A DNA stretch of 64,000 bases from Mitsuokella jalaludinii DSM 13811 (GTDB lineage: Bacteria; Bacillota; Negativicutes; Selenomonadales; Selenomonadaceae): NCBI RefSeq assembly GCF_000702905.1, contig NZ_JNKR01000005.1:1-64000 (forward strand). The letters are read 5' to 3'. This document shows, in pieces, positions 1-64,000 of this stretch (position 1 is the stretch's first letter; each line of letters starts with the position of its first letter). The translations under genes were made by a program, and so were the position numbers. The notes under the pieces are model-generated. The model had not been told where the DNA came from. It made no database searches and worked only from the letters and a program-made list of their open reading frames with translations.

Positions 1-165
1 AAGGGATAAACGCTGAAAGCATCTAAGCGTGAAGCCCGTCCCGAGATGAAGTATCTCATAGCACAAGCTAGTAAGACACCTTGAAGAAGACAAGGTTGAT
101 AGGGTAGATGTGGAAGTGCTGCAAGGCATGAAGCTGACTACTACTAATATGTCGAGGGCTTAACT
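1..165 (+). rRNA. 23S ribosomal RNA, 3' end (partial)
   Basis: The sequence matches the conserved last helices of 23S rRNA (sarcin-ricin-distal tail ending in a GTCGAGGGCTTAAC type terminus). Only the 3' end is in the window; the rest lies upstream. It is followed by a short spacer, 5S rRNA and three tRNAs, the normal order of an rRNA operon. The exact 3' end is approximate because the pairing 5' strand is outside the window. Confidence 0.93.
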
Positions 166-235
166 AGAGAACTGAAATGTTCGCAGAGTAATTTCTTCTG
201 TATAGTTTTGAATGTGCAAGCATTCAAATAGAATA

Positions 236-352
236 TCCGGTGATGATGCCTGAATGGTTCCACCTGTTCCCATACCGAACACAGTAGTTAAGCATTCAGA
301 GGCCGAAAGTACTTGTCTGGAGACGGACTGGGAGGATAGGAAATTGCCGGTT
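236..352 (+). rRNA. rrf: 5S ribosomal RNA
   Basis: A roughly 117-base segment has the 5S hallmarks: a terminal stem (TCCGG type start pairing with the GCCGG end), the conserved loop reading CCATACCGAACAC, and the AGTTAAGC segment. It sits 70 bases after the 23S end and only about 5 bases before tRNA-His, so it is co-transcribed with both. Ends are estimated from the terminal helix. Confidence 0.93.
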
Positions 353-357
353 TTCAT

Positions 358-434
358 GGCGGCTTTGGTGAAGCGGTTAACACACTGGATTGTGGCTCCA
401 GCATGCGTGGGTTCGATCCCCACAAGTCGCCCCA
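358..434 (+). tRNA. tRNA-His (anticodon GTG)
   Basis: A cloverleaf can be drawn: acceptor GCGGCTT pairs with AAGTCGC, the anticodon stem CTGGA/TCCAG holds a loop with GTG at 392-394, the T arm contains GGTTCGATCC, and CCA is encoded. The extra G at 358 facing C at position 73 is the -1 identity base specific to histidine tRNAs. Confidence 0.96.
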
Positions 435-443
435 TTTTTTTAT

Positions 444-519
444 AGGGGTATAGCTCAACTGGTAGAGCAACGGTCTCCAAAACCGTAGGTTGTGAGTTCA
501 AGTCTTACTGCCCCTGCCA
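444..519 (+). tRNA. tRNA-Trp (anticodon CCA)
   Basis: Acceptor AGGGGTA pairs with TGCCCCT, the anticodon stem ACGGT/ACCGT holds a loop with CCA at 477-479, the D arm has the usual AGCTCAACTGGTAGAGC pattern, the discriminator base is G and CCA is encoded. It lies 9 bases after tRNA-His in the same transcript. Confidence 0.96.
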
Positions 520-526
520 TTTTATT

Positions 527-617
527 GGAGTGGTACTCAAGAGGCTGAAGAGGACGGTTTGCTAAATCGTTAGGCTGGGTAACTGGTGCGGAGGTTCGAA
601 TCCTCTCCACTCCGCCA
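527..617 (+). tRNA. tRNA-Ser (anticodon GCT)
   Basis: This is a class II tRNA with a long variable arm (about 91 bases in all). The acceptor GGAGTGG pairs with CCACTCC, the anticodon loop TTGCTAA gives GCT for AGC/AGT codons, the T arm reads GGTTCGAATCC, and CCA is encoded. It is the last gene of the rRNA-tRNA transcript. Confidence 0.95.
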
Positions 618-630
618 CTTCGAAATGAAA

Positions 631-655
631 GCTCTGACTTTTGTCAGGGCTTTTT
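631..655 (+). terminator. Intrinsic terminator of the rRNA-tRNA operon
   Basis: The stem GCTCTGAC/GTCAGGGC (one G-T pair) with a TTTT loop is followed directly by a run of five T. It lies 14 bases after tRNA-Ser and ends the rRNA transcript before the permease promoter. Confidence 0.85.
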
Positions 656-676
656 ATTGTATACACTAAAAGAAAA

Positions 677-705
677 TTGACATGTGTCCTCTTTTTTGGT
701 ATTCT
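677..705 (+). promoter_or_regulatory. Sigma-A type promoter of the purine permease
   Basis: TTGACA (677-682) and TATTCT (700-705) are separated by 17 bases. The predicted 5' UTR contains a perfect 8-bp hairpin, TCCATCAC/GTGATGGA with loop AAGA, about 35 bases before the start codon. No purine or PRPP riboswitch core is visible, so the role of the hairpin is unknown. Confidence 0.75.
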
Positions 706-770
706 TGTACGGTATTCCATCACAAGAGTGATGGAAAGATTTATTTTGGGTGAAAGGGAGGAATTCACTA

Positions 771-2102
771 ATGCAGACGCAAGCGAATCAGGGCTTCCTT
801 GATCGTTTCTTCAAGCTCCGTGAGAAGAACACGACGGTCAAGACGGAAGTCCTCGCAGGTCTTACCACATTCATTGCACTCGCTTATATTATCTTTGTCA
901 ATCCAAACATCCTGTCGGAGGCAGGGATCCCGAAGGAAGCGGCTATCGCCTCGACAATCTGGATCGCAGCACTCTCGACCATGGTCATGGGCGTATTCGC
1001 CAACTACCCGGTCGCACTCGCACCGGGCATGGGCCTCAATGCGTTCTTTGCCTACTATGTATGCGGTACACTCGGTCTCCACTGGACGGTCGCACTCGGT
1101 GCCGTCTTCTTTTCGGGCGTCCTGTTCCTGATCCTGACGGTCAGCCATATCCGCCAGGCCATCATCAATTCCGTGCCGCAGAACCTGCGCGTCGCTATCA
1201 GCGTCGGCATCGGCCTCTTCATCGCTTTCATCGGCCTCAAGGGCACGGGCCTCATCATCCCGGACAAGGCGACGTTCATCGGTCTCGGTCATGTCACGGA
1301 TCCGACGACGATGCTCTCGCTCTTCGGCCTCGTGCTGACGGGCGCTCTGATGGCGCGCAATATCCAGGGCTCTATCCTCATCGGCATCATCGTGACGACG
1401 CTGCTCTCGATGGTACTCGGCTACTCGCCAGTCCCGCACGCCATCGGCGATGTCGTCAGCACGAGCCTGCCGCACATGGGCGAGACGTTCGGCAAGCTCG
1501 ACATCGCTGGTGCCTGGAATTACGGCATCGTCTCCATCATCTTCACGTTCACGGTCGTTGAGCTCTTCGATAACATGGGCACGCTGATCGGCTTGACGTC
1601 GAAGGCGAAGCTCATCAAGCCGAACGGCGAGATCGAGAACCTCGACCGTGCTCTGACGACGGATGCAGTCGGCACGATCTGCTCCTCGATCTTCGGTACG
1701 TCGACGGTCACGAGCTACATCGAGAGCGCTGCCGGCATCGCGGCTGGCGGCAAGACGGGCTTGACGGCTGTCACGGTGTCCATCTGCTTCCTCATCGCGC
1801 TGCTCTTCGCTCCGCTCGTCGGCCTCGTGCCGGGCTTTGCGACGGCTCCGCCGCTGATCCTCGTCGGCGCGCTGATGATGAGCGAGGTCGGCAAGATCAA
1901 CTTCGTCGACTTCTCGGACGGCCTGCCGGCCTTCCTGACGATCATCATGATGCCTCTGACGGGCTCTATCGCCAACGGCTTTGCCTTCGGCTTCGTCAGC
2001 TACGTATTCATGAAGACGGCTGTCGGCAAGTACAAGGAAGTCAGCTGGATCATGTGGCTTGTCTCTATCGCATTCGTCATCAATCTCGTCATGCGTTCGT
2101 GA
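771..2102 (+). CDS. NCS2 family (AzgA-like) guanine/hypoxanthine permease
   Basis: This 443-residue inner-membrane protein resembles the AzgA branch of the NCS2 nucleobase transporters (PbuG/PbuO, AdeP/GhxP), which import hypoxanthine, guanine or adenine by proton symport. Visible family features are the N-terminal TTFIALAYIIFVNP segment, the PGMGLNAFF motif near residue 90, the VVELFDNMGTLIG segment and a GTSTVTSYIES signature in the second half, with about 12 or more hydrophobic segments. The ATG at 771 is chosen over an upstream in-frame start at 750 because GGGAGG precedes it at the right distance. It is monocistronic behind its own promoter. The precise purine is not readable from sequence. 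Confidence 0.9.
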   Translation: MQTQANQGFLDRFFKLREKNTTVKTEVLAGLTTFIALAYIIFVNPNILSEAGIPKEAAIASTIWIAALSTMVMGVFANYPVALAPGMGLNAFFAYYVCGTLGLHWTVALGAVFFSGVLFLILTVSHIRQAIINSVPQNLRVAISVGIGLFIAFIGLKGTGLIIPDKATFIGLGHVTDPTTMLSLFGLVLTGALMARNIQGSILIGIIVTTLLSMVLGYSPVPHAIGDVVSTSLPHMGETFGKLDIAGAWNYGIVSIIFTFTVVELFDNMGTLIGLTSKAKLIKPNGEIENLDRALTTDAVGTICSSIFGTSTVTSYIESAAGIAAGGKTGLTAVTVSICFLIALLFAPLVGLVPGFATAPPLILVGALMMSEVGKINFVDFSDGLPAFLTIIMMPLTGSIANGFAFGFVSYVFMKTAVGKYKEVSWIMWLVSIAFVINLVMRS

Positions 2103-2112
2103 GCGAAATAGC

Positions 2113-2141
2113 TTGACAAGCATTTGACGCTATGATAATAT
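2113..2141 (+). promoter_or_regulatory. Promoter of the rplU-prp-rpmA operon
   Basis: TTGACA at 2113-2118 is followed after 17 bases by TAATAT at 2136-2141; an overlapping GATAAT at 2134 gives a 15-base spacer instead. It is the only good promoter between the permease stop and the rplU leader. Confidence 0.65.
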
Positions 2142-2145
2142 TTCA

Positions 2146-2248
2146 TATTGTAGACGCCTAGGGCGTCTTTCCCCAACCGCACAGCGAGGTCTTGAGAAAC
2201 GAGCAATCGTACCGTAGCTGGCGAGTAATCTATCAGGGAGGTGTTTTC
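2146..2248 (+). promoter_or_regulatory. Structured 5' leader of rplU, possible L21 autoregulatory element
   Basis: About 100 bases lie between the promoter and the rplU start. They contain a perfect 7-bp hairpin (AGACGCC/GGCGTCT, 2152-2168) followed by TTTCCCC, and further pairable segments up to the AGGGAGGTG ribosome site. Firmicute L21 operons commonly carry such an L21-binding leader; the match here is by position and general shape only, not by a covariance search. Confidence 0.5.
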
Positions 2249-2560
2249 ATGTACGCAATCATCAAAACGGGCGGCAAGCAGTATAAGGTCGCCGAGGGCG
2301 ATGTCATCATGGTCGAGAAACTGGCTGCCGGCGAAGGCGAGGCAGTTGTCTTTGATCAGGTCCTGACGGTCGTCAATGACGCTGATGTCAAGATCGGTAC
2401 GCCGGTCGTCGAGGGTGCCAAGGTAACGGGCAAAGTCGAGGCTCAGGGCAAAGATAAGAAGATCCTTGTTTTCAAGTACAAGGCTAAGTCGAACTATCGC
2501 AAGCGCCAGGGTCATCGTCAGCCGTTCACGAAGGTTGTCATCGAGAAGATCGAAGCCTGA
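2249..2560 (+). CDS. rplU: 50S ribosomal protein L21
   Basis: This 103-residue protein is a full-length L21, which binds 23S rRNA in the large subunit. It shows the family start [13 protein letters not shown], the central G-T-P segment ([12 protein letters not shown]) and the C-terminal [13 protein letters not shown] region. The ATG at 2249 follows GGGAGGTG by 5 bases; an in-frame upstream ATG at 2192 falls inside the leader and is rejected. It heads the operon rplU-prp-rpmA. Confidence 0.98.
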
Positions 2561-2566
2561 TCACCG

Positions 2567-2878
2567 ATGATCAAGGTCAAGATCTTTTGCCAGCCAGACG
2601 GCAGGATAACCGGCTTTGACGTCTCCGGCCACAGCGGCACGGCGGCGGCAGGTGAGGATATCGTCTGCGCTGGTGTCTCGTCTTTAACGGACACGGCGTT
2701 CCTTGGGATAACCGAGTATCTGCATCGCGAGGTCAGCTATGACGCGGCGAGCGGGAAGCTCAGAATGGAACTCAAGGACAGTCCAGACGAGCAGACAGAA
2801 TCGATTCTGCAAACGATGCTATTGGGGCTCTCAGCCATTGCTGAGGCGTATCCCAAGGCTGTACGTATCCTGAAATAG
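2567..2878 (+). CDS. prp: Ribosomal-processing cysteine protease Prp
   Basis: This 103-residue YsxB/Prp family protein sits between rplU and rpmA, the place it occupies in most Firmicutes. Prp removes a short N-terminal extension from L27. The catalytic pair is visible: His in [11 protein letters not shown] (about residue 22) and Cys in DIVCAGVS (about residue 34). Its substrate is present next door: L27 here starts with a [11 protein letters not shown] segment that fits the Prp cleavage site. The start follows rplU by 6 bases. Confidence 0.93.
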
Positions 2879-2892
2879 TGGAGGTGAATTCC

Positions 2893-3183
2893 ATGTTTAA
2901 GTTTGAACTTCAGCGTTTCGCACATAAGAAGGGCGTCAGCTCCACGCGTAACGGCCGCGACAGTGAATCCAAGCGCCTCGGCGTCAAGGAGCATGCCGGC
3001 ACGATCGTAACGGCTGGCAGCATCCTCGTTCGTCAGCGCGGCACGCATTTCCATCCGGGCCACAATGTTGGTATCGGCAAGGATGATACGCTGTTCGCAA
3101 AGGTTGCCGGCAAGGTCGCTATCGAGCGCAAAGGCCGCTATAACCGTCAGATCAGTGTTTACACGGCTGAAGAGGCTATGTAA
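2893..3183 (+). CDS. rpmA: 50S ribosomal protein L27 with Prp-cleavable N-terminal extension
   Basis: This 96-residue L27 reaches the peptidyl transferase centre with its N terminus. It has the [21 protein letters not shown] block and the [16 protein letters not shown] block. The first nine residues or so (up to F in LQRF) form the extension that Prp removes to expose the AHKKG mature end. The ATG at 2893 follows GGAGG by 7 bases; an in-frame GTG at 2878 overlaps the prp stop and is less likely. Confidence 0.97.
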
Positions 3184-3189
3184 TGAAAG

Positions 3190-3223
3190 ATACCTGCGCA
3201 TTCCTCCGGGAAGGCGCAGGTAT
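3190..3223 (+). terminator. Terminator-like hairpin after rpmA
   Basis: A perfect 10-bp stem ATACCTGCGC/GCGCAGGTAT with a 14-base loop begins 7 bases after the rpmA stop. The following T tract is weak (TGTTATATT), so termination may be partial. Confidence 0.6.
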
Positions 3224-3279
3224 TGTTATATTGCTGCATATTGCTAGATAAAACGGCGTTAAGTTGCGTTGTGATGGAT

Positions 3280-3316
3280 AAAAAGCCGGTGTTGGGTATC
3301 ACAATGCCGGCTTTTT
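3280..3316 (+). terminator. Intrinsic terminator between rpmA and obgE
   Basis: The stem AAAAAGCCGG/CCGGCTTTTT has a 17-base loop and its own A and T tracts, so it can work in either direction. The 207-base gap 3184-3390 holds this hairpin and the one at 3190; no clear promoter for obgE is visible. Confidence 0.75.
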
Positions 3317-3324
3317 ATGCATGA

Positions 3325-4671
<1,347 letters not shown>

Positions 4672-4713
4672 GACGAGTAAGAGATATATCATATAGGATA
4701 CGGAGGAATCGAT

Positions 4714-5016
4714 TTGATCCGCAATTCACTGACAGGAAAACAGAAGAGCTTCCTGCGCTCAATGGGCATGAAGCTCGAGCCGGTCGTCCAGATTGGCAAG
4801 GAGGGCGTGACGCCGACCGTTGTACAGGCGGCACGCGAGGCAATCAAGAAGCGCGAGCTCATCAAGGTACGCGTGCTGCAGAACTGCATGGAACTGCCGG
4901 CCGATGCCATCGCCATGCTCGCAGAGCGCGCTGACGCTAACCTCGTGCAGGTCATCGGGCGCAACGGCCTGCTCTTCAAGCGCAATTTCGAGAAGCCGAA
5001 GATCGAGCTGCCGTAA
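4714..5016 (+). CDS. yhbY: CRM-domain RNA-binding protein YhbY, ribosome assembly
   Basis: This 100-residue protein is a single CRM domain, full length for YhbY, which associates with pre-50S particles. The GxxG loop region (QIGKEGVTP) and the basic start LTGKQKSFLRSMG are visible. It starts with TTG at 4714, 5 bases after CGGAGGA. Its position between obgE and proB is the usual one in this lineage. Confidence 0.93.
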   Translation: MIRNSLTGKQKSFLRSMGMKLEPVVQIGKEGVTPTVVQAAREAIKKRELIKVRVLQNCMELPADAIAMLAERADANLVQVIGRNGLLFKRNFEKPKIELP

Positions 5017-5032
5017 GACGGAGGGATGCAGT

Positions 5033-6157
5033 ATGGACGCACGTCAGAGGCTCAGGGAAGCCAGGCGCATCGTCGTCAAAGTCGGCACGAGTACGCTTGC
5101 CCATGATACGGGCATGCTCAACCTCTACCGCATCGACCATCTCCTGCGGGAGTTGGCCGACCTCATGAATGAGGGGCGCGAGATCATCCTCGTCTCCTCG
5201 GGCGCCATCGCGGCGGGCCTCAGCAAGCTCGGCCTCGCGAAGAAGCCGGACTCCATTCCGGAAAAGCAGGCGGTTGCCGCCATCGGCCAGGGCGTGCTCA
5301 TGCATATCTACGAGAAGTTCTTCGCCGAGTACGGCAAGACCATCGGCCAGGTGCTCCTGACGAAGGAGAACGCCGTGCGTCACCACCAGTACCGCCACTC
5401 GCGCGATGCGCTGCTTGCCCTGCTCGCGATGGGGGCCGTGCCAGTCATCAATGAGAACGATGCCGTCGCCGTCGACGAGATCAAGATCGGGGATAACGAC
5501 AATCTCTCGGCGATGGTCGCGACGCTCGTCGATGCCGATGCGCTGATCATCCTCTCGGACATCGAGGGCCTCTACACGGCAAATCCGGCAACCCATCCAG
5601 ATGCCCGCCTCATCCACGAGGTCGAGGAGATCACGCCGGAGGTCATCGAGATGGCCGGCGGCGCGGGCTCCTCGCTCGGCACGGGTGGCATGGCGACGAA
5701 GCTGCAGGCCGCTCAGGTGGCCATGAGCGCCGGCGTCAACATGGTCATCGCCTCGGGCAGTGAAGAGGGCGCTTTGCGCCGCATCCTGCAGGGCGAGGAG
5801 GTCGGCACGGTCTTTGCCGCGCGCGAATCGCATCTGCGCGTGCGCAAGAGCTGGCTGGCCTTTGGCAAGCGGCTGCAGGGCGATCTCGTCGTCGATGCGG
5901 GCTGCGTCAAGGCGCTCGAAGGTGGTTCGAGCCTGCTGGCCGCCGGCATCAAGGCTGTCGACGGCGACTTCGAGGCCGGCAGCACGGTGCGCGTCCTCGC
6001 CGAGGACAACCGCGAGATCGCGCGCGGCATCGTCAACTACAATACAGAAGACCTCCGCCGGCTCATCGGCCACAAGACGGAGGACTTTGAGCATCTCGTC
6101 GCGGGCGCTGTCCACGAAGAGGTCATTCATCGGGATAACATGGTCCTGATGGTCTGA
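5033..6157 (+). CDS. proB: Glutamate 5-kinase
   Basis: ProB phosphorylates glutamate to gamma-glutamyl phosphate, the first and feedback-inhibited step of proline synthesis. The 374-residue protein has an N-terminal amino acid kinase domain (RRIVVKVGTS, VSSGAIAAG, NENDAVAVDEI, GTGGMATK) and a C-terminal PUA domain (about residues 285-365). The ATG at 5033 follows GGAGGG. It lies 16 bases after yhbY and 14 bases before proA, so the two proline enzymes are made together. Confidence 0.97.
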   Translation: MDARQRLREARRIVVKVGTSTLAHDTGMLNLYRIDHLLRELADLMNEGREIILVSSGAIAAGLSKLGLAKKPDSIPEKQAVAAIGQGVLMHIYEKFFAEYGKTIGQVLLTKENAVRHHQYRHSRDALLALLAMGAVPVINENDAVAVDEIKIGDNDNLSAMVATLVDADALIILSDIEGLYTANPATHPDARLIHEVEEITPEVIEMAGGAGSSLGTGGMATKLQAAQVAMSAGVNMVIASGSEEGALRRILQGEEVGTVFAARESHLRVRKSWLAFGKRLQGDLVVDAGCVKALEGGSSLLAAGIKAVDGDFEAGSTVRVLAEDNREIARGIVNYNTEDLRRLIGHKTEDFEHLVAGAVHEEVIHRDNMVLMV

Positions 6158-6171
6158 GGGGGAATACTGAG

Positions 6172-7428
6172 ATGGATATCCAGGCAGAAATGAAGAAAAA
6201 GGCAGAGGCGGCGAAGGGCGCAGCGGCAAAGCTCGCTCTGCTCGGCGCAGATGTCAAGAACAAGGCGCTTCTGGCGATGGCCGACGCGCTCGAGAAGCGC
6301 AGCGAGGTCATCCTGCAGGCCAATGCGCTCGACATCGAGGACGCGCGCCAGAAGAAGGTCAAGCGCTCGTACCTCGACCGCCTGCTGCTCGACGAGGGCC
6401 GCATCGCCTCGATGGCGGAGGGCCTGCGCCAGACGGCAGCCCTGCCGGACCCCGTTGCGACGGGCGACTACTCGACGGTCCGCCCCAACGGCCTCGAGAT
6501 CCGCCGCGTGCGTGTGCCGCTCGGCGTCATCGGCATCATCTACGAGGCGCGCCCGAATGTCACGGCCGATGCCGCGGGGCTCTGCCTCAAGGCCGGCAAC
6601 GCCGTCATCCTGCGCGGCGGCTCTGAGGCCATCCGCTCGAATATCGCCATCAGCTCCCTGCTTGCCAAGGCTGCCTACAAGGCGGGCATCCCCGAGGGCG
6701 CCATCCAGTTCGTCGACTTCACGGACCGCGAGGCCGTCGATGTCATGATGCACCTGCGCGGCTATCTCGATGTCATCATCCCGCGCGGCGGCGCCGGACT
6801 CATCAAGCACGTTACCGAGAACGCGGCGGTGCCGGTCATCGAGACGGGCACGGGTGTCTGCCACACCTATGTTGACGCTTCGGCTGACCAGGAGATGGCA
6901 ATCTCTATCGCTGTCAATGCGAAAGCCAGCCGTTGCTCGGTCTGCAATGCCATGGAGACGCTGCTCGTCCATCAGGACATCGCAGCGGAGTTCCTGCCGA
7001 AGCTCATGGCGGCGATGACGGCAAAGCACGTCGTGCTGCGCGGCTGCGAGCGGGCGCGCGCCATCTGCCCGGAGATGGAGTCGGCGACGGAGGAGGACTG
7101 GTCGACGGAGTACGGCGACCTCATCCTCTCCGTGCGCGTCGTCGACGACCTCACGATGGCCATCGCGCACATCAACCGCTATAACACGGGCCATTCCGAG
7201 GCCATCATCACGAAGGACCTCGTGAACGCGCATCGCTTCCAGCGGGAAGTCGATGCAGCGGCCGTCTACGTCAACGCCTCGACGCGCTTCACGGACGGCT
7301 TTGAGTTCGGCTTTGGTGCAGAGATCGGCATCAGCACGCAGAAGCTCCACGCGCGCGGCCCGATGGGCCTTACGGCGCTGACGAGCACGAAATACCTGAT
7401 CTACGGCGAAGGGCAGATCCGCGAATGA
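6172..7428 (+). CDS. proA: Gamma-glutamyl phosphate reductase
   Basis: ProA reduces gamma-glutamyl phosphate with NADPH to glutamate semialdehyde, the second step of proline synthesis. The 418-residue length is normal. Visible features are the aldehyde dehydrogenase-like PLGVIGIIYEARPNVT segment, ILRGGSEA, and the catalytic cysteine region SRCSVCNAMETLLVH near residue 260. It follows proB by 14 bases, and its stop overlaps the next small gene by an ATGA. Confidence 0.97.
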   Translation: MDIQAEMKKKAEAAKGAAAKLALLGADVKNKALLAMADALEKRSEVILQANALDIEDARQKKVKRSYLDRLLLDEGRIASMAEGLRQTAALPDPVATGDYSTVRPNGLEIRRVRVPLGVIGIIYEARPNVTADAAGLCLKAGNAVILRGGSEAIRSNIAISSLLAKAAYKAGIPEGAIQFVDFTDREAVDVMMHLRGYLDVIIPRGGAGLIKHVTENAAVPVIETGTGVCHTYVDASADQEMAISIAVNAKASRCSVCNAMETLLVHQDIAAEFLPKLMAAMTAKHVVLRGCERARAICPEMESATEEDWSTEYGDLILSVRVVDDLTMAIAHINRYNTGHSEAIITKDLVNAHRFQREVDAAAVYVNASTRFTDGFEFGFGAEIGISTQKLHARGPMGLTALTSTKYLIYGEGQIRE

Positions 7429-7574
7429 TTGGCGGGTATCTGCGCACAATGCGCCAGTACCTCGCCACGCCGAAGGGCGCCTTTGACGCGAGGGATTACT
7501 TGAAGGCGGCAGGGCTCATGCTCTTGAGCATGGCCGCCCTGGCGCTTGTCGTCGAGCTGTTTCTGGGGGAGTGA
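7425..7574 (+). CDS. Small single-span membrane protein, unknown function
   Basis: A 49-residue reading frame starts with ATG overlapping the proA stop (ATGA) and ends 3 bases before nadD. It has a basic amphipathic N-terminal half (GGYLRTMRQYL, ARDYLKA) and one hydrophobic segment of about 20 residues ending VVELFLGE. The translational coupling on both sides and the membrane-protein composition argue that it is real. I recognise no family. It could be a membrane tether or a lineage-specific small protein. Confidence 0.6.
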   Translation: MIGGYLRTMRQYLATPKGAFDARDYLKAAGLMLLSMAALALVVELFLGE

Positions 7575-7577
7575 GTC

Positions 7578-8180
7578 ATGAAAGGCATCGGTATCATGGG
7601 CGGCACGTTTGACCCAATCCACACGGGCCACCTGCTGACGGCGGAATTCGTGCGGGATGCGTATGAACTCGAGAAGGTCCTGTTCATCCCTGCGGCGCAT
7701 TCGCCCTTCAAGCTGGACAAGCGCGTCGCCTCGGCAGAGGACAGGCTCGCGATGACGGAGCTCGCGGTGGCGGGCAACCCGCACTTCGAGGCATCGGACA
7801 TCGAGATGTGCCGCGAGGGCGTCTCCTACACATCGGATACGATCGCCCTGCTCGCTGAGCGCTTCGGCCCGGAGGTGCCGCTCTACTTCATCACAGGTGC
7901 GGACGCCATCAACGACCTGCCGGACTGGCACCAACCGCGGGAACTCCTGGCATCGTGCCACTTCATCGCGGCGCGGCGCCAGGGCACGGCGCTCGACATG
8001 GCGAAGCTCCGCGGCTTTTTCGGCAGCCTCTGCGATGCGCACATCCATGAGCTCGCGACGCCGGAACTGGAGATCTCCTCGACACAGATACGCGGGCGCA
8101 TCCGAGAGGGCCGCTCCATCCGCTACATGGTGCCGGAATCCGTAGAGACATACATCAGAAAAGAAGGGCTTTATCGATGA
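7578..8180 (+). CDS. nadD: Nicotinate-nucleotide adenylyltransferase
   Basis: NadD joins nicotinate mononucleotide to AMP from ATP, forming deamido-NAD. The 200-residue protein has the nucleotidyltransferase motif GGTFDPIHTGHL at the N terminus, the middle FITGADAINDLPDWHQP segment and the C-terminal ISSTQIRGRIREG motif. It overlaps yqeK by 4 bases (ATGA), the common Firmicute nadD-yqeK pair. Confidence 0.96.
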   Translation: MKGIGIMGGTFDPIHTGHLLTAEFVRDAYELEKVLFIPAAHSPFKLDKRVASAEDRLAMTELAVAGNPHFEASDIEMCREGVSYTSDTIALLAERFGPEVPLYFITGADAINDLPDWHQPRELLASCHFIAARRQGTALDMAKLRGFFGSLCDAHIHELATPELEISSTQIRGRIREGRSIRYMVPESVETYIRKEGLYR

Positions 8181-8809
8181 GTTATGGCATGACGTTAGAA
8201 CAGATGCAGGCGGAACTGGAAGCAAGGCTCAAGCCGAGCCGCTTCCGCCATTCACTCGGCGTATCCGAGACGGCTGTGAAGCTTTCGCACCGCTTCGGCG
8301 TGGACGAAGAGAAGGCGCGGGTTGCCGGACTCCTGCACGACTGCGCAAGAGAGTTCCGCAATGAAGCTATGGTCGAGGAGGCAGAGAAGCGCGGCATCGC
8401 TATCGGCGAGGTCGAGCGCTCGATGCCGCTCTTGCTCCACGCCGATATCGGCGCCGTGCGCGTGCGCGAGATCTACGGCGTGGAGGATCCTGCCATCTCG
8501 CAGGCCATCGCGCGCCACACGGTCGGCGGCGCGCAGATGACGCCGCTCGACAAGATCATCTGGTACGCCGACATGATCGAGCCGAACCGGGATTTCCCCG
8601 GCGTCGACAAGCTGCGCGAACTCGCCAAGACGGCCTCGCTCGACGAGATGATGCTCGCCGGGCTCAGCCACTCCATCATCTTCGTCGTCCAGAAGGGCCA
8701 TCTCGTCCATCCGGCGACGGTGCTGGCGCGCAACGAGATCCTGCTCGGGCAGATGAAGAGGAAGGACGCAGAGGCAGAGCAGGCGAAGAAGGCAAAGAAG
8801 GAAGATTGA
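8177..8809 (+). CDS. yqeK: HD-domain diadenosine tetraphosphatase YqeK
   Basis: YqeK proteins are iron-dependent HD hydrolases that cleave Ap4A symmetrically into two ADP. The metal ligands are visible: H in RFRHSLGV, HD in AGLLHDCARE, H in LLHADIGA and a D in IIWYADMIEPNRDF. The 210 residues include a charged C-terminal tail (KRKDAEAEQAKKAKKED) that is longer than usual. It overlaps nadD by an ATGA, consistent with linked control of nucleotide stress and NAD synthesis. Confidence 0.92.
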   Translation: MSYGMTLEQMQAELEARLKPSRFRHSLGVSETAVKLSHRFGVDEEKARVAGLLHDCAREFRNEAMVEEAEKRGIAIGEVERSMPLLLHADIGAVRVREIYGVEDPAISQAIARHTVGGAQMTPLDKIIWYADMIEPNRDFPGVDKLRELAKTASLDEMMLAGLSHSIIFVVQKGHLVHPATVLARNEILLGQMKRKDAEAEQAKKAKKED

Positions 8810-8812
8810 CCG

Positions 8813-9829
8813 ATGGGGAAACGGAAAGAGGACAACGTAACATGGCGCCATATCGAGCAGAAGAAGCGGGAAATCGCGCGCCTGCGCAGGCGCCGTTTCC
8901 TGCGCCGCCTGCTCGCAATGGTCATCTTCACGGTGCTGCTGCTCTTGGCGGCGGGCGGCATCTACGCGCTCGTGCGCGGAACGGAATACCTCGTGCAGGA
9001 ATACCAGACGATGTACGCCGGCTACACCGAGCGCCGCGCGTCCTGGCAGGGCGCTGTCAACCCGAGCTTTGATGGCTACACGAACGTGCTCGTCATGGGC
9101 ATCGACGACGGCGCCGACCCGACGAACACGGAGGGAGCGAAGGCCGACACGATCCTCGTCCTGAGCATGGAGAACAGCAGCGGCAAGGTCCGCTGCATCA
9201 CGATCCCGAGCGACACTTGGGTCAATCCGCCGGGCAATGCGCACTTCATGCGCATCCGCTCCGTCTACACAGAGGGCGGCGCACCGCTGATGGTCCGCGA
9301 GGTCAACCAGCTGCTCGGCATCCCCATCCACCAGTACGTCGTGCTCGACCTCAAGGGCTTTTCGGCGCTCATCGACGCTTTGGGCGGCATCGACATCTAC
9401 GTCGAGAGCGACATGGACTACGAGGACCCCGAGGGGGGGCTCAACATCCATCTCAAGCAGGGCTACCAGCATCTCGACGGCAATCAGGCCCAGCAGTACC
9501 TGCGCTACCGCAGCCCGGAGCTCGGCGATGTCGGACGCGAGCAGCGCCAGCAGCGCTTCGTCAAGTCGCTCTACCAGCAGGTCATGCGCCTCGAGACGGT
9601 GCCGAAGCTGCCGCTCATCGCCGAGACGATGCGCAGGCACGTAAAGACGAGCGCAGAGGTCTTTGACTCGGCGCACCTCGCCAATGTCGTGCGCCATCTC
9701 TCGAGCGACCAGCCGCAGGGGGTCATCCTGCCGGGCTCGCCGGCGCTCGGCGACGATACGGTCTGGATGCCGGACCAGGACGCCATCCGCCATGCGATGC
9801 AGGAGCTCTTCCCGGATGCGGGAAACTGA
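8813..9829 (+). CDS. LytR-CpsA-Psr (LCP) family protein
   Basis: LCP enzymes attach glycopolymers to the cell wall from outside the membrane. This 338-residue protein has a basic cytoplasmic N terminus (residues 1-37), one transmembrane segment (about 38-58) and an LCP catalytic domain with VLVMGIDDGAD, ADTILVLSM, TIPSDTWV and the DLKGFSALIDALGGIDIYV block. It starts 3 bases after yqeK. In a diderm Firmicute the acceptor polymer is unclear. Confidence 0.9.
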   Translation: MGKRKEDNVTWRHIEQKKREIARLRRRRFLRRLLAMVIFTVLLLLAAGGIYALVRGTEYLVQEYQTMYAGYTERRASWQGAVNPSFDGYTNVLVMGIDDGADPTNTEGAKADTILVLSMENSSGKVRCITIPSDTWVNPPGNAHFMRIRSVYTEGGAPLMVREVNQLLGIPIHQYVVLDLKGFSALIDALGGIDIYVESDMDYEDPEGGLNIHLKQGYQHLDGNQAQQYLRYRSPELGDVGREQRQQRFVKSLYQQVMRLETVPKLPLIAETMRRHVKTSAEVFDSAHLANVVRHLSSDQPQGVILPGSPALGDDTVWMPDQDAIRHAMQELFPDAGN

Positions 9830-9887
9830 GCCTACTGCCTGATAACGTGAAGATTTTGATAGAGAATAAAGGTACAGGAGGTACAAT

Positions 9888-10232
9888 ATGACGGAACAGG
9901 AAATGTGCAAGGCCATCTGCAAGGCTGCCAGCGACAAGAAGGCGCGTGACATCGTGACGATGGACATGCAGGGCCTCATGATCTCGCCGGATTACTTCGT
10001 CATCTGCTCGGCCAATACGGCTACGCAGGTGCGCGCAATCGCCGACAACATCGAAGAAGAGCTCGCCAAGGACGGCGTTGCTTTCAGCCACAAGGAAGGC
10101 TATCGTGAGGGCGACTGGGTCCTTTTAGACTTCGGCGATGTCGTCGTCCACGTCTTCCGCCAGGAGATGCGCGAGTACTATGCGCTCGAACAGCTCTGGG
10201 GCGATGCGAAGCTCACGGCCTATGAAGAGTGA
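9888..10232 (+). CDS. rsfS: Ribosomal silencing factor RsfS
   Basis: RsfS binds L14 and blocks joining of the subunits in starved cells. The 114-residue length is typical, with KKARDIVTMDMQG, the DYFVICSANTATQVRAIADNI block, and the GDWVLLDFGDVVVHVF plus REYYALEQLWGDA signature. It follows an AGGAGG site. It completes the conserved set nadD, yqeK, LCP and rsfS. Confidence 0.96.
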   Translation: MTEQEMCKAICKAASDKKARDIVTMDMQGLMISPDYFVICSANTATQVRAIADNIEEELAKDGVAFSHKEGYREGDWVLLDFGDVVVHVFRQEMREYYALEQLWGDAKLTAYEE

Positions 10233-10284
10233 GACTATGAATCATGAGAACAGCAGCGGGAAACCGTACAGAAGGATGGAGACT

Positions 10285-11241
10285 ATGAACGATAAGACGG
10301 AAATGCCCCAGGAGGCTGCGCGCCCCAAGCGGAAGTTCGGACCGAGCACGGTCGCCCGCCTGCAGGTTGCGCGCGTCAGCGAGATGGGCGCTTTCCTCGA
10401 TGCCCAGACGGGGAATACCTCGGATGATATCCTGCTGCACAAGACGCAGCAGACGCATCCCGTCGCCGTCGGCGATCTCGTCGATGTATTCCTCTATCTG
10501 GACCCGAAGCGCCGCCTGACGGCCAGCATGCGCGTGCCGAAGATGAAGGAGGGGCAGATTGCCCGCCTGCGCGTCATCAATGTGACGCGGGACGGCGCCT
10601 TCCTCGATGTCGGCGCGGAGCGCGGCATCTTCATGCCGTACGCCGGCATGCGCGGCCGCCCGCAGGTCGGCGAAGTCGTCTGGGCAAAGCTCTACACCGA
10701 CAAGTCCGGCCGACTGGCTGTGACGATGGAAGTCGAGGACGAGATGCGCCGCGCTTCGAAGCCGGCGACACACGTCAAGGTCGGCCAGATGGTCACGGGG
10801 GCCATCTACAACTATACGGACGCCGGTGCCTTCCTGTTCTCGAATGAGCGCTACATCGTCTTCATCGCCAACAAGGAGATGAAGGAGCAGGAGCGCCCGC
10901 GCGTCGGGCAGATCGTGACGGCACGTGTCACCTTCGTCCGCTCTGACGGACGCCTCAACGCCTCGCTGCGCGAGGCCAAGGAGAAGGCACTCGTCACGGA
11001 TTCAAGCCGCATCCTTGAGCTTCTCGAGAGCCGCAAGGGCCGCATGCCCTACAGCGACGAGACGTCGCCTGAAGTCATCCGCGACAAGTTCCAGATCAGC
11101 AAGGCCGCCTTCAAGCGCGCGCTCGGTCATCTGATGAAAGAGGGCCGTGTCGCCGAGAAGGACGGCTGGACGTATCTGCTCGACGTGAGCGCTGCAGCGG
11201 ACAGCGAGAAAAGCGAGAAAAGCGAGAAGGATAGAGATTAA
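10285..11241 (+). CDS. cvfB: S1 RNA-binding domain protein, CvfB/YitL-like
   Basis: This 318-residue protein has three S1-type repeats in tandem (starting near residues 24, 93 and 160) and a C-terminal winged helix (DKFQISKAAFKRALGHLMKEG). That is the layout of CvfB/YitL, an RNA-binding regulator of virulence factors in cocci. The start at 10285 is preceded by AAGGA at 8 bases; in-frame ATGs at 10276 and 10237 are weaker alternatives. The C terminus ends with a repeated SEKSEKSEKD tail. Confidence 0.85.
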   Translation: MNDKTEMPQEAARPKRKFGPSTVARLQVARVSEMGAFLDAQTGNTSDDILLHKTQQTHPVAVGDLVDVFLYLDPKRRLTASMRVPKMKEGQIARLRVINVTRDGAFLDVGAERGIFMPYAGMRGRPQVGEVVWAKLYTDKSGRLAVTMEVEDEMRRASKPATHVKVGQMVTGAIYNYTDAGAFLFSNERYIVFIANKEMKEQERPRVGQIVTARVTFVRSDGRLNASLREAKEKALVTDSSRILELLESRKGRMPYSDETSPEVIRDKFQISKAAFKRALGHLMKEGRVAEKDGWTYLLDVSAAADSEKSEKSEKDRD

Positions 11242-11262
11242 CGCGATTATGGGGGGCGTTTC

Positions 11263-12306
11263 ATGAGACGTTATACGACACTCCTGCTGACAGCGTTCCT
11301 GCTGCTGGCCATCGTCATCGCTGGTTCTGCCTACCTCGCCGGCACCGGACACATCGACCACCGGACGAGAGAGCAGGAAATCACAGTCTTGACAACGCTG
11401 CCGGCGGAGGAAGCCGAGATCTTGTCACAGGCGTATGAGGACAGCTCTGGTGTCCACGTGACGTTTGTGCCGCTTTCTTCGGCAGATGTCCTCGAGCGCG
11501 CGAAGGCGCAGGCCGGTTCGCCGCAGAAGTCTGGCCCGGCGATGGTGCTGGCCGACTGGCAGACGCTCGGCCAGGCGTCGCGCAGCGGCTATCTCGTGCC
11601 GTACTTGTCGGAGCGCGGCGACATGGTCGCTGCAGCCTTCCGCCAGGATGACGGCTACTGGATGGGCGTCTGGTATGATCCCATCATCTTCTGCATCAAC
11701 AGGGACTACCTGATATCGCTGCACACAGACATCCCCGACACCTGGCAGGCGCTCGCAGACCAGGACGGGCGCATCGGCATCACGGATTTCATGGCCGCGG
11801 ATGCCTCCTCGAACCTGCTCTACGCGATGGATGCGGAATTCGGCGACGAGAAGACGCTGGAGCTCCTCGACAAGATCCATCCGCGCGTCGTGCAGTACGC
11901 CCGCTACCTCTCGAATCCCGTGCGCCAGGCCGGCATGGGAGAGGTCGACATCTCGATTGCCGTCGAGAGCGAGACGCTGCGCTACATCCACGACGGCTAC
12001 CCGCTGCAGATCATCTATCCGGCAGACGGCACGACGGCGTGGATCACCGGCACGGGCATCCTCGCGGGCAGCGGGGACAGAGAGCGGGGGCTCGCCCAGA
12101 ACTTTGCGGACTGGCTGCTCTCCGATGAGGCGCAGCTCGCCCTGCAGAGCCACAATTACTTCTTCGTGCCGACAAATCCGGGGACGATGGCCTACCAGTC
12201 CTTCCCCGGCAAGAATCTCACGCTTTTCACGCAGAACCCGCAGTTCTCGGCTCAGCAGAAGCACGACCTGCTCGACACGTGGGCGCGCGAGATCCGATTC
12301 AAATGA
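11263..12306 (+). CDS. ABC transporter solute-binding protein, orphan (iron-binding-protein-like fold)
   Basis: This 347-residue exported protein has an N-terminal hydrophobic signal or anchor (residues 7-28) without a lipobox, then a type II periplasmic binding protein fold: ITVLTTLPAEEAEILSQAYEDSSGV, MGVWYDPIIFCINRDYL, PDTWQALAD, and the C-terminal NFADWLLSDEAQ segment. The order resembles Fe(III)/phosphonate binding proteins of the FbpA/AfuA group. No permease or ATPase gene is adjacent, so substrate and partner are unknown. The TonB-free arrangement and the gene's place at the end of a housekeeping run suggest an accessory gene. Confidence 0.82.
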   Translation: MRRYTTLLLTAFLLLAIVIAGSAYLAGTGHIDHRTREQEITVLTTLPAEEAEILSQAYEDSSGVHVTFVPLSSADVLERAKAQAGSPQKSGPAMVLADWQTLGQASRSGYLVPYLSERGDMVAAAFRQDDGYWMGVWYDPIIFCINRDYLISLHTDIPDTWQALADQDGRIGITDFMAADASSNLLYAMDAEFGDEKTLELLDKIHPRVVQYARYLSNPVRQAGMGEVDISIAVESETLRYIHDGYPLQIIYPADGTTAWITGTGILAGSGDRERGLAQNFADWLLSDEAQLALQSHNYFFVPTNPGTMAYQSFPGKNLTLFTQNPQFSAQQKHDLLDTWAREIRFK

Positions 12307-12311
12307 TTGGC

Positions 12312-12338
12312 GAGGATGCCTTGCGGCATCCTCCTTTG
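12312..12338 (+). terminator. Intrinsic terminator after the solute-binding protein gene
   Basis: A perfect 9-bp stem GAGGATGCC/GGCATCCTC with loop TTGC is followed by CTTTGT. It lies 5 bases after the stop and ends the obgE-to-12306 transcript unit. Confidence 0.75.
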
Positions 12339-12371
12339 TATGGTTTGTGTGATTGCATCTACCAATACTAG

Positions 12372-12608
12372 GGAGCTTGCAGCTGGTTCGAGCGTCATCT
12401 GGCTGAACACGGTGCAAAGATCATTGTCGTCAACAACGAGGACCTCAGCCCGGAATGCGAGATGATCCAAGACCTAATCAGCATCATCCGTATGTTTTCC
12501 AACCGCATCCATGTGTTGCAGAAATACGAAGGGAAGCTGAAAGGAGATGAAACGGTTGCTCAGATCCTTCAAGACCGAACTCCGTCTCACCGAAAGCCAA
12601 AAGGATAA
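12372..12608 (+). pseudogene. tnpA: IS607-type serine recombinase TnpA, C-terminal remnant
   Basis: An open stretch without a start encodes about 78 residues that look like the end of IS607 TnpA (FERHLAEHGAKIIVVNN, the acidic E-D pair, DLISIIRMFSNRIHVLQKY). The N-terminal MerR-like and catalytic serine regions are absent, and a TAG lies immediately upstream in frame. It overlaps the tnpB start by about 60 bases, the normal IS607 layout. The element therefore cannot move by itself. Confidence 0.78.
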
Positions 12609-13755
12609 GATACGTCGGTCACTCGGTATCTGCCGCTTCCTCGCAAATCAGTACATCGCCCGCAACATCTGGCTGTACCGCCTGTATCAGCGCGGCGTCC
12701 TCGATGAGAAGCAGCGCCATTTCGTCACCGCCAATAACTTCGACAAGTACGTCAACCATGTACTAAAGAAGAAATTCCCTTGGATTGACCAGTGCGGGTC
12801 CAAGGCGCGCAAGAAGGTCCTCGTCAATGCGGAGCAGGCGTTCAAGCGCTTCTTCAAAGGACAGGCGCACTTCCCGCGCTTCAAGCGGAAAAACCAGCAG
12901 AACGTGAAGCTCTACTTCCCGAAGAACAATAAGGGCGACTGGACCATCTGGCGGCACAAGATCCAGGTCCCGACCATCGGCAAGGTACGCCTGAAAGAAT
13001 TGGGCTACCTGCCGCAGGGCGTGACCATCAAGAATGGGCATGTCTCCTATGAAGCGGGCCGTTACTACGTCTCGGTCACAGCTGAGATTGAGGAGACGAG
13101 CCGCTATAACAACGACTTGGAAGCATCGTACCATCCGCAGACGGATGGCATCGGTGTGGACCTCGGTGTCAAATCGCTTGCTATCGTCAGCGATGGCAGG
13201 ATTTTTGAGAATATCAATATGTCTTCCCGAGCCAGACGGCTCGAGAAACGGCTGAGAAGAGAGCAGAGGCGTCTCAGCTGCAAGTACGAGATGCGAAAGA
13301 AGAAAGGTGGGAGCACTGCTACTGCCTCTGCAAACATAGAGAAAAAGAAATTATCGGTACAGAGATTGCATCAGCGGTTGGCGAATCTGCGCCGCAATCA
13401 CGAGAATCAAGTCATCCATGCACTGGTGGAGCAAAAACCACGCTTCATCACAGTGGAAGACCTCAACGTGACCGGCATGATGAAGAACCGCCATCTCTCG
13501 AAGGCAGTGTCAGAGCAGCGCTTCTATTCCTTCCGCGAGAAGCTGCGGCGCAAGGCAGAGATCATCGGGATTGAATTCCGCATCGCGGACCGCTTCTACC
13601 CGAGTTCCAAGACCTGCCACGCCTGCGGGCATGTGCATAGCGGCCTGAAACTCAAAGACCGCACTTACGTCTGTCCTGCATGCGGCTACAAGGAAGACCG
13701 CGATTTGAATGCAGCGCTGAATCTGCGCGATACGAAGGACTATCGCATCGCCTGA
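12547..13755 (+). CDS. tnpB: TnpB, RNA-guided RuvC nuclease of the IS605/IS607 group
   Basis: This 402-residue TnpB appears full length. TnpB proteins are guide-RNA (omega RNA) nucleases ancestral to Cas12. The split RuvC residues look intact: D205 in GVDLGVKS, E304 in TVEDLNV, and D386 in the DRDLNAALNL motif. A zinc ribbon lies between the last two, with CHAC at 357-360 and CPAC at 376-379. The N-terminal helix-turn-helix-like part has KTELRLTESQ. GGAG lies just upstream of the ATG. Its transposase partner is broken, so TnpB is a stand-alone survivor here. Confidence 0.93.
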   Translation: MKRLLRSFKTELRLTESQKDKIRRSLGICRFLANQYIARNIWLYRLYQRGVLDEKQRHFVTANNFDKYVNHVLKKKFPWIDQCGSKARKKVLVNAEQAFKRFFKGQAHFPRFKRKNQQNVKLYFPKNNKGDWTIWRHKIQVPTIGKVRLKELGYLPQGVTIKNGHVSYEAGRYYVSVTAEIEETSRYNNDLEASYHPQTDGIGVDLGVKSLAIVSDGRIFENINMSSRARRLEKRLRREQRRLSCKYEMRKKKGGSTATASANIEKKKLSVQRLHQRLANLRRNHENQVIHALVEQKPRFITVEDLNVTGMMKNRHLSKAVSEQRFYSFREKLRRKAEIIGIEFRIADRFYPSSKTCHACGHVHSGLKLKDRTYVCPACGYKEDRDLNAALNLRDTKDYRIA

Positions 13756-13875
13756 TTCACGCTCGCGCATTTCATAAATGTACCGATGGCTAGTCGGAAA
13801 CAGGCCGTTGCCCTGCCGCGCAGGGAATATGGCCGACGCCTTTGGAGTGTACAAGAACTTGTGAGTAGTCTCAGG
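13690..13875 (+). ncRNA. Candidate omega RNA (guide scaffold) at the tnpB 3' end
   Basis: In TnpB elements the guide RNA scaffold spans the 3' end of tnpB and the right end, with the guide just outside. Here the region after the stop has clear hairpins: GTCGG (13793-13797) with CCGAC (13833-13837), CCCTG/CAGGG (13811-13825), and ACAAG/CTTGT (13851-13862). The guide would follow near 13870-13895. The 5' limit is arbitrary. This rests on position and visible pairing only. Confidence 0.5.
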
Positions 13876-13969
13876 CTTGCCTGGACAAAAGCATACACGA
13901 TGAAAAAGGAATATTTCTAGGCATAGATAATTTCTATGTTATTCTATGTTTTTAGTAGCAGGTATTTCA

Positions 13970-15328
13970 GTGAAAGCTGGTTTCATCAGTCTTGGCTGTT
14001 CCAAGAATCTCGTTGACACGGAGGTCATGCTCGGCATCCTCCAGCAGCACGGCATTGAGCTCACGGCCAACCCGGCCGAGGCCGACATCCTGATCGTCAA
14101 CACCTGCGCCTTCATCCAGTCGGCCAAGGAGGAGTCGATCACGACCATCCTCAACATGGCCGAGTACAAGGAGAGCGGTCGCTGCCGCAGCCTGATCGTC
14201 GCGGGCTGCCTCGGCCAGCGCTACAAGCAGGAGCTCTTAGACGAGATTCCCGAAGCCGACGCCATCATCGGCACGGGCGCCTGGGGCCGCATCATGGAGG
14301 CCGTCGAGGAGACGCTCAAGGGCCATCGCCTTGTCATTGCCGGCAAGGACGAAGCGCTCTACGACGAGCACACGCCGCGCATCACGACGACGCCTTCATA
14401 CACGGCTTACGTCAAGATTGCGGAGGGCTGCAACAACCGCTGCGCCTTCTGCGCCATCCCGTACATCCGTGGCGACTACCGCAGCCGCCGCATCGAGGAC
14501 ATCTGCGATGAGATCCGCCACCTGACGGAGAACGGCGTGCGCGAAGTCGTGCTGATCGCTCAGGACTCGACGGAGTACGGCCGCGACCTCTACGGCCAGC
14601 CGAAGCTCGCAAAGCTCCTGCGCGAGATCGTCAAGGTGCCGAAGCTCAAGTGGGTGCGCACGCTCTACAGCTACCCGAAGTACTTCAGCGACGAGCTCAT
14701 CGAGACGATCGCCAGCGAGCCGAAGATCTGCAAGTACGTCGACCTGCCGCTGCAGCACGCGCATGATGCCGTGCTGCGCAGCATGCGCCGTCCTGACACG
14801 CAGGAGGAGATGCGCGCGCTCATCCACAAGCTGCGCGAGCGCATCCCCGGCGTGACGATCCGCTCGACCTTCATCGTCGGCTTCCCGGGCGAGACGGATG
14901 CCCAGTATCAGACCTTGCGCAACTTCCTCGAGGAGATGCGCCTCGACAAGGTCGGCGTCTTCACGTACTCGCGCGAAGAGGGCACGCCGGCCTACGATAT
15001 GCCGAACCAGGTGCCGGAGGAGATCATGCAGGAGCGCTATCACGACCTCATGAGCCTGCAGTGCAAGATCTCCGAGGAGATCAACCAGTCGCTCGAAGGC
15101 AAGGAACTCGATGTCCTCATCGAGGGTCGCGACGAGGAGCAGCCGAACATCTCGGTCGGCCGCTCCTACCGCGAGGCGCCCGAGGTCGATGGCCAGGTCT
15201 ACGTCGAGAACGATGCGGACAGCAAGCCGGGCGACATCGTGCGCGTGCGCGTCCTGCAGGGCTTCACTTACGACGTCGTCGGCGAGCGCATTGACGGCGC
15301 AGAGAAGGGGAAGAAGGCAGCGGAATGA
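13970..15328 (+). CDS. rimO: Ribosomal protein S12 methylthiotransferase RimO
   Basis: RimO is a radical SAM enzyme that methylthiolates an aspartate of S12. The 452-residue protein has the UPF0004 domain (FISLGCSKNLVDTE, NTCAFIQSAKEES, GCLGQRY with its three Fe-S cysteines), the radical SAM motif CNNRCAFCAIP, and a C-terminal TRAM domain (ELDVLIEGRDEE onward). The start is taken as GTG 13970, which gives the family-type beginning VKAGFISLGC and has a weak GCAGGT site; an ATG at 13946 lacks one. The IS element sits just upstream and may have displaced the native promoter. Confidence 0.95.
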   Translation: MKAGFISLGCSKNLVDTEVMLGILQQHGIELTANPAEADILIVNTCAFIQSAKEESITTILNMAEYKESGRCRSLIVAGCLGQRYKQELLDEIPEADAIIGTGAWGRIMEAVEETLKGHRLVIAGKDEALYDEHTPRITTTPSYTAYVKIAEGCNNRCAFCAIPYIRGDYRSRRIEDICDEIRHLTENGVREVVLIAQDSTEYGRDLYGQPKLAKLLREIVKVPKLKWVRTLYSYPKYFSDELIETIASEPKICKYVDLPLQHAHDAVLRSMRRPDTQEEMRALIHKLRERIPGVTIRSTFIVGFPGETDAQYQTLRNFLEEMRLDKVGVFTYSREEGTPAYDMPNQVPEEIMQERYHDLMSLQCKISEEINQSLEGKELDVLIEGRDEEQPNISVGRSYREAPEVDGQVYVENDADSKPGDIVRVRVLQGFTYDVVGERIDGAEKGKKAAE

Positions 15329-15822
15329 GCAAGAAGCTTCTTGAAGAAAGCGTAGGAAAGGAACTCCTCGCGCAGGGGCTCACGATTGCCTGCGCCGAGT
15401 CGTGTACGGGCGGCCTCTTGACGAGCCGCCTGACAGATATCGCCGGCAGCTCGGCCTACGTCATGGGCTCGGTCGTCTCGTACACGAACCGCATCAAGGA
15501 ATCGCTCGTCGGCGTGCGTCACGAGACGCTGCTTTCGCACGGGGCAGTCTCAGAGGAGACGGCGCGCGAGATGGCAGAGGGCATCGCGCGCGCCGTCGGG
15601 ACGGATATCGGCGTCGGCATCACTGGCATCGCCGGCCCGGGCGGCGGCACGAAGCAGAAACCCGTCGGACTCGTTTTCATCGCCGTTTCAGGTCCGAGGG
15701 GTACGATGGTCAAAGAAAATCACTTCAGCGGCGCGCGCACGGAGATCAAGCGCCAGACGACCGACACGGCCCTCGAGATGACCCGCGCGTATCTTGAACA
15801 GCTGAAACGGGAACAAGCCTGA
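15325..15822 (+). CDS. pncC: CinA C-terminal domain protein, nicotinamide-nucleotide amidase
   Basis: This 165-residue protein is only the CinA C-terminal domain, which deamidates NMN to nicotinate mononucleotide and recycles pyridine nucleotides. It shows the family motifs ACAESCTGGLL, GSVVSYTN, the GAVSEETAREMAEG block and GVGITGIAGPGGGT. The N-terminal ADP-ribose pyrophosphatase-like domain found in full CinA is absent, which is common. Its ATG overlaps the rimO stop by 4 bases. Its product feeds NadD, encoded upstream in the window. Confidence 0.92.
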   Translation: MSKKLLEESVGKELLAQGLTIACAESCTGGLLTSRLTDIAGSSAYVMGSVVSYTNRIKESLVGVRHETLLSHGAVSEETAREMAEGIARAVGTDIGVGITGIAGPGGGTKQKPVGLVFIAVSGPRGTMVKENHFSGARTEIKRQTTDTALEMTRAYLEQLKREQA

Positions 15823-15844
15823 CAAGAAGAGAGGAAGAGATACT

Positions 15845-16564
15845 ATGCGTTTCCATTCTTATATGGCAGCGGCGGCACTCGGTGCATCGCTGCTCCTGAT
15901 GCCGGCTATGCCGGCCTTTGCCGCAGAGCAGGCACCGGCGGCAGCCTCGCAGGCAGCCGAAGCCGCGCTGCCCTACACTTACACGAGCCAGCAGTACGGC
16001 TACACGATACAGTGTCCGCAGAAGCCGGTCGGCGTCATTCCGGCCAGCGCGCTCTACGAGGACAGGAAGGGCGATGTCCTTATCTTCGACAACGACGGCT
16101 ACAACATCAAGTACGCCTGGATCGTGCTGACGGACGCTTTTGACAACAAGAGCGTGCCAGATCTCAACAAGCTCAAGGAAGCAGATGCCGAGAAACTGCT
16201 CTCGGGGATCATGGGCAGCAACGGCTACGAGGGCATCATGCTCGTCAATCTCAACGCGAAGAACAAGGCCATCTACGCCGTGACGGCCAAGGAAATCGAG
16301 ATCGACGAGAACGGTGACGGCCAGATTGACGGCGTGGCCAAGGCCGATACGCAGATGGCCGTCGCTTTCTTCCGCACGGAGAAGGGCAATCGCTACGGCG
16401 TTGAGCTCATCGACAACCCGGACCTGCGCGAATCGTCGCTCGCCGCCTTCCAGAAGGGCATCACGACTCTGAAGGATGTCGACGGCAAGCAGCTCATGAG
16501 CAGCAAGGACAAGAAAGTCAAGAACGTCAAGAAAGATAAGAAAGACAAGAAGAACAAGAAGTAA
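15845..16564 (+). CDS. Secreted protein with an EF-hand-like loop and Lys-rich tail, unknown function
   Basis: This 239-residue protein has a signal peptide (residues 1-26, cleavage after AFA), an Ala-rich linker, then a domain starting TYTSQQYGYTIQCPQKP. Near residue 160 it has DENGDGQIDG, which matches the spacing of a calcium-binding EF-hand/dockerin loop. The last 20 or so residues are almost all Lys and Asp (KNVKKDKKDK). I recognise no named family; similar exported proteins are common in Selenomonadales. It follows pncC by 22 bases and ends at a strong terminator. Confidence 0.72.
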   Translation: MRFHSYMAAAALGASLLLMPAMPAFAAEQAPAAASQAAEAALPYTYTSQQYGYTIQCPQKPVGVIPASALYEDRKGDVLIFDNDGYNIKYAWIVLTDAFDNKSVPDLNKLKEADAEKLLSGIMGSNGYEGIMLVNLNAKNKAIYAVTAKEIEIDENGDGQIDGVAKADTQMAVAFFRTEKGNRYGVELIDNPDLRESSLAAFQKGITTLKDVDGKQLMSSKDKKVKNVKKDKKDKKNKK

Positions 16565-16567
16565 GGC

Positions 16568-16608
16568 AAAAGGGCTGCCGCACGGGAGAGTCGTGCGGCA
16601 GCCCTTTT
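16568..16608 (+). terminator. Strong intrinsic terminator of the rimO-pncC-secreted protein run
   Basis: A stem of about 14 bp (AAAGGGCTGCCGCAC with GTGCGGCAGCCCTTT) and a GGGAGAGTC loop is followed by TTTTC, 3 bases after the stop codon. Confidence 0.9.
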
Positions 16609-16648
16609 TCTTGTACGGTCCATGACTTGCATGGTGACGCAGGCATCA

Positions 16649-16677
16649 AAAAAGCCAGCCCTTGCGGACTGGCTCTG
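16649..16677 (-). terminator. Terminator of tRNA-Gln (minus strand)
   Basis: Read on the minus strand, GAGCCAGTCC pairs with a GGGCTGGCT arm and is followed by six T. It lies 8 bases downstream of the tRNA-Gln CCA end. Confidence 0.8.
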
Positions 16678-16685
16678 CATTCATA

Positions 16686-16761
16686 TGGCAGGGGTAGCTG
16701 GACTCGAACCAACGCATGCGGGATTCAGAGACCCGTGCCTTACCAACTTGGCGATACCCCT
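16686..16761 (-). tRNA. tRNA-Gln (anticodon CTG)
   Basis: On the minus strand, acceptor AGGGGTA pairs with TACCCCT, the discriminator is G and CCA is encoded. The anticodon loop CTCTGAA gives CTG for CAG codons, closed by a T-T mismatch and four GC pairs. The D arm reads ATCGCCAAGTTGGTAAGGC, typical of Gln tRNAs. Confidence 0.93.
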
Positions 16762-16781
16762 GTGTCTTTCGACATTTATAT

Positions 16782-16810
16782 ATTATACGGATGAGGGGAC
16801 CTGTTGTCAA
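16782..16810 (-). promoter_or_regulatory. Consensus promoter of tRNA-Gln
   Basis: On the minus strand TTGACA (16805-16810) and TATAAT (16782-16787) are exactly consensus with a 17-base spacer. A transcript would start about 15 bases before the tRNA. Confidence 0.88.
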
Positions 16811-16853
16811 GCGGGAAATCAAAAATTTTTGCAGAGAGTTTTTGATTTCTCGC
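16811..16853. repeat. 15-bp inverted repeat between two divergent promoters
   Basis: GCGGGAAATCAAAAA (16811-16825) is the inverted copy of TTTTTGATTTCTCGC (16839-16853) except one position, with a 13-base centre. It abuts the tRNA-Gln -35 box on the left and the ATPase -35 box on the right, upstream of both transcripts. Confidence 0.7.
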
Positions 16854-16881
16854 TTGCCTTATCGCGGAAATCTGCTATAAT
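16854..16881 (+). promoter_or_regulatory. Promoter of the P-type ATPase gene
   Basis: TTGCCT (16854-16859) and an extended -10, TGC followed by TATAAT (16876-16881), are separated by 16 bases. The start of transcription would be near 16888, right at the dyad described next. Confidence 0.75.
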
Positions 16882-16892
16882 CTAGATAACGA

Positions 16893-16908
16893 ATGAATGA
16901 CTGTTCAT
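16893..16908 (+). promoter_or_regulatory. Candidate metal-sensor operator
   Basis: ATGAA and TTCAT form an inverted repeat with a 6-base centre, placed just after the ATPase transcription start. ArsR/SmtB-type sensors (CadC, ZiaR) bind AT-rich repeats containing TGAA and TTCA in this position. No such regulator gene is adjacent, so the assignment is inference. Confidence 0.4.
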
Positions 16909-16928
16909 ATATTTAAATGGAGGCCAAA

Positions 16929-19148
16929 ATGAATCAAAGGCAGAAGAAGAACCTCATCCGCATCATCACCGCGGCCGCGCTCATGGTCGTGCTGGCCTAT
17001 GTGCCGCTCTCTGGCACGGCGCGCTTCCTCGCGTACCTCGTGCCGTACTTCGTCGTCGGCTACGACATCCTCATCAAGGCGGCCAAGGGCGTCTGGCGCC
17101 GCCAGCCGCTCGACGAGTGCCTGCTCATGGCCGTGGCGACAGTCGGCGCGATGGCGCTCGCCGTCTACGAGGACGGCGACTACACGGAGGGCATCGCCGT
17201 CATGCTCTTCTATCAGGTCGGCGAGTGGTTCCAGTCGTATGCAGTCGGCCGCAGCCGCCGCAATATCTCGGAGCTCATGGACATACGCCCCGACTACGCT
17301 AATCTCGTCGAGCCGGACGGCGTGCACCGCGTCGGCCCCGACTCCGTGGGCGTCGGCTCGACGATCCTCGTCAAGCCTGGCGAGAAGATCCCCTTAGACG
17401 GCGTGGTCGTGGACGGCGAGTCGAGCCTCAATACGATCGCGCTGACGGGCGAGAGCCTGCCGCGCCGCGTCAAGACGGGCGATGCGGTCATCAGCGGTTG
17501 CATCAATGCGGACGGCCTGCTGACCATCCGCACGACGAAGCGCTTCGCGGAGTCGACTGTCTCGCGCATCCTGCAGCTCGTCGAGGAGGCGAGCTCCCGC
17601 AAGTCGAAGTCGGAGCACTTCATCGCGAAATTCGCGCGCATCTACACGCCGATTGTCGTCGGCGCTGCTGCCGTGCTGGCCGTCGTGCCGCCGACTGTCG
17701 CCCTCCTCGGCGGCATGGAGCCTGCTTGGGGGACGTGGGCCTACAGGGCGCTTGTCTTCCTCGTCATCAGCTGCCCGTGCGCGCTCGTCATCAGCATCCC
17801 TCTCTCGTTTTTCGCCGGCATCGGCGGGGCGAGTCGCGCCGGCGTGCTCATCAAGGGCTCCAACTACATGGAGACGCTCGCCTCTGTTGACACAGTCGTC
17901 TTTGACAAGACGGGCACGCTGACGAAGGGCGTGTTCGAGGTCACGGCCATCCACCCCGAGACGATCGAGCCAGAAGAGCTCTTGCACCTCGCGTCACATG
18001 TCGAGCGCTACTCGACGCACCCGATCGCCGTCTCGCTGCGCGCGGCGTACGCGCATGAGGCGGACGACTGCCGTGTCGAGGCGGTCGAGGAGGTCGCCGG
18101 CCACGGCGTGCGCGCCACGGTCAACGGCCATAGTATCTGCGTCGGCAATGCGAAGATGATGGAGTCCATCGGTGCGGCCTGGCATCCTTGCGAGAGGAAG
18201 GGCACAATCATCCACGTATCCATCGATGGCGTCTACGCGGGCCACATCGTCATCTCGGATGTCATCAAGGCGAATGCGGCTGCAGCCATTGACGCGCTGC
18301 ACAAGAACGGCATCCGGCGCACGGTCATGCTGACGGGCGATGCGAAATCTGTCGCCGACCAGGTCGCGGCGGAGCTCTCTCTCGATGAAGTCTACAGTGA
18401 GCTGCTGCCGCAGGACAAGGTCGCGAAGGTTGAAGCGCTGCTGCGGCAGGAGCAGGGCGGCAAGCTGGCCTTCGTCGGCGACGGCATCAACGATGCACCC
18501 GTGCTCTCGCGTGCCGACGTCGGCATCGCGATGGGCGCGATGGGCTCTGATGCAGCCATCGAAGCTGCCGATGTCGTGCTGATGGACGACGATCCACTCA
18601 AGATCGCGGTGGCACAGCGCATCGCGCGCAAGACGATGCGCATCGTTCGCGAGAACATCGTCTTCTCAATCGGCGTCAAGGCTGTCGTGCTCGTGCTCGG
18701 CGCCGTCGGCCTCGCCAATATGTGGGCGGCCATCTTCGCCGATGTCGGCGTCATGGTGCTGGCCGTTCTCAATGCCATGCGGGCGCTCTTTGCGAGCGGC
18801 CAGCTGCCAGAGACTCCCTCCGCGGCCGCTGTCCGCGAAGAGGTACTGCCGTCGGGCGCGGCTGTCGAGACGATTCCCGTTCCCCAGGCTGCTGCAGAGA
18901 GTGAGCCCGTGAAGGAGGCAGGATCTGTGCCGCATCATTCCTACCGCATCGAAGTGGACTGCGCCAACTGTGCGAACCTCATGGAGCAGGCGGCAAACAA
19001 GGTACCGGGCATCCGTCATGCTGCCATCAACTTTATGATGCAGGAGATGAAGGTCGAATTTGAGCCGGATGCCGATCCAAAAGAAGTCATGCCGCGCGTG
19101 CGCACGGCATGCAAGAAGGTCGAGGACGACTGTGAGATCTATATCTGA
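16929..19148 (+). CDS. Heavy-metal P1B-type ATPase (Zn/Cd type) with C-terminal HMA domain
   Basis: This 739-residue membrane pump exports soft divalent metals using ATP. Visible motifs are TGES (173-176), the metal-site CPC (282-284) in SCPCALVIS, the phosphorylated Asp 326 in DKTGTLTKG, the TGDAK segment and GDGINDAPVLS. The last membrane part contains FADVGVMVLAVLNAMRAL, the Asp-bearing segment of Zn/Cd (P1B-2) pumps. The metal-binding HMA domain, with CANC in DCANCANLM, sits at the C terminus (about 670-739) after a Pro/Ala/Glu linker instead of at the N terminus. The ATG at 16929 follows GGAGG. Confidence 0.92.
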   Translation: MNQRQKKNLIRIITAAALMVVLAYVPLSGTARFLAYLVPYFVVGYDILIKAAKGVWRRQPLDECLLMAVATVGAMALAVYEDGDYTEGIAVMLFYQVGEWFQSYAVGRSRRNISELMDIRPDYANLVEPDGVHRVGPDSVGVGSTILVKPGEKIPLDGVVVDGESSLNTIALTGESLPRRVKTGDAVISGCINADGLLTIRTTKRFAESTVSRILQLVEEASSRKSKSEHFIAKFARIYTPIVVGAAAVLAVVPPTVALLGGMEPAWGTWAYRALVFLVISCPCALVISIPLSFFAGIGGASRAGVLIKGSNYMETLASVDTVVFDKTGTLTKGVFEVTAIHPETIEPEELLHLASHVERYSTHPIAVSLRAAYAHEADDCRVEAVEEVAGHGVRATVNGHSICVGNAKMMESIGAAWHPCERKGTIIHVSIDGVYAGHIVISDVIKANAAAAIDALHKNGIRRTVMLTGDAKSVADQVAAELSLDEVYSELLPQDKVAKVEALLRQEQGGKLAFVGDGINDAPVLSRADVGIAMGAMGSDAAIEAADVVLMDDDPLKIAVAQRIARKTMRIVRENIVFSIGVKAVVLVLGAVGLANMWAAIFADVGVMVLAVLNAMRALFASGQLPETPSAAAVREEVLPSGAAVETIPVPQAAAESEPVKEAGSVPHHSYRIEVDCANCANLMEQAANKVPGIRHAAINFMMQEMKVEFEPDADPKEVMPRVRTACKKVEDDCEIYI

Positions 19149-19180
19149 ATCCTGAATGGAATATAAGGGTACTGCAACAA

Positions 19181-19210
19181 AAAAGAGCGAGGTGATATCT
19201 CGCTCTTTTT
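19181..19210. terminator. Bidirectional terminator between convergent genes
   Basis: An 11-bp stem AAAAGAGCGAG/CTCGCTCTTTT with loop GTGATAT has A and T tracts on both sides. It separates the ATPase gene from the convergent DUF4127 gene. Confidence 0.85.
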
Positions 19211-19211
19211 G

Positions 19212-20921
19212 TCATGAGACGCGGCTCATGAATGGTGTCGTCTCGAGGTAGATCTCGAAGGTGCGCGGCCACGGGAAGCTCATGTCGGCCTGCATGTCGT
19301 GGAGCTGCAGATAGATGGTGCCCGAGGGCGCAGCGACGGGGAAGGGCGCGCGGAAGGCGGCCGTGTTCTTGTAGACGAGCAGGTGGCGCGTCATCGAGGT
19401 GCGCAGCATGAGGTTGGCCCAGCGGTAGTTGTGGTCGAGGTCGAGGTCGGCTGTGTTGGTGTAGCCGGCCTTCTTGAGCGTGCCGTTGATGGTGTCGATA
19501 TCTTCCTTGAGGTAGAAGTAATCCTCGAGGATGCGGTTCTCGAGGAAGCGGACCTGCGCGGCGGCGAGGCCGATGGCTTCATCCTCGCCGCTCACTGTTT
19601 CCAGCGAGGAACGGTAGAGGCAGGCCTGGGCAATCGCCGTGCCGAGGGCGTTGCTCGTCGTGTTCCAGCCTGCGTAGGCGAGCAGATGGTTGACAGGGAA
19701 GGCGGCCGCGATGAGCTGTGGCAGGACTGTCTCATCGGCGTTGAAGTGCTTGCTGAGGTCGACGAGTGCCGTCGGCTGCCCCTTGGCGAGGTTGTCTTCG
19801 AGCAGGCGCACGCAGGCACCGCGGCTCCAGAGCGTGTCCTTGTCGGTGTCGTTCGTCGAGACGAGCAGCGTGAAGTCGGCCTCTTCCGGCGAGGCGGCGA
19901 GTGAGCCGCCCGTCAGGCGTATCTTCTCCTCGGTGCAGACGCCCGTCGAGACGGCCATGTAGGGCATGACGCGGTCGCGCGCGCCGGGGTCGTTGTAGGC
20001 GACGAAGATCTTCGGCGCATAACCAGTCTGCTCGTTGTGCCAGGCGGCGAGCAGCGACAGGGCAATCTCATCGGCGCCGTGCGTCAGGAAGACCTGGCGG
20101 TCAGAGAGGCCGAGGCTCTTGATGTAGTCCAGGAGCGCATACTTCTCGATGTTTGGGATGCCGTACTCCTCGCCGTCGTCCTGACCGAGCACGAGGCGCG
20201 TCAGCGTGCCCTCGTGCGTGAGGTCGATGAGCCGTTCGTTGAGTGTGGCGTTCTCCCGGAAGTGTGCGAGGTAGCGCTCCAGGCTTGCGGGCGGGATCTT
20301 CGCCTTGAGGGCGGCGAGTTTCGTTTCGTCGACGGGCAGCCCTGCAGCCTGTCGGCCGGCGAGGCGCGAGTAGGCCATGATGTCGCGCCTCTCGTCGTAG
20401 CCGTCGATCGTGTCCTGCGGCGTCAGTCGCGGCAGGATGCTGAAGGCGTAGATGGGCACGGCGGGATTGGCTTCGTGGAGCTCGCGCAGGAAGGCGAGGA
20501 ACTCCTCGACCTCTGCAGATGTGGCCTGCTTCTCGCGGGCCGTCAGCAGGCCGCCGTAGAGCAGCTGGTCGACGGAGAGGAAGACGGCGTCGGTCGTTCC
20601 CTTGGCCACTTCCTCGAGCAGCCAGCGGCGCATGGCCTTCGTGTCGCCAGGCTGCGAGTAGTAGTCCTGCAGCTCGTGTGGCGGCGTCACGACCTCCGTG
20701 CCGCCGATGCGGCCCGCGTCGATGACGAACTGGCGGCATGGCGGGCGGCCGTCGAGCGGCACGAGGATGACATGATGCGCCGTCGTTTCCTGCGGCGAGA
20801 CAGGCGTGCCGGCCGGATGGCGCAGGGCCCGCAGATTCCAGAGACCGAGCGCGAGGAGCGGCACGAGCATGAGAATCAGGAGAGCGCGGCGCTTTCGATA
20901 TCGTTCCAAAGAGATGTCCAT
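19212..20921 (-). CDS. DUF4127 family protein, membrane-anchored
   Basis: This 569-residue protein has a basic start and one transmembrane segment (about residues 13-30), then an extracytoplasmic domain starting HHVILVPLDGRPPCRQFV. The PLDGRPP motif, the LSVDQLLYGGLL segment and the closing LRTSMTRHLLVYKNTAAF part fit DUF4127, a family of unknown function found in Firmicutes. No enzyme class can be read from the sequence. It is transcribed alone, divergent from rsmD. The ATG has AGAAAGG very close upstream; a TTG four codons later is an alternative start. Confidence 0.8.
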   Translation of the reverse strand: MDISLERYRKRRALLILMLVPLLALGLWNLRALRHPAGTPVSPQETTAHHVILVPLDGRPPCRQFVIDAGRIGGTEVVTPPHELQDYYSQPGDTKAMRRWLLEEVAKGTTDAVFLSVDQLLYGGLLTAREKQATSAEVEEFLAFLRELHEANPAVPIYAFSILPRLTPQDTIDGYDERRDIMAYSRLAGRQAAGLPVDETKLAALKAKIPPASLERYLAHFRENATLNERLIDLTHEGTLTRLVLGQDDGEEYGIPNIEKYALLDYIKSLGLSDRQVFLTHGADEIALSLLAAWHNEQTGYAPKIFVAYNDPGARDRVMPYMAVSTGVCTEEKIRLTGGSLAASPEEADFTLLVSTNDTDKDTLWSRGACVRLLEDNLAKGQPTALVDLSKHFNADETVLPQLIAAAFPVNHLLAYAGWNTTSNALGTAIAQACLYRSSLETVSGEDEAIGLAAAQVRFLENRILEDYFYLKEDIDTINGTLKKAGYTNTADLDLDHNYRWANLMLRTSMTRHLLVYKNTAAFRAPFPVAAPSGTIYLQLHDMQADMSFPWPRTFEIYLETTPFMSRVS

Positions 20922-20970
20922 CCTTTCTCTACAGATGTTTGATACACGTCAGTTAATTATACCATAAAGG

Positions 20971-20999
20971 TTCACGAAAGCGGCAAAGTATGGTAGAAT
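20971..20999 (+). promoter_or_regulatory. Probable promoter of rsmD-coaD
   Basis: TTCACG (20971-20976) and TAGAAT (20994-20999) have a 17-base spacer. On the other strand TATAAT (20956-20961) with a weak TTGCCG at 19 bases could serve the DUF4127 gene, so the two promoters would overlap. Confidence 0.5.
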
Positions 21000-21036
21000 G
21001 AATCTGTTTATAGGCTTTTGATTTGGAGTGGAATAT

Positions 21037-21618
21037 ATGAGAATCATAACGGGGTCGGCGCGGGGCTGTCGCCTCAAGACGCCGAAGGGCCAGGCGACAC
21101 GGCCGACGTCGGACCGGATCAAGGAGTCCCTGTTCAACATCCTCGGCCCGAAGGTGTACGGGCGCAAGGTGCTCGACATCTTTGCGGGCACAGGGAATCT
21201 CGGGCTCGAGGCGCTGTCGCGCGGCGCAGCGTCGGCCTGCTTCGTCGACCAGGCGACGGCGGCGCTGATCCGCGAGAATGCGGTGCACACGCGCCTGCAG
21301 GACAAGGCTGCCGTGCACGGCTGCGATGTCTTCGCGCAGCTCTCGCGCTTTGCGCAGGGCGGGGAGTCCTTTGACCTGATCTTCTGCGATCCGCCCTACC
21401 ACAAGGGCCTCGCCTGGCGGGCACTGACGTTTTTCGACGAGAGCACGGTGCTCGCTCACGCCGGCATCCTCGTCGTCGAGCACGGCGCGGATGAGAACGA
21501 TATGCCGGAGCTCTCGGAGCTTCGCTGTGTGCTGAACCGCCGCTACGGCCGCACGACGCAGCTGAGCTTCTTCCAGCGCAAAGCGTACCTGAAAGAGATA
21601 GAGGAGGCGGAGCAATGA
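21037..21618 (+). CDS. rsmD: 16S rRNA (guanine-966-N2) methyltransferase RsmD
   Basis: RsmD methylates G966 of 16S rRNA in the assembled small subunit. The 193-residue protein begins MRIITGSARG, the family start, and has TRPTSDRIKESLFNIL, the SAM site VLDIFAGTGNLGLEALSRGA and the catalytic DPPY in FCDPPYHKG. The ATG at 21037 follows GGAG by 8 bases; a GTG at 21028 overlaps that site. Its stop overlaps coaD by an ATGA, the usual Firmicute pair. Confidence 0.95.
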   Translation: MRIITGSARGCRLKTPKGQATRPTSDRIKESLFNILGPKVYGRKVLDIFAGTGNLGLEALSRGAASACFVDQATAALIRENAVHTRLQDKAAVHGCDVFAQLSRFAQGGESFDLIFCDPPYHKGLAWRALTFFDESTVLAHAGILVVEHGADENDMPELSELRCVLNRRYGRTTQLSFFQRKAYLKEIEEAEQ

Positions 21619-22100
21619 GGCGAGCCGTTTGTTCAGGCAGTTTCGACCCCGTGACGAATGGCCACATCGATATCTTCGAGCGCGCCAGCACGATGTTTGA
21701 CGAGATCATTATCTGCGTGTTCCACAATGTGAACAAGCAGGCGTTCTTCCCGGTCGAGGAGCGCGTGCGCTTCCTGCGCGAGGCGACCGCGCACATCGAG
21801 AATGTCAGGGTCGACTCGTTCTCGGGGCTCATCACGGACTACATGAAGGCGCATGAGGCACATGTCATCGTGCGCGGCGTCCGCTCCATCAAGGACCTCG
21901 AGTACGAGCAGAACGAAGCCTATATGATCCGCCATCTGGAGCCCGATATCGACACGGTCTTCCTCTTGACGCGGCCGGAGTATTCATTCGTGAGTTCCTC
22001 GGGGATCCGGGAGCTCATCCGTTTCCACGGTGATGTGCACGGCCTGGTACCACCCTGCGTGGAGCAGGCAATCCAGATTCTAGGACAAGAAAGGGAGTAA
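21615..22100 (+). CDS. coaD: Phosphopantetheine adenylyltransferase
   Basis: CoaD adenylylates 4'-phosphopantetheine in the fourth step of coenzyme A synthesis. The 161-residue protein has CSGSFDPVTNGHIDIFERA with the T/HxGH nucleotidyltransferase motif, the VRGVRSIKDLEYE segment and the C-terminal ISSTK-like YSFVSSSGIREL segment. It is translationally coupled to rsmD. Its product supports the acyl carrier protein genes further along. Confidence 0.97.
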   Translation: MRRAVCSGSFDPVTNGHIDIFERASTMFDEIIICVFHNVNKQAFFPVEERVRFLREATAHIENVRVDSFSGLITDYMKAHEAHVIVRGVRSIKDLEYEQNEAYMIRHLEPDIDTVFLLTRPEYSFVSSSGIRELIRFHGDVHGLVPPCVEQAIQILGQERE

Positions 22101-22107
22101 GCGGAAT

Positions 22108-22740
22108 ATGGGAGTACGCGAGACTTTAAATAAGATCGAGAACATGGTGGCCACGGCCAAGACCTTCCCGTTCACGGGCCACATCCTCATCAACGATAAC
22201 GACCTCGTCCACTACGTCGAGGAACTGCGCAATGACCTGCCGAAGGAACTCGATAAGGCAGAGGTCATCATGAAGGAGCGCGACCAGATCATCGAGGACG
22301 CGCGGCGCGAGGCGGAGCACATCCGCACGGAGGCGGAGCGCCAGGCTGCAGCGATGGTGGAGAACAGCGAGATCGTCTTGAAGTCGAAGCAGCGCGGCAA
22401 GGAGATCCTGCAGGAGACACAGCAGAAGGAGACGGCGATGGTCCAGGCCGCAGAAGCGCAGGCGCGGGAGCTCCAGAACAATGTGGACGCCTACGCAAAC
22501 CAGGTCTTCGAGCAGCTGATCGCGCATGTCTCGCGGACGTTTGACGGCGTCCAACAGGCGCAGAACGGCGTGCAGCAGGCCGCCGCAGGTGTCCAGCAGG
22601 TCACGCAGGGACTCCAGCAGGCATTGCAGGTCCTGCAGACGGCCAAGGCGGGGCTCAATCAGCCACAGCCGCCCCTTCCTGCACAGTCGGCACCGGCGCA
22701 GGCCCAGACCGCGGCAGAGGAGAAGCCGGCAGAAGAATGA
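22108..22740 (+). CDS. Coiled-coil protein, unknown function
   Basis: This 210-residue protein has a short N-terminal folded part (NKIENMVATAKTFPFTGHILINDNDLVHYVEELRNDLP in two pieces), a long charged coiled coil (about 45-150), a Gln/Val repeat region with VQQAQNGVQQAAAGVQQV near 150-180, and a Pro/Ala-rich tail. Such proteins next to coaD are often labelled ATPase-like in Negativicutes because the coil resembles ATP synthase b or E subunits; no catalytic motif is present. It may be a scaffold or DivIVA-like polar protein. It begins 7 bases after coaD and ends at a terminator. Confidence 0.7.
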   Translation: MGVRETLNKIENMVATAKTFPFTGHILINDNDLVHYVEELRNDLPKELDKAEVIMKERDQIIEDARREAEHIRTEAERQAAAMVENSEIVLKSKQRGKEILQETQQKETAMVQAAEAQARELQNNVDAYANQVFEQLIAHVSRTFDGVQQAQNGVQQAAAGVQQVTQGLQQALQVLQTAKAGLNQPQPPLPAQSAPAQAQTAAEEKPAEE

Positions 22741-22765
22741 GTGCGTGAGAATGCATGCAAATGAT

Positions 22766-22794
22766 GGCCTATGATGAAGATCATGGGCCTTTTT
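22766..22794 (+). terminator. Intrinsic terminator after the coiled-coil gene
   Basis: GGCCTATGAT and ATCATGGGCC form a 10-bp stem (one G-T pair) with loop GAAG, followed by five T. Confidence 0.85.
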
Positions 22795-22821
22795 GATTCT
22801 TGACAGGAGGATGAGGAGCGC

Positions 22822-23574
22822 ATGACGGATGCGGAGATCGTGGCGATGCTTCGCCGCTATAAAGACGGGCGTCTCTCGGAGCGGGAGGCCGTGGCATACT
22901 TGGAGAAGTCTTCGGTCGAGGAACTCGGTTTTGCGGAGGTCGACCATGCGCGCGAAAGGCGCCAGGGCTTCCCAGAGGTCATCTACGGCGAGGGCAAGAC
23001 GGGGGAGCAGGTGCTCGCCATCATGGAATCGCTCGCGAAGAGCAGTGCAGGCAGCGTCATGGCGACGCGCATGAGCGCGGAGAAGGCCGCCTTTGTGCAG
23101 GAAAGACTGCCGGAGGCTGAGTATGATGCGGTTTCACGTATCCTCTACATCGAGCGGCCTGCCAGACGCGACGCAGCGCACATGGTCCTCATCCTGTCGG
23201 CCGGCACGAGCGACATCCCCGTGGCGGAGGAAGCGCGCCTCACAGCGCACCTCTATGGCAACGTGGTCAAGGTGCACTACGACTGCGGCGTAGCGGGCAT
23301 CCACCGGCTCTTCGCCCACAGGGCGGACATCGAGGCGGCCAACGTCATCATCGTTGTCGCCGGCATGGAAGGCGCGCTCACGAGCGTCGTCGGCGGACTG
23401 ACGGACAAGCCGGTCATCGCCGTGCCGACGAGTGTCGGCTACGGCGCGGCCTTCCACGGCGTCACAGCACTCCTAGCAATGCTCAGCAGTTGTGCCGCGG
23501 GTGTCAGCGTCGTCAACATCGACAACGGCTTTGGCGCGGGCGTGCTCGCGAGCAGGATCAACCATCTGCGCTGA
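22822..23574 (+). CDS. larB: Nickel-pincer cofactor biosynthesis protein LarB
   Basis: LarB carboxylates and hydrolyses nicotinate adenine dinucleotide, the first step towards the nickel-pincer nucleotide used by lactate racemase and related LarA enzymes. The 250-residue protein has an N-terminal region ending DHARERRQGFPEVIYGEGK and a C-terminal PurE-like domain with VLSAGTSDIPVAEEA, the CGVAGIHR cysteine and GMEGALTSVVGGL. It pairs with larC 30 bases later. larE and a larA homologue are not in the window. Confidence 0.94.
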   Translation: MTDAEIVAMLRRYKDGRLSEREAVAYLEKSSVEELGFAEVDHARERRQGFPEVIYGEGKTGEQVLAIMESLAKSSAGSVMATRMSAEKAAFVQERLPEAEYDAVSRILYIERPARRDAAHMVLILSAGTSDIPVAEEARLTAHLYGNVVKVHYDCGVAGIHRLFAHRADIEAANVIIVVAGMEGALTSVVGGLTDKPVIAVPTSVGYGAAFHGVTALLAMLSSCAAGVSVVNIDNGFGAGVLASRINHLR

Positions 23575-23604
23575 AAAGGCGGAGAAGATAGAGGAGATGC
23601 ATTT

Positions 23605-24843
23605 ATGAAAGCGATTTATCTCGACTGTTTTTCGGGCATCAGCGGCAACATGCTGCTCGGGGCCTTCCTGCAGGCAGGCGTGCCGGAGGCGTATCTTCGC
23701 GCAGAGCTCGCGAAACTGCCACTTGAGGGCAGCTATGTGATGAAGGTGGAGCCCGTCATGAAGAATGGCATCGCCGCCTGCTATGTCGATGTCAGGCTTC
23801 CCCATCATGATGACCATCATGATGGGGAACATGGGCACGAGCATCGCACGATGGCGGATATCCGCGCGCTGATTGAAGCATCCGCGCTGTCGGAGGCGGT
23901 CAAGGCGCGCAGCCTGGCCATCTTCCAGACGCTTGCGGAGGCGGAGGGCAAGGTGCACGCGCGCCCCGCCGACACGGTGGCGTTCCACGAGGTCGGTGCG
24001 GTCGACTCCATCCTCGACATCGTCGGCGCGGCCATCTGCCTCGACTACCTGGGCATCGAGCGTGTCTTCGCCTCAAAGGTCAACACGGGCTCGGGCTTCG
24101 TGCACTGCGCGCACGGCCTTATGCCAGTGCCCGCGCCAGCGGTGGCCGAGCTCCTGCTCGACTGGCCGAGCTATCATGCCGGCGCCGAGAAGGAGCTCAC
24201 GACGCCGACGGGCGCGGCCTTCCTGCGCAGCCAGGCTGCCTTCTCGGAGAGCCTGCCGGAGGGGTTCCGCGCAGCTGGCGCCGCCTATGGTGCCGGTACC
24301 TGGGATCTTGCCATCCCCAATGTGCTGCGCCTCTATATCGGCCAGCTTGATGAGGCAGCGGAGAACGGGCAGGGGACGGATTTCCTGGTGCTCGAGACGA
24401 ATATCGACGACATGAGCCCACAGGTCTACGGCTATCTCTACGAGCGCCTTTTCTCGGTCGGTGCTCTCGACGTCTGGACGACGCCCATCGTCATGAAGAA
24501 GACGCGGCCGGCCGCGATGCTCTCCGTGCTCTGCCGCACGGGCTCGAAGGATGCGTGCGCCTCCGTCATCTTGCGCGAGACGACGAGCATCGGCCTGCGC
24601 GTCCGCAAGGTGGCGCAGCGCATCGAGGCGGAGCGCGAGACGGTGCACGTCGCGACGCCGTACGGCGAGGTCGCCTGCAAGCGAGCCTTCTGGCACGGGG
24701 CGCTCGTCAACAGCAAGCCGGAGTACGAGGACTGCTGCTTATTGGCGCGCCGCGCAGGTGTGCCGCTGAAGCAGGTGGAAGAGGCCGCGCGACTGGCCCT
24801 CGCCGCGCTTGCCTGCGATGGACTGCGAGAGAGTAAGAGCTGA
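23605..24843 (+). CDS. larC: Nickel-pincer cofactor nickel insertase LarC
   Basis: LarC uses CTP to insert nickel into the pincer nucleotide. The 412-residue protein begins MKAIYLDCFSGISGNMLLGA, has a His/Asp-rich nickel-binding stretch at about 66-76 (LPHHDDHHDGEH), FHEVGAVDSILDIVGAA, TPTGAAFL and the C-terminal CTP-binding half (ETNIDDMSPQVYGYL). In Lactiplantibacillus the two halves are joined by programmed frameshifting; here they are one continuous frame. It follows larB in the same transcript. Confidence 0.95.
   Translation: MKAIYLDCFSGISGNMLLGAFLQAGVPEAYLRAELAKLPLEGSYVMKVEPVMKNGIAACYVDVRLPHHDDHHDGEHGHEHRTMADIRALIEASALSEAVKARSLAIFQTLAEAEGKVHARPADTVAFHEVGAVDSILDIVGAAICLDYLGIERVFASKVNTGSGFVHCAHGLMPVPAPAVAELLLDWPSYHAGAEKELTTPTGAAFLRSQAAFSESLPEGFRAAGAAYGAGTWDLAIPNVLRLYIGQLDEAAENGQGTDFLVLETNIDDMSPQVYGYLYERLFSVGALDVWTTPIVMKKTRPAAMLSVLCRTGSKDACASVILRETTSIGLRVRKVAQRIEAERETVHVATPYGEVACKRAFWHGALVNSKPEYEDCCLLARRAGVPLKQVEEAARLALAALACDGLRESKS
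23798..23829 (+). repeat. 14-bp perfect inverted repeat inside larC
   Basis: TTCCCCATCATGAT and ATCATGATGGGGAA flank a 4-base loop GACC. It encodes the His-rich nickel stretch, so codon constraint may account for part of it, but the perfect 14-bp symmetry is more than the protein needs. Confidence 0.7.
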
Positions 24844-24859
24844 AATGCGAAAAGAGTCC

Positions 24860-24888
24860 TTTACAACACGATGAAGATGTCGTATAAT
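24860..24888 (+). promoter_or_regulatory. Promoter of ptsG
   Basis: TTTACA (24860-24865) and a consensus TATAAT (24883-24888) have a 17-base spacer. Transcription would begin near 24895, about 160 bases before the ptsG start. Confidence 0.8.
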
Positions 24889-24923
24889 GAGTCCTGTTGA
24901 AATCAAGATATGTTGTAACAAGG

Positions 24924-24955
24924 TTCGCGTGTTACTGGTCATGCAGGCATCAGCG
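24924..24955 (+). promoter_or_regulatory. Ribonucleic antiterminator (RAT) target for GlcT
   Basis: The leader contains GTGTTACTG and, after a short loop, CAGGCATCAG, the pattern of RAT sites bound by BglG/GlcT-type antiterminators. Its 3' part overlaps the first bases of the terminator stem, so protein binding to RAT would block the terminator. GlcT is encoded just after ptsG. Confidence 0.8.
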
Positions 24956-25021
24956 AAGAGCAGCAGATCCCGTTTTAGAGGAAGGGGATCTTTGTAGTTG
25001 CTTTTTGCTGATGCCTTTTTT
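24945..25021 (+). terminator. Leader terminator controlling ptsG
   Basis: AGGCATCAGC (24945 onward) pairs with GCTGATGCCT (25007-25016), followed by T's to 25021. The arms enclose about 50 bases that include a second hairpin, GATCCC/GGGATC. Together with the RAT it forms a glucose-responsive attenuator. Confidence 0.8.
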
Positions 25022-25052
25022 GTCCCTGCACGCGGCGGGAAAGGACGGTCTC

Positions 25053-27221
25053 ATGAAAGACGAAATCTTCAGCGTACTGCAGCGCGTCGGCCGCAGCTTC
25101 ATGCTGCCGGTCGCTGTGCTGCCGATTGCCGGTATCCTGCTCGGTATCGGCGCGTCGTTCACCAACCCGACGACGATCAAGACGTATGGTCTCGAAGCCA
25201 TCTTTGGCGATGGCACGCTTCTCGGCGGTCTTCTGACCATCATGGCCAGCGCGGGCAGCACGATCTTCGGCAACCTGCCGATCATCTTCGCCGTCGGCGT
25301 CGCCATCGGCATGGCCAAGGCGGAGCGCGAGGTCGCGGCTCTCGCGGCCATGATCTCCTTCTTTGTCATGCACAGCGCCTGCAATGCCATGCTCAAGCTC
25401 AACGGCCAGATCCTGCCGGACGGCACCATTGCGCCGGGCGTGCTCGAGGGCACGATCGCGAGCTCCTGCGGCATCATGTCGTACCAGATGGGCGTCTTCG
25501 GCGGCATCATCGTCGGTATCGGCGTCGCGTACCTCCACAATAAGTTCCACAAGATCATCTTGCCGAACGCGCTGTCGTTCTTCGGCGGCTCGCGCTTCGT
25601 GCCGATTATCTCGACAGTCGTCTACCTCTTCGTCGGCATCGGCCTCTACTTCGTCTGGCCGCTGGCACAGCAGGGCATCTTCGCGCTCGGCAGCCTCGTC
25701 ACGGGCACGGGCTATGTCGGCACGCTGATCTTCGGCATCATCAAGCGCGCCCTGATCCCGTTCGGCCTGCACCACGTCTTCTACCTGCCGTTCTGGCAGA
25801 CGGGCGTCGGTGGTTCGATGATGATTGACGGCCAGCTCGTCCAGGGCGGCCAGAACATCTTCTTCGCGCAGCTCGCCTCGCCGGATGTCGCGCACTTCAG
25901 CGCTGACGCGACGCGCTACTTCTCCGGTGAATTCATCTTCATGATCTTCGGTCTGCCGGGCGCAGCACTCGCCATGTACCGTTGCGCGAAGCCGTCGAAG
26001 AAGACGGCCGCCAAAGGTCTCCTGCTCTCCGCCGCCCTGACCTCGATGCTCACGGGTATCACGGAGCCGATCGAGTTCTCCTTCCTCTTTGTCGCACCGG
26101 CACTCTTCGGCGTGCAGGTCATCCTCGCTGGCGCTGCCTACATGATTGCGCATATGCTCAACATCGCGGTCGGCCTGACGTTCTCGGGCGGCCTGCTCGA
26201 CCTCTTCATCTTCGGCATCCTGCAGGGTGAGGCGAAGACGAACTGGATGTACATCATCCCGGTCGGCATCATCTACTTCTTCCTCTACTACTTCATCTTC
26301 ACTTGGATGATCAAGAAATTCGACTTCAAGACGCCGGGCCGTGAGGACGACGACGAGGAGACGAAGCTCTACACGAAAGCAGACTACCAGGCCAAGAAGG
26401 GCGCTGGCGCAAACGGCGGCTCGCAGCAGAGCGTCGAGGATGCCAAGAGCTCGATGATCGCACGCGGCCTCGGCAGCAAGAAGAACATCACATCGGTCGA
26501 CTGCTGCGCGACGCGCCTGCGCTGCTCGGTAGCGGACTCCTCGCTCGTCAACGAGAAGATCCTCAAGGCGACGGGTGCCGTCGGCGTCATCGTCAAGGGC
26601 ACGGGCGTCCAGGTCATCTACGGACCGCAGGTCGCTGTCATCAAGGCAAACCTCGAGACGTACCTCGAGACGGCCCCCGATGTCGAGCCAGAGCTCGATG
26701 CTCCGGCAGAAGCACCGAAGGCAGAAGAGGCGCCGAAGGCCGAAGAGAAGCCGGCTGCTGCACCGCAGGCCGCAACGCATGCCCTCTGCACGCCGGTTGC
26801 CGGCGATGTCCATCCAATTGCAGAAGCGCCGGACGAGGCGTTCGCGAGCAAGATGATGGGCGACGGCTACTTCGTCTACCCGACGGAAGAGACGGTCTAC
26901 GCACCAGCTGACGGCGAAGTCGTCTTCGTCTTCGACACGAAGCACGCCATCGGCATGAAGGCCGCTGACGGCACGGAGTACCTGCTGCACATCGGCGTTG
27001 ACACGGTCAACCTCGGCGGCAAGGGCTTCGAGGTATTCGTCGAGAACGGCCAGAAGGTCAAGAAGGGCGACAAGCTCATGCACTTCGATGACGCCTTCAT
27101 CAAGGCAAATGCCAAGTCGGATGCCTGCCTCGTCATCTTCACGGGCCTGCAGGAAGGCCAGTCCATCGAGATGGAGAAGACGGGCGCAGTCAAGGCACTT
27201 GACGAAGTCGCGAAGTTCTGA
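25053..27221 (+). CDS. ptsG: PTS glucose transporter, fused IICBA
   Basis: This 722-residue inner-membrane protein imports and phosphorylates glucose (or N-acetylglucosamine, which is hard to exclude) at the expense of PEP. Domain order is IIC (1-420; begins VLQRVGRSFMLPVAVLPIAGIL, with GITEPIEFSFLF), IIB (about 455-545; phosphocysteine in CCATRLRC near 485), an Ala/Glu/Pro linker, and IIA (about 585-722; GDGYFVYP and phosphohistidine in LLHIGVDTV near 646). The frame is open upstream through the leader, but the ATG at 25053 with AAGGACGG and the family start is the true one. The leader carries a GlcT-type antiterminator. Confidence 0.94.
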   Translation: MKDEIFSVLQRVGRSFMLPVAVLPIAGILLGIGASFTNPTTIKTYGLEAIFGDGTLLGGLLTIMASAGSTIFGNLPIIFAVGVAIGMAKAEREVAALAAMISFFVMHSACNAMLKLNGQILPDGTIAPGVLEGTIASSCGIMSYQMGVFGGIIVGIGVAYLHNKFHKIILPNALSFFGGSRFVPIISTVVYLFVGIGLYFVWPLAQQGIFALGSLVTGTGYVGTLIFGIIKRALIPFGLHHVFYLPFWQTGVGGSMMIDGQLVQGGQNIFFAQLASPDVAHFSADATRYFSGEFIFMIFGLPGAALAMYRCAKPSKKTAAKGLLLSAALTSMLTGITEPIEFSFLFVAPALFGVQVILAGAAYMIAHMLNIAVGLTFSGGLLDLFIFGILQGEAKTNWMYIIPVGIIYFFLYYFIFTWMIKKFDFKTPGREDDDEETKLYTKADYQAKKGAGANGGSQQSVEDAKSSMIARGLGSKKNITSVDCCATRLRCSVADSSLVNEKILKATGAVGVIVKGTGVQVIYGPQVAVIKANLETYLETAPDVEPELDAPAEAPKAEEAPKAEEKPAAAPQAATHALCTPVAGDVHPIAEAPDEAFASKMMGDGYFVYPTEETVYAPADGEVVFVFDTKHAIGMKAADGTEYLLHIGVDTVNLGGKGFEVFVENGQKVKKGDKLMHFDDAFIKANAKSDACLVIFTGLQEGQSIEMEKTGAVKALDEVAKF

Positions 27222-27228
27222 GCAGATT

Positions 27229-27312
27229 CTATCATTATAACCGTATAATCACCGTAAAAAATCTCCTTGTATGGCTATAGCATATGACCTCGGAAATGGG
27301 TTATAATGATAG
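27229..27312. repeat. 14-bp perfect inverted repeat flanking the glcT promoter region
   Basis: CTATCATTATAACC (27229-27242) is the exact reverse complement of GGTTATAATGATAG (27299-27312). The right copy contains the TATAAT at 27302-27307 that is the likely glcT -10. The 56-base interval is otherwise AT-rich without a gene. Confidence 0.75.
27302..27307 (+). promoter_or_regulatory. Likely -10 box of glcT
   Basis: TATAAT at 27302-27307 lies 26 bases before the glcT ATG. No convincing -35 sits 16-18 bases upstream, so activation or another mode may be needed. The box is inside one arm of the inverted repeat. Confidence 0.45.
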
Positions 27313-27333
27313 CATCATATAAGGGGGTTTTTT

Positions 27334-28146
27334 ATGTTTCGTGTCATAAAGCCTTTGAACAACAACGGGCTCTTGGCGCTGACGGAGGAAGGAAAGGAAG
27401 TTATCCTGCTCGGCAAGGGCATCGGCTTCGGGAAGAAGAGCGGCGAGCGGCTCGGGCTCCTGCCGCAGGCCAAGGTCTACCACCTCATCACCGATGGGGA
27501 AAGCAGCGCCTTGCAGCGCATCAACGGCATCGATGCGCATGCGGTCGAGTTCGCGGCGCGCGTGCTCGACGAGGCGCGCAAGTCATTCCCTGACATGGCC
27601 GATGATATCCTGCTGCCGATGGCGGACCACATCGCGATGGCGCTCGAGCGCTGCCGGCGCGGCATTCGCCTGCCCAATCCTCTGCAGCACGACATCATGG
27701 CGATGTTTCCCGACGAGTACCGCATCGCTGAGCAGGGTATCCGCGCGATCGAGCGGGAAGATGGCGTAGAGCTGCCGCCTGAGGAGGCGGGCTACCTCTC
27801 CCTGCACATCCATGCGGGCATCAGCGAGCAGAATGCGGGCGACAGCCTGACGAACATCAGGCTGGCCGCCGAGTGCATCGCGGAACTTGAAGCAGAGCTC
27901 GGGCTGACGCTGCGGCGCACAGAGCTCAAGTACACGCGCCTCGTCAGCCACATCTGCTACATGATCCTGCGCATCCGCGCGCAGGAGGTGGTGCCCATCC
28001 AGATGGACGATTACGTGCGCAAGATGTACCCTAAGGCCTATGCGCTCGCAGAAAAGCTTTCAGTGTCGCTTTCCAGGAAGCTGCGCCTGCCCGTCGCGGC
28101 AGCGGAGACGACGCTGCTCGCCATCCACATCCAGCGCGTGCTCTGA
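27334..28146 (+). CDS. glcT: PRD-containing transcription antiterminator GlcT
   Basis: This 270-residue protein has the BglG/GlcT layout: an N-terminal RNA-binding CAT domain (1-60; FRVIKPLNNNGLLAL, LLGKGIGFGKKSG), then two PTS regulation domains (about 65-170 and 172-270) with histidine segments DHIAMAL, SLHIHAG, SHICYMIL and AIHIQRV. It binds the RAT in the ptsG leader and prevents termination when glucose is present; IIB-dependent phosphorylation of PRD1 inactivates it. It lies 112 bases after ptsG and starts after GGGGG. Confidence 0.92.
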   Translation: MFRVIKPLNNNGLLALTEEGKEVILLGKGIGFGKKSGERLGLLPQAKVYHLITDGESSALQRINGIDAHAVEFAARVLDEARKSFPDMADDILLPMADHIAMALERCRRGIRLPNPLQHDIMAMFPDEYRIAEQGIRAIEREDGVELPPEEAGYLSLHIHAGISEQNAGDSLTNIRLAAECIAELEAELGLTLRRTELKYTRLVSHICYMILRIRAQEVVPIQMDDYVRKMYPKAYALAEKLSVSLSRKLRLPVAAAETTLLAIHIQRVL

Positions 28147-28199
28147 CCGTCCTCATGGCTCAGGCGCTGCGCGCAGGGATGCCCGAGGACAGTTGATAC

Positions 28200-28229
28200 T
28201 TGACAAAGGAATGGGCACATCGCTATAAT
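28200..28229 (+). promoter_or_regulatory. Promoter of yceD-rpmF
   Basis: TTGACA (28200-28205) and TATAAT (28224-28229) are both consensus with an 18-base spacer, 20 bases before the yceD start. Confidence 0.8.
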
Positions 28230-28249
28230 GTATGGAGGTTGATGCTGAT

Positions 28250-28759
28250 ATGAAAATAAACATTGCTGAATCGAATGCGGACTTCATGCAGGAGATTCCG
28301 TTTGCGTTCACGACGACGGCCGAAGCCATCGGCGCCGTTGCGGACGATTATGCCTTTGTGGGACCTCTGACGGTCGAGGGGCATATCGTCCACACGGGAA
28401 GCTGCTGGCGTGCGGAAGGCGTCATTCGCTGTACGAAATCCTTTGTGTGTGACCGCTGCCTGGCACCGTGCCAAGAGGAGCAGGAACATCCCTTCTCGGA
28501 AGAATTCCGCCGCACGGGTGAGATGGCTGAGGATGAAGAGGTCAATCGCTTCGACGGCGACCTCATCGATATCACGGAGCTTGTCCGCGATACCGTCCTG
28601 GCGGCTCAGCCGCTCAGCAAGCTCTGCAAGCCTGATTGCAAAGGACTCTGTCCCGTCTGTGGAGCAGACCTCAATCAGGGAGACTGTGGCTGCGACCGGT
28701 TTGTACCGGATCCGCGCATGGCCGCCTTGCAGGAATTATTGGCGAAAAATAAGAAATGA
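28250..28759 (+). CDS. yceD: YceD family protein (DUF177), 23S rRNA accumulation
   Basis: This 169-residue protein belongs to the YceD/DUF177 family, found almost always before rpmF and needed for normal 23S rRNA levels in some bacteria. It shows the VRCDRC-type cysteine pair (FVCDRCLAP), the acidic middle, and a C-terminal zinc-knuckle-like CKGLCPVCGADLNQGDCGC. The ATG at 28250 is chosen; ATG 28232 is only 3 bases after the -10 and would be leaderless. It precedes rpmF by 23 bases. Confidence 0.9.
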   Translation: MKINIAESNADFMQEIPFAFTTTAEAIGAVADDYAFVGPLTVEGHIVHTGSCWRAEGVIRCTKSFVCDRCLAPCQEEQEHPFSEEFRRTGEMAEDEEVNRFDGDLIDITELVRDTVLAAQPLSKLCKPDCKGLCPVCGADLNQGDCGCDRFVPDPRMAALQELLAKNKK

Positions 28760-28782
28760 AACCGTAAGGAGGTGTATCCGAG

Positions 28783-28962
28783 ATGGCAGTACCAAAGCGC
28801 AAAACTTCGAAGGCACGCCGCGACCAGCGCCGTGCAAACTGGAAGCTCGAGGCTCCTGGCTTCGTAGCTTGCCCGCAGTGCCACGAACCGAAGATGCCTC
28901 ATCATGTATGCCCGGAATGCGGCTACTATGATGGCAAAGAGGTTGTCAAGGCAGCTGAATAA
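28783..28962 (+). CDS. rpmF: 50S ribosomal protein L32
   Basis: A 59-residue frame begins [18 protein letters not shown], the universal L32 start, and has a zinc ribbon made of CPQC and CPEC near residues 30-46. It follows the ribosome site TAAGGAGGTG. It is co-transcribed with yceD and ends at a terminator. Confidence 0.97.
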
Positions 28963-28971
28963 GAACAATAC

Positions 28972-29007
28972 GATAAGCAGGACGAACGTCCTGCTTATTC
29001 TTTTTTT
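28972..29007 (+). terminator. Intrinsic terminator of yceD-rpmF
   Basis: GATAAGCAGGAC pairs with GTCCTGCTTATT around loop GAAC, followed by seven T. Confidence 0.9.
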
Positions 29008-29063
29008 GCCCGTATTTGCTCATACCTGCCTTTATCATCGAAGAGATTTGCGCGGTGCGAGAC

Positions 29064-29092
29064 TTGCTTTTTTAGGACAAACACCGTATAAT
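29064..29092 (+). promoter_or_regulatory. Promoter of the fapR-fatty acid operon
   Basis: TTGCTT (29064-29069) and TATAAT (29087-29092) have a 17-base spacer. The FapR-like site starts about 19 bases after the -10, i.e. at the start of the transcript. Confidence 0.75.
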
Positions 29093-29110
29093 GAATCCTG
29101 ATATAAGGTT

Positions 29111-29127
29111 GTAATATCAGGTACTAA
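29111..29127 (+). promoter_or_regulatory. Candidate FapR operator (autoregulation)
   Basis: The minus strand reads TTAGTACCTGATATTAC, close to the Bacillus FapR consensus TTAGTACCTGATACTAA as I recall it. It lies between the promoter and fapR, where FapR binding would repress the whole plsX-fab operon until malonyl-CoA releases it. Confidence 0.75.
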
Positions 29128-29150
29128 AATCTTGGAGAGGAGATGAAGGC

Positions 29151-29711
29151 ATGGCAAGGGTCAAGAAGAAGGAGCGTCAGCAGCTCCTCCTGCAGCAGGT
29201 CAAGGAGAAACCGTTCCTGACCGACGAGGAGCTCGCCCAGAAGCTCAACGTCAGCGTGCAAACGATCCGTCTCGACCGTTTGGAGCTCGGCATACCGGAG
29301 CTGCGCGGCCGCATCCGCAAGATGGCGGAGAGTGCGCAGAACAAGGTCAAGTCCATCGAGAGCGGTGATGTCGTCGGCGAACTCATCGACCTCGAACTCG
29401 GCCATTCCGGCATCTCGCTGCTTCGCATCACGGATGATATGGTCTTCGCGAAGACGAAGATCGCCAAGGGCTACTACATGTTCTCGCAGGCCAATTCGCT
29501 GGCACTCGCGATCATCGATGCGCCGATGGCCGTCACCGGCGTGGCGAACGTCAAGTACAAGGTGCCGGTGCATGTCGGTGAGAAGCTCATTGCCAAGGCA
29601 GAGATCGTCAAGGTACGCGGCAATAAATATTTTGTCTGGGTCAAGACACGCAATGATACTCAGGAGGTATTCCGTGCGAAATTCATCATGGTTTCGTGGG
29701 GAGAGGAGTGA
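29151..29711 (+). CDS. fapR: Fatty acid and phospholipid regulator FapR
   Basis: FapR represses lipid synthesis genes and is released by malonyl-CoA. The 186-residue protein has an N-terminal DeoR-like helix-turn-helix (PFLTDEELAQKLNVSVQTIRLDRLELGI) and a C-terminal hot-dog domain that binds malonyl-CoA (GDVVGELIDLELGHSGISLL, FAQANSLA-like FSQANSLALA). It heads plsX, fabH, fabK, fabD, fabG and acpP, as in Bacillus-type regulons, and has a matching operator upstream. Confidence 0.95.
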   Translation: MARVKKKERQQLLLQQVKEKPFLTDEELAQKLNVSVQTIRLDRLELGIPELRGRIRKMAESAQNKVKSIESGDVVGELIDLELGHSGISLLRITDDMVFAKTKIAKGYYMFSQANSLALAIIDAPMAVTGVANVKYKVPVHVGEKLIAKAEIVKVRGNKYFVWVKTRNDTQEVFRAKFIMVSWGEE

Positions 29712-29726
29712 GGGGGAATTTCCGGC

Positions 29727-30755
29727 ATGAAGATTGCAGTTGATGCCATGGGCGGTGATTACGCACCGCTCGAGATCGTTTTCGGTGCGGTGCGCGCCGC
29801 CAAGAAATACCATTGTGAGATTGTCCTCGTCGGCGATGAGGCGAAGATCCGTGAGGTCCTGTCGAAGGAGCCGGGCTGGGAAAAGCTCGGCATTTCCATT
29901 CATCACGCCTCGCAGGTCATCGAGATGGGCGAGCATCCGGCAGATGCGGTGCGCACGAAGAAGGATGCGTCCATCGTCGTGGCGACGCGCCTCGTCAAGG
30001 ATGGCGTCTGCGATGCCGTGCTGTCGGCTGGCAGTACGGGCGCAGCCGTGACGGCAGCGCAGCTCATCCTGCGCCGCATCAAGGGTATCGGCCGCCCGAC
30101 CATCGCGACGCCGATGCCGACGCCGAAGGGGGTCACGCTGCTCTTAGACTCTGGGGCTAATGTGGACTCGAAGCCGGAGCACCTCGTCCAGAGCGGCATC
30201 ATGGGCTCGATCTATGCGGAATACGTCTTCAAGATCAAGAACCCGCGCGTCGGACTCTTGAACATCGGCGAGGAGGAGACGAAGGGCAATGAGCAGGCCA
30301 AGGCGACTTACGCGCTGCTCAAGAACATGCACACGATCAACTTCTGCGGCAATGCCGAAGGGCGCGATGTGCCCAAGGGCAACTTCGATGTCGTAATTTG
30401 TGATGGATTTGTTGGCAATGTTGTGCTAAAATTTGCAGAGGGACTGGCAAAGACAATCCTGAAACTCATCAAGGAGGCCATCAAGGGCGGCGGTATTCTC
30501 GCCAAGCTAGGTGCGTTCCTCCTGATGCCGACGCTCAAGAAGCTCGGCAAGCGCCTCGACGTCACGGAGTACGGCGGTGCGCCGCTCTTAGGTGTCAATG
30601 GCTGCTGCATCATCAGCCACGGCTCGTCGAACGCCAAGTCCATCTGCAGTGCAATCGGTGTGGCGAATGATTATGTCCGGGGGGATGTCCTCGCTCACAT
30701 CCAGGATACACTTGCAAAGGAGGATATACTGACGCATGACGGAGAAAAGAAATAG
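29727..30755 (+). CDS. plsX: Phosphate acyltransferase PlsX
   Basis: PlsX converts acyl-ACP to acyl-phosphate for phospholipid synthesis. The 342-residue protein begins MKIAVDAMGGDYAPLEIV and has SAGSTGA, the DSGANVD segment, LLNIGEEETKGN and the VICDGFVGNVVLK motif. It follows fapR by 15 bases and overlaps fabH by 20 bases, so both are translated together. Confidence 0.97.
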   Translation: MKIAVDAMGGDYAPLEIVFGAVRAAKKYHCEIVLVGDEAKIREVLSKEPGWEKLGISIHHASQVIEMGEHPADAVRTKKDASIVVATRLVKDGVCDAVLSAGSTGAAVTAAQLILRRIKGIGRPTIATPMPTPKGVTLLLDSGANVDSKPEHLVQSGIMGSIYAEYVFKIKNPRVGLLNIGEEETKGNEQAKATYALLKNMHTINFCGNAEGRDVPKGNFDVVICDGFVGNVVLKFAEGLAKTILKLIKEAIKGGGILAKLGAFLLMPTLKKLGKRLDVTEYGGAPLLGVNGCCIISHGSSNAKSICSAIGVANDYVRGDVLAHIQDTLAKEDILTHDGEKK

Positions 30756-31740
30756 CGCTGGTATCATAGGGACAGGCTGGTACGTGCCGGAGAAAGTCAT
30801 CACGAATGAAGACCTCGAGCAGATGGTCGACACGAGTGACGAGTGGATCGTCGAGCGCACGGGCATTCATGAGCGCCGCGTGGCGCGCAAGGAACAGCCG
30901 ACATCGGACCTCGCAGAGCGCGCGGCCCGCATGGCCCTCGAGAATGCCGGCGTGAAAGCCGAGGAACTCGACCTCATCATCGTCGCGACGATGACGCCGG
31001 ACCGCACGATCCCGTCGACGGCCTGCATCCTGCAGGACCGCCTCGGCGCAACGAAGGCAGGTGCCTTTGACCTTTCCGCTGCCTGCTCGGGCTTTGCCTA
31101 CGCAGCAGCAACGGCCTGCCAGTTCATCGAGACGGGCGTCTACCGCCACATCCTCGTGGTCGGCGCGGAGACGCTCTCGAAGGTCCTGGACTGGACGGAC
31201 CGCAACACCTGCATCCTGTTCGGCGACGGCGCCGGTGCCGCTGTCTTTGGCCCGGTCGACAAAGGCTTTGGCCTCTTGAGCTTCGACCTCGGCAGCGATG
31301 GCGCGGGCGGCGACCTGCTCGACATCCCTGCAGGCGGCAGTCAAAAGCCGCTGACGGCAGAATCCCTGCTGATGCACGAGAACTGCATCCACATGGACGG
31401 CAGGGCGGTCTTCCGCTTCGCAGTCAAGATCCTAGGCGAGACGGTCGAGAAGTCGCTTGCGCGCGCGGGCATCGAGAAGTCGGAAATCGACTGGCTCGTG
31501 CCGCATCAGGCCAACACGCGCATCATTGATGCGGCGGCGAAGCGCCTGGAACTCCCGGCGGAGAAGGTCATCGTCGATATCGGGAAATATGGCAACATGT
31601 CAGCGGCGTCCATTCCGGTTGCCCTGGCGGAGGCGGTGCAGGCGCACCGCTTCAAGAAAGGTGATCTCATTGCCCTGGCCGGTTTTGGTGCCGGACTCAC
31701 CTGGGCATCCTGCATCATGAAATGGGCTAAGGAGGACTAA
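30736..31740 (+). CDS. fabH: 3-oxoacyl-ACP synthase III
   Basis: FabH condenses acetyl-CoA with malonyl-ACP to start fatty acid chains. The 334-residue protein has the catalytic Cys in DLSAACSGFAYA (about residue 118), the His in VPHQANTRI (about 256) and Asn in GKYGNMSAAS. It starts inside the end of plsX; AAAGGAGG lies 12 bases or so before the ATG. Confidence 0.96.
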   Translation: MTEKRNSAGIIGTGWYVPEKVITNEDLEQMVDTSDEWIVERTGIHERRVARKEQPTSDLAERAARMALENAGVKAEELDLIIVATMTPDRTIPSTACILQDRLGATKAGAFDLSAACSGFAYAAATACQFIETGVYRHILVVGAETLSKVLDWTDRNTCILFGDGAGAAVFGPVDKGFGLLSFDLGSDGAGGDLLDIPAGGSQKPLTAESLLMHENCIHMDGRAVFRFAVKILGETVEKSLARAGIEKSEIDWLVPHQANTRIIDAAAKRLELPAEKVIVDIGKYGNMSAASIPVALAEAVQAHRFKKGDLIALAGFGAGLTWASCIMKWAKED

Positions 31741-31744
31741 TCTG

Positions 31745-32692
31745 ATGTTTGAAAATAATGCAATCTGTAAGTTACTCAACATAAAGTATCCAATCTTCCA
31801 GGGTGGCATGGCCTGGATCGGCACGGCTGAGCTCGCCTCGGCTGTCTCGAACGCCGGCGGTCTCGGCATCATCGGTGCCGGCCACATGCCGCCAGAGATC
31901 CTGCGTGCAGAGATCCAGAAGTGCAAGAGCTGGACGGACAAGCCGTTCGGCGTCAATGTCATGCTCATGAGCCCGTATGTCAAGGAAGTCATGCAGGTCG
32001 TCGTCGAGGAGAAGGTACAGGTCGTCACAACGGGTGCTGGCAACCCGGGCGAGTACGTGCCGGCGCTCAAGGAGATCGGCGCGAAGGTCATCCCGGTCGT
32101 CGCTTCGGTCGCGCTCGCGAAGCGCCTCGTGCGCTGCGGCGTCGATGCCCTGATCGCAGAGGGCACGGAGTCGGGGGGCCACATCGGTGAGATCACGACG
32201 ATGGCCCTCGTGCCGCAGATCGTCGATGCTGTCGATGTGCCGGTCATCGGTGCAGGTGGCATCGCGGATTCGCGCGGCGTTGCAGCAGCTTTTGCGCTCG
32301 GCGCACAGGCCGTCCAGATGGGCTCCCGCTTCGTCATGAGCGAGGAGTGCATCGCGCATCCGAACTACAAGAAGATGGTCCTCAAGGCGAAAGACCGTTC
32401 GACGGTCGTCACGGGCCGCACGCTCGGCCATCCGGCACGCGTACTCCACAACAAGCTCACGCGCAAGTATCAGGAACTCGAGGCAGCCGGTGCTCCGGCA
32501 GAAGAGCTCGAGAAGCTCGGCGTCGGCTCCCTGCACCGCGCTACGCATGAGGGCGATGTCGACAACGGCTCCGTCATGATCGGCGAGATCTCCGGCATGC
32601 TCAACGACATCAAGCCGGTCAAGACGATCATCGAGGACATCGTTAGCGGCCTTCCGGGCGTCATCGAGACGATCGAGAACGACTGCAAATAA
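31745..32692 (+). CDS. fabK: Enoyl-ACP reductase II FabK
   Basis: FabK is the FMN-dependent enoyl-ACP reductase that replaces FabI in some Firmicutes and makes them tolerant of triclosan. The 315-residue protein has YPIFQGGMAWIGTAELASAV, GVNVMLMSPY, TGAGNP, the catalytic-type EGTESGGHIGEITT (active-site His) and the FMN phosphate site GAGGIADSRGV. It lies 4 bases after fabH. No fabI is in the window. Confidence 0.93.
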   Translation: MFENNAICKLLNIKYPIFQGGMAWIGTAELASAVSNAGGLGIIGAGHMPPEILRAEIQKCKSWTDKPFGVNVMLMSPYVKEVMQVVVEEKVQVVTTGAGNPGEYVPALKEIGAKVIPVVASVALAKRLVRCGVDALIAEGTESGGHIGEITTMALVPQIVDAVDVPVIGAGGIADSRGVAAAFALGAQAVQMGSRFVMSEECIAHPNYKKMVLKAKDRSTVVTGRTLGHPARVLHNKLTRKYQELEAAGAPAEELEKLGVGSLHRATHEGDVDNGSVMIGEISGMLNDIKPVKTIIEDIVSGLPGVIETIENDCK

Positions 32693-32807
32693 GACTGCCG
32701 TCGAGCAGACAGTTATCATACCATAATATATAAGCATAGATATGTATAGATAAGACAAGCAATACATCTATCGATTACGAGAAAAATAGAGCAGGGGGTA
32801 GTGAAAC

Positions 32808-33752
32808 GTGAACAAACTCGCATTCGTATTTCCGGGTCAAGGCGCTCAGGCCGTCGGGATGGGCAAGGACCTTTTCGACCAGTATGATGTCGCCAAGAGA
32901 CTCTTCGCTGAAGCTGACGAGGCGTTAGGATACTCCATCAAGGACATGTGCTTCGAGGGCCCGGCAGACGATCTCAAGCTCACGGCCAACACGCAGCCCG
33001 CCATCCTGACGGTCAGCGTCATCGTCAATGAGATTCTCAAGGAGCACGGCGTGCAGCCGGACGTTGCCGGCGGCCACAGCCTCGGCGAGTACTCGGCTCT
33101 CGTCGCAGCGGGCGTCCTCTCCTTTCAGGATGCCGTCGCACTCGTCCATAAGCGCGGCCAGTACATGCAGGAGGCCGTCCCCGTAGGAGAGGGCGGCATG
33201 GCAGCCATCATCGGCCTCGATGATGAGGTGATTGCTGCAGCCTGCGAGAAGGCGACGAAAGAGGCGGGCGAGGTCCAGCCGGTCAACTTCAACTGCCCGG
33301 GCCAGACGGTCATCGCCGGCACGACGCACGGCGTGGAAAAGGCCGTGGAGGAGCTCAAGGCAGCTGGTGCCAAGAAGGCCGTCGTGCTGCCGGTTTCCGC
33401 ACCGTTCCATTCGACGCTCATGAAGCCGGCCGCTGAGAAGCTCGCCGCAGAGCTCGATAAGGTCGCCATCCACGATGCAGCGTTCCCCGTTGTCTCGAAC
33501 TTCACGGGTGAGCTGGAGACGAAGGCAGAGGAGATCAAGGCAAACCTCGTCGCACAGGCTGACCATCCGGTCCGCTGGATCGCCTGCGTCAAGACGATGC
33601 AGGCCTTTGGCGCCGACACGTTCGTCGAGGCTGGACCGGGCAAGACGCTCTGCGGTTTCAACCGCCGTATCGACCGTTCCCTCAAGAGTCTCAATGTCGA
33701 AAACCTTGAAAGTTTGCAAAAAACGCTTGACTATTTGAAGGAGGTTCGTTAA
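32808..33752 (+). CDS. fabD: Malonyl-CoA:ACP transacylase
   Basis: FabD transfers malonyl from CoA to ACP. The 314-residue protein begins NKLAFVFPGQGAQAVGMG and has the catalytic Ser in GGHSLGEYSAL (about residue 90) and the His in APFHSTLM (about 200). It starts with GTG after CAGGGGGTAG. The 115-base gap before it is AT-rich with an imperfect inverted repeat (ATAGATATGTAT with ATACATCTAT) and possible weak -10 boxes, so an internal promoter is possible but unproved. Confidence 0.96.
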   Translation: MNKLAFVFPGQGAQAVGMGKDLFDQYDVAKRLFAEADEALGYSIKDMCFEGPADDLKLTANTQPAILTVSVIVNEILKEHGVQPDVAGGHSLGEYSALVAAGVLSFQDAVALVHKRGQYMQEAVPVGEGGMAAIIGLDDEVIAAACEKATKEAGEVQPVNFNCPGQTVIAGTTHGVEKAVEELKAAGAKKAVVLPVSAPFHSTLMKPAAEKLAAELDKVAIHDAAFPVVSNFTGELETKAEEIKANLVAQADHPVRWIACVKTMQAFGADTFVEAGPGKTLCGFNRRIDRSLKSLNVENLESLQKTLDYLKEVR

Positions 33753-33753
33753 T

Positions 33754-34497
33754 ATGCTTTTAGATGGAAAGGTCGCACTCGTGACGGGTGCGTCGCGCGG
33801 TATCGGTCGTGCCATCGCCATCCGACTCGCTTCGGAGGGCGCCAAGGTCGCCATCAACTTCGCCGGCAACCAGAAGGCTGCTGAGGAAGTCAAGGGCGAG
33901 ATCGAGAAGAACGGCGGCGAGGCAATCCTCGTCAAGGCCAATGTGGCAGACAGCGCAGCAGTGGACGAGATGTTCGCGAAGGTCATCGAAGCGTTCGGCA
34001 CGGTTGACATCCTCGTCAACAACGCCGGCATCACGCGCGACGGCCTGCTCATCCGCATGAAGGATGAGGATTTCGATGCCGTCATCGATACGAACCTCAA
34101 GGGCGTTTTCTACTGCACGAAGGCAGCGGCGAAGATCATGATGAAGAAGCGCAGCGGCCGCATCGTCAACATGAGCTCGGTCGTCGGCCTCATGGGCAAT
34201 GCCGGCCAGACGAACTACGCGGCAGCGAAGGCTGGCGTGCTCGGCTTCTCGAAGTCGGCCGCCAAGGAGCTCGCGGCGCGCGGCGTCACGGTCAACATGG
34301 TCGCTCCGGGCTTCATTGATACGGATATGACGGCAGTCCTCTCGGACAAAGTCAAAGAGGCGATGGTCCAGGAGATTCCGATGCGCAAGATGGGACGCCC
34401 GGAAGACGTCGCCAATGCCGTACTTTTCCTCGTATCGGATTGTTCATCCTATATCACCGGTCAGGTCGTCAATGTAGACGGCGGCATGGTTATGTGA
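33754..34497 (+). CDS. fabG: 3-oxoacyl-ACP reductase
   Basis: FabG reduces 3-oxoacyl-ACP with NADPH. The 247-residue short-chain dehydrogenase has the cofactor motif TGASRGIG, NNAGIT, and the catalytic Ser-Tyr-Lys set in NMSSVVGLMGNAGQTNYAAAKAG. It begins 1 base after the fabD stop. Confidence 0.96.
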   Translation: MLLDGKVALVTGASRGIGRAIAIRLASEGAKVAINFAGNQKAAEEVKGEIEKNGGEAILVKANVADSAAVDEMFAKVIEAFGTVDILVNNAGITRDGLLIRMKDEDFDAVIDTNLKGVFYCTKAAAKIMMKKRSGRIVNMSSVVGLMGNAGQTNYAAAKAGVLGFSKSAAKELAARGVTVNMVAPGFIDTDMTAVLSDKVKEAMVQEIPMRKMGRPEDVANAVLFLVSDCSSYITGQVVNVDGGMVM

Positions 34498-34537
34498 TAT
34501 AACTATATAGGATACTAATTTAAGGAGGTGAAACTTC

Positions 34538-34774
34538 ATGTCGACTTTTGAAAAAGTTAGAGATATCGTTGTTGAGCAGCTGGGCGTTGAGCCGGACGAG
34601 GTCGCAATCGATTCTACCTTCATCGATGATTTGGGCGCTGATTCCCTGGATATCGTTGAGCTGATCATGGCTTTCGAAGAGGAATTCAACATTGAGATTC
34701 CGGACGAGGCTGCTGAGAAGATCAAGACTGTTCAGGATGTAGTTACCTACATTGACCAGCACAAGGACAAATAA
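34538..34774 (+). CDS. acpP: Acyl carrier protein
   Basis: This 78-residue acidic protein carries growing acyl chains on a phosphopantetheine arm attached to Ser in the [12 protein letters not shown] motif (about residue 38). It follows TAAGGAGGTG. It is followed by a terminator that probably gives it higher or separate expression from the genes after it. Confidence 0.98.
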
Positions 34775-34797
34775 GATTGAGCGTCTTACCTTTTGAG

Positions 34798-34829
34798 AAT
34801 CCCGTGAAGTTGCTTCGCGGGATTTTCTT
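34798..34829 (+). terminator. Terminator or attenuator after acpP
   Basis: AATCCCGTGAAG and CTTCGCGGGATT form a 12-bp stem (one G-T pair) with loop TTG, followed by TTTTCTT. The next gene starts 29 bases later on the same strand without a visible promoter, so read-through is likely partial. Confidence 0.8.
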
Positions 34830-34857
34830 AAGAGGTAAAATGATTGGAGGAGTAACA

Positions 34858-35802
34858 TTGAAACTTCCAGAGCTTAAGATTGGCAACAAGATTGCACGTT
34901 TACCGATCCAGCAGGGTGGTATGGCAATCCGCTTGTCAACGGCCCGTCTGGCCGCAGCCGTTGCGAACGAGGGCGGTATCGGCCTCATCGCTGCATCTGG
35001 CATGAGCCACGACGAACTGCGTTATGAGATCAGGCTCGCACGTTCGCTCACATCTGGTATCATCGGCATCAACATCATGGTTGCTGCCCGTGATTTTGCA
35101 GGCATTGTCAAGACGGCTATCGATGAGGGCATCGATCTCGTTGTAGCAGGTGCAGGCTTTTCACGCGATATGTTTGGCCTTGGCAAGGAGTCCGGGACCC
35201 CAATTGTCCCGATTGTTTCTTCTGTAAAATTAGCTAAAATCTCGGAGCGTCTTGGTGCAGCAGCTATTGTGCTGGAGGGCAAGGAGGCTGGCGGCCATCT
35301 CGGGACGAACACGTCGGTACGTGATCTCATCTCGGATGTCAGCGCAGCGGTCAAGATCCCGGTCATCGCGGCCGGTGGCGTCCTTCATGGCCAGGACATC
35401 GTTGATCTGATAAAGATGGGCGCAGCAGGCGTCCAGATGGGCTCTCGCTTTGCTGCCTCGGAGGAATCCAACGCAGCGCCAGCCCTCAAAGAATACTATC
35501 TGAAATCGAAGCCGGAAGACATCGTCGTCATCCACAGCCCGGTCGGCCTGCCAGGCCGCGCCGTGCGCACGCCGTTCTCGGCAAGGGTCCTCGAGGGTCC
35601 TGTGCCGCCGAAGACGTGCGATGCATGCCTCAAGGCCTGCAAGCATAATTTCTGCATCATCCGCGCGCTGATCCGCGCGCAGCAGGGCGATGTGGAGACG
35701 GGCCTCGTCTTCACGGGTGAATACATGCCGCGCATCGACAAGATCCTGTCGGTGCACGAGATTTTCGAGCAGCTCAAGAGAGAAGCAGAAGCTGCAGATT
35801 GA
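34858..35802 (+). CDS. Nitronate monooxygenase-like FMN protein with a Cys cluster
   Basis: This 314-residue protein is a FabK/nitronate monooxygenase family flavoprotein (LPIQQGGMAIRLSTARLAAAVANEGG, GINIMVAA, VAGAGF, GKEAGGHLG, PVIAAGGVLHGQDI). Unlike FabK it has a C-terminal cysteine cluster, C-x2-C-x3-C-x4-C, in KTCDACLKACKHNFC. Its position inside a fatty acid locus suggests a lipid- or radical-linked role, but the substrate is unknown. The TTG at 34858 has GGAGGAG 5 bases before it; ATG 34840 is an alternative. Confidence 0.85.
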   Translation: MKLPELKIGNKIARLPIQQGGMAIRLSTARLAAAVANEGGIGLIAASGMSHDELRYEIRLARSLTSGIIGINIMVAARDFAGIVKTAIDEGIDLVVAGAGFSRDMFGLGKESGTPIVPIVSSVKLAKISERLGAAAIVLEGKEAGGHLGTNTSVRDLISDVSAAVKIPVIAAGGVLHGQDIVDLIKMGAAGVQMGSRFAASEESNAAPALKEYYLKSKPEDIVVIHSPVGLPGRAVRTPFSARVLEGPVPPKTCDACLKACKHNFCIIRALIRAQQGDVETGLVFTGEYMPRIDKILSVHEIFEQLKREAEAAD

Positions 35803-35865
35803 TCCTGGGCGCCGCTGGGCGCTATGGGGTATAGCAAGATCAAGAATTAGAGGGGAGTCATTGTT

Positions 35866-37110
35866 TTGAGTAAACGCGTAGTAATTACGGGCCTGGGGGC
35901 CATCACCCCAATCGGTATCGGTAAGGACGCATTCTGGGAAGGCCTCATGGAAGGCAAGAACGGCATCGGCAAGATTACCCGTTTTGATGCGTCGGAGTAC
36001 GGTGCACAGATCGCGGGTGAGGTCAAGGGCTTTGAGCCGACGGACTACATCGACAAGAAGGAGTCCAAGCGCATGGACCGCTATGCACAGTTCGCTGTCG
36101 CAGCGGCAAAGCTGGCAATCGAGGATGCTGGTCTCGATCTCGAGAAGGAAGACCGCGACCGCATCGGCACGTACATCGGCGCGGGCATCGGCGGCATCGA
36201 GACGATGCACGCTCAGTACAAGAAGCTCTTTGAAAAGGGACCGAGCCGCATCAGCCCGTTCTTCATCCCGATGATGATCGCGAACCTCGCTGCCGGCCAG
36301 GTCGCCATCACCTATAAGCTCCACGGTCCGTCCTCGTGCGTCGTCACGGCTTGCGCGACGGGCACGAACTGCATCGGCGACGCCTTCCGCGTCATCCAGG
36401 AAGGCAAGGCCGATGTCATGGTCGCCGGTGGCACGGAAGCAGCCATCAGCCAGGCGGCTGTCGCAGGCTTCGCTGCGATGAAGGCGCTCTGCATGGACCA
36501 CAACGATGATCCGGAGCACGCATCGCGCCCGTTCGACAAGAACCGCAGCGGTTTCGTCATGGGCGAGGGCGCTGGCCTCGTCATCCTCGAGAGCCTCGAG
36601 CACGCCAAGGCGCGCGGCGCGCACATCTACGCAGAGCTCGCCGGCTATGGCGCGAACTCCGACGCCTACCACATGACGAGCCCGGCTCCGGGCGGCGAGT
36701 ACCAGGCGAAGTGCATGCAGCTGGCCATCGACGATGCCGGCCTGCAGGCCGCTGACGTCGACTACGTCAACGCGCACGGCACGTCGACGCACCTCAACGA
36801 TGAGGGCGAGTCGCTGGCCATCAAGGCCGTCTGGGGCGAGCATGCGAAGGACGTCTCCGTCTCGTCCATCAAGTCGATGACGGGCCATCTGCTCGGCGCT
36901 GCCGGCGGTATTGAGGCAGTTGCCACGGCACTGACGGTCGAGCGCGACATGATGCCGCCGACGATCAACTACGAGACGCCGGACGAGGGCCTCGACCTCG
37001 ATTACGTGCCGAACAAGGCGCGTGCGAAGAAGGTCCGCGCGGCCATCTCGAACAACTTCGGCTTTGGCGGTCACAATGCGTGCATCGTCATGAAGAAGTA
37101 CACGGAGTAA
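35866..37110 (+). CDS. fabF: 3-oxoacyl-ACP synthase II
   Basis: FabF elongates acyl chains. The 414-residue condensing enzyme has the catalytic Cys in [11 protein letters not shown] (about 163) and the two histidines in [11 protein letters not shown] and [11 protein letters not shown]. It starts with TTG at 35866 after GGGGAG. The rnc gene follows directly. Confidence 0.96.
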
Positions 37111-37115
37111 TGCCT

Positions 37116-37853
37116 ATGGGAAACGTTCGGACGGAAGGAGAAGCGCGCCGTCAGCAGCTGCTGGCGCTCTCAGAGCGCCTCGGCGTGACGTTCCACGATA
37201 TCGCTCTTCTCGACCAGGCCCTGACGCATACCTCGTATGCCAATGAGTCGAAGCGGAACACGGCCCATAACGAACGTCTCGAATTCTTGGGAGATGCTGT
37301 GCTGGAGCTTGCCTCCAGCACATATCTTTATGAGCACTTCCCGGAGATGCCGGAAGGCGAGCTCACGAAGACGCGTGCGAGCATCGTCTGCTCGACGACA
37401 CTCGCCAAGCTCGCGACCGGACTGCATCTCGGCGATTACCTGCTCTTGGGACGCGGCGAGGAGATGGGCGGCGGCCGCACGCGCCAGACGAACCTCGAGG
37501 ACGTCTTCGAGGCCGTCATCGGCGCAGTCTACCTCGACCAGGGCTGGGAGGCGGCGCAGGCTTACGTCGTGCGCCAGCTCCGCGGCGAGTTCGAGAACGC
37601 CGAGCACGGCGCCATCCTCAAGGACTACAAGACCATCCTGCAGGAGATCGTCTTCCGCAAGGAAGGCCAGAGCATCGCCTATGAGCTCGTCTCCGAGTCC
37701 GGCCCCGACCACGCCAAGGAATTTACCTTCCGCGTGCGCGTGACGGGCAAGGTCATGGGCGAAGGCACGGGACACAGCAAGAAAGAGGCGGAGCAGCACG
37801 CTGCCCGCCGCGCTCTCGAGAAGATTGCCCCGCACACGCAGAAAAAGCGCTGA
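37116..37853 (+). CDS. rnc: Ribonuclease III
   Basis: RNase III cuts double-stranded RNA, including the rRNA precursor. The 245-residue protein has the catalytic motif NERLEFLGDAVLEL, the second acidic site in EDVFEAVIGAVYLDQGW, and a C-terminal dsRBD (DYKTILQEIVFRKEGQ to GEGTGHSKKEAEQHAARRAL). The ATG at 37116 is 8 bases from the GGAG in the fabF stop region; ATG 37110 overlaps the fabF stop but is too close. The acpP-fabF-rnc linkage is common in bacteria. Confidence 0.96.
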   Translation: MGNVRTEGEARRQQLLALSERLGVTFHDIALLDQALTHTSYANESKRNTAHNERLEFLGDAVLELASSTYLYEHFPEMPEGELTKTRASIVCSTTLAKLATGLHLGDYLLLGRGEEMGGGRTRQTNLEDVFEAVIGAVYLDQGWEAAQAYVVRQLRGEFENAEHGAILKDYKTILQEIVFRKEGQSIAYELVSESGPDHAKEFTFRVRVTGKVMGEGTGHSKKEAEQHAARRALEKIAPHTQKKR

Positions 37854-37887
37854 GTGCGCGCTTGCGTCAATCAAAAAAGCAAAAAAC

Positions 37888-37916
37888 AAGGTGCTGACAT
37901 TATCAGCACCTTTGTT
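37888..37916 (+). terminator. Intrinsic terminator after rnc
   Basis: AAGGTGCTGA pairs with TCAGCACCTT around a short loop, followed by TGTTTT. The next gene's promoter overlaps it. Confidence 0.85.
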
Positions 37917-37923
37917 TTATAAT
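37894..37923 (+). promoter_or_regulatory. Promoter of the MBL-fold hydrolase, inside the terminator
   Basis: CTGACA (37894-37899), within the terminator stem, and TATAAT (37918-37923) have an 18-base spacer. Confidence 0.6.
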
Positions 37924-37956
37924 GGAACTAGATTGATTTTGATGGGAGGCCATATC

Positions 37957-38766
37957 ATGAGAAAACTTACGATGCTCGGCACGGGCAATGCCATGGTGAC
38001 GAAATGCTACAACACGTGCTTCTACGTGACGCTGGACGACGGTGCGCTGTTCCTGACGGATGCGGGCGGCGGCAACGGCATCCTGCGCCAGCTGGAGCTC
38101 ACGGGCTTCGACTACCAGAAGTGCCATCACATGTTCGTCACGCACGGCCACACGGACCACGTGCTCGGCGTCATCTGGGTCATGCGCAAGGTCGCAGACC
38201 TCATGAATAAGGGCAAGTACGAGGGCGAGTTCCACATCTACTGCCACGACGTCGTGCGCGAGATGCTGCTGACGATGACGAAGATGACCCTCAAGAAGAA
38301 GGACTTCGCGCGCGTGGGCACGAGCATCTTCCTGCACGAGCTCAAGGACGGCTCCGTCGTCAACTTCGAGGGCGTCCAGCTCACGGCCTTCGACATCCTC
38401 TCGACGAAGGCAAAGCAGTTCGGCTACGAGCTGCGCTTCGCCGATGGCCTGCGCTTCACCTGCCTCGGCGATGAGCCCTACAACGAGCACGACGAAGTCT
38501 ATGCTAAGGGTGCGGACTGGCTGCTCGCCGAAGCCTTCTGCAAGTACGGCGACCGCGATAAATTCAAGCCGTACGAGAAGAACCACTCGACGGTCAAGGA
38601 GGCCAGCGAGCTCGCCGAGAAGCTCGGCGTCAAGAACCTCGTGCTCTACCACACGGAGGACAAGAGCATCGCGACCCGCAAGCAGGCGTACACGGCCGAG
38701 GCGAAGGAATACTACCACGGCAATGTCTTCGTGCCGGATGATCTCGATGTCATCGAGATCGGCTGA
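37957..38766 (+). CDS. MBL-fold metallohydrolase, RNase Z-like
   Basis: This 269-residue protein has the metallo-beta-lactamase ligand set: THGHTDH near residue 60, the D in CLGDEP near 170 and the C-terminal LYHTED His. It begins with MLGTGNAMVTKCYNTCF, like the start of RNase Z/ElaC-type enzymes, but lacks an obvious long exosite arm, so a tRNA 3' processing role is uncertain. The ATG at 37957 follows GGGAGG. Confidence 0.85.
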   Translation: MRKLTMLGTGNAMVTKCYNTCFYVTLDDGALFLTDAGGGNGILRQLELTGFDYQKCHHMFVTHGHTDHVLGVIWVMRKVADLMNKGKYEGEFHIYCHDVVREMLLTMTKMTLKKKDFARVGTSIFLHELKDGSVVNFEGVQLTAFDILSTKAKQFGYELRFADGLRFTCLGDEPYNEHDEVYAKGADWLLAEAFCKYGDRDKFKPYEKNHSTVKEASELAEKLGVKNLVLYHTEDKSIATRKQAYTAEAKEYYHGNVFVPDDLDVIEIG

Positions 38767-38776
38767 GGTACGCAGC

Positions 38777-39235
38777 TCAGCGGGGCGTTGAGGCCATCTT
38801 CTCGATGTAGTGGTTGAGGTTCGTGATGGAGTGGCGGAGCTCCGTGCGCTCCTCCTCGCTGAGCCCCCTGAGGCTGCTGAGGAACCGCTGGCGCACGAGC
38901 TCGTTCTGGTCGTCGAGGATCTTTTCGCCCGCGCTCGTCATCGAGATGAGCATGCGGCGCCGGTCCTCGCTATCCTGCCGCTTCGTGATGAGCCCCGCGT
39001 GCAACAGTTTGTCGCAGATGTTCGTCATCTGCTGCTTTGAGATCTGCAGGCGCTGACCGATCTCCGACAGCGTCGCCCGCTTCTCGAGGCGCAGCGTCAT
39101 GAGCGTCGCGAACTGGTTGAGCGGCACAGGTGTCGTCAGGTTGCGGTAGAAGTTGCGGTGGATGAGCACGAGTGTCTCGATGAAAGCCGAAGAGATCTCG
39201 GCAGAGGACTCTGGGAATGACAATGACATCGTCAT
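38777..39235 (-). CDS. MarR family transcriptional regulator
   Basis: This 152-residue protein has the MarR winged helix (ATLSEIGQRLQISKQQMTNICDKLLHAGLITKRQDSEDRRRMLISMTSAG). The gene is divergent from the RND pump genes and is probably their repressor. AAGGAG lies 7 bases before the ATG at 39235. Confidence 0.92.
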   Translation of the reverse strand: MTMSLSFPESSAEISSAFIETLVLIHRNFYRNLTTPVPLNQFATLMTLRLEKRATLSEIGQRLQISKQQMTNICDKLLHAGLITKRQDSEDRRRMLISMTSAGEKILDDQNELVRQRFLSSLRGLSEEERTELRHSITNLNHYIEKMASTPR

Positions 39236-39256
39236 GGTAAAACTCCTTCTGATCTT

Positions 39257-39267
39257 GCGATAATCGC
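39257..39267. promoter_or_regulatory. Small palindrome upstream of marR
   Basis: GCGAT-A-ATCGC is a perfect 11-base dyad 22 bases before the marR start, a possible operator for autoregulation. Confidence 0.3.
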
Positions 39268-39339
39268 GTCAAAATAGAAACGGCTGAAAAAATTAGGATT
39301 AAAATTGAATGAGACCGTTCAAATATAAGGTGGTTTTTC

Positions 39340-39368
39340 TTGACTTTTCTATAGATATACTATACTAT
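39340..39368 (+). promoter_or_regulatory. Promoter of the RND pump operon
   Basis: TTGACT (39340-39345) and TACTAT (39363-39368) have a 17-base spacer; an overlapping TATACT gives 15. The leader from here to the adaptor start is about 105 bases. Confidence 0.6.
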
Positions 39369-39380
39369 AAGATGCGTTAA

Positions 39381-39400
39381 TAGTAAACATTTATTTACTA
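39381..39400. promoter_or_regulatory. Candidate MarR operator
   Basis: TAGTAAA and TTTACTA form a perfect inverted repeat with 6 bases between, a 20-bp site typical of MarR dimers, placed right after the pump promoter so that binding would block transcription. Confidence 0.6.
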
Positions 39401-39477
39401 ATCGCAGAGTAAGACCCAGTAAATAGGGGAAAGTAGGGAAGGTATCGTCAGATATCACCAAAAAGGAGGTTATCTCT

Positions 39478-40698
39478 TTGTTTTTTGCGAAGAACAAGAA
39501 ACCGTTGGCGCTCATGCTGACCTTGGCACTCTCGGCCACGGTGCTCCTCTCAGGCTGCGGCGCGAAGCAGCAGCAACAGGCAGCGGGAGCGACCCAGGTC
39601 AAGGCCATAAAGGTCCTGCAGCAGGACGCGCCGGTCAGCAGCGAGTACGCTGGTCAGGTTGTCGGCCGAGATGAGGTCAAGGTCCAGTCGAAGGTCTCCG
39701 GCAAGATTGTCGAGAAGTACTTCCACGGCGGCGACCATGTCGAAGCCGGCCAGCCGCTCTATCGACTCGACTCGCGCCAGTATGAGTCGGCCGTCCTGCA
39801 GGCACAGGCAAACCTCGCGCAGTCGCAGGCAACGCTCTCGAATGCGCAGACCGATCTCTACCGCGACCAGTCGCTGCTCGCAGCTGACGCCATCTCGGAG
39901 CAGACGGTGACGACGCAGCAGGCCAATGTCAATGCCTACTCGGCCGCGACTGCTGCCAATGAGGCGCTCGTGCAGAAAGCACAGCAGGATCTCGACGATA
40001 CGGTCGTCTACGCGCCAATGTCGGGCCAGGTGTCCGTCGACGATGTCGCTGTCGGCACGTTTGCCACGGCCGGCAACACGAATCTCGTGACCATCGGCAC
40101 GATCGACCCGGTCTTCGTGCAGTTCAGCATCTCGGAAGCCGAGTACCTGAAATTCCGCAACATCCAGTCCATGCAGAGTGGCTCGGGCGATGCGCTTGAC
40201 GTCACGGTCAAGCTCTCCGATGGCTCGACGTACCCGATGGACGGACGCATCGTACAGGCCGACCGCGCACTCGCTCAGAACACAGGCACGCTGACGGTCA
40301 AGGCACTCTTCCCGAACCCGAACGGCCTGCTGCTGCCGGGCATGTTCGCGCGCGTCAAGCTCACGGGCGAGACGATCCCGAACGCCATCCTCGTGCCGCA
40401 GCGCGCCGTCCAGCAGTTGCTCGACAAGACGTTTGTCATGGTTGTCGGCGCTGATGGCAAATCGGAGTCGCGCAGCATTGAGCTCGGTCAGCAGATCGGC
40501 AGCTACTACATCGTCAAGAGCGGCCTCTCTGCGAACGACACGGTCGTCGTCGAGGGCCTCTCGAGCCTGACGGAGGGCAAGGATCTTGCCGTCACGATGG
40601 TGACTCCGGAAGAGATGGGCTTCTCGTTCGATGAGGATACGACGCCGTTTGACACGATGACTTCTTCGGAAGCAAACAGCGGCGACAGCAACAGCTAA
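39478..40698 (+). CDS. RND efflux periplasmic adaptor (MFP) lipoprotein
   Basis: This 406-residue AcrA/MexA-type adaptor links an inner-membrane RND pump to an outer-membrane channel. It has a lipoprotein signal ending LLSGCG (Cys about residue 23), a biotinyl-lipoyl half-motif GRDEVKVQSKVSGKIVEKYF, a coiled-coil hairpin (about 90-160), and the second lipoyl half VYAPMSGQVSVDDVAVG. It starts with TTG at 39478, 7 bases after AAAAGGAGG. No outer-membrane channel gene is adjacent. Confidence 0.94.
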   Translation: MFFAKNKKPLALMLTLALSATVLLSGCGAKQQQQAAGATQVKAIKVLQQDAPVSSEYAGQVVGRDEVKVQSKVSGKIVEKYFHGGDHVEAGQPLYRLDSRQYESAVLQAQANLAQSQATLSNAQTDLYRDQSLLAADAISEQTVTTQQANVNAYSAATAANEALVQKAQQDLDDTVVYAPMSGQVSVDDVAVGTFATAGNTNLVTIGTIDPVFVQFSISEAEYLKFRNIQSMQSGSGDALDVTVKLSDGSTYPMDGRIVQADRALAQNTGTLTVKALFPNPNGLLLPGMFARVKLTGETIPNAILVPQRAVQQLLDKTFVMVVGADGKSESRSIELGQQIGSYYIVKSGLSANDTVVVEGLSSLTEGKDLAVTMVTPEEMGFSFDEDTTPFDTMTSSEANSGDSNS

Positions 40699-40711
40699 AG
40701 GGGGCGGCGTC

Positions 40712-43700
40712 TTGTCTAAATTCTTTATCCACCGCCCGATATTCGCCATTGTCATCTCGCTGATCATCGTCATCGCCGGCTCCATTGCGGCAACGCAGCT
40801 GCCAATCGCGCAGTATCCGCAGATCTCGCCGCCGACGGTCAGCGTCAGCACGTCGTACACGGGCGCGAGTGCGGCCGTCGTCAACCAGACGGTTGCGCAG
40901 ATCGTCGAGGACCAGGTCAACGGCACGCAGGGCATGGATTACATGTCCTCAACCTCCGATGATACGGGCCGCTACAGCCTGTCGGTCACGTTCGAGGTCG
41001 GCACGGATGGCGACATGGACTCGGTCAAGGTGCAGAACAACGTTGCTTCGGCGACGAGCCAGCTACCGTCTGAGGTCCAGCAGGTCGGTGTCACGACCAA
41101 GAAATCGACGAATGATATGGCGTACATGATGTCATTCTATTCGCCGGACGGCACGTATGACCGTGCCTTCATGAAGAACTACGCGACGATCTACCTGCTC
41201 GATAAGCTCAAGCGCATCAACGGCGTCGGCGATGTCCAGGTATTCGGCTCCGACTACGCGATGCGCGTCTGGCTCAATCCAGACAAGCTCGCAGAGTTGG
41301 GCCTTACGGTCGCCGATGTCTCGGCTGCCATCAAGGAGCAGAATGTCCAGGCCCCGGCCGGTACGGTCGGCGCCATGCCGGTCAACAACGGCCAGGAAAA
41401 GCAGATGTCCGGCAAGATCGAAGGCCGCCTGACGACGCCGGAGGAATTCGGCAACGTCATCATCAAGTCGAACGGTGACGGCCAGTTCGTCCGCCTCAAG
41501 GATGTTGCGAAGATCGAGACGGGCTCCCAGTCGGAAGCCATCATCTCGAAGTTCAACGGCTATCCGGCTGTCGGCTTCGGTATCAAGCTCACGAGTGATG
41601 CCAACGCCATGAAGACCATCAGTGAAGTCCGCAAGGTCTTTGATGAAGCGAAGGAGACGCTGCCGCCGGGCATGCAGATGTCGACCATCTTTGACTCCAC
41701 GAGCTACATCAGCGCGTCCATCGAGGAGGTCCTCATGACTTTCCTCGAGGCACTGCTGCTCGTCGTCTTTGTCATCTTCATCTTCCTGCAGAACTGGCGC
41801 GCGACGATCATCCCGTTGCTCGCGGTGCCGGTCTCCCTGATTGGTACGCTCGGCGCGTTCATCGTGCTCGACTTCACGATCAACACATTGACACTCTTCG
41901 CGATGGTCCTTGCCATCGGCCTCGTCGTCGACGATGCCATCGTCGTCATCGAGAACGTCGAGAAGCACATGGAAGAGGGCCTGATGCCTATCGATGCGAC
42001 GGAGCGCGCCATGGATGAAGTCCAGGGACCAGTCGTCGCCATCGCCATCGTCCTCTCGGCCGTCTTCGTGCCGGTTGCCTTCCTCGGTGGCATGACGGGT
42101 GTCCTCTACCGGCAGTTCGCTCTGACGATTGCCGTCTCGGTCTGCCTCTCGGCCTTCGTGGCCCTGACGCTGACGCCAGCACTCTGTGCGATGATGCTCA
42201 AGAAGCACACGGAGAAGGACGACGAGGGCGTGCTCGGCCGCTTCTTCGTCAAGTTCAACAACTGGTTTGAGCGCATGAAGCGCGGCTACGTCGGCATCGT
42301 GGCGAAGTTCATCCGCCACTCGCGCCTGGCAATCATCTTCCTGCTGATCGTCTCGGGCTGTGCCGGCATCATCTACAAGAATCTGCCTTCGACCTTCGTC
42401 CCGAATGAGGACCAGGGCTACATGTTCGCAGCCGTCGAGATGCCGGATGGCACCTCGGCCAACCGCACGCAGGCCGTTATCGACAAGCTCAACGTCGCCA
42501 TGATGGAAAACGTCAAGGGCCTGCAGAGCACGATGGCCATCACGGGCTTCTCGCCACTTTCGGGTGGCTCCTCGTCTAGTGCCGGCATGATCGTCGTCGG
42601 CATGAAGGACTGGTCACAGCGTGAGGATGCGGCCTCGTCGGTCGATGCGGCTGTGCGCACGGCCTTCGGCATCGGCGCCAAGGTTGCGCCGGAAGCAACG
42701 GTCATCGCCATGAACCCGCCGGCCCTGCCAGGCCTCGGCATGACGGGTGGCTGGACACTCCAGCTGCAGGATATGACGGGCCACAGTGAGACAGAACTCA
42801 ACGACGTCACCAAGAAGATTGTCGCAGAGGCCAACCAGCGTCCGGAACTCGCCGGCGTGCGCTCGACGTATTCTGTCGGCTCGCCAGTCGTCCAGTATGA
42901 GGTCGACCGCGAGAAGGTCAAGAACCTCGGCATCCAGCTCTCGGATGTCTTCACGGCCATGCAGGTCAACTACGGCGGCTATCAGGTCAACGACTTCAAC
43001 CGCTTCGGTCGCAGCTATAAGGTCATGCTGCAGGCCGACAACGACTATCGCAGCTCGACCGACCAGATGAAGTTCATCTTCGTCAAGTCGAGCAAGGGCA
43101 CGATGGTCCCACTCGACACGCTGCTGCGCCCGAAACTCACGTCAGGCCCGTCGAGCATCTCTCGCTTCAATGGCACGCGCTCCATCCAGATCACGGGCCA
43201 GACGGGCAATGGCTATTCCTCTGGACAGGCCATGAATGCCATCAAGGAAGTCGTCCAGGCGAACGCTGGCACGGGCTTCAACATCGAGTGGTCCGGCCAG
43301 AGCCGTGAGGAGGCCAAGGCTTCGAACTCGACGATGCAGGTCCTCGTGCTCTCACTCGTCTTCGTCTTCCTCTGCCTCGCCGCTCTCTACGAGAGCTGGA
43401 GCGTCCCGTTCGCCGTCCTCCTGACGGTGCCGACGGGCATCTTCGGCGCCCTCGTCTCCGAGTACGGCCTCTCCATCCTCGAGGCGATGTTCGGCCATCA
43501 GAACGCCGGCCTCCAGGACAGCGTCTACATGCAGATCGGTATCATCGCGATCATCGGTCTCGCGGCCAAGAACGCCATCCTGATCGTCGAGTTCGCGAAG
43601 GTCCGTGTCGACCGCGGCATGGAGCCAGTCAAGGCAGCCATCGAAGCTGCTGGCCTGCGCCTGCGCCCAATCCTCATGACGTCGTTCGCCTTCATCATCG

Positions 43701-43903
43701 GCTGTATCCCGCTGGCCATCGCCACGGGTGCCGGTGCTGCAGCGCGTAACGGCATGGGCGTTGCCGTCGTCGGCGGCATGCTCTTCGCGACGGCCATGGG
43801 TATCTTCCTGATTCCTGTGTTCTTCGTCGCCATGGAGTGGATTGCCGCCAAGCTCGGCCTGCTCAAGCAGGAGCGCAAGAAATCCTCGGCTGATTACATG
43901 TAA
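40712..43903 (+). CDS. RND multidrug efflux permease (AcrB/HAE1 type)
   Basis: This 1063-residue proton-driven pump starts FFIHRPIFAIVISLIIVIAG and has the duplicated layout of 12 membrane segments with two large periplasmic loops. The proton-relay pair appears in GLVVDDAIVVIENVE (about residues 405-410) and the conserved Lys in the GLAAKNAILIVEFAK segment (about 950). It starts with TTG 13 bases after the adaptor. The presence of this system shows that the host has an outer membrane. Confidence 0.96.
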   Translation: MSKFFIHRPIFAIVISLIIVIAGSIAATQLPIAQYPQISPPTVSVSTSYTGASAAVVNQTVAQIVEDQVNGTQGMDYMSSTSDDTGRYSLSVTFEVGTDGDMDSVKVQNNVASATSQLPSEVQQVGVTTKKSTNDMAYMMSFYSPDGTYDRAFMKNYATIYLLDKLKRINGVGDVQVFGSDYAMRVWLNPDKLAELGLTVADVSAAIKEQNVQAPAGTVGAMPVNNGQEKQMSGKIEGRLTTPEEFGNVIIKSNGDGQFVRLKDVAKIETGSQSEAIISKFNGYPAVGFGIKLTSDANAMKTISEVRKVFDEAKETLPPGMQMSTIFDSTSYISASIEEVLMTFLEALLLVVFVIFIFLQNWRATIIPLLAVPVSLIGTLGAFIVLDFTINTLTLFAMVLAIGLVVDDAIVVIENVEKHMEEGLMPIDATERAMDEVQGPVVAIAIVLSAVFVPVAFLGGMTGVLYRQFALTIAVSVCLSAFVALTLTPALCAMMLKKHTEKDDEGVLGRFFVKFNNWFERMKRGYVGIVAKFIRHSRLAIIFLLIVSGCAGIIYKNLPSTFVPNEDQGYMFAAVEMPDGTSANRTQAVIDKLNVAMMENVKGLQSTMAITGFSPLSGGSSSSAGMIVVGMKDWSQREDAASSVDAAVRTAFGIGAKVAPEATVIAMNPPALPGLGMTGGWTLQLQDMTGHSETELNDVTKKIVAEANQRPELAGVRSTYSVGSPVVQYEVDREKVKNLGIQLSDVFTAMQVNYGGYQVNDFNRFGRSYKVMLQADNDYRSSTDQMKFIFVKSSKGTMVPLDTLLRPKLTSGPSSISRFNGTRSIQITGQTGNGYSSGQAMNAIKEVVQANAGTGFNIEWSGQSREEAKASNSTMQVLVLSLVFVFLCLAALYESWSVPFAVLLTVPTGIFGALVSEYGLSILEAMFGHQNAGLQDSVYMQIGIIAIIGLAAKNAILIVEFAKVRVDRGMEPVKAAIEAAGLRLRPILMTSFAFIIGCIPLAIATGAGAAARNGMGVAVVGGMLFATAMGIFLIPVFFVAMEWIAAKLGLLKQERKKSSADYM

Positions 43904-43942
43904 TACCGTGCTCCATCGAGCTATCGATGGGCCATTCATAGA

Positions 43943-43977
43943 AGAGACACCTTCCTTGTCAGGAAGGTGCCTCTTTT
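43943..43977 (+). terminator. Intrinsic terminator of the RND operon
   Basis: AGAGACACCTTCCT pairs with AGGAAGGTGCCTCT (one mismatch) around loop TGTC, then TTTT. It lies about 40 bases after the pump stop. Confidence 0.85.
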
Positions 43978-43985
43978 GCTATAAT
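43956..43985 (+). promoter_or_regulatory. Promoter of recA-recX, overlapping the terminator
   Basis: TTGTCA (43956-43961), spanning the terminator loop, is 18 bases from an extended -10 (TGC then TATAAT at 43980-43985). The leader to recA is about 80 bases. No Bacillus-type LexA box (CGAAC-N4-GTTCG) is visible. Confidence 0.7.
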
Positions 43986-44074
43986 GGGAATATACTGACC
44001 CCTATGCTCTGGAATCGAATGAGTCAACATAGATGCGTCAATCCCTATGGTTTGTCATGAAAGGAGAGAACTAC

Positions 44075-45169
44075 ATGGCAGCAGATAAGAAAGAAGCAGC
44101 AAGCAAACAGGAAGCGCTCGAGAACGCGCTGAAGAAGATCGAGAAGGACTTCGGCAAGGGCTCGATCATGCGCCTCGGCGATGCCAAGGCACACATGGAC
44201 ATCGAGGTCATCCCGACGGGCATCCTGCCGCTCGACATCGCCCTCGGCGTTGGCGGCATCCCGCGCGGCCGCATCATCGAGGTCTACGGCCCGGAGTCTT
44301 CCGGTAAGACGACGGTCACCCTGCACATGATCGCTGAGGCACAGAAGAACGGCGGCATCGCCGCCTTCATCGATGCCGAGCATGCGCTTGACCCGGTCTA
44401 CGCCGCGAAACTCGGCGTCAACATCGATGACCTGCTGATCTCCCAGCCGGATACGGGCGAGCAGGCACTCGACATCGTCGACGCGCTCGTACGCAGCGGC
44501 GCCATCGACATCATCGTCGTCGACTCCGTCGCCGCACTCGTGCCGAAGGCCGAGATCGAGGGCGACATGGGCGACAGCCACGTCGGCCTGCAGGCCCGCC
44601 TCATGAGCCAGGCCATGCGCAAGCTCACGGGCATCATCGCGAAGTCCCGCACGGCTGCCATCTTCATCAACCAGATCCGCGAGAAGGTCGGCGTCATGTT
44701 TGGCAACCCGGAGACGACGACGGGCGGCCGTGCGCTGAAGTTCTACTCGTCCGTCCGCCTCGATGTCCGCAAGATCGACACGATCAAGCAGGGCCAGGAT
44801 GTCATCGGCAACCGCACGCGCATCAAGGTCGTCAAGAACAAGGTCGCGCCGCCGTTCCGCACGGCAGAGTTCGACATCATGTACGGCGAGGGTGTCTCGC
44901 GCCTCTCGAGCATCATCGACATGGGCGTCGACCTCGATATCGTCGACAAGAGTGGTGCCTGGTTCTCGTACAACGGCACGCGCCTCGGACAGGGTAAGGA
45001 AAACGCCAAGCAGTCCCTGCGCGACCAGCCGGCCATCTGCGAGGAGATCGAGGCCAAGATCCGCGCCAAGCTGCTCGAGAACCCCGAGGCGGGCGATTCG
45101 CTCAAGCAGGCTGAGGCCGAGGCAGAGCGCGAGCAGGGCGAGGGCGCCCAGGCGGATGACGAAGCATGA
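44075..45169 (+). CDS. recA: Recombinase A
   Basis: RecA forms filaments on single-stranded DNA for strand exchange and SOS signalling. The 364-residue protein has the Walker [10 protein letters not shown] (about 69), the [18 protein letters not shown] segment, loop L2 around [16 protein letters not shown] and an acidic tail. The ATG at 44075 follows AAGGAGAG; an in-frame ATG upstream at 44033 has no ribosome site. It overlaps recX by an ATGA. Confidence 0.98.
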
Positions 45170-45759
45170 TGTACCGCAGCTACCACGCGAGCCCGCCATC
45201 TGACGAAGAGCAGCCGCGTCCGCGCCGCCGCACGCGCAGAGGGCGCACGAGAAGGGCGGAGGCAGGCGATGGGGAAGCCGTCGAGAAAACGAAGAAGCCG
45301 GAGAAGACGGCACTCGTAGCTGCTGTCGACATCCTCGCGCGCCAGGAGTACAGCGAGGCCAAGCTCTCGGAGAAGCTCGCGCGCAAGGGATACGGTGAGG
45401 AGGAGATCGCGGGCGCCATCGCGCGCCTCAAGGAGCGCCACTACCTCAACGATGCCGATGCGTGCGCACGCCAGTTTGCCTTTCTCTACACGGAGAGCCG
45501 CAACTCCGTGCGCCAGATCTGCCTCAAGCTCCGCCAGCGTGGCTTCACCAAGGAAGACATCGACGCCTGTCGGCCACGAGACATCTATGAGCGCGAGAAA
45601 CAGGCTGCCCTGCGCGTGCTCACCCTCAAGTACCCGCGCGACGCCGAGCGCCAGAAGATGATGGCCAATCTCTACCAAAAGGGATTTGAAGCAGGAACCG
45701 CGAGGGATGCTGTCGAAACATATAAGAGTCAGGGCGTTCCCGAGGACGGAACGTCCTGA
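45166..45759 (+). CDS. recX: RecA regulator RecX
   Basis: RecX inhibits RecA filament growth. The 197-residue protein has a basic, disordered N terminus ([15 protein letters not shown]) and then three-helix RecX repeats ([24 protein letters not shown], the [16 protein letters not shown] segment). It overlaps recA, so the ratio is translationally coupled. Two adjacent ATG codons (45166, 45169) are possible starts. Confidence 0.92.
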
Positions 45760-45826
45760 TATAAACATGCTTCCAGCACCGTACGCGCTTCCTGCCGTGC
45801 GGATACCACAAGAAATGAGGGATTCC

Positions 45827-46300
45827 ATGGGACGCCTTAACGTTCGCTTTGATGCGCAGAGCCTGCGCGAAATGTTCTTCAACTGCCAGGGCAGGCTGAA
45901 CCGCAAGCCGTTCATCCTGCGCCTGTTCGGTGTCATCTTCTTCTGCACCTTTGTCGCCATGCTGCTCTACACGCTGTTCTACAGCGGCTTCGGCAGCAAG
46001 ACGGTCGCCGACGGGGCGGCCATCGTGATTTCTATCGTCGAGGTCATCGCCATCTACACACTCGTCGTGCGCCGGCTCCATGACCTCGGCATGGGACAGC
46101 CGCTGGCCATCGTCTACCTCGTCATCGCCATCCTGCAGCCGTTCTTCTTCCGCCTGATCGCGGACCTGCCCGAGGACAGCATGGAAGCACAAGTCGTGCA
46201 GGCGCTCAACCTCTTCACGATGCTCCTGATCGTCTGCCTCATGCTGATTCGCGGCAAGCAAGGCCCGAACCAGTATGGCGAAGACCCGCTGGAGAACTGA
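45827..46300 (+). CDS. DUF805 family membrane protein
   Basis: This 157-residue inner-membrane protein has the DUF805 pattern: the GRLNRKPFILR start of the domain, four hydrophobic segments and the RRLHDLGMGQ motif between the second and third. The role of the family is unknown. The ATG at 45827 follows GAGGG by 6 bases and lies 67 bases after recX, so it may share the recA transcript. A terminator follows. Confidence 0.85.
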   Translation: MGRLNVRFDAQSLREMFFNCQGRLNRKPFILRLFGVIFFCTFVAMLLYTLFYSGFGSKTVADGAAIVISIVEVIAIYTLVVRRLHDLGMGQPLAIVYLVIAILQPFFFRLIADLPEDSMEAQVVQALNLFTMLLIVCLMLIRGKQGPNQYGEDPLEN

Positions 46301-46314
46301 ATAACCGATACGTT

Positions 46315-46342
46315 ACGCCGCCAGTTGCGGCGTTTCTTTTTT
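46315..46342 (+). terminator. Intrinsic terminator after the DUF805 gene
   Basis: ACGCCGC pairs with GCGGCGT around loop CAGTT, followed by TTCTTTTTT. Confidence 0.85.
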
Positions 46343-46361
46343 GCCGCGCCTATGCTATAAT
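46333..46361 (+). promoter_or_regulatory. Promoter of guaA, starting in the terminator T tract
   Basis: An extended -10 (TGC then TATAAT at 46356-46361) has TTTCTT (46333-46338) at 17 bases, the latter inside the terminator's T run. Confidence 0.6.
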
Positions 46362-46397
46362 TTGAAGAAAGTAGGTTTTTATTTGGGAGGAAAAAAA

Positions 46398-47954
<1,557 letters not shown>

Positions 47955-48011
47955 GTTTTTGAAACTCCGAACCCGTTGCGGCACAACGATTTTGCGGTTT
48001 TATATCTCTCT

Positions 48012-48031
48012 TTTGATAACGATTTGATAAC
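48012..48031 (+). repeat. Left arm-type integrase sites, two TTTGATAAC repeats
   Basis: TTTGATAAC occurs at 48012-48020 and 48023-48031 with an 11-bp period, one DNA turn, about 60 bases inside the left end. The same 9-mer occurs inside the right end. Confidence 0.65.
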
Positions 48032-48122
48032 GCTCCCCATAGGCCGTATCATTCTGTATCCCCAGTGGATTGCGGGTAAAGAATGTTCTTTTGCGGCTTA
48101 TAAGTGAGGACAACCATATTAG

Positions 48123-48160
48123 AAAGCCCTTACCGATGGCAACGTCGGTAAGGGCTTTTG
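48123..48160 (-). terminator. Bidirectional terminator after the XRE gene
   Basis: AAAGCCCTTACCGA pairs with TCGGTAAGGGCTTTT around a TGGCAACG loop. On the minus strand it ends the regulator transcript before attL; on the plus strand it would block read-through from guaA. Confidence 0.85.
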
Positions 48161-48164
48161 CTGT

Positions 48165-48698
48165 CTATTCATCAGTATCGGGGCTATCTTTGAGTGCATC
48201 CACCAGGAAATCACTCAATTCCTGTGAGGGAACTTTTGCCCACCGCAGGGTGGTGTCGTACTTGGGGTAGTTGTACCGCCAGCGGTCATAGTCCTCCCTG
48301 GTGATCTCCCCGGCCTCCAGCTTCTTGGCCTGCTCCGCCCAGGCGGACAGCATATCAAGCATATTGGCATAGGTCTTGCCTTTGGATTTGTCCAGACGCA
48401 GACAAACCTCGCCGTCAATCTCCCCAATAGTCAGCCCCCGAATATCCTCCAAAGCAAAGAGGGTGTGCATCAGGCCGATGTCGGTATCTATGTCAGGGAC
48501 GGTCAGGGCATCAGGGGAAATATCAAAGAAGTCAGCCAGGGTCTTTGTCAGGTCGGCCTTGGGGGTGCGGCTCCCGGTTTCATACTGTGCCATACGCACA
48601 TCGGCGGAGCGTTCCGGGAAACCCACCACCATGCCAAGATACTTCTGTGTGATGCCCTTCATGTTGCGGAAGAAACGAATACGTTCACCAATCGCCAT
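48165..48698 (-). CDS. XRE-type helix-turn-helix regulator of the element
   Basis: This 177-residue protein has an N-terminal Cro/CI helix-turn-helix (IGERIRFFRNMKGITQKYLGM, then AQYETGSRTPK and LADFFDISPDAL) and a C-terminal domain of unknown type with DYDRWRYNYPKYD. It is divergent from xis-int and probably controls excision. GGAG lies 9 bases before the ATG at 48698; a longer frame from 48764 has no good site. Confidence 0.88.
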   Translation of the reverse strand: MAIGERIRFFRNMKGITQKYLGMVVGFPERSADVRMAQYETGSRTPKADLTKTLADFFDISPDALTVPDIDTDIGLMHTLFALEDIRGLTIGEIDGEVCLRLDKSKGKTYANMLDMLSAWAEQAKKLEAGEITREDYDRWRYNYPKYDTTLRWAKVPSQELSDFLVDALKDSPDTDE

Positions 48699-48735
48699 AA
48701 CTGCCAACTCCAATCTATGTAATGGGGACACTTGA

Positions 48736-48764
48736 AGTATAACAGATATGTTTAGACCAGTCAA
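48736..48764 (-). promoter_or_regulatory. Promoter of the XRE regulator
   Basis: On the minus strand TTGACT (48759-48764) and TATACT (48736-48741) have a 17-base spacer. Confidence 0.75.
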
Positions 48765-48808
48765 GAGAAAAATAAATAAATTTGTTTATATTTTCTCGTT
48801 GGAAGGTC

Positions 48809-48837
48809 TTGACATAACGGAATAGAGTTAGTATAAT
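48809..48837 (+). promoter_or_regulatory. Promoter of the xis-int operon
   Basis: TTGACA (48809-48814) and TATAAT (48832-48837) are consensus with a 17-base spacer. An AT-rich 45-bp segment separates it from the divergent regulator promoter. Confidence 0.85.
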
Positions 48838-48887
48838 AGGACTACGTTAAGCAAATAGCGTTAAATCAAAAGAAAGGAGGAATCCAT

Positions 48888-49076
48888 ATGGAGAACAGAT
48901 TCATCCGGGCGGAAGAAGTTGCGGACGAGCTGGGTGTATCGAAGCCCTACGCCTATAAACTCATCCGGCAGCTCAACGAAGAATTGAAGGACAAGGGCTT
49001 CATCACCATCGCAGGGCGGGTCAACCGCCAGTATTTCAACGAACGGCTCTACGGGGCCAGAAAGGAAGGGAACTAA
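48888..49076 (+). CDS. xis: Excisionase-like helix-turn-helix protein
   Basis: This 62-residue protein has a MerR/excisionase-type winged helix (FIRAEEVADELGVSKPYAYKLIRQLNEEL). Such proteins sit before integrases of Firmicute conjugative and mobilizable elements and direct excision. It follows AAAGGAGG and ends directly at the integrase start. The symbol is by position and type. Confidence 0.8.
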   Translation: MENRFIRAEEVADELGVSKPYAYKLIRQLNEELKDKGFITIAGRVNRQYFNERLYGARKEGN

Positions 49077-50153
49077 ATGCCAGTCTTTAAGGACGAAGCA
49101 AGAGGAACATGGTACGTCATGGTGCGGTATCAGGACTGGACGGGGGAGCGCAAACAGAAGTGCAAGCGTGGCTTTGCCACCAAACGGGAGGCCCAGGAGT
49201 GGGAGCGCAGTTTCCAGATGCAGACCTCCGGCGACCTGGATATGACCTTTGAAGCCTTTACCGAGCTTTACACCAAGGATATGAAACCCCGGCTCAAGGA
49301 GAACACCTGGCTGACCAAGGAGAACATCATCCAGAAGAAAATTCTGCCCTACTTTGGCAAGCGGAAGATTAGCGAGATCACCACCAAGGACGTGATCGCA
49401 TGGCAGAACGAGTTGCTGGCCTACCGGGACGAGAAGCGCAAGCCCTACTCGGCTACCTACCTCAAAACCCTGCACAACCAGCTTAGCGCCATCTTCAATC
49501 ACGCTGTCCGCTTCTATGAGCTGCGCTCCAATCCCGCCGCCAAGGCTGGGAACATGGGGTCAGAGGAACGGAAGGAAATGCTGTTCTGGACGAAAGCGGA
49601 GTACCAGAAGTTTGCAGATGCCATGATGGACAAGCCCGTTTCCTACTACGCCTTTGAAATGCTCTACTGGTGTGGTATTCGGGAGGGGGAACTGCTGGCC
49701 CTGACCCCGGCAGACTTTGACTTTGAGGCCGGGACGGTGAAAATCAGCAAGTCCTATCAGCGGCTCCACGGCAAGGACGTCATTACCACGCCAAAGACGA
49801 AGAAAAGCAACCGCACCATTAAAATGCCCAACTTCCTCTGTGACGAGATGAAGGATTACCTGGGGATGCTCTACGGTATCAAGAAGAAGGAGCGCATTTT
49901 CACCATCACGAAAAGCTATCTCCACCATGAGATGGACAGAGGGGCGAAGTCGGCAGGGGTCAAGCGTATCAGAATCCACGACCTCCGGCATTCGCACATC
50001 TCACTTCTGATTGACATGGGCTTCTCCGCTGTGGCGATTGCTGACCGTGTGGGGCATGAGAGTATCGAGATCACCTATCGCTATGCCCACCTGTTTCCGT
50101 CCAAGCAGACGGAAATGGCAGACAAATTGGACTTTGAAAGGATGGGAGCGTAA
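49077..50153 (+). CDS. int: Tyrosine recombinase (integrase)
   Basis: This 358-residue phage-type integrase has an N-terminal arm-binding domain (1-55, RGTWYVMVRYQDWTGERKQKCKRGF), a SAM-like core-binding domain (about 60-150) and the catalytic domain with Arg in WCGIREGEL, HDLRHSH (His and Arg), GHESIEITYRYAHL (His and the nucleophile Tyr). It should recombine the guaA 3' end with the element. The arm-binding domain fits the TTTGATAAC repeats at both ends. It overlaps the next gene by 1 base. Confidence 0.95.
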   Translation: MPVFKDEARGTWYVMVRYQDWTGERKQKCKRGFATKREAQEWERSFQMQTSGDLDMTFEAFTELYTKDMKPRLKENTWLTKENIIQKKILPYFGKRKISEITTKDVIAWQNELLAYRDEKRKPYSATYLKTLHNQLSAIFNHAVRFYELRSNPAAKAGNMGSEERKEMLFWTKAEYQKFADAMMDKPVSYYAFEMLYWCGIREGELLALTPADFDFEAGTVKISKSYQRLHGKDVITTPKTKKSNRTIKMPNFLCDEMKDYLGMLYGIKKKERIFTITKSYLHHEMDRGAKSAGVKRIRIHDLRHSHISLLIDMGFSAVAIADRVGHESIEITYRYAHLFPSKQTEMADKLDFERMGA

Positions 50154-50473
50154 TGTCAGCTAAGAATTTGGACACTCACAACCGCTGGAGGAACAAGACC
50201 GTGGCCTTCCGGGTATCCCCGGAGGAAAACAAGCAGATTGACGCCGCTGTGCGGCTCTCTGGCCTGACGAAGCAGGACTACATCACCCGGCGGCTCTTAG
50301 ACCGGGCCGTGGTGGTGCAGGGCAATCCCAGGGTCTACAAGGCCCTGCGTGACCAACTCGCCGCCGTCCTGGGGGAACTGCGGCGCATTGAGGCCGGGGG
50401 CGACGTGGGGGATGAACTTCTCGCCACCATTGACCTTATCTCAGTGACGCTGGGCGGCATGAAGGAGGATTGA
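50153..50473 (+). CDS. Ribbon-helix-helix mobilization accessory protein (MobC-like)
   Basis: This 106-residue protein has a ribbon-helix-helix start (KTVAFRVSPEENKQIDAAVRLSGLTKQDYITRRLLD) and a helical C terminus, like MobC-type relaxosome proteins that help the relaxase open oriT. It overlaps int by one base. A role as a plasmid-type regulator is also possible. Confidence 0.7.
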   Translation: MSAKNLDTHNRWRNKTVAFRVSPEENKQIDAAVRLSGLTKQDYITRRLLDRAVVVQGNPRVYKALRDQLAAVLGELRRIEAGGDVGDELLATIDLISVTLGGMKED

Positions 50474-50480
50474 TAGATTG

Positions 50481-51635
50481 ATGGATTCCAGAGAAACGAA
50501 AAGGACTGTCCCGGTTCCGTCTGTTGGCGCAGACGGGGAACAGCCCAATTCTCAAACAACTACCCAAAGTATAGCAGAGGAAACGGCTGAAAACAACCCC
50601 CAAGAGAAAGATTTAGAGGAAATGCTCCGGGATATGCGGCGCATGAACGACCCAGCCTACCTCCACACAGTTTCCATGAACGACCTTTACCAGAACATCT
50701 ACCAGAGCAGACCGCCCGTAATAGACGGTCTGCTCTACCCTGGGACGTACCTCTTTGCGGGAGCGCCCAAGGTGGGCAAGTCGTTCCTGATGGCCCAGCT
50801 TGCCTACCATGTCAGCATGGGCCTCCCCCTGTGGGGCTACCCTGTCCACAAGGGGACTGTCCTCTATCTGGCGTTGGAGGACGACCACCGCCGCTTGCAG
50901 GGGCGGCTATACCGAATGTTCGGCACAGAGGGCACCGACAATCTGCTCTTTGCGGTCTACGCCAAACAGCTTGGCGTTGGCCTGGAGGAACAGCTAAAGA
51001 AGTTCGTCCGGGAACACCCGAACACCAAGCTGATTATCATTGACACCCTCCAGAAAATCCGGGAGGCTGGTGGGGATAAGTACAGCTACGCCAACGATTA
51101 CGAGGTGGTGGGTAAGCTGAAACGCCTTGCCGATGATTGCGGCGTCTGCCTCCTGCTGGTACACCACACTCGAAAGCAACAGGCAGATGACAAATTCGAT
51201 ATGATCTCCGGCACCAACGGTCTGCTGGGAGCGGCGGACGGGGCCTTTCTTCTTCAAAAGGAGAAGCGGACAGACGGCAGCGCCGTTCTGGACGTGGCCG
51301 GGCGTGACCAGCAAGACCAGCGATTCTATCTTACCAGGGACAAGGAACGGCTGATATGGACGCTGGAGCGTACGGAAACGGAGGCATGGACAGAGCCGCC
51401 CGACCCGGTGCTGGAGGCCATAGCCGCCCTTGTGACGGCGGAGAAGCCGACCTGGGGTGGTACGGCCACCGAGCTGGTAGCGGCGCTCCAGACCGACATG
51501 AAGCCCAACGCCCTGGCGATGCGGCTAAACGTCCGGGCCGGGAAGCTGCTGATAGACTACCACATCCGCTATGAGAACAGCAGGAGCCACGCCGGGAGAA
51601 GTATCAGCCTGACGCTGGAACCGTCCCAGGCGTGA
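50481..51635 (+). CDS. AAA ATPase, RepA/DnaB-like (KaiC-fold) helicase-type protein
   Basis: This protein of about 384 residues has a disordered N terminus, then a RecA-fold ATPase: Walker A in FAGAPKVGKSFLMAQLAYHV, YLALEDDHRRLQGRL, Walker B in LIIIDTLQKIRE, and a VHHTRKQ segment, followed by a winged-helix-like C terminus. It resembles RepA of RSF1010-type plasmids, a replicative helicase, and ATPases common in mobilizable elements. The iteron array lies at its 3' end. ATG 50481 or TTG 50478 may be the start. Confidence 0.82.
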   Translation: MDSRETKRTVPVPSVGADGEQPNSQTTTQSIAEETAENNPQEKDLEEMLRDMRRMNDPAYLHTVSMNDLYQNIYQSRPPVIDGLLYPGTYLFAGAPKVGKSFLMAQLAYHVSMGLPLWGYPVHKGTVLYLALEDDHRRLQGRLYRMFGTEGTDNLLFAVYAKQLGVGLEEQLKKFVREHPNTKLIIIDTLQKIREAGGDKYSYANDYEVVGKLKRLADDCGVCLLLVHHTRKQQADDKFDMISGTNGLLGAADGAFLLQKEKRTDGSAVLDVAGRDQQDQRFYLTRDKERLIWTLERTETEAWTEPPDPVLEAIAALVTAEKPTWGGTATELVAALQTDMKPNALAMRLNVRAGKLLIDYHIRYENSRSHAGRSISLTLEPSQA

Positions 51636-51717
51636 CGACCGTGACGGCTGTGACGGCTTTTTTGAGAGTGGCGGCGGTGTCTGAAACATCGTCACGGTCG
51701 TCACGGCTGTCACGGGG
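51632..51717. repeat. Two oppositely oriented sets of three 9-bp iterons
   Basis: GTGACGACC, GTGACGGCT, GTGACGGCT run at 51632-51658 and GTCACGGTC, GTCACGGCT, GTCACGGGG at 51691-51717, each set in tandem at 9-bp period. The second set is the inverted type (GTCAC versus GTGAC). The first repeat overlaps the ATPase stop codon. Such arrays are typical of replication origins or of regulator binding sites. Confidence 0.75.
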
Positions 51718-51745
51718 AGCAGCAAAGTTTAGGCGGGGTGCAGGG

Positions 51746-51808
51746 TGCCCTTTTCAAAGGGCGGCCCTGCTGGGGGAGGCAACCGCAGTTGCCGGGGGCA
51801 AAGCCCCC
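51746..51808. repeat. Cluster of three hairpins before oriT
   Basis: GCCCTTT/AAAGGGC (51747-51762), GGCAAC/GTTGCC (51778-51793) and GGGGGC/GCCCCC (51794-51808) lie in a row. The 320-base gap 51636-51955 holds iterons, these hairpins and oriT and no gene. Confidence 0.65.
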
Positions 51809-51854
51809 ACACCCCCTCGGAGAGCCCACGACACTTTGCAGACCGAAGGGATGA

Positions 51855-51893
51855 AAGTGTCATAGTGGGTTATTACACTTCCTGCAGGAAGTG
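51855..51893 (+). other. oriT: MOBV-type origin of transfer with predicted nic site
   Basis: AAGTGT (51855-51860) and ACACTT (51875-51880) flank TAGTGGG-TTA, closely matching the MOBV nic region TAGTGTG-TTA of pMV158. Cleavage would fall between 51869 and 51870. An 18-bp perfect palindrome, CACTTCCTG/CAGGAAGTG (51876-51893), overlaps the right arm. The MobV relaxase gene starts 63 bases later. Confidence 0.8.
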
Positions 51894-51955
51894 CCTCCCC
51901 CGAACCCCCGTCCTCTTTCAACAACCCAACATCTGAAACAGGAGGATTTTTGCCT

Positions 51956-53299
51956 ATGGCGAGAGGCGACGGTATTGACCGTACCAACGCAAGAAATATG
52001 AGGCTGACCGAAACCAAGATCGGTAACACCCAGCAGCACAACGAGCGTGAGAAGGATTCCTATGTCAATCAGGACATTGTACTGGAGCGGACGCCGCTCA
52101 ATGTCCATTTCAAAACCCCGTCTGCCGGGTATCGGGAGATGTTTGCTCAAATGGAGGCCGACGGCGTGATCTCCACCCGTGGCATCAAGGAGGATGCCTT
52201 TCGATACGGTGAGTTGGTCTTTGATGTAAACTCCGCTTACTTCTACAATCACGGCGGGTATGACTTCGCAAAACAATTTTACACCGAAGCCTATAAAGCC
52301 GCAATCAAAATCGTGGGCGGAGAGCAGTATATTTTGTCGGCGGTCATGCACGCTGACGAGCGCAACCGGGCCATGTCCGAGGCGCTGGGGGAGGACGTGT
52401 ACCACTACCACCTCCATGTGGTTTATATCCCGGTAGTGGAGAAGGAGATACGCTGGACAAAGCGGTGCAAGGACAAGTCCCTGGTGGGCAAGGTCAAGGA
52501 AACGATCATGCAGGTGAGCATGAGCAAGAAGTGGGCGTCCAAGCCCATTCTGGACGAAACTACCGGGGAGCCGTTACGCACAGCTAAGGGCAAACCCGTT
52601 CTACGAAAGTCGTACAGTGTCCTGCAAGATGATTTCTTTGAGCATATGCGCTCCGCTGGCTATGACGATGTAGAGCGTGGGGAACGTGGTAGTTCCGAAG
52701 AACATTTGACTGTTACGCAGTTCAAGACGGAGCGTGAGCAGGAACGGCTTGCACAGCTTCAAGAGGTGTCGGCGCTGGCCCAGGTTGAGGCCGACAAAAA
52801 GAATAAGGAGGCAGCATCAGCTGAGAAGAAAGCGGCCCAGGCCAGGGCTAAGCTGGACGATGTAGCGCCCTTGCTCAAGGGCATGGAGAAACTGGCGGCG
52901 GACTTCTCCGACGACCCGGAGCGGACGCTGCCGGAGGCGGGGCCGCTGGAATCGGCCAAGTCCTACCGGGAGAAAAAGGCCAAGCCCCTTTGGGAGAAGA
53001 TCGTCAAGGTGCTGCGCTCCGTCTACCGGGCCTACTTCGACCTCAAGAGCAAGTTTGAGCGGTTGCAGAGCGCCTATGATCGTGAGGTCAGTAAGAACGG
53101 CTCCCTGTCAGCCAGGATTTATGAGGTTTGTGCCGAGAGGGACGGCTTGAAAGGGCAAGTCAGGGACTATGAGCGGGTCAGACGGGCCATTGGCCCGGAA
53201 CAGGCGGACAGGATACTGGAGGCAGCTTACCAGCAGGAACAGGTCGAAAAGGAGCAGAAATGGGGTGCAAGGTCAAAAATAAGGGTAGGCGCACGATAA
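51956..53299 (+). CDS. mobV: MobV family relaxase (Pre/Mob)
   Basis: This 447-residue protein nicks oriT and pilots the strand during conjugative mobilization. The N-terminal half has the MobV pattern: residues up to DIVLERTPLNVHF, then VMHADERN and, about 20 residues on, VYHYHLHVVYIPV, which supply the metal-binding histidines. The C-terminal half is a long coiled coil (about 255-420). The ATG at 51956 has GGAGG 10 bases upstream. The element needs a conjugation machine from elsewhere. Confidence 0.92.
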   Translation: MARGDGIDRTNARNMRLTETKIGNTQQHNEREKDSYVNQDIVLERTPLNVHFKTPSAGYREMFAQMEADGVISTRGIKEDAFRYGELVFDVNSAYFYNHGGYDFAKQFYTEAYKAAIKIVGGEQYILSAVMHADERNRAMSEALGEDVYHYHLHVVYIPVVEKEIRWTKRCKDKSLVGKVKETIMQVSMSKKWASKPILDETTGEPLRTAKGKPVLRKSYSVLQDDFFEHMRSAGYDDVERGERGSSEEHLTVTQFKTEREQERLAQLQEVSALAQVEADKKNKEAASAEKKAAQARAKLDDVAPLLKGMEKLAADFSDDPERTLPEAGPLESAKSYREKKAKPLWEKIVKVLRSVYRAYFDLKSKFERLQSAYDREVSKNGSLSARIYEVCAERDGLKGQVRDYERVRRAIGPEQADRILEAAYQQEQVEKEQKWGARSKIRVGAR

Positions 53300-53322
53300 T
53301 CACAAAAAATGGAGGTAATTTC

Positions 53323-53437
53323 ATGGAAAAGTACATCTTTGACGAGGGCAACGGTCTGTGGTATGAGTTGCAGAGGGACTAACAATATTCGGGCGTGTGC
53401 GGCGGAAATCGTGGACACAGAAATTATTTGCGCATGA
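53323..53437 (+). pseudogene. tnpV: Collapsed tnpV remnant
   Basis: ATG at 53323 after TGGAGGT begins a TnpV-type protein, MEKYIFDEGNGLWYELQRD, then stops at 53380-53382. In another frame, 53378-53437 encodes NNIRACAAEIVDTEIICA, which I recognise as the C-terminal part of TnpV. About 80 middle residues are deleted. TnpV is a small protein frequent in clostridial mobile elements. Confidence 0.7.
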
Positions 53438-53505
53438 GGCCCCAAATCGGAGGGTGTCCCGGTGAATGCCCTCCTGATTTATTTGGGACAGCGGGTAAAA
53501 ACTTC

Positions 53506-53534
53506 TTGCATTTTAGAGTGTGCTATGCTATACT
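53506..53534 (+). promoter_or_regulatory. Promoter of the tetracycline resistance gene
   Basis: TTGCAT (53506-53511) and TATACT (53529-53534) have a 17-base spacer, about 30 bases before the leader peptide. Confidence 0.75.
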
Positions 53535-53566
53535 GCTGTCATACTGATTTGAGGAGTCTATTCAAC

Positions 53567-53590
53567 ATGCGGCAAGGTATTCTTAAATAA
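53567..53590 (+). CDS. Leader peptide MRQGILK of the tet attenuator
   Basis: An 8-codon frame (MRQGILK and stop) follows a GAGGAG site. Its coding sequence is one arm of a long hairpin. The same leader start is found before tet(M) in Tn916, as I recall. Ribosomes translating it under tetracycline would change the fold of the RNA. Confidence 0.65.
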   Translation: MRQGILK

Positions 53591-53776
53591 AATTTGATAA
53601 TGGGCACAAAAATAATTGCCCCTTGCAGGGGCTTGGTTTTTGTACCCAATTTAAGAATGCTTTTGCCTTTTTATCAAATATCGTGACGGATAACGGCTCA
53701 TGTTAGCTGAATGCGTTTCTATGTATCCGAAGTCATGATCCCCAGCGGTAAAAGTATTTGCCGCTGGGGATTTTTG
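53571..53776 (+). promoter_or_regulatory. Transcription attenuator of the tet gene (two terminators)
   Basis: The leader-peptide arm (GGCAAGGTATTCTTAAAT, 53571-53588) pairs with ATTTAAGAAT...TTTTGCC (53649-53667), followed by five T. A second hairpin, ATCCCCAGCGG with CCGCTGGGGAT and TTTTT (53738-53776), lies 32 bases before the tet start. This is the Tet(M)-type attenuation layout. The 508-base gap 53300-53807 holds this leader and the tnpV remnant. Confidence 0.8.
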
Positions 53777-53807
53777 CGCCCTTTTGGGCCTTGTATGGAG
53801 GATAGAC

Positions 53808-55727
53808 ATGAACATTATCAATATCGGGATTCTTGCCCATGTAGATGCGGGCAAGACGACACTGACAGAAAGCCTGCTGTATGCCAGCGGAACCATTTCA
53901 GAGCCGGGGAGCGTCGAAAAAGGGACAACGAGAACGGACACTATGTTTTTGGAGCGGCAGCGTGGAATTACCATTCAAACGGCAGTCACTTCTTTCCAGT
54001 GGCACAGTTGTAAAGTCAATATTGTGGATACTCCCGGCCACATGGATTTCTTGGCAGAGGTATACCGCTCTCTGGCTGTTTTGGACGGGGCCATCTTGGT
54101 GCTCTCCGCTAAAGATGGCGTGCAGGCCCAGACCCGTGTTCTGTTCCATGCCCTACGGAAATTGAACATCCCCACCATTATCTTTATCAACAAGATCGAC
54201 CAGGTTGGCATTGATTTGGAGAGCGTATATCAGTCTGTTCGGGATAAGCTCTCCGCTGATATTATCATCAAGCAGACAGTGTCGCTGTCCTCGAAAATAA
54301 CTCTGACAGAAAACACTAGTGCAGAGGTGTGGGATTCGGTCATCGAAAATAACGATGAGTTATTGGCAAAGTATATCGCAGGAGAATCAATCAGTCAGAA
54401 AGAACTTGCGCAAGAAGAACAGCGGCGAGTTCAAGACGCCTCCCTGCTCCCGGTCTATCATGGTAGCGCCAAAAACGGCCTTGGCATTCAACAGTTGATG
54501 GATGCGGTGATAGGGCTGTTCCAATCGACCAAGGAACAGGGGAGCGCCGCCCTGTGCGGTAGAGTTTTTAAGGTGGAGTATACAGATTGCGGCCAGAGGC
54601 TTGTCTATCTGCGGCTATACAGCGGAACGCTGCGTCTGCGGGATACGGTGGCCCTAGCCGGGAGAGAAAAGCTGAAAATCACAGAGATGCGTATTCCATC
54701 CAAAGGGGAGATTGTTCGGACAGATACCGCCCATAAGGGCGAAATTGTCATCCTTCCCAGCGACAGCTTGAGATTAAACGATATATTGGGGGACAAAACC
54801 CAACTTCCTCGTGAAATGTGGAGTGATGTTCCCTTCCCTATGCTGCGGACGACGATTACGCCAAAAACGGCAGAGCAAAGAGACCGGTTGCTGGACGCTC
54901 TTACGCAAATTGCGGATACTGACCCGCTTTTGCACTACGAGGTGGATTCCACCACCCATGAGATCATTCTTTCTTTTTTGGGTCGGATGCAGTTGGAGGT
55001 TGTTTCCGCTTTGCTGACGGAAAAATACAAGATTGAAACAGCAGTGAAGGAACCCACCGTCATTTATTTAGAGCGGCCGCTCAAAGTGGCCAGTCACACC
55101 ATCCATATCGAGGTGCCGCCTAACCCGTTTTGGGCATCTATCGGACTGTCTGTTACACCGCTCCCGCTTGGCTCCGGTGTAAAATACGAGAGCCGGGTTT
55201 CCCTGGGATACCTGAACCAGAGTTTTCAAAACGCTGTCATGGATGGTATCCGTTACGGTTTGGGGCAAGGCTTGTGTGGCTGGAACGTAACGGACTGTAA
55301 GATTTGCTTTGAATACGGACTTTACTATAGCCCGGTCAGTACGCCGGCGGACTTCCGCTCATTGGCCCCGATTGTATTGGAACAGGCATTGAAGAAATCT
55401 GGGACGCAGTTGCTGGAACCTTATCTCTCCTTCACCCTCTATGCGCCCCAGGAATACCTTTCCAGGGCTTATCATGATGCGCCGAAATACTGTGCCACCA
55501 TCGAAACGGCCCAGATAAAAAAGGATGAAGTTGTCTTTACTGGCGAGATTCCCGCCCGTTGCATACAGGCATACCGTACTGATTTGGCCTTTTACACCAA
55601 CGGGCGGAGTGTGTGCCTGACGGAACTGAAAGGGTATCAGGCCACTGTCGGCGAGCCAATCATCCAGCCCCGTCGTCCAAACAGCCGTTTGGATAAGGTG
55701 CGCCATATGTTCAGTAAGATTCCTTGA
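53808..55727 (+). CDS. tet(W): Tet(W)-like ribosomal protection protein (tetracycline resistance)
   Basis: This 639-residue EF-G-like GTPase removes tetracycline from the ribosome. The G domain has [13 protein letters not shown], the RGITIQTA switch, DTPGHMDF and NKIDQ; domain IV-V motifs VEVPPNP-like [26 protein letters not shown] and the end [15 protein letters not shown] are intact. By recall it is closest to Tet(W) and shares its 639-residue length, but differs at many positions throughout, most visibly about 155-215 and 340-360. It could be a divergent Tet(W) or a mosaic class. It is preceded by a Tet(M)-type leader. Confidence 0.88.
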
Positions 55728-55822
55728 TACGCCACAGCAAGGATGGTTATTGCATTTCCCTGCCTTTCGTGGTAAAATGTAGTTGTAAACCACCAGAGAA
55801 AACAACAACCCTGCTACCCCCC

Positions 55823-55851
55823 GTTATCACCACCGATAACAATTTGATAAC
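55823..55851. repeat. Right arm-type integrase sites
   Basis: TTTGATAAC (55843-55851), ACCGATAAC (55832-55840, 11 bp earlier) and an inverted GTTATC (55823-55828) form a cluster matching the left-end repeats. They lie about 105 bases inside the right junction. Confidence 0.65.
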
Positions 55852-55917
55852 AGCCCATCGTATAGGGCTGGATAATATGGACACATCAAATAATCAAAAA
55901 AATGAGGTATCAAATTT

Positions 55918-55965
55918 ATGAAGCAAAATCCGTTAAATATGATGCCCAACAACGAATTCGAATAA
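55918..55965 (+). CDS. Mini-ORF crossing the right junction
   Basis: A 15-codon frame starts with ATG after an AATGAGG site and ends NNEFE-stop, where the last codons are thought to be host DNA. In the excised circle it would instead end NNEWE. Translation is unproved. Confidence 0.35.
   Translation: MKQNPLNMMPNNEFE
55953..55965 (+). other. attR, displaced original guaA terminus
   Basis: The sequence reads GAA TTC GAA TAA (Glu-Phe-Glu-stop), parallel to the GAA TGG GAG TGA (Glu-Trp-Glu-stop) at attL, and is followed 19 bases later by a terminator hairpin. This fits the idea that it is the host's original end of guaA. Confidence 0.55.
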
Positions 55966-55983
55966 GAGCCATACTAGCAACAA

Positions 55984-56017
55984 AAAGGCCTGCTCGCATT
56001 GAGCAGGCCTTTCTTTT
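55984..56017 (+). terminator. Intrinsic terminator, probably the native guaA terminator
   Basis: AAAGGCCTGCTC pairs with GAGCAGGCCTTT around loop GCATT, followed by CTTTT. It lies just outside attR, where the terminator of the uninterrupted guaA gene would be. Confidence 0.85.
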
Positions 56018-56041
56018 GTCGCTTCCATCCCGTATACTATA

Positions 56042-56293
56042 ACTAGATACGGACTTTATCATATCTTTGACGGGCACAAGAAGCATCCGGCGCGCAGCAA
56101 GGTCCTGCTGTTGGCCTTGGCAATGGGATTGACAGTCAAGGAAGCACAGCATCTGCTGTACTATGCAGGCTGTGAGGCACTTTACGCCCGCAACTCCTTT
56201 GATAGTATCATCTGGTATGCCTTAGAGCATCATCTTAATGTCATTGATGCGAATCTGCTGCTCGAACGGCTGGGAGAGAAACCACTTGCATGA
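56042..56293 (+). pseudogene. C-terminal remnant of an XRE-associated protein
   Basis: An open frame without a proper start encodes about 83 residues: YGLYHIFDGHKKHPARSKVLLLALAMGLTV in two parts, then EAQHLLYYAG, SIIWYALEHHLNVIDANLLLERLGE. The pattern resembles the C-terminal region of clostridial proteins with an N-terminal helix-turn-helix (YxIFxGKRxPxRDK, LLKxA, IxFALxHxLSV). The N-terminal part is gone. An ATG at 56111 could give a 60-residue fragment. The 56294-56308 gap holds nothing else. Confidence 0.55.
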
Positions 56294-56308
56294 CTTCTAG
56301 CGGACAGT

Positions 56309-57076
56309 TCAGTCTTCGTGGAAGAACTCGATGATCTTGTGGATGGCGAGTGCCATGTGGTTGGGGTTCTGGAACGGGTGATTGGCGCCCTCGACGGGGA
56401 TGAATTCGATGACGTTGTTCTCGGCAAAGTCTTTTGCGTCCTCGAACGGGATCATCTCGTCTTTCGTGCCGTGCAGGATCAGCATATCGTCGGCGAAGTC
56501 GAAGTACTCGTGGTCGAGCGGGCAGAAGGACTTGAGGTCGTCGAAGAAGGCCTGGTCGACTTTCATCTTGCGCTCGAAGCCGACCTGGATTTCCTTGCCC
56601 TTTGCGAGTTTCGTCTTGTCGGCGTCTGGGATGCGGCTGTACATTGTCTCATACATGTGGATGGCCGGGCAGCGCAGCGCAATCTTGCGGAAGGGGTTGC
56701 CGACCTCGATGAGGTAGCGCAGTGTCAGGTAGCCGCCGAGGCTCGTCGAGTAGATGCAGACATCCTTGGCCTGCAGCTCGCGCTTGGCGTATTCGGTGAC
56801 GATGGTCAAGTAGGTCAGGCACTTGCCGACCGTCAATTTCTTGCGCGCGTCCATGCCGTGACAGGGCCAGTCAAAGGCGATGACGCCCCAGCCCTTGAAC
56901 TTTGATGTCAGATGTTCGCCAAAATTCGATGTGCCGGCGGTTTCCTTGTTGCTGCCGAAGCCATGCGTGACGATGGCGATGTGGTCGAAGGACCGCGCCG
57001 TCTTGTCGCTTGCGCTGCAGATGAGCTTGCAGCGGATGCTCAGGCCTTGCTCATTGATGTCAAAATGCTTTTCCAT
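56309..57076 (-). CDS. Alpha/beta hydrolase (serine hydrolase)
   Basis: This 255-residue cytoplasmic protein has the alpha/beta hydrolase order: oxyanion strand VTHGFGSNKET, nucleophile Ser in YSTSLGGYLTL (about residue 113), the Asp in LHGTKDEMIPF and the His in EGANHPFQNP. It resembles carboxylesterase or acylglycerol lipase-type enzymes; the substrate is not known. It is divergent from the LUD gene. GAGG lies 10 bases before the ATG. Confidence 0.88.
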   Translation of the reverse strand: MEKHFDINEQGLSIRCKLICSASDKTARSFDHIAIVTHGFGSNKETAGTSNFGEHLTSKFKGWGVIAFDWPCHGMDARKKLTVGKCLTYLTIVTEYAKRELQAKDVCIYSTSLGGYLTLRYLIEVGNPFRKIALRCPAIHMYETMYSRIPDADKTKLAKGKEIQVGFERKMKVDQAFFDDLKSFCPLDHEYFDFADDMLILHGTKDEMIPFEDAKDFAENNVIEFIPVEGANHPFQNPNHMALAIHKIIEFFHED

Positions 57077-57182
57077 ATCTAAAATACCTCGTTTCTTTTT
57101 GTCATGCGACTCCTATTATAAACGCAAAAATGTTAGATGAAAAGGCGGCGCGGGCGGGGGCGATGGACAAAAAAGTGCGTAC

Positions 57183-57210
57183 TTGTCTGATGGTATAAAT
57201 CTGCTATACT
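57183..57210 (+). promoter_or_regulatory. Promoter of the LUD-domain gene
   Basis: TTGTCT (57183-57188) and an extended -10 (TGC then TATACT at 57205-57210) have a 16-base spacer. Confidence 0.65.
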
Positions 57211-57253
57211 GGAGTGTAGAGACAGGAATGGTATGTACGACAGGAGGTCGACT

Positions 57254-57856
57254 ATGGATATTGCGGCTTTTGAAGCAAATCTCAAATGGCGCGGCATCGC
57301 GCTCAAGGTATTTGATACGAAGGAAGAGGCGGCTGCCTATCTGACAGCGTCCATCAAGGGCAAGACGGTCGGCTTCGGCGGCTCGATGACGCTCGAGGAG
57401 ATGGACCTCTATGAGAAGCTCAAAAAGGAGAACACGGTCTACTGGCACTGGCGCGAGGAGATGACGGGCGACGAGGCGAAGGCGAAGGCCTACCTCGCGG
57501 ACGTCTACATCACGTCGCTCAACGGCGTCGCGGAGACGGGCGAGCTCGTCAACATCGACGGTGGCGGCAACCGCGTGGCAGCGACGCTGACGAAGCACGA
57601 GCGCCTCTACTTCGTCGTCGGCGAGAACAAGATCGCGCCGGACCTCCATCGTGCCATCGACCGCGCGCGCAACATCGCGAGCCCGCTCAACGCCCAGCGC
57701 CTGCACCGCAAGACGCCGTGCGCCGTCAAGGCGGACCATTGCTACGACTGCAAGAGCCCGGAGCGCATCTGCCGCAGCCTCAACATCCTCTGGGAGAAGC
57801 CCATGCAGATCGGTGCGTGCGAGCTCATCCTGATCCGCGAGAAATTGGGATACTGA
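57254..57856 (+). CDS. LUD domain protein (LutC/YkgG-like, DUF162)
   Basis: This 200-residue protein is a single LUD domain, seen in LutC and in the C-terminal part of LutB of lactate oxidation. It shows KGKTVGFGGSMTLEEM, VYITSLNGVAETGELVNIDGGGNRVAA, the VGENKIAPDL segment and a C-terminal cysteine set (CAVKADHCYDCKSPERICR). Stand-alone LUD proteins like this are common in anaerobes, and lutA/lutB are not adjacent, so a lactate role is unproved. The ATG at 57254 follows AGGAGG. Confidence 0.88.
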   Translation: MDIAAFEANLKWRGIALKVFDTKEEAAAYLTASIKGKTVGFGGSMTLEEMDLYEKLKKENTVYWHWREEMTGDEAKAKAYLADVYITSLNGVAETGELVNIDGGGNRVAATLTKHERLYFVVGENKIAPDLHRAIDRARNIASPLNAQRLHRKTPCAVKADHCYDCKSPERICRSLNILWEKPMQIGACELILIREKLGY

Positions 57857-57881
57857 TAGACCGACAGAAGGAGACATGATT

Positions 57882-58250
57882 ATGAAATTCCAGTTTGCCC
57901 ACAATAATTTCAATGTGCTTGACCTCGAGAAGAGTCTCAAGTTCTACGATGAGGCGCTCGGCTTCAAGCCGGCGCGCAAGCTCGAGGGACCGGGCTTCAC
58001 GCTCGCCTATCTCTCGGACGGCGGCCAGACGCCGCACGAGCTCGAGCTCACCTGGATCCACGGCCGCAAGGAGCCCTACAACCTCGGCGAGAATGAGTTC
58101 CACCTCGCCGTGCGCACGGACGACTTCGAGGCCGCGCATGCGAAGCACAAGGCCATGGGCTGCATCTGCTTCGAGAATGAGGAGATGGGCATCTACTTCA
58201 TCAATGACCCGGACGGTTACTGGATCGAGATCCTGCCGCCGACGATGTGA
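57882..58250 (+). CDS. Glyoxalase I-like VOC protein
   Basis: This 122-residue vicinal oxygen chelate protein resembles lactoylglutathione lyase, which detoxifies methylglyoxal. Metal-ligand candidates are His in FAHNNFNVLD, Glu in HELELTWIHG, His in NEFHLAVRT and Glu in GYWIEILPP. The ATG at 57882 is 8 bases from AAGGAG; ATG 57876 is too close. It follows the LUD gene by 25 bases, and a lactate/methylglyoxal link between the two is plausible. Confidence 0.88.
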   Translation: MKFQFAHNNFNVLDLEKSLKFYDEALGFKPARKLEGPGFTLAYLSDGGQTPHELELTWIHGRKEPYNLGENEFHLAVRTDDFEAAHAKHKAMGCICFENEEMGIYFINDPDGYWIEILPPTM

Positions 58251-58320
58251 CAGCGTCGTGAGCTGGCGCTGCAGTCGCTACAAGTAGATCTTTGATCGTA
58301 TGTGTTGAGGGAGAATCGAA

Positions 58321-58355
58321 AATCCTGTCGGCCCGATGGGCGGCAGGATTTTTTT
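58321..58355 (+). terminator. Intrinsic terminator after the VOC gene
   Basis: AATCCTGTCG pairs with CGGCAGGATT (one G-T pair) and is followed by TTTTT. The ribosome site of the next gene starts right after the T run. Confidence 0.85.
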
Positions 58356-58365
58356 AGGAGAAGCT

Positions 58366-60153
58366 ATGCTGCATTATATCAAGCCATACCGGTACTATGC
58401 CGTGCTGACGATTGTCTTCATGGTCAGCGAGGTCCTCATCGACCTCTATCAGCCGCGCCTGATGGAGGCCATCGTCAATGAGGGCGTGCTGGGCCTGCAT
58501 CACGGCGGCGTGCCGGACCTCTCGCTCGTGATGCAGACGGGCCTCTGGATGGCCCTGATTGTCACAATCGGCGGTGTCTGCGGTGTCATGGGCGGCGTCT
58601 GCGTCAATTTCTGCGCGCAGAATTTCGGCAATGACATCCGCAAGGACTGCTTCCGGCGCATCCTGCAGCTCTCGATGGAGCAGATTGACGCGTTCCGCAC
58701 GGGCTCGCTGATCACGCGCATCACGAGCGACACGACGCAGGTCCAGACGATGGTCAGTGCGGCGCTGCGCGGCGTCGTGCGCAGCCTGACCTTCCTGATT
58801 GCCGGCACGGCGGCGCTGCTGACGCTCGACATCCACTTCAGCCTGATCGCCGCGCTTGCTGTGCCGGTCATCCTCATCGAGGTCGTGATCGTCGTCCACA
58901 AGAGCAATCCGCTCTTCCTGCTCGTGCAGCAGAAGATCGATGCGATCAACGGCGTCATGCAGGAGGATATCCAGGGCGCGCGCGTCATCAAGGGGTACGG
59001 GCAGGAAGCGCGCGAGAACGAGCGCTTCGGCGTGGCCAACGACGACCTCGCAGCGGCCCAGCTGCGCGTCCTTCTGCTCATTGCCTGTCTGCTGCCGCTC
59101 GTCAACATCGTGATGAACACGGCTCTTGTCGCCGTCATCTACATCGGCTCCTTCGACGTGCAGTCGGCCATGATTGGCCCAGGCACCGTCATGGCCGCGC
59201 TGACCTACGTCGTGCTGATCCTCAACGGCATCCTGATGTTCGCGATGATTTTGCAGATCTTCGCGCGCGGCCTGACCTCGAAGCGGCGGCTCGAGGAGGT
59301 GCTGGAGACGGAGCCTGCAATCCGCGATGGCGAGGATGGCGAGACGGACGGGGCAGTCTCAAGGGGAAGGCCAGCGGCCATTGCCCTGCACCATGTCTCC
59401 TTCCGCTATCCGGGTCAGCAGGAAGATGTGCTGACGGATATATCTCTCACGGTGGCACGTGGGGAGACGCTGGCCATTGTCGGCGCGACGGGCTCGGGCA
59501 AGAGCACATTGCTCGCGCTGCTGCCGCGCTTCTACGATGCGACGGCGGGCGAGGTCTTCGTCGATGGCCGCGATGTCCGCAAGTATGCGCTGCACGCCTT
59601 GCGCGGGAAGATGGCCATCGTCCTGCAGAAGACGGAGCTCTTCTCGATGACGATTGGCGAGAACATCGCTTGGGGCATGGATGCGGCCTCCGATGAGGAG
59701 ATACGCCGGGCGGCAAAGATCGCGCAGGCGGCGGACTTCATCGAGCGGCAGCCGGAGGGCTATGGTACAGAAGTGACGGAGGGCGGCACGAGCCTGTCGG
59801 GCGGCCAGCGCCAGCGCATTGCGCTCGCGCGCGCACTCATCCGCAAGCCCGAGATCCTGCTGCTCGACGACAGCACGAGCGCGCTCGACCTGCGGACGGA
59901 GTCGGCGTTCTACGCGGCGCTCGACGGTTATACGCGGGAGCTGCGCCGCGAGGGGCATGACCTCACCAAGATCATCGTCGCACAGCGCATCGCGACGGCG
60001 CGCCATGCCGACCGCATCGCCGTGCTCGACGGCGGCAGGCTCCTCGCCTGCGGCACGCATGAGGAACTGCTCGAGCGCTCTAGCATCTATCGAGAGATCT
60101 GCGCCTCGCAGTTCCGCACGGGCGCGTCGGGGAAGGAGAAGGCAAATGGCTAA
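58366..60153 (+). CDS. ABC exporter half-transporter with degenerate ATP site
   Basis: This 595-residue type IV exporter half has six membrane segments (about 1-320) and an ATPase domain with Walker A GATGSGKST (about 370), signature LSGGQRQRIALARAL and Walker B LLLDDSTSALD. The residue after the Walker B Asp (position 502) is Asp, not the catalytic Glu, as in the weak site of heterodimeric exporters such as TM287/288 and BmrCD. It overlaps its partner gene by 8 bases. The ATG at 58366 follows AGGAG. Substrate unknown. Confidence 0.93.
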   Translation: MLHYIKPYRYYAVLTIVFMVSEVLIDLYQPRLMEAIVNEGVLGLHHGGVPDLSLVMQTGLWMALIVTIGGVCGVMGGVCVNFCAQNFGNDIRKDCFRRILQLSMEQIDAFRTGSLITRITSDTTQVQTMVSAALRGVVRSLTFLIAGTAALLTLDIHFSLIAALAVPVILIEVVIVVHKSNPLFLLVQQKIDAINGVMQEDIQGARVIKGYGQEARENERFGVANDDLAAAQLRVLLLIACLLPLVNIVMNTALVAVIYIGSFDVQSAMIGPGTVMAALTYVVLILNGILMFAMILQIFARGLTSKRRLEEVLETEPAIRDGEDGETDGAVSRGRPAAIALHHVSFRYPGQQEDVLTDISLTVARGETLAIVGATGSGKSTLLALLPRFYDATAGEVFVDGRDVRKYALHALRGKMAIVLQKTELFSMTIGENIAWGMDAASDEEIRRAAKIAQAADFIERQPEGYGTEVTEGGTSLSGGQRQRIALARALIRKPEILLLDDSTSALDLRTESAFYAALDGYTRELRREGHDLTKIIVAQRIATARHADRIAVLDGGRLLACGTHEELLERSSIYREICASQFRTGASGKEKANG

Positions 60154-61945
60154 GAAACAAGCTGCGCCGCTCATCGGGCCGCATCGCCATATGCGCGCGC
60201 CGGTCGAGCATGCTATGGACCGCAAGGCGGCCTGCCTGCGCCTGATGCAGTACTTCCGTGAGGAGCGCTGGCGCATTGCGCTCCTCACGCTCATCGTCGC
60301 TGTCAGCGTCGCGGCCGGCGTCAGCGCGCCGGTCTTCATGAGCTGGGCCATCGACGCCATCACGGCCGCCGATTACGACAGGGTGCCGGGCATCCTTCTC
60401 TGGATGCTTGGGGCCTGCGCGCTCTACGCCGTGCTGCTCTTCTTCCAGGGGCGCCTGAGCGCGCGCCTGAGCCAGAGCATCATCCGGCATCTGCGCAAGG
60501 ACCTCTTCGAGAAGATCAACGGCCTGCCGCTCGCTTATCTCGACCGCCATCCGCACGGCGACCTCATGAGCCGCATGACGAACGATGCCGACAACATCGC
60601 GACGGTCATCTCGACGTCGCTCGGCACGATGTTTGCCGGCATCCTGTTCCTCCTCGGCACGACGGCGGTCATGCTGTCGTTCAGCGTGCCGATGACGGCG
60701 CTGACGTATCTGACGGCTGTCGCAACGGTCCTGGCGACGAAGTACATCGCCGCGAAGATGGGCCGCTATTTCCGCGAGCGCCAGGACCTGCTCGGCCAGC
60801 TCAACAGCATGGTCGAGGAGCAGGTCACGGCCGTGCGCACGGTCAAGGCCTATGCGCGCGAGGCGCAGGTCGCGGCCAAGTTCGTGCAGACGGCGGACAG
60901 CCTGACGAAGACCGGCATCCGCGCGGAGAGCATCGGCTCCTCGATGGGGCCAATCATGAACACCATCTCGAACTTTTCCTTTGTCATCGTCTCGGTCTTT
61001 GGCGCCTACTTCGCGCTCAAGGGCTGGATCACGGTCGGCGTCATCTCGGCCTTCACAATCTACTCGAAGCAGTTCTCGCGGCCCATAAACGAGCTTGCGC
61101 AGCTCTACGGCCAGATCGAGACGGCCCTCGCGGGCGCGGAGCGCATCTTTGCCGTGCTCGACGAGCCGGGCGAGCGGCAGGAGGGGCGCGAAGTGCCAGA
61201 GACGGTGAAGGGCGAGATCGAGTTCTGCCATGTGAATTTCTCGTACGTGCCGGAGAAGCGCGTCATCGACGATTTCAGCCTCAAGATTGGGGCAGGGCGC
61301 AAGATCGCGCTCGTCGGCGTGACGGGCTCGGGGAAGACGACCATCGTCAACCTCCTGATGCGCTTCTACGAAATCGATGCGGGGAAAATCCTGCTCGATG
61401 GTCAGGACATCCGCACGTATGCGCCGGGCAGTTTGCGGAAGCTCGTCGGCATCGTCCTGCAGGACACCGTGCTGTTCTCGGATACAGTCCGCTACAACCT
61501 CGCCTATGCCAAGCCCGGCGCGACGATGGAGGAGGTAAAACGGGCGGCTGAGCTCGCCCATGCCGACGACTTTATCGCGCATCTGCCGCAGCAGTATGAG
61601 ACGGTCCTGCAGAGCGCGGGCGCGGAGCTCTCGGCTGGCCAGCGCCAGCTGCTCGCCATCGCCCGCGCCTGCCTTGCCTCGCCGCGCATCCTGATCCTCG
61701 ACGAGGCGACCTCAAACGTCGACACGCGCACCGAGACGCGCATCCAGGACGCCATGACGCGCCTCATGCACGACCGCACCTGCCTGATCATCGCCCACCG
61801 CCTCTCGACCATCCGCGACGCCGACGAGATCATCGTCATGGACCACGGCCGCATCGTCGAGCAAGGCCGCCACGAAGACCTCATCGAGCACAACGGCCCC
61901 TACCGCGCCCTCTACGAAACCCAGTTCGCCGGGCAGGAGTCGTGA
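60146..61945 (+). CDS. ABC exporter half-transporter with canonical ATP site
   Basis: This 599-residue partner has six membrane segments (about 45-340) and an ATPase domain with Walker A GVTGSGKTT, a variant signature LSAGQRQLLAIARA and Walker B LILDEATSNVD with the catalytic Glu at 520. The variant signature would face the partner's degenerate site, fitting an asymmetric heterodimer. The reading frame is open far upstream, but the ATG at 60146 with GGAAGGAG and the partner overlap decide the start. Confidence 0.93.
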   Translation: MAKKQAAPLIGPHRHMRAPVEHAMDRKAACLRLMQYFREERWRIALLTLIVAVSVAAGVSAPVFMSWAIDAITAADYDRVPGILLWMLGACALYAVLLFFQGRLSARLSQSIIRHLRKDLFEKINGLPLAYLDRHPHGDLMSRMTNDADNIATVISTSLGTMFAGILFLLGTTAVMLSFSVPMTALTYLTAVATVLATKYIAAKMGRYFRERQDLLGQLNSMVEEQVTAVRTVKAYAREAQVAAKFVQTADSLTKTGIRAESIGSSMGPIMNTISNFSFVIVSVFGAYFALKGWITVGVISAFTIYSKQFSRPINELAQLYGQIETALAGAERIFAVLDEPGERQEGREVPETVKGEIEFCHVNFSYVPEKRVIDDFSLKIGAGRKIALVGVTGSGKTTIVNLLMRFYEIDAGKILLDGQDIRTYAPGSLRKLVGIVLQDTVLFSDTVRYNLAYAKPGATMEEVKRAAELAHADDFIAHLPQQYETVLQSAGAELSAGQRQLLAIARACLASPRILILDEATSNVDTRTETRIQDAMTRLMHDRTCLIIAHRLSTIRDADEIIVMDHGRIVEQGRHEDLIEHNGPYRALYETQFAGQES

Positions 61946-61972
61946 TGTTTTGAATGCAGTCAAGAATACGAA

Positions 61973-62001
61973 AAAGCCTGCTCTTTTTGAGCAGGCTCTT
62001 T
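61973..62001. terminator. Bidirectional terminator between convergent genes
   Basis: AGCCTGCTC pairs with GAGCAGGCT around loop TTTT with A and T tracts on both sides, between the exporter and the TIGR04076 gene. Confidence 0.8.
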
Positions 62002-62022
62002 GATAATCAGGATACTAATTTA

Positions 62023-62289
62023 TTATTGTTCGACAATCTCGGCTTCGAACACCATGATGGTGTCGGCGTCGGAGCAGCAGAACTCAGCCTTGCCCTTTTC
62101 CTGGCCGGGGATGGTGCCGCCGTAGCGCAGGATGTCGATGTAGGGGAAGGCGCAGTGCATGGCCATAGGGCAGATCTTGCCGCGGTCCTCGTCGAAGTCG
62201 AATACCTCGCCGACATGATGGCCGCGATGGCAGCCCATCTTGCCGCGTCGGTCGGTGATGGTGATCTTGATCTTGGGTCGTCTGCTCAT
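62023..62289 (-). CDS. TIGR04076 family protein
   Basis: This 88-residue protein has the pattern of the TIGR04076 family: KIKITITDRRGKMGCHRGHHVG, the FDFDEDRGKICPMAMHCAFPYI block and a CC pair near the C terminus. Conserved Cys and His suggest metal binding, but the role is unknown. AGGAGG precedes the ATG at 62289; a longer frame from 62355 lacks a site. Confidence 0.85.
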   Translation of the reverse strand: MSRRPKIKITITDRRGKMGCHRGHHVGEVFDFDEDRGKICPMAMHCAFPYIDILRYGGTIPGQEKGKAEFCCSDADTIMVFEAEIVEQ

Positions 62290-62394
62290 AAAAAACCTCC
62301 TGATTGCTGTGGTATAATAAGGATATGACGAACGTCTGTTAGACGGATTTAGCATCGTGAAATCGTGATGGAAAGTCGGAAGGGAAGAGGCAGT

Positions 62395-63360
62395 ATGGAA
62401 CTAAGGCGATATGAAGAACTCGGCGCGTTCTTGAAGATCTTTCAGCCCATCTACGCGCGGCGCCTGGAAAAGACGCGGCTCGAGCGCATGCGCTTTGCTT
62501 ACTACACGAGCGCGGGCACGGGCATCAACATCCTCAAGGGGCATGCGCTCTGGATGCGTGCGGCGGCCTGCATGAATGACTACCGCGAGATCGACTACGG
62601 CATCCAGCTGCTCAACAAGACGGTCTACGGCTCCGACTACCGGCGCGAGCGCATCCAGCATCTCGCGGCGCGCCTCGACTGGGGCGAGAACGTGCTCGAC
62701 TCGATGATGAGTGACCTCAATAAGAATGAGCAGCGCTTCATCACGAACACTTATCTGGCCTGCGTCTCGGAGCACCGCCCGCGCGAGCGCGGCAAGGGGC
62801 GGCTCTCGATGTGGCGCGCCTACGGCCGCAAGACGGGCGTGGCCTTTGTCCTCAAGCCGACGGCCATCTTCCAGCGCCTCGAGCCCCTGCCGCTGCGCCT
62901 GACGCCGGTCGAATACCTCACGCAGGCGCAGTTCACGGAGGGCTTTGACTGGATGCTCGACAACATCGAGACGTATCTCGACGCTCTCAAGCGCTACGAG
63001 CCTGCGAAGGTGCTCGAATACTTCGTCAACATGCTCATGATCTCGCTGTTCTCCATCAAGAACCCGGGCTTCAACGAGGAGCGCGAATGGCGCTTCGTCT
63101 ACCATGAGTCGTCCAGCAGCCACCTCCACCACGACATCGTCGTCGTCGACGGCATCCCGCAAGTCATCTACAAGCTGCCGCTCAGCAGCCCGTCTGCTCC
63201 GCAGACCGGTGTGCCGCTCGAGGAGGCGCTTGAGGAGATCATCATCGGCCCGAGCCAGTACGCCGAGGTCATCGAGCTGGCTTTCGTGCGCATGCTCGAA
63301 GAGCTCGGCATCCCCAATGCCGCGGAACGCGTGAGCAAGAGCAATATTCCGCTGCGCTGA
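62395..63360 (+). CDS. DUF2971 domain protein
   Basis: This 321-residue cytoplasmic protein has the DUF2971 pattern: an N-terminal FAYYTSAGTGINILKGHALWMRAAACMNDYREI, the CVSEHRPRERGKGRLSMWRAYG segment, and NPGFNEEREWRFVYH followed by a C-terminal GPSQYAEVIE. DUF2971 proteins are often found in accessory and defence regions and their activity is unknown. Here the neighbours are ordinary metabolic genes. The ATG at 62395 follows AAGGGAAGAGG. Upstream, TATAAT at 62313 lacks a clear -35. Confidence 0.82.
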   Translation: MELRRYEELGAFLKIFQPIYARRLEKTRLERMRFAYYTSAGTGINILKGHALWMRAAACMNDYREIDYGIQLLNKTVYGSDYRRERIQHLAARLDWGENVLDSMMSDLNKNEQRFITNTYLACVSEHRPRERGKGRLSMWRAYGRKTGVAFVLKPTAIFQRLEPLPLRLTPVEYLTQAQFTEGFDWMLDNIETYLDALKRYEPAKVLEYFVNMLMISLFSIKNPGFNEEREWRFVYHESSSSHLHHDIVVVDGIPQVIYKLPLSSPSAPQTGVPLEEALEEIIIGPSQYAEVIELAFVRMLEELGIPNAAERVSKSNIPLR

Positions 63361-63361
63361 T

Positions 63362-64000
63362 TCAGTCCTCTTGAAACATATCGTCGGGGTCGCTCTGCCA
63401 GCACGTCATCTTCTTGACATTGAGGCAGCTGATGTGGCCGCCGGGCAGGTAGGAGCCCGTGTCGCAGTCGATGATGTGGTTGCGGAACAGCAGAGGATGG
63501 TGGCGCGTTTCATCGAAGTACTGGACTGGCGTATGGCCGATGACGACCGTCTCGCGTCCCGTATATTCTTCGTAGAACTCCGTGCGGATCCAGAGCATAT
63601 CGTCAACCTGTTCCTCGTACGATTTCTGGGGCAGGAAGCCCGCATGCGTGAAGATGTATTCTTCGCCGACGGCGGCGAGATGGTCGAGCGACAGCACGAA
63701 TTCCAGCAGCCGATGATAGATACCGGGATCGCTCTGATAGACGCGCGCAAGGCTCTCGAACGTCGCCTGGCCGCCGCTGCGGAGCCAGCCGTGGCTCATG
63801 TCCATCGGCTCGCGGATGCTGTGGTCCTGGAAGTAGTGCATCATCATGGCCTCGTGGTTGCCCGTCAGCGTGATGACATGTGGGCTCTTCTCGGCGAGCT
63901 TCATGACCATCTGCAGGACTTCTGCACTGTAAGCGCCGCGGTCGATGTAGTCGCCGAGGAAGACGAGCAGGTCTTCCTGCGGGTCGTAGGGAACGTGATG
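63362..64000 (-). CDS. Metallophosphoesterase, Ser/Thr phosphatase-like (partial)
   Basis: The 3' end of the gene is here and the 5' end lies beyond the window. The visible 212 residues contain GDYIDRGAYS, LTGNHEAMM, an THAGF segment and IGHTPVQYF, the metal-binding motifs of the PPP/calcineurin-like family; GDxxDRG and GNHE point to bis(5'-nucleosyl)-tetraphosphatase or protein phosphatase types. It converges on the DUF2971 gene, with only 1 base between the stops. Confidence 0.9.
   Translation of the reverse strand, partial: HHVPYDPQEDLLVFLGDYIDRGAYSAEVLQMVMKLAEKSPHVITLTGNHEAMMMHYFQDHSIREPMDMSHGWLRSGGQATFESLARVYQSDPGIYHRLLEFVLSLDHLAAVGEEYIFTHAGFLPQKSYEEQVDDMLWIRTEFYEEYTGRETVVIGHTPVQYFDETRHHPLLFRNHIIDCDTGSYLPGGHISCLNVKKMTCWQSDPDDMFQED

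What the first reader, a model, noticed from the sequence alone, without database searches (positions are those of the whole stretch)
12547..13875. Stand-alone TnpB nuclease with a guide-RNA-like tail after loss of its transposase
All three RuvC acidic residues and both zinc-ribbon Cys pairs look intact while tnpA is a fragment. Hairpins after the stop codon fit an omega RNA. A TnpB that no longer serves its own transposon may have been kept for another role, such as regulation or defence, or may be recent wreckage.
Basis: partly seen in the sequence, partly recalled or inferred. Interest (0 to 1): 0.6.

Follow-up and report, generated by a model that had tools for sequence, protein, structure and literature searches.

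The report
Stranded TnpB in rimO's ribosome-binding site
This is a jumping-gene remnant that has lost its jumping enzyme but keeps an intact RNA-guided DNA cutter and guide RNA; it sits in the ribosome-binding site of the gene rimO, a known kind of element, and its relatives show the same preference for ribosome-binding sites.

Summary
In detail: an intact 402-aa TnpB (12547-13755) lies behind a tnpA remnant. It is not an unknown orphan. It belongs to the RAGATH-18 clade of IS607 TnpBs (Ren et al. 2024), with the diagnostic RAGATH-18 RNA at 13839-13911 (74 bits). The guide-RNA scaffold runs to 13961 and looks complete. The guide is 13962-13981, not 13870-13895. An empty site in Mitsuokella multacida shows the element inserted after GGGAG, inside the Shine-Dalgarno of rimO, so the guide is the rimO translation start. 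The left end and about two thirds of tnpA are deleted; a 93%-identical copy with complete tnpA sits elsewhere in the genome. Most likely this is a stranded selfish element whose nuclease could still cut uninterrupted rimO alleles; inert wreckage is the main rival. A host role has no support; pseudo tnpA is common in this family. An unexpected by-product: two of three right-end types insert 7-10 nt upstream of start codons far more often than equivalent motifs do (22/31 and 28/52, against 14-18%), so the nuclease's target-adjacent motif doubles as the ribosome-binding site. I found no paper saying this.

The parts
12312..12333 (+). terminator-like hairpin of the upstream solute-binding-protein gene (11263-12306)
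12371..12375 (+). GGGAG: left flank of the insertion, target-adjacent motif and 5' part of the original rimO Shine-Dalgarno
   Evidence: empty site ACTAGGGAGGTATTTCAGTGAAAGC in M. multacida; coordinates
12376..12608 (+). tnpA remnant (IS607 serine recombinase, last ~74 of 216 residues); left end and N-terminal part deleted
12547..13755 (+). tnpB, 402 aa, RuvC D205/E304/D384 and zinc ribbon intact
13756..13961 (+). guide-RNA (reRNA) scaffold: 5' flank with pseudoknot loop GCTA (13789-13792), RAGATH-18, 3' flank ending TAGCAG
13839..13911 (+). RAGATH-18 RNA (RF03064)
13962..13981 (+). predicted 20-nt guide GTATTTCAGTGAAAGCTGGT, covering the rimO start codon
   Evidence: right ends of sibling copies diverge exactly here; 20-nt guide per PMC11061315
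13970..15328 (+). rimO, GTG start at 13970, interrupted only in its ribosome-binding site
   Evidence: TIGR01125 535.6 bits, using the 13946 start; GTG start by comparison with M. multacida

Best explanation
A stranded copy of a RAGATH-18-type IS607 element. Shown from sequence: it inserted after GGGAG in the Shine-Dalgarno of rimO; its left end and most of tnpA were then lost, so it should no longer be excisable by TnpA even in trans; tnpB and the reRNA scaffold remain intact, with the rimO start as guide. Inferred: if transcribed, TnpB and its reRNA form a nuclease that cuts uninterrupted rimO alleles (TAM GGGAG plus a perfect match, as in M. multacida) but spares the filled allele, whose guide match is preceded by AGCAG. 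That would retain and spread the element by homing-like repair, a selfish function rather than a host one.
For: RAGATH-18 hit of 74 bits directly after tnpB, known to be the scaffold of this nuclease clade. 362-bit match over the full length to the solved ISFba1 TnpB, with TAM-contact residues K86, K89, N127, N128 kept. The empty site in M. multacida matches both flanks; its GGAG plus target stretch is perfect, while the only match in the own genome has GCAG. dN/dS about 0.1 among seven copies. The same truncated left junction and left flank occur at about 99% identity in a second strain, on a MAG contig.
Against: No expression or cleavage data. The left-end promoter is gone and no consensus promoter was found upstream. 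ISFba1 TnpB lost cleavage with any single change in AGGAG, so GGGAG may be poor, although relatives L142 and L155 appear to have used GGGAG. The window copy has a private R245C at a residue that contacts reRNA in ISFba1. Selection after the loss of tnpA could not be isolated, because copies recombine and the one comparison is a mosaic MAG contig.
Confidence: 0.6

Rival explanations
1. Inert wreckage: an immobile, unexpressed remnant whose tnpB is intact only because the loss is recent or because gene conversion with sibling copies keeps it fresh.
For: Left-end promoter lost, private R245C; tnpA decay is frequent; copies look mosaic.
Against: The truncated form is shared with a second strain that differs by about 1%, tnpB is open in both, and private changes in the window copy are 4 nonsynonymous to 6 synonymous.
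Confidence: 0.32
2. Exapted TnpB: the nuclease or its RNA now regulates rimO or acts in defence.
For: The guide covers the rimO start; insertion drops the predicted anti-SD pairing from -12.2 to -4.7 kcal/mol, so rimO translation is probably altered.
Against: The nuclease site is intact, unlike TldR repressors; a cutter aimed at its own gene start would damage the host if the TAM were restored. Neighbours are housekeeping genes. The insertion is absent from the two other Mitsuokella genomes' own rimO loci.
Confidence: 0.05
3. The truncated unit is still mobile, using a cryptic left end inside tnpA.
For: The remnant begins directly after the TAM; a second truncated copy in M. multacida (L042) also begins directly after TAGGGAG.
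Against: No copy of this truncated form at an independent site: the one candidate (MAG contig L039) carries the rimO-side left flank too and is a probable chimera.
Confidence: 0.03

Closest known systems
ISFba1 TnpB and the RAGATH-18-guided IS607 TnpB family (Ren et al. 2024, PMC11061315)
   Same: full-length homology (196 of 378 aligned positions identical), RuvC triad, TAM-contact residues, RAGATH-18 scaffold downstream of the ORF, scaffold ending TAGCAG, AG-rich TAM at the left end
   Different: tnpA and the left end are deleted here; TAM is GGGAG rather than AGGAG; a private R245C
IS200/IS605 TnpB (ISDra2; PDB 8h1j, 8bf8)
   Same: RNA-guided RuvC nuclease of similar size
   Different: only 122 bits; a serine-recombinase rather than Y1 tnpA remnant; the guide RNA lies outside the ORF; G-rich TAM
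TldR (nuclease-dead TnpB repressors)
   Same: TnpB-like protein without a transposase, guide near a gene start
   Different: all catalytic residues are present here; the guide is the element's own flank rather than a distant host gene

Membership tests
RAGATH-18 IS607 TnpB | RAGATH-18 RNA directly downstream of tnpB | tested here: met
   RF03064 74.1 bits at 13839-13911
RAGATH-18 IS607 TnpB | RuvC D/E/D and zinc ribbon | tested here: met
   D205, E304, D384 by motif; CxxC pairs visible
RAGATH-18 IS607 TnpB | AG-rich TAM abutting the left edge, guide abutting the right edge | tested here: met
   empty site in M. multacida; GGGAG, one base from AGGAG
RAGATH-18 IS607 TnpB | IS607 serine-recombinase tnpA upstream (not obligatory: about 20% of loci lack it) | tested here: inconclusive
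   remnant only; intact TnpA of sibling copy hits transpos_IS607, 224 bits over 110
RAGATH-18 IS607 TnpB | reRNA-guided DNA cleavage | not testable with these tools
   needs biochemistry
NCBIfam IS607_TnpB (NF038280, exception model) | score over curated cut-off | tested here: not met
   170 bits against 350; the broader guided_TnpB model is met (264 against 100)
TldR | loss of RuvC catalytic residues | tested here: not met
   catalytic residues intact

The most novel reading that the evidence does not exclude
RAGATH-18 IS607 elements are specialised for ribosome-binding sites: their TAM is the Shine-Dalgarno core, so their guides are mostly gene-start sequences, and tnpA-less copies such as this one persist by cutting the uninterrupted allele of the same gene (homing at the ribosome-binding site).
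Probability: 0.3. Interest if true: 0.62.

Novelty: new member of a known kind. Interest (0 to 1): 0.42.

Why it matters
The locus itself is an ordinary member of a known nuclease family. The by-product matters more: if the TAM of these compact nucleases is the Shine-Dalgarno, it explains where the elements land, why their insertions spare reading frames, and what their natural guides target. It also gives a clean natural test of whether TnpB without a transposase is kept by cutting empty alleles.

Tried and rejected
Guide at 13870-13895: rejected, it lies inside RAGATH-18. Truncated unit as a mobile minimal element: the MAG contig (L039/L047) seemed to show it at czcD, but its left flank is the rimO-side flank, its left ~750 nt are ~99% identical to the window and the rest 84-99%, while czcD is the MAG's own (78% to the window genome), so a chimeric contig is likelier. 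Selection after tnpA loss: only this contig shares the truncation, so no clean dN/dS. Plasmids and phages: no near copy. Viral-contig patterns for right ends: mostly chance matches. A group I intron in the TnpB-less siblings (L020 type) was suspected but Rfam gave no hit. A Clostridia-centred genome search failed for want of a handle.

Full report
Observation. The ORF 12547-13755 encodes a 402-aa TnpB with OrfB_IS605 and Cas12f1-like_TNB domains and passes NCBIfam guided_TnpB. Its best solved relative is ISFba1 TnpB (8iaz), matched end to end at 362 bits. Mapping residues gives D205 and E304 for the first two RuvC acids; the third is D384, placed by its EDR motif because the printed chain is numbered differently there. 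Upstream, the frame 12376-12608 reads the last 74 or so residues of an IS607 serine recombinase. Directly after tnpB lies RAGATH-18 RNA.

Identity. Ren et al. 2024 (PMC11061315) showed that RAGATH-18 is the core of the guide RNA of a clade of IS607 TnpBs, with TAM AGGAG or GAGGG, a scaffold that ends in a U182-A186/G187 stretch paired in a pseudoknot, and a 20-nt guide. In the window the scaffold ends TAGCAG at 13961; the loop GCTA at 13789-13792 is complementary to TAGC at 13956-13959 (my inference that this is their PK2). Three other RAGATH-18 copies lie in the same genome, and six and five in two other Mitsuokella genomes (named as M. multacida DSM 20544 and MAG SUG1706 by matching contig lengths). 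Right ends of sibling copies agree up to TAGTAGCAG and then diverge, which fixes the boundary.

Insertion site. M. multacida has the same gene order without the element: CCATACTAGGGAGGTATTTCAGTGAAAGC. The window reads ACTAGGGAG, then 12376-13961, then GTATTTCAGTGAAAGC. The element therefore split the rimO Shine-Dalgarno GGGAGG. The filled allele keeps AGCAGG, with predicted anti-SD pairing of -4.7 kcal/mol against -12.2 for the empty allele. The guide is the rimO start. In the genus genomes searched, GGAG plus this guide stretch is perfect only in M. multacida; the window genome has it once, with GCAG. The third genome has its own uninterrupted rimO with a different spacer.

The loss. Intact siblings have 216-222-aa TnpA and a left end with a promoter-like stretch directly after [A/G]GGAG. 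A copy with complete tnpA and 93%-identical TnpB lies elsewhere in the genome, inside a cas6 gene. In the window everything from the outer edge of the left end to about residue 142 of TnpA is gone, while the left flank is intact up to the TAM. One M. multacida copy (L042) shows a similar truncation, also starting directly after TAGGGAG. How the deletions came to start at the element's edge is not explained.

Persistence and selection. The same truncated junction with the same left flank occurs at about 99% identity on a MAG contig of another strain. That contig switches to about 84-99% identity inside tnpB and ends in the MAG's own czcD, so it is probably chimeric; only its left part is used here. 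Among seven copies dN/dS is 0.07-0.12 with or without intact tnpA. This is selection on the element family and cannot be assigned to the period after the loss. Private changes in the window copy are 6 synonymous and 4 nonsynonymous, one of them R245C at a reRNA-contact position.

Most likely working. Inferred: TnpB and reRNA, if expressed, cut uninterrupted rimO alleles and spare the filled one, because the base change in AGCAG destroys the TAM; the break is repaired from the filled copy. This is the retention model generally proposed for TnpB (PMC11061315). Against full confidence: no promoter was found, GGGAG may be a weak TAM, and nothing is known of expression. Inert wreckage is a serious rival.

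A rule seen on the way. In 93 distinct right-end junctions, from the RAGATH-18 matches in genomes of the order and from the relatives found, a start codon of an ORF of at least 60 codons lies 7-10 nt downstream in 22 of 31 junctions ending TAGCAG/TGGCAG and in 28 of 52 ending TAACGG/CAACGG, against 14% and 18% of matching motifs in the same DNA (Fisher p = 5e-12 and 5e-8), and in none of 10 ending TAGCGG. In a set outside the Selenomonadaceae, 11 of 16 lie 6-10 nt upstream, against 11% of controls. Left flanks read AGGAG, GGGAG, GGAGG or GAGG. Limits: right ends were found by regular expressions, ORFs are not annotated genes, some junctions are related copies, four doubtful junctions were dropped by hand before counting, the 6-10 range of the second set was chosen after seeing its rows, and the control does not remove selection against insertions inside genes. 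A search of open-access full text for TnpB with Shine-Dalgarno, or IS607, TnpB, target adjacent motif and ribosome binding site, found no paper that by its title and abstract makes this point (the hits were not read through); subscription papers were not searched.

Verdict. The locus is a new member of a known kind.

Noticed in passing
L018 (own genome C2:232000-241694), reverse strand: A complete IS607/RAGATH-18 element with intact tnpA interrupts a CRISPR cas6 gene after GGAGGAG.
   Followed up: partly
L020 about 5310-5784; L043; L044: A ~470-bp TnpB-less element carrying RAGATH-18 and a right end occurs in all three Mitsuokella genomes (98% and 89% alike), each with its own guide-like flank; possibly guided by TnpB in trans. 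Its 5' part is structured-looking but matches no Rfam family.
   Followed up: partly
L042 (M. multacida C4:52500-57500), about 1545: Second tnpA-truncated copy whose remnant also starts directly after TAGGGAG; its TnpB has a private D305Y next to the catalytic Glu.
   Followed up: partly
L172, L175, L176: Some right ends of the TAACGG type run into GGTTCAAGTCCC, a tRNA T-arm sequence, so tRNA genes may be a second kind of target.
   Followed up: no
own genome: Thirteen TnpB-like places of several subfamilies in one 2.4-Mb genome, some with stops or truncated.
   Followed up: no
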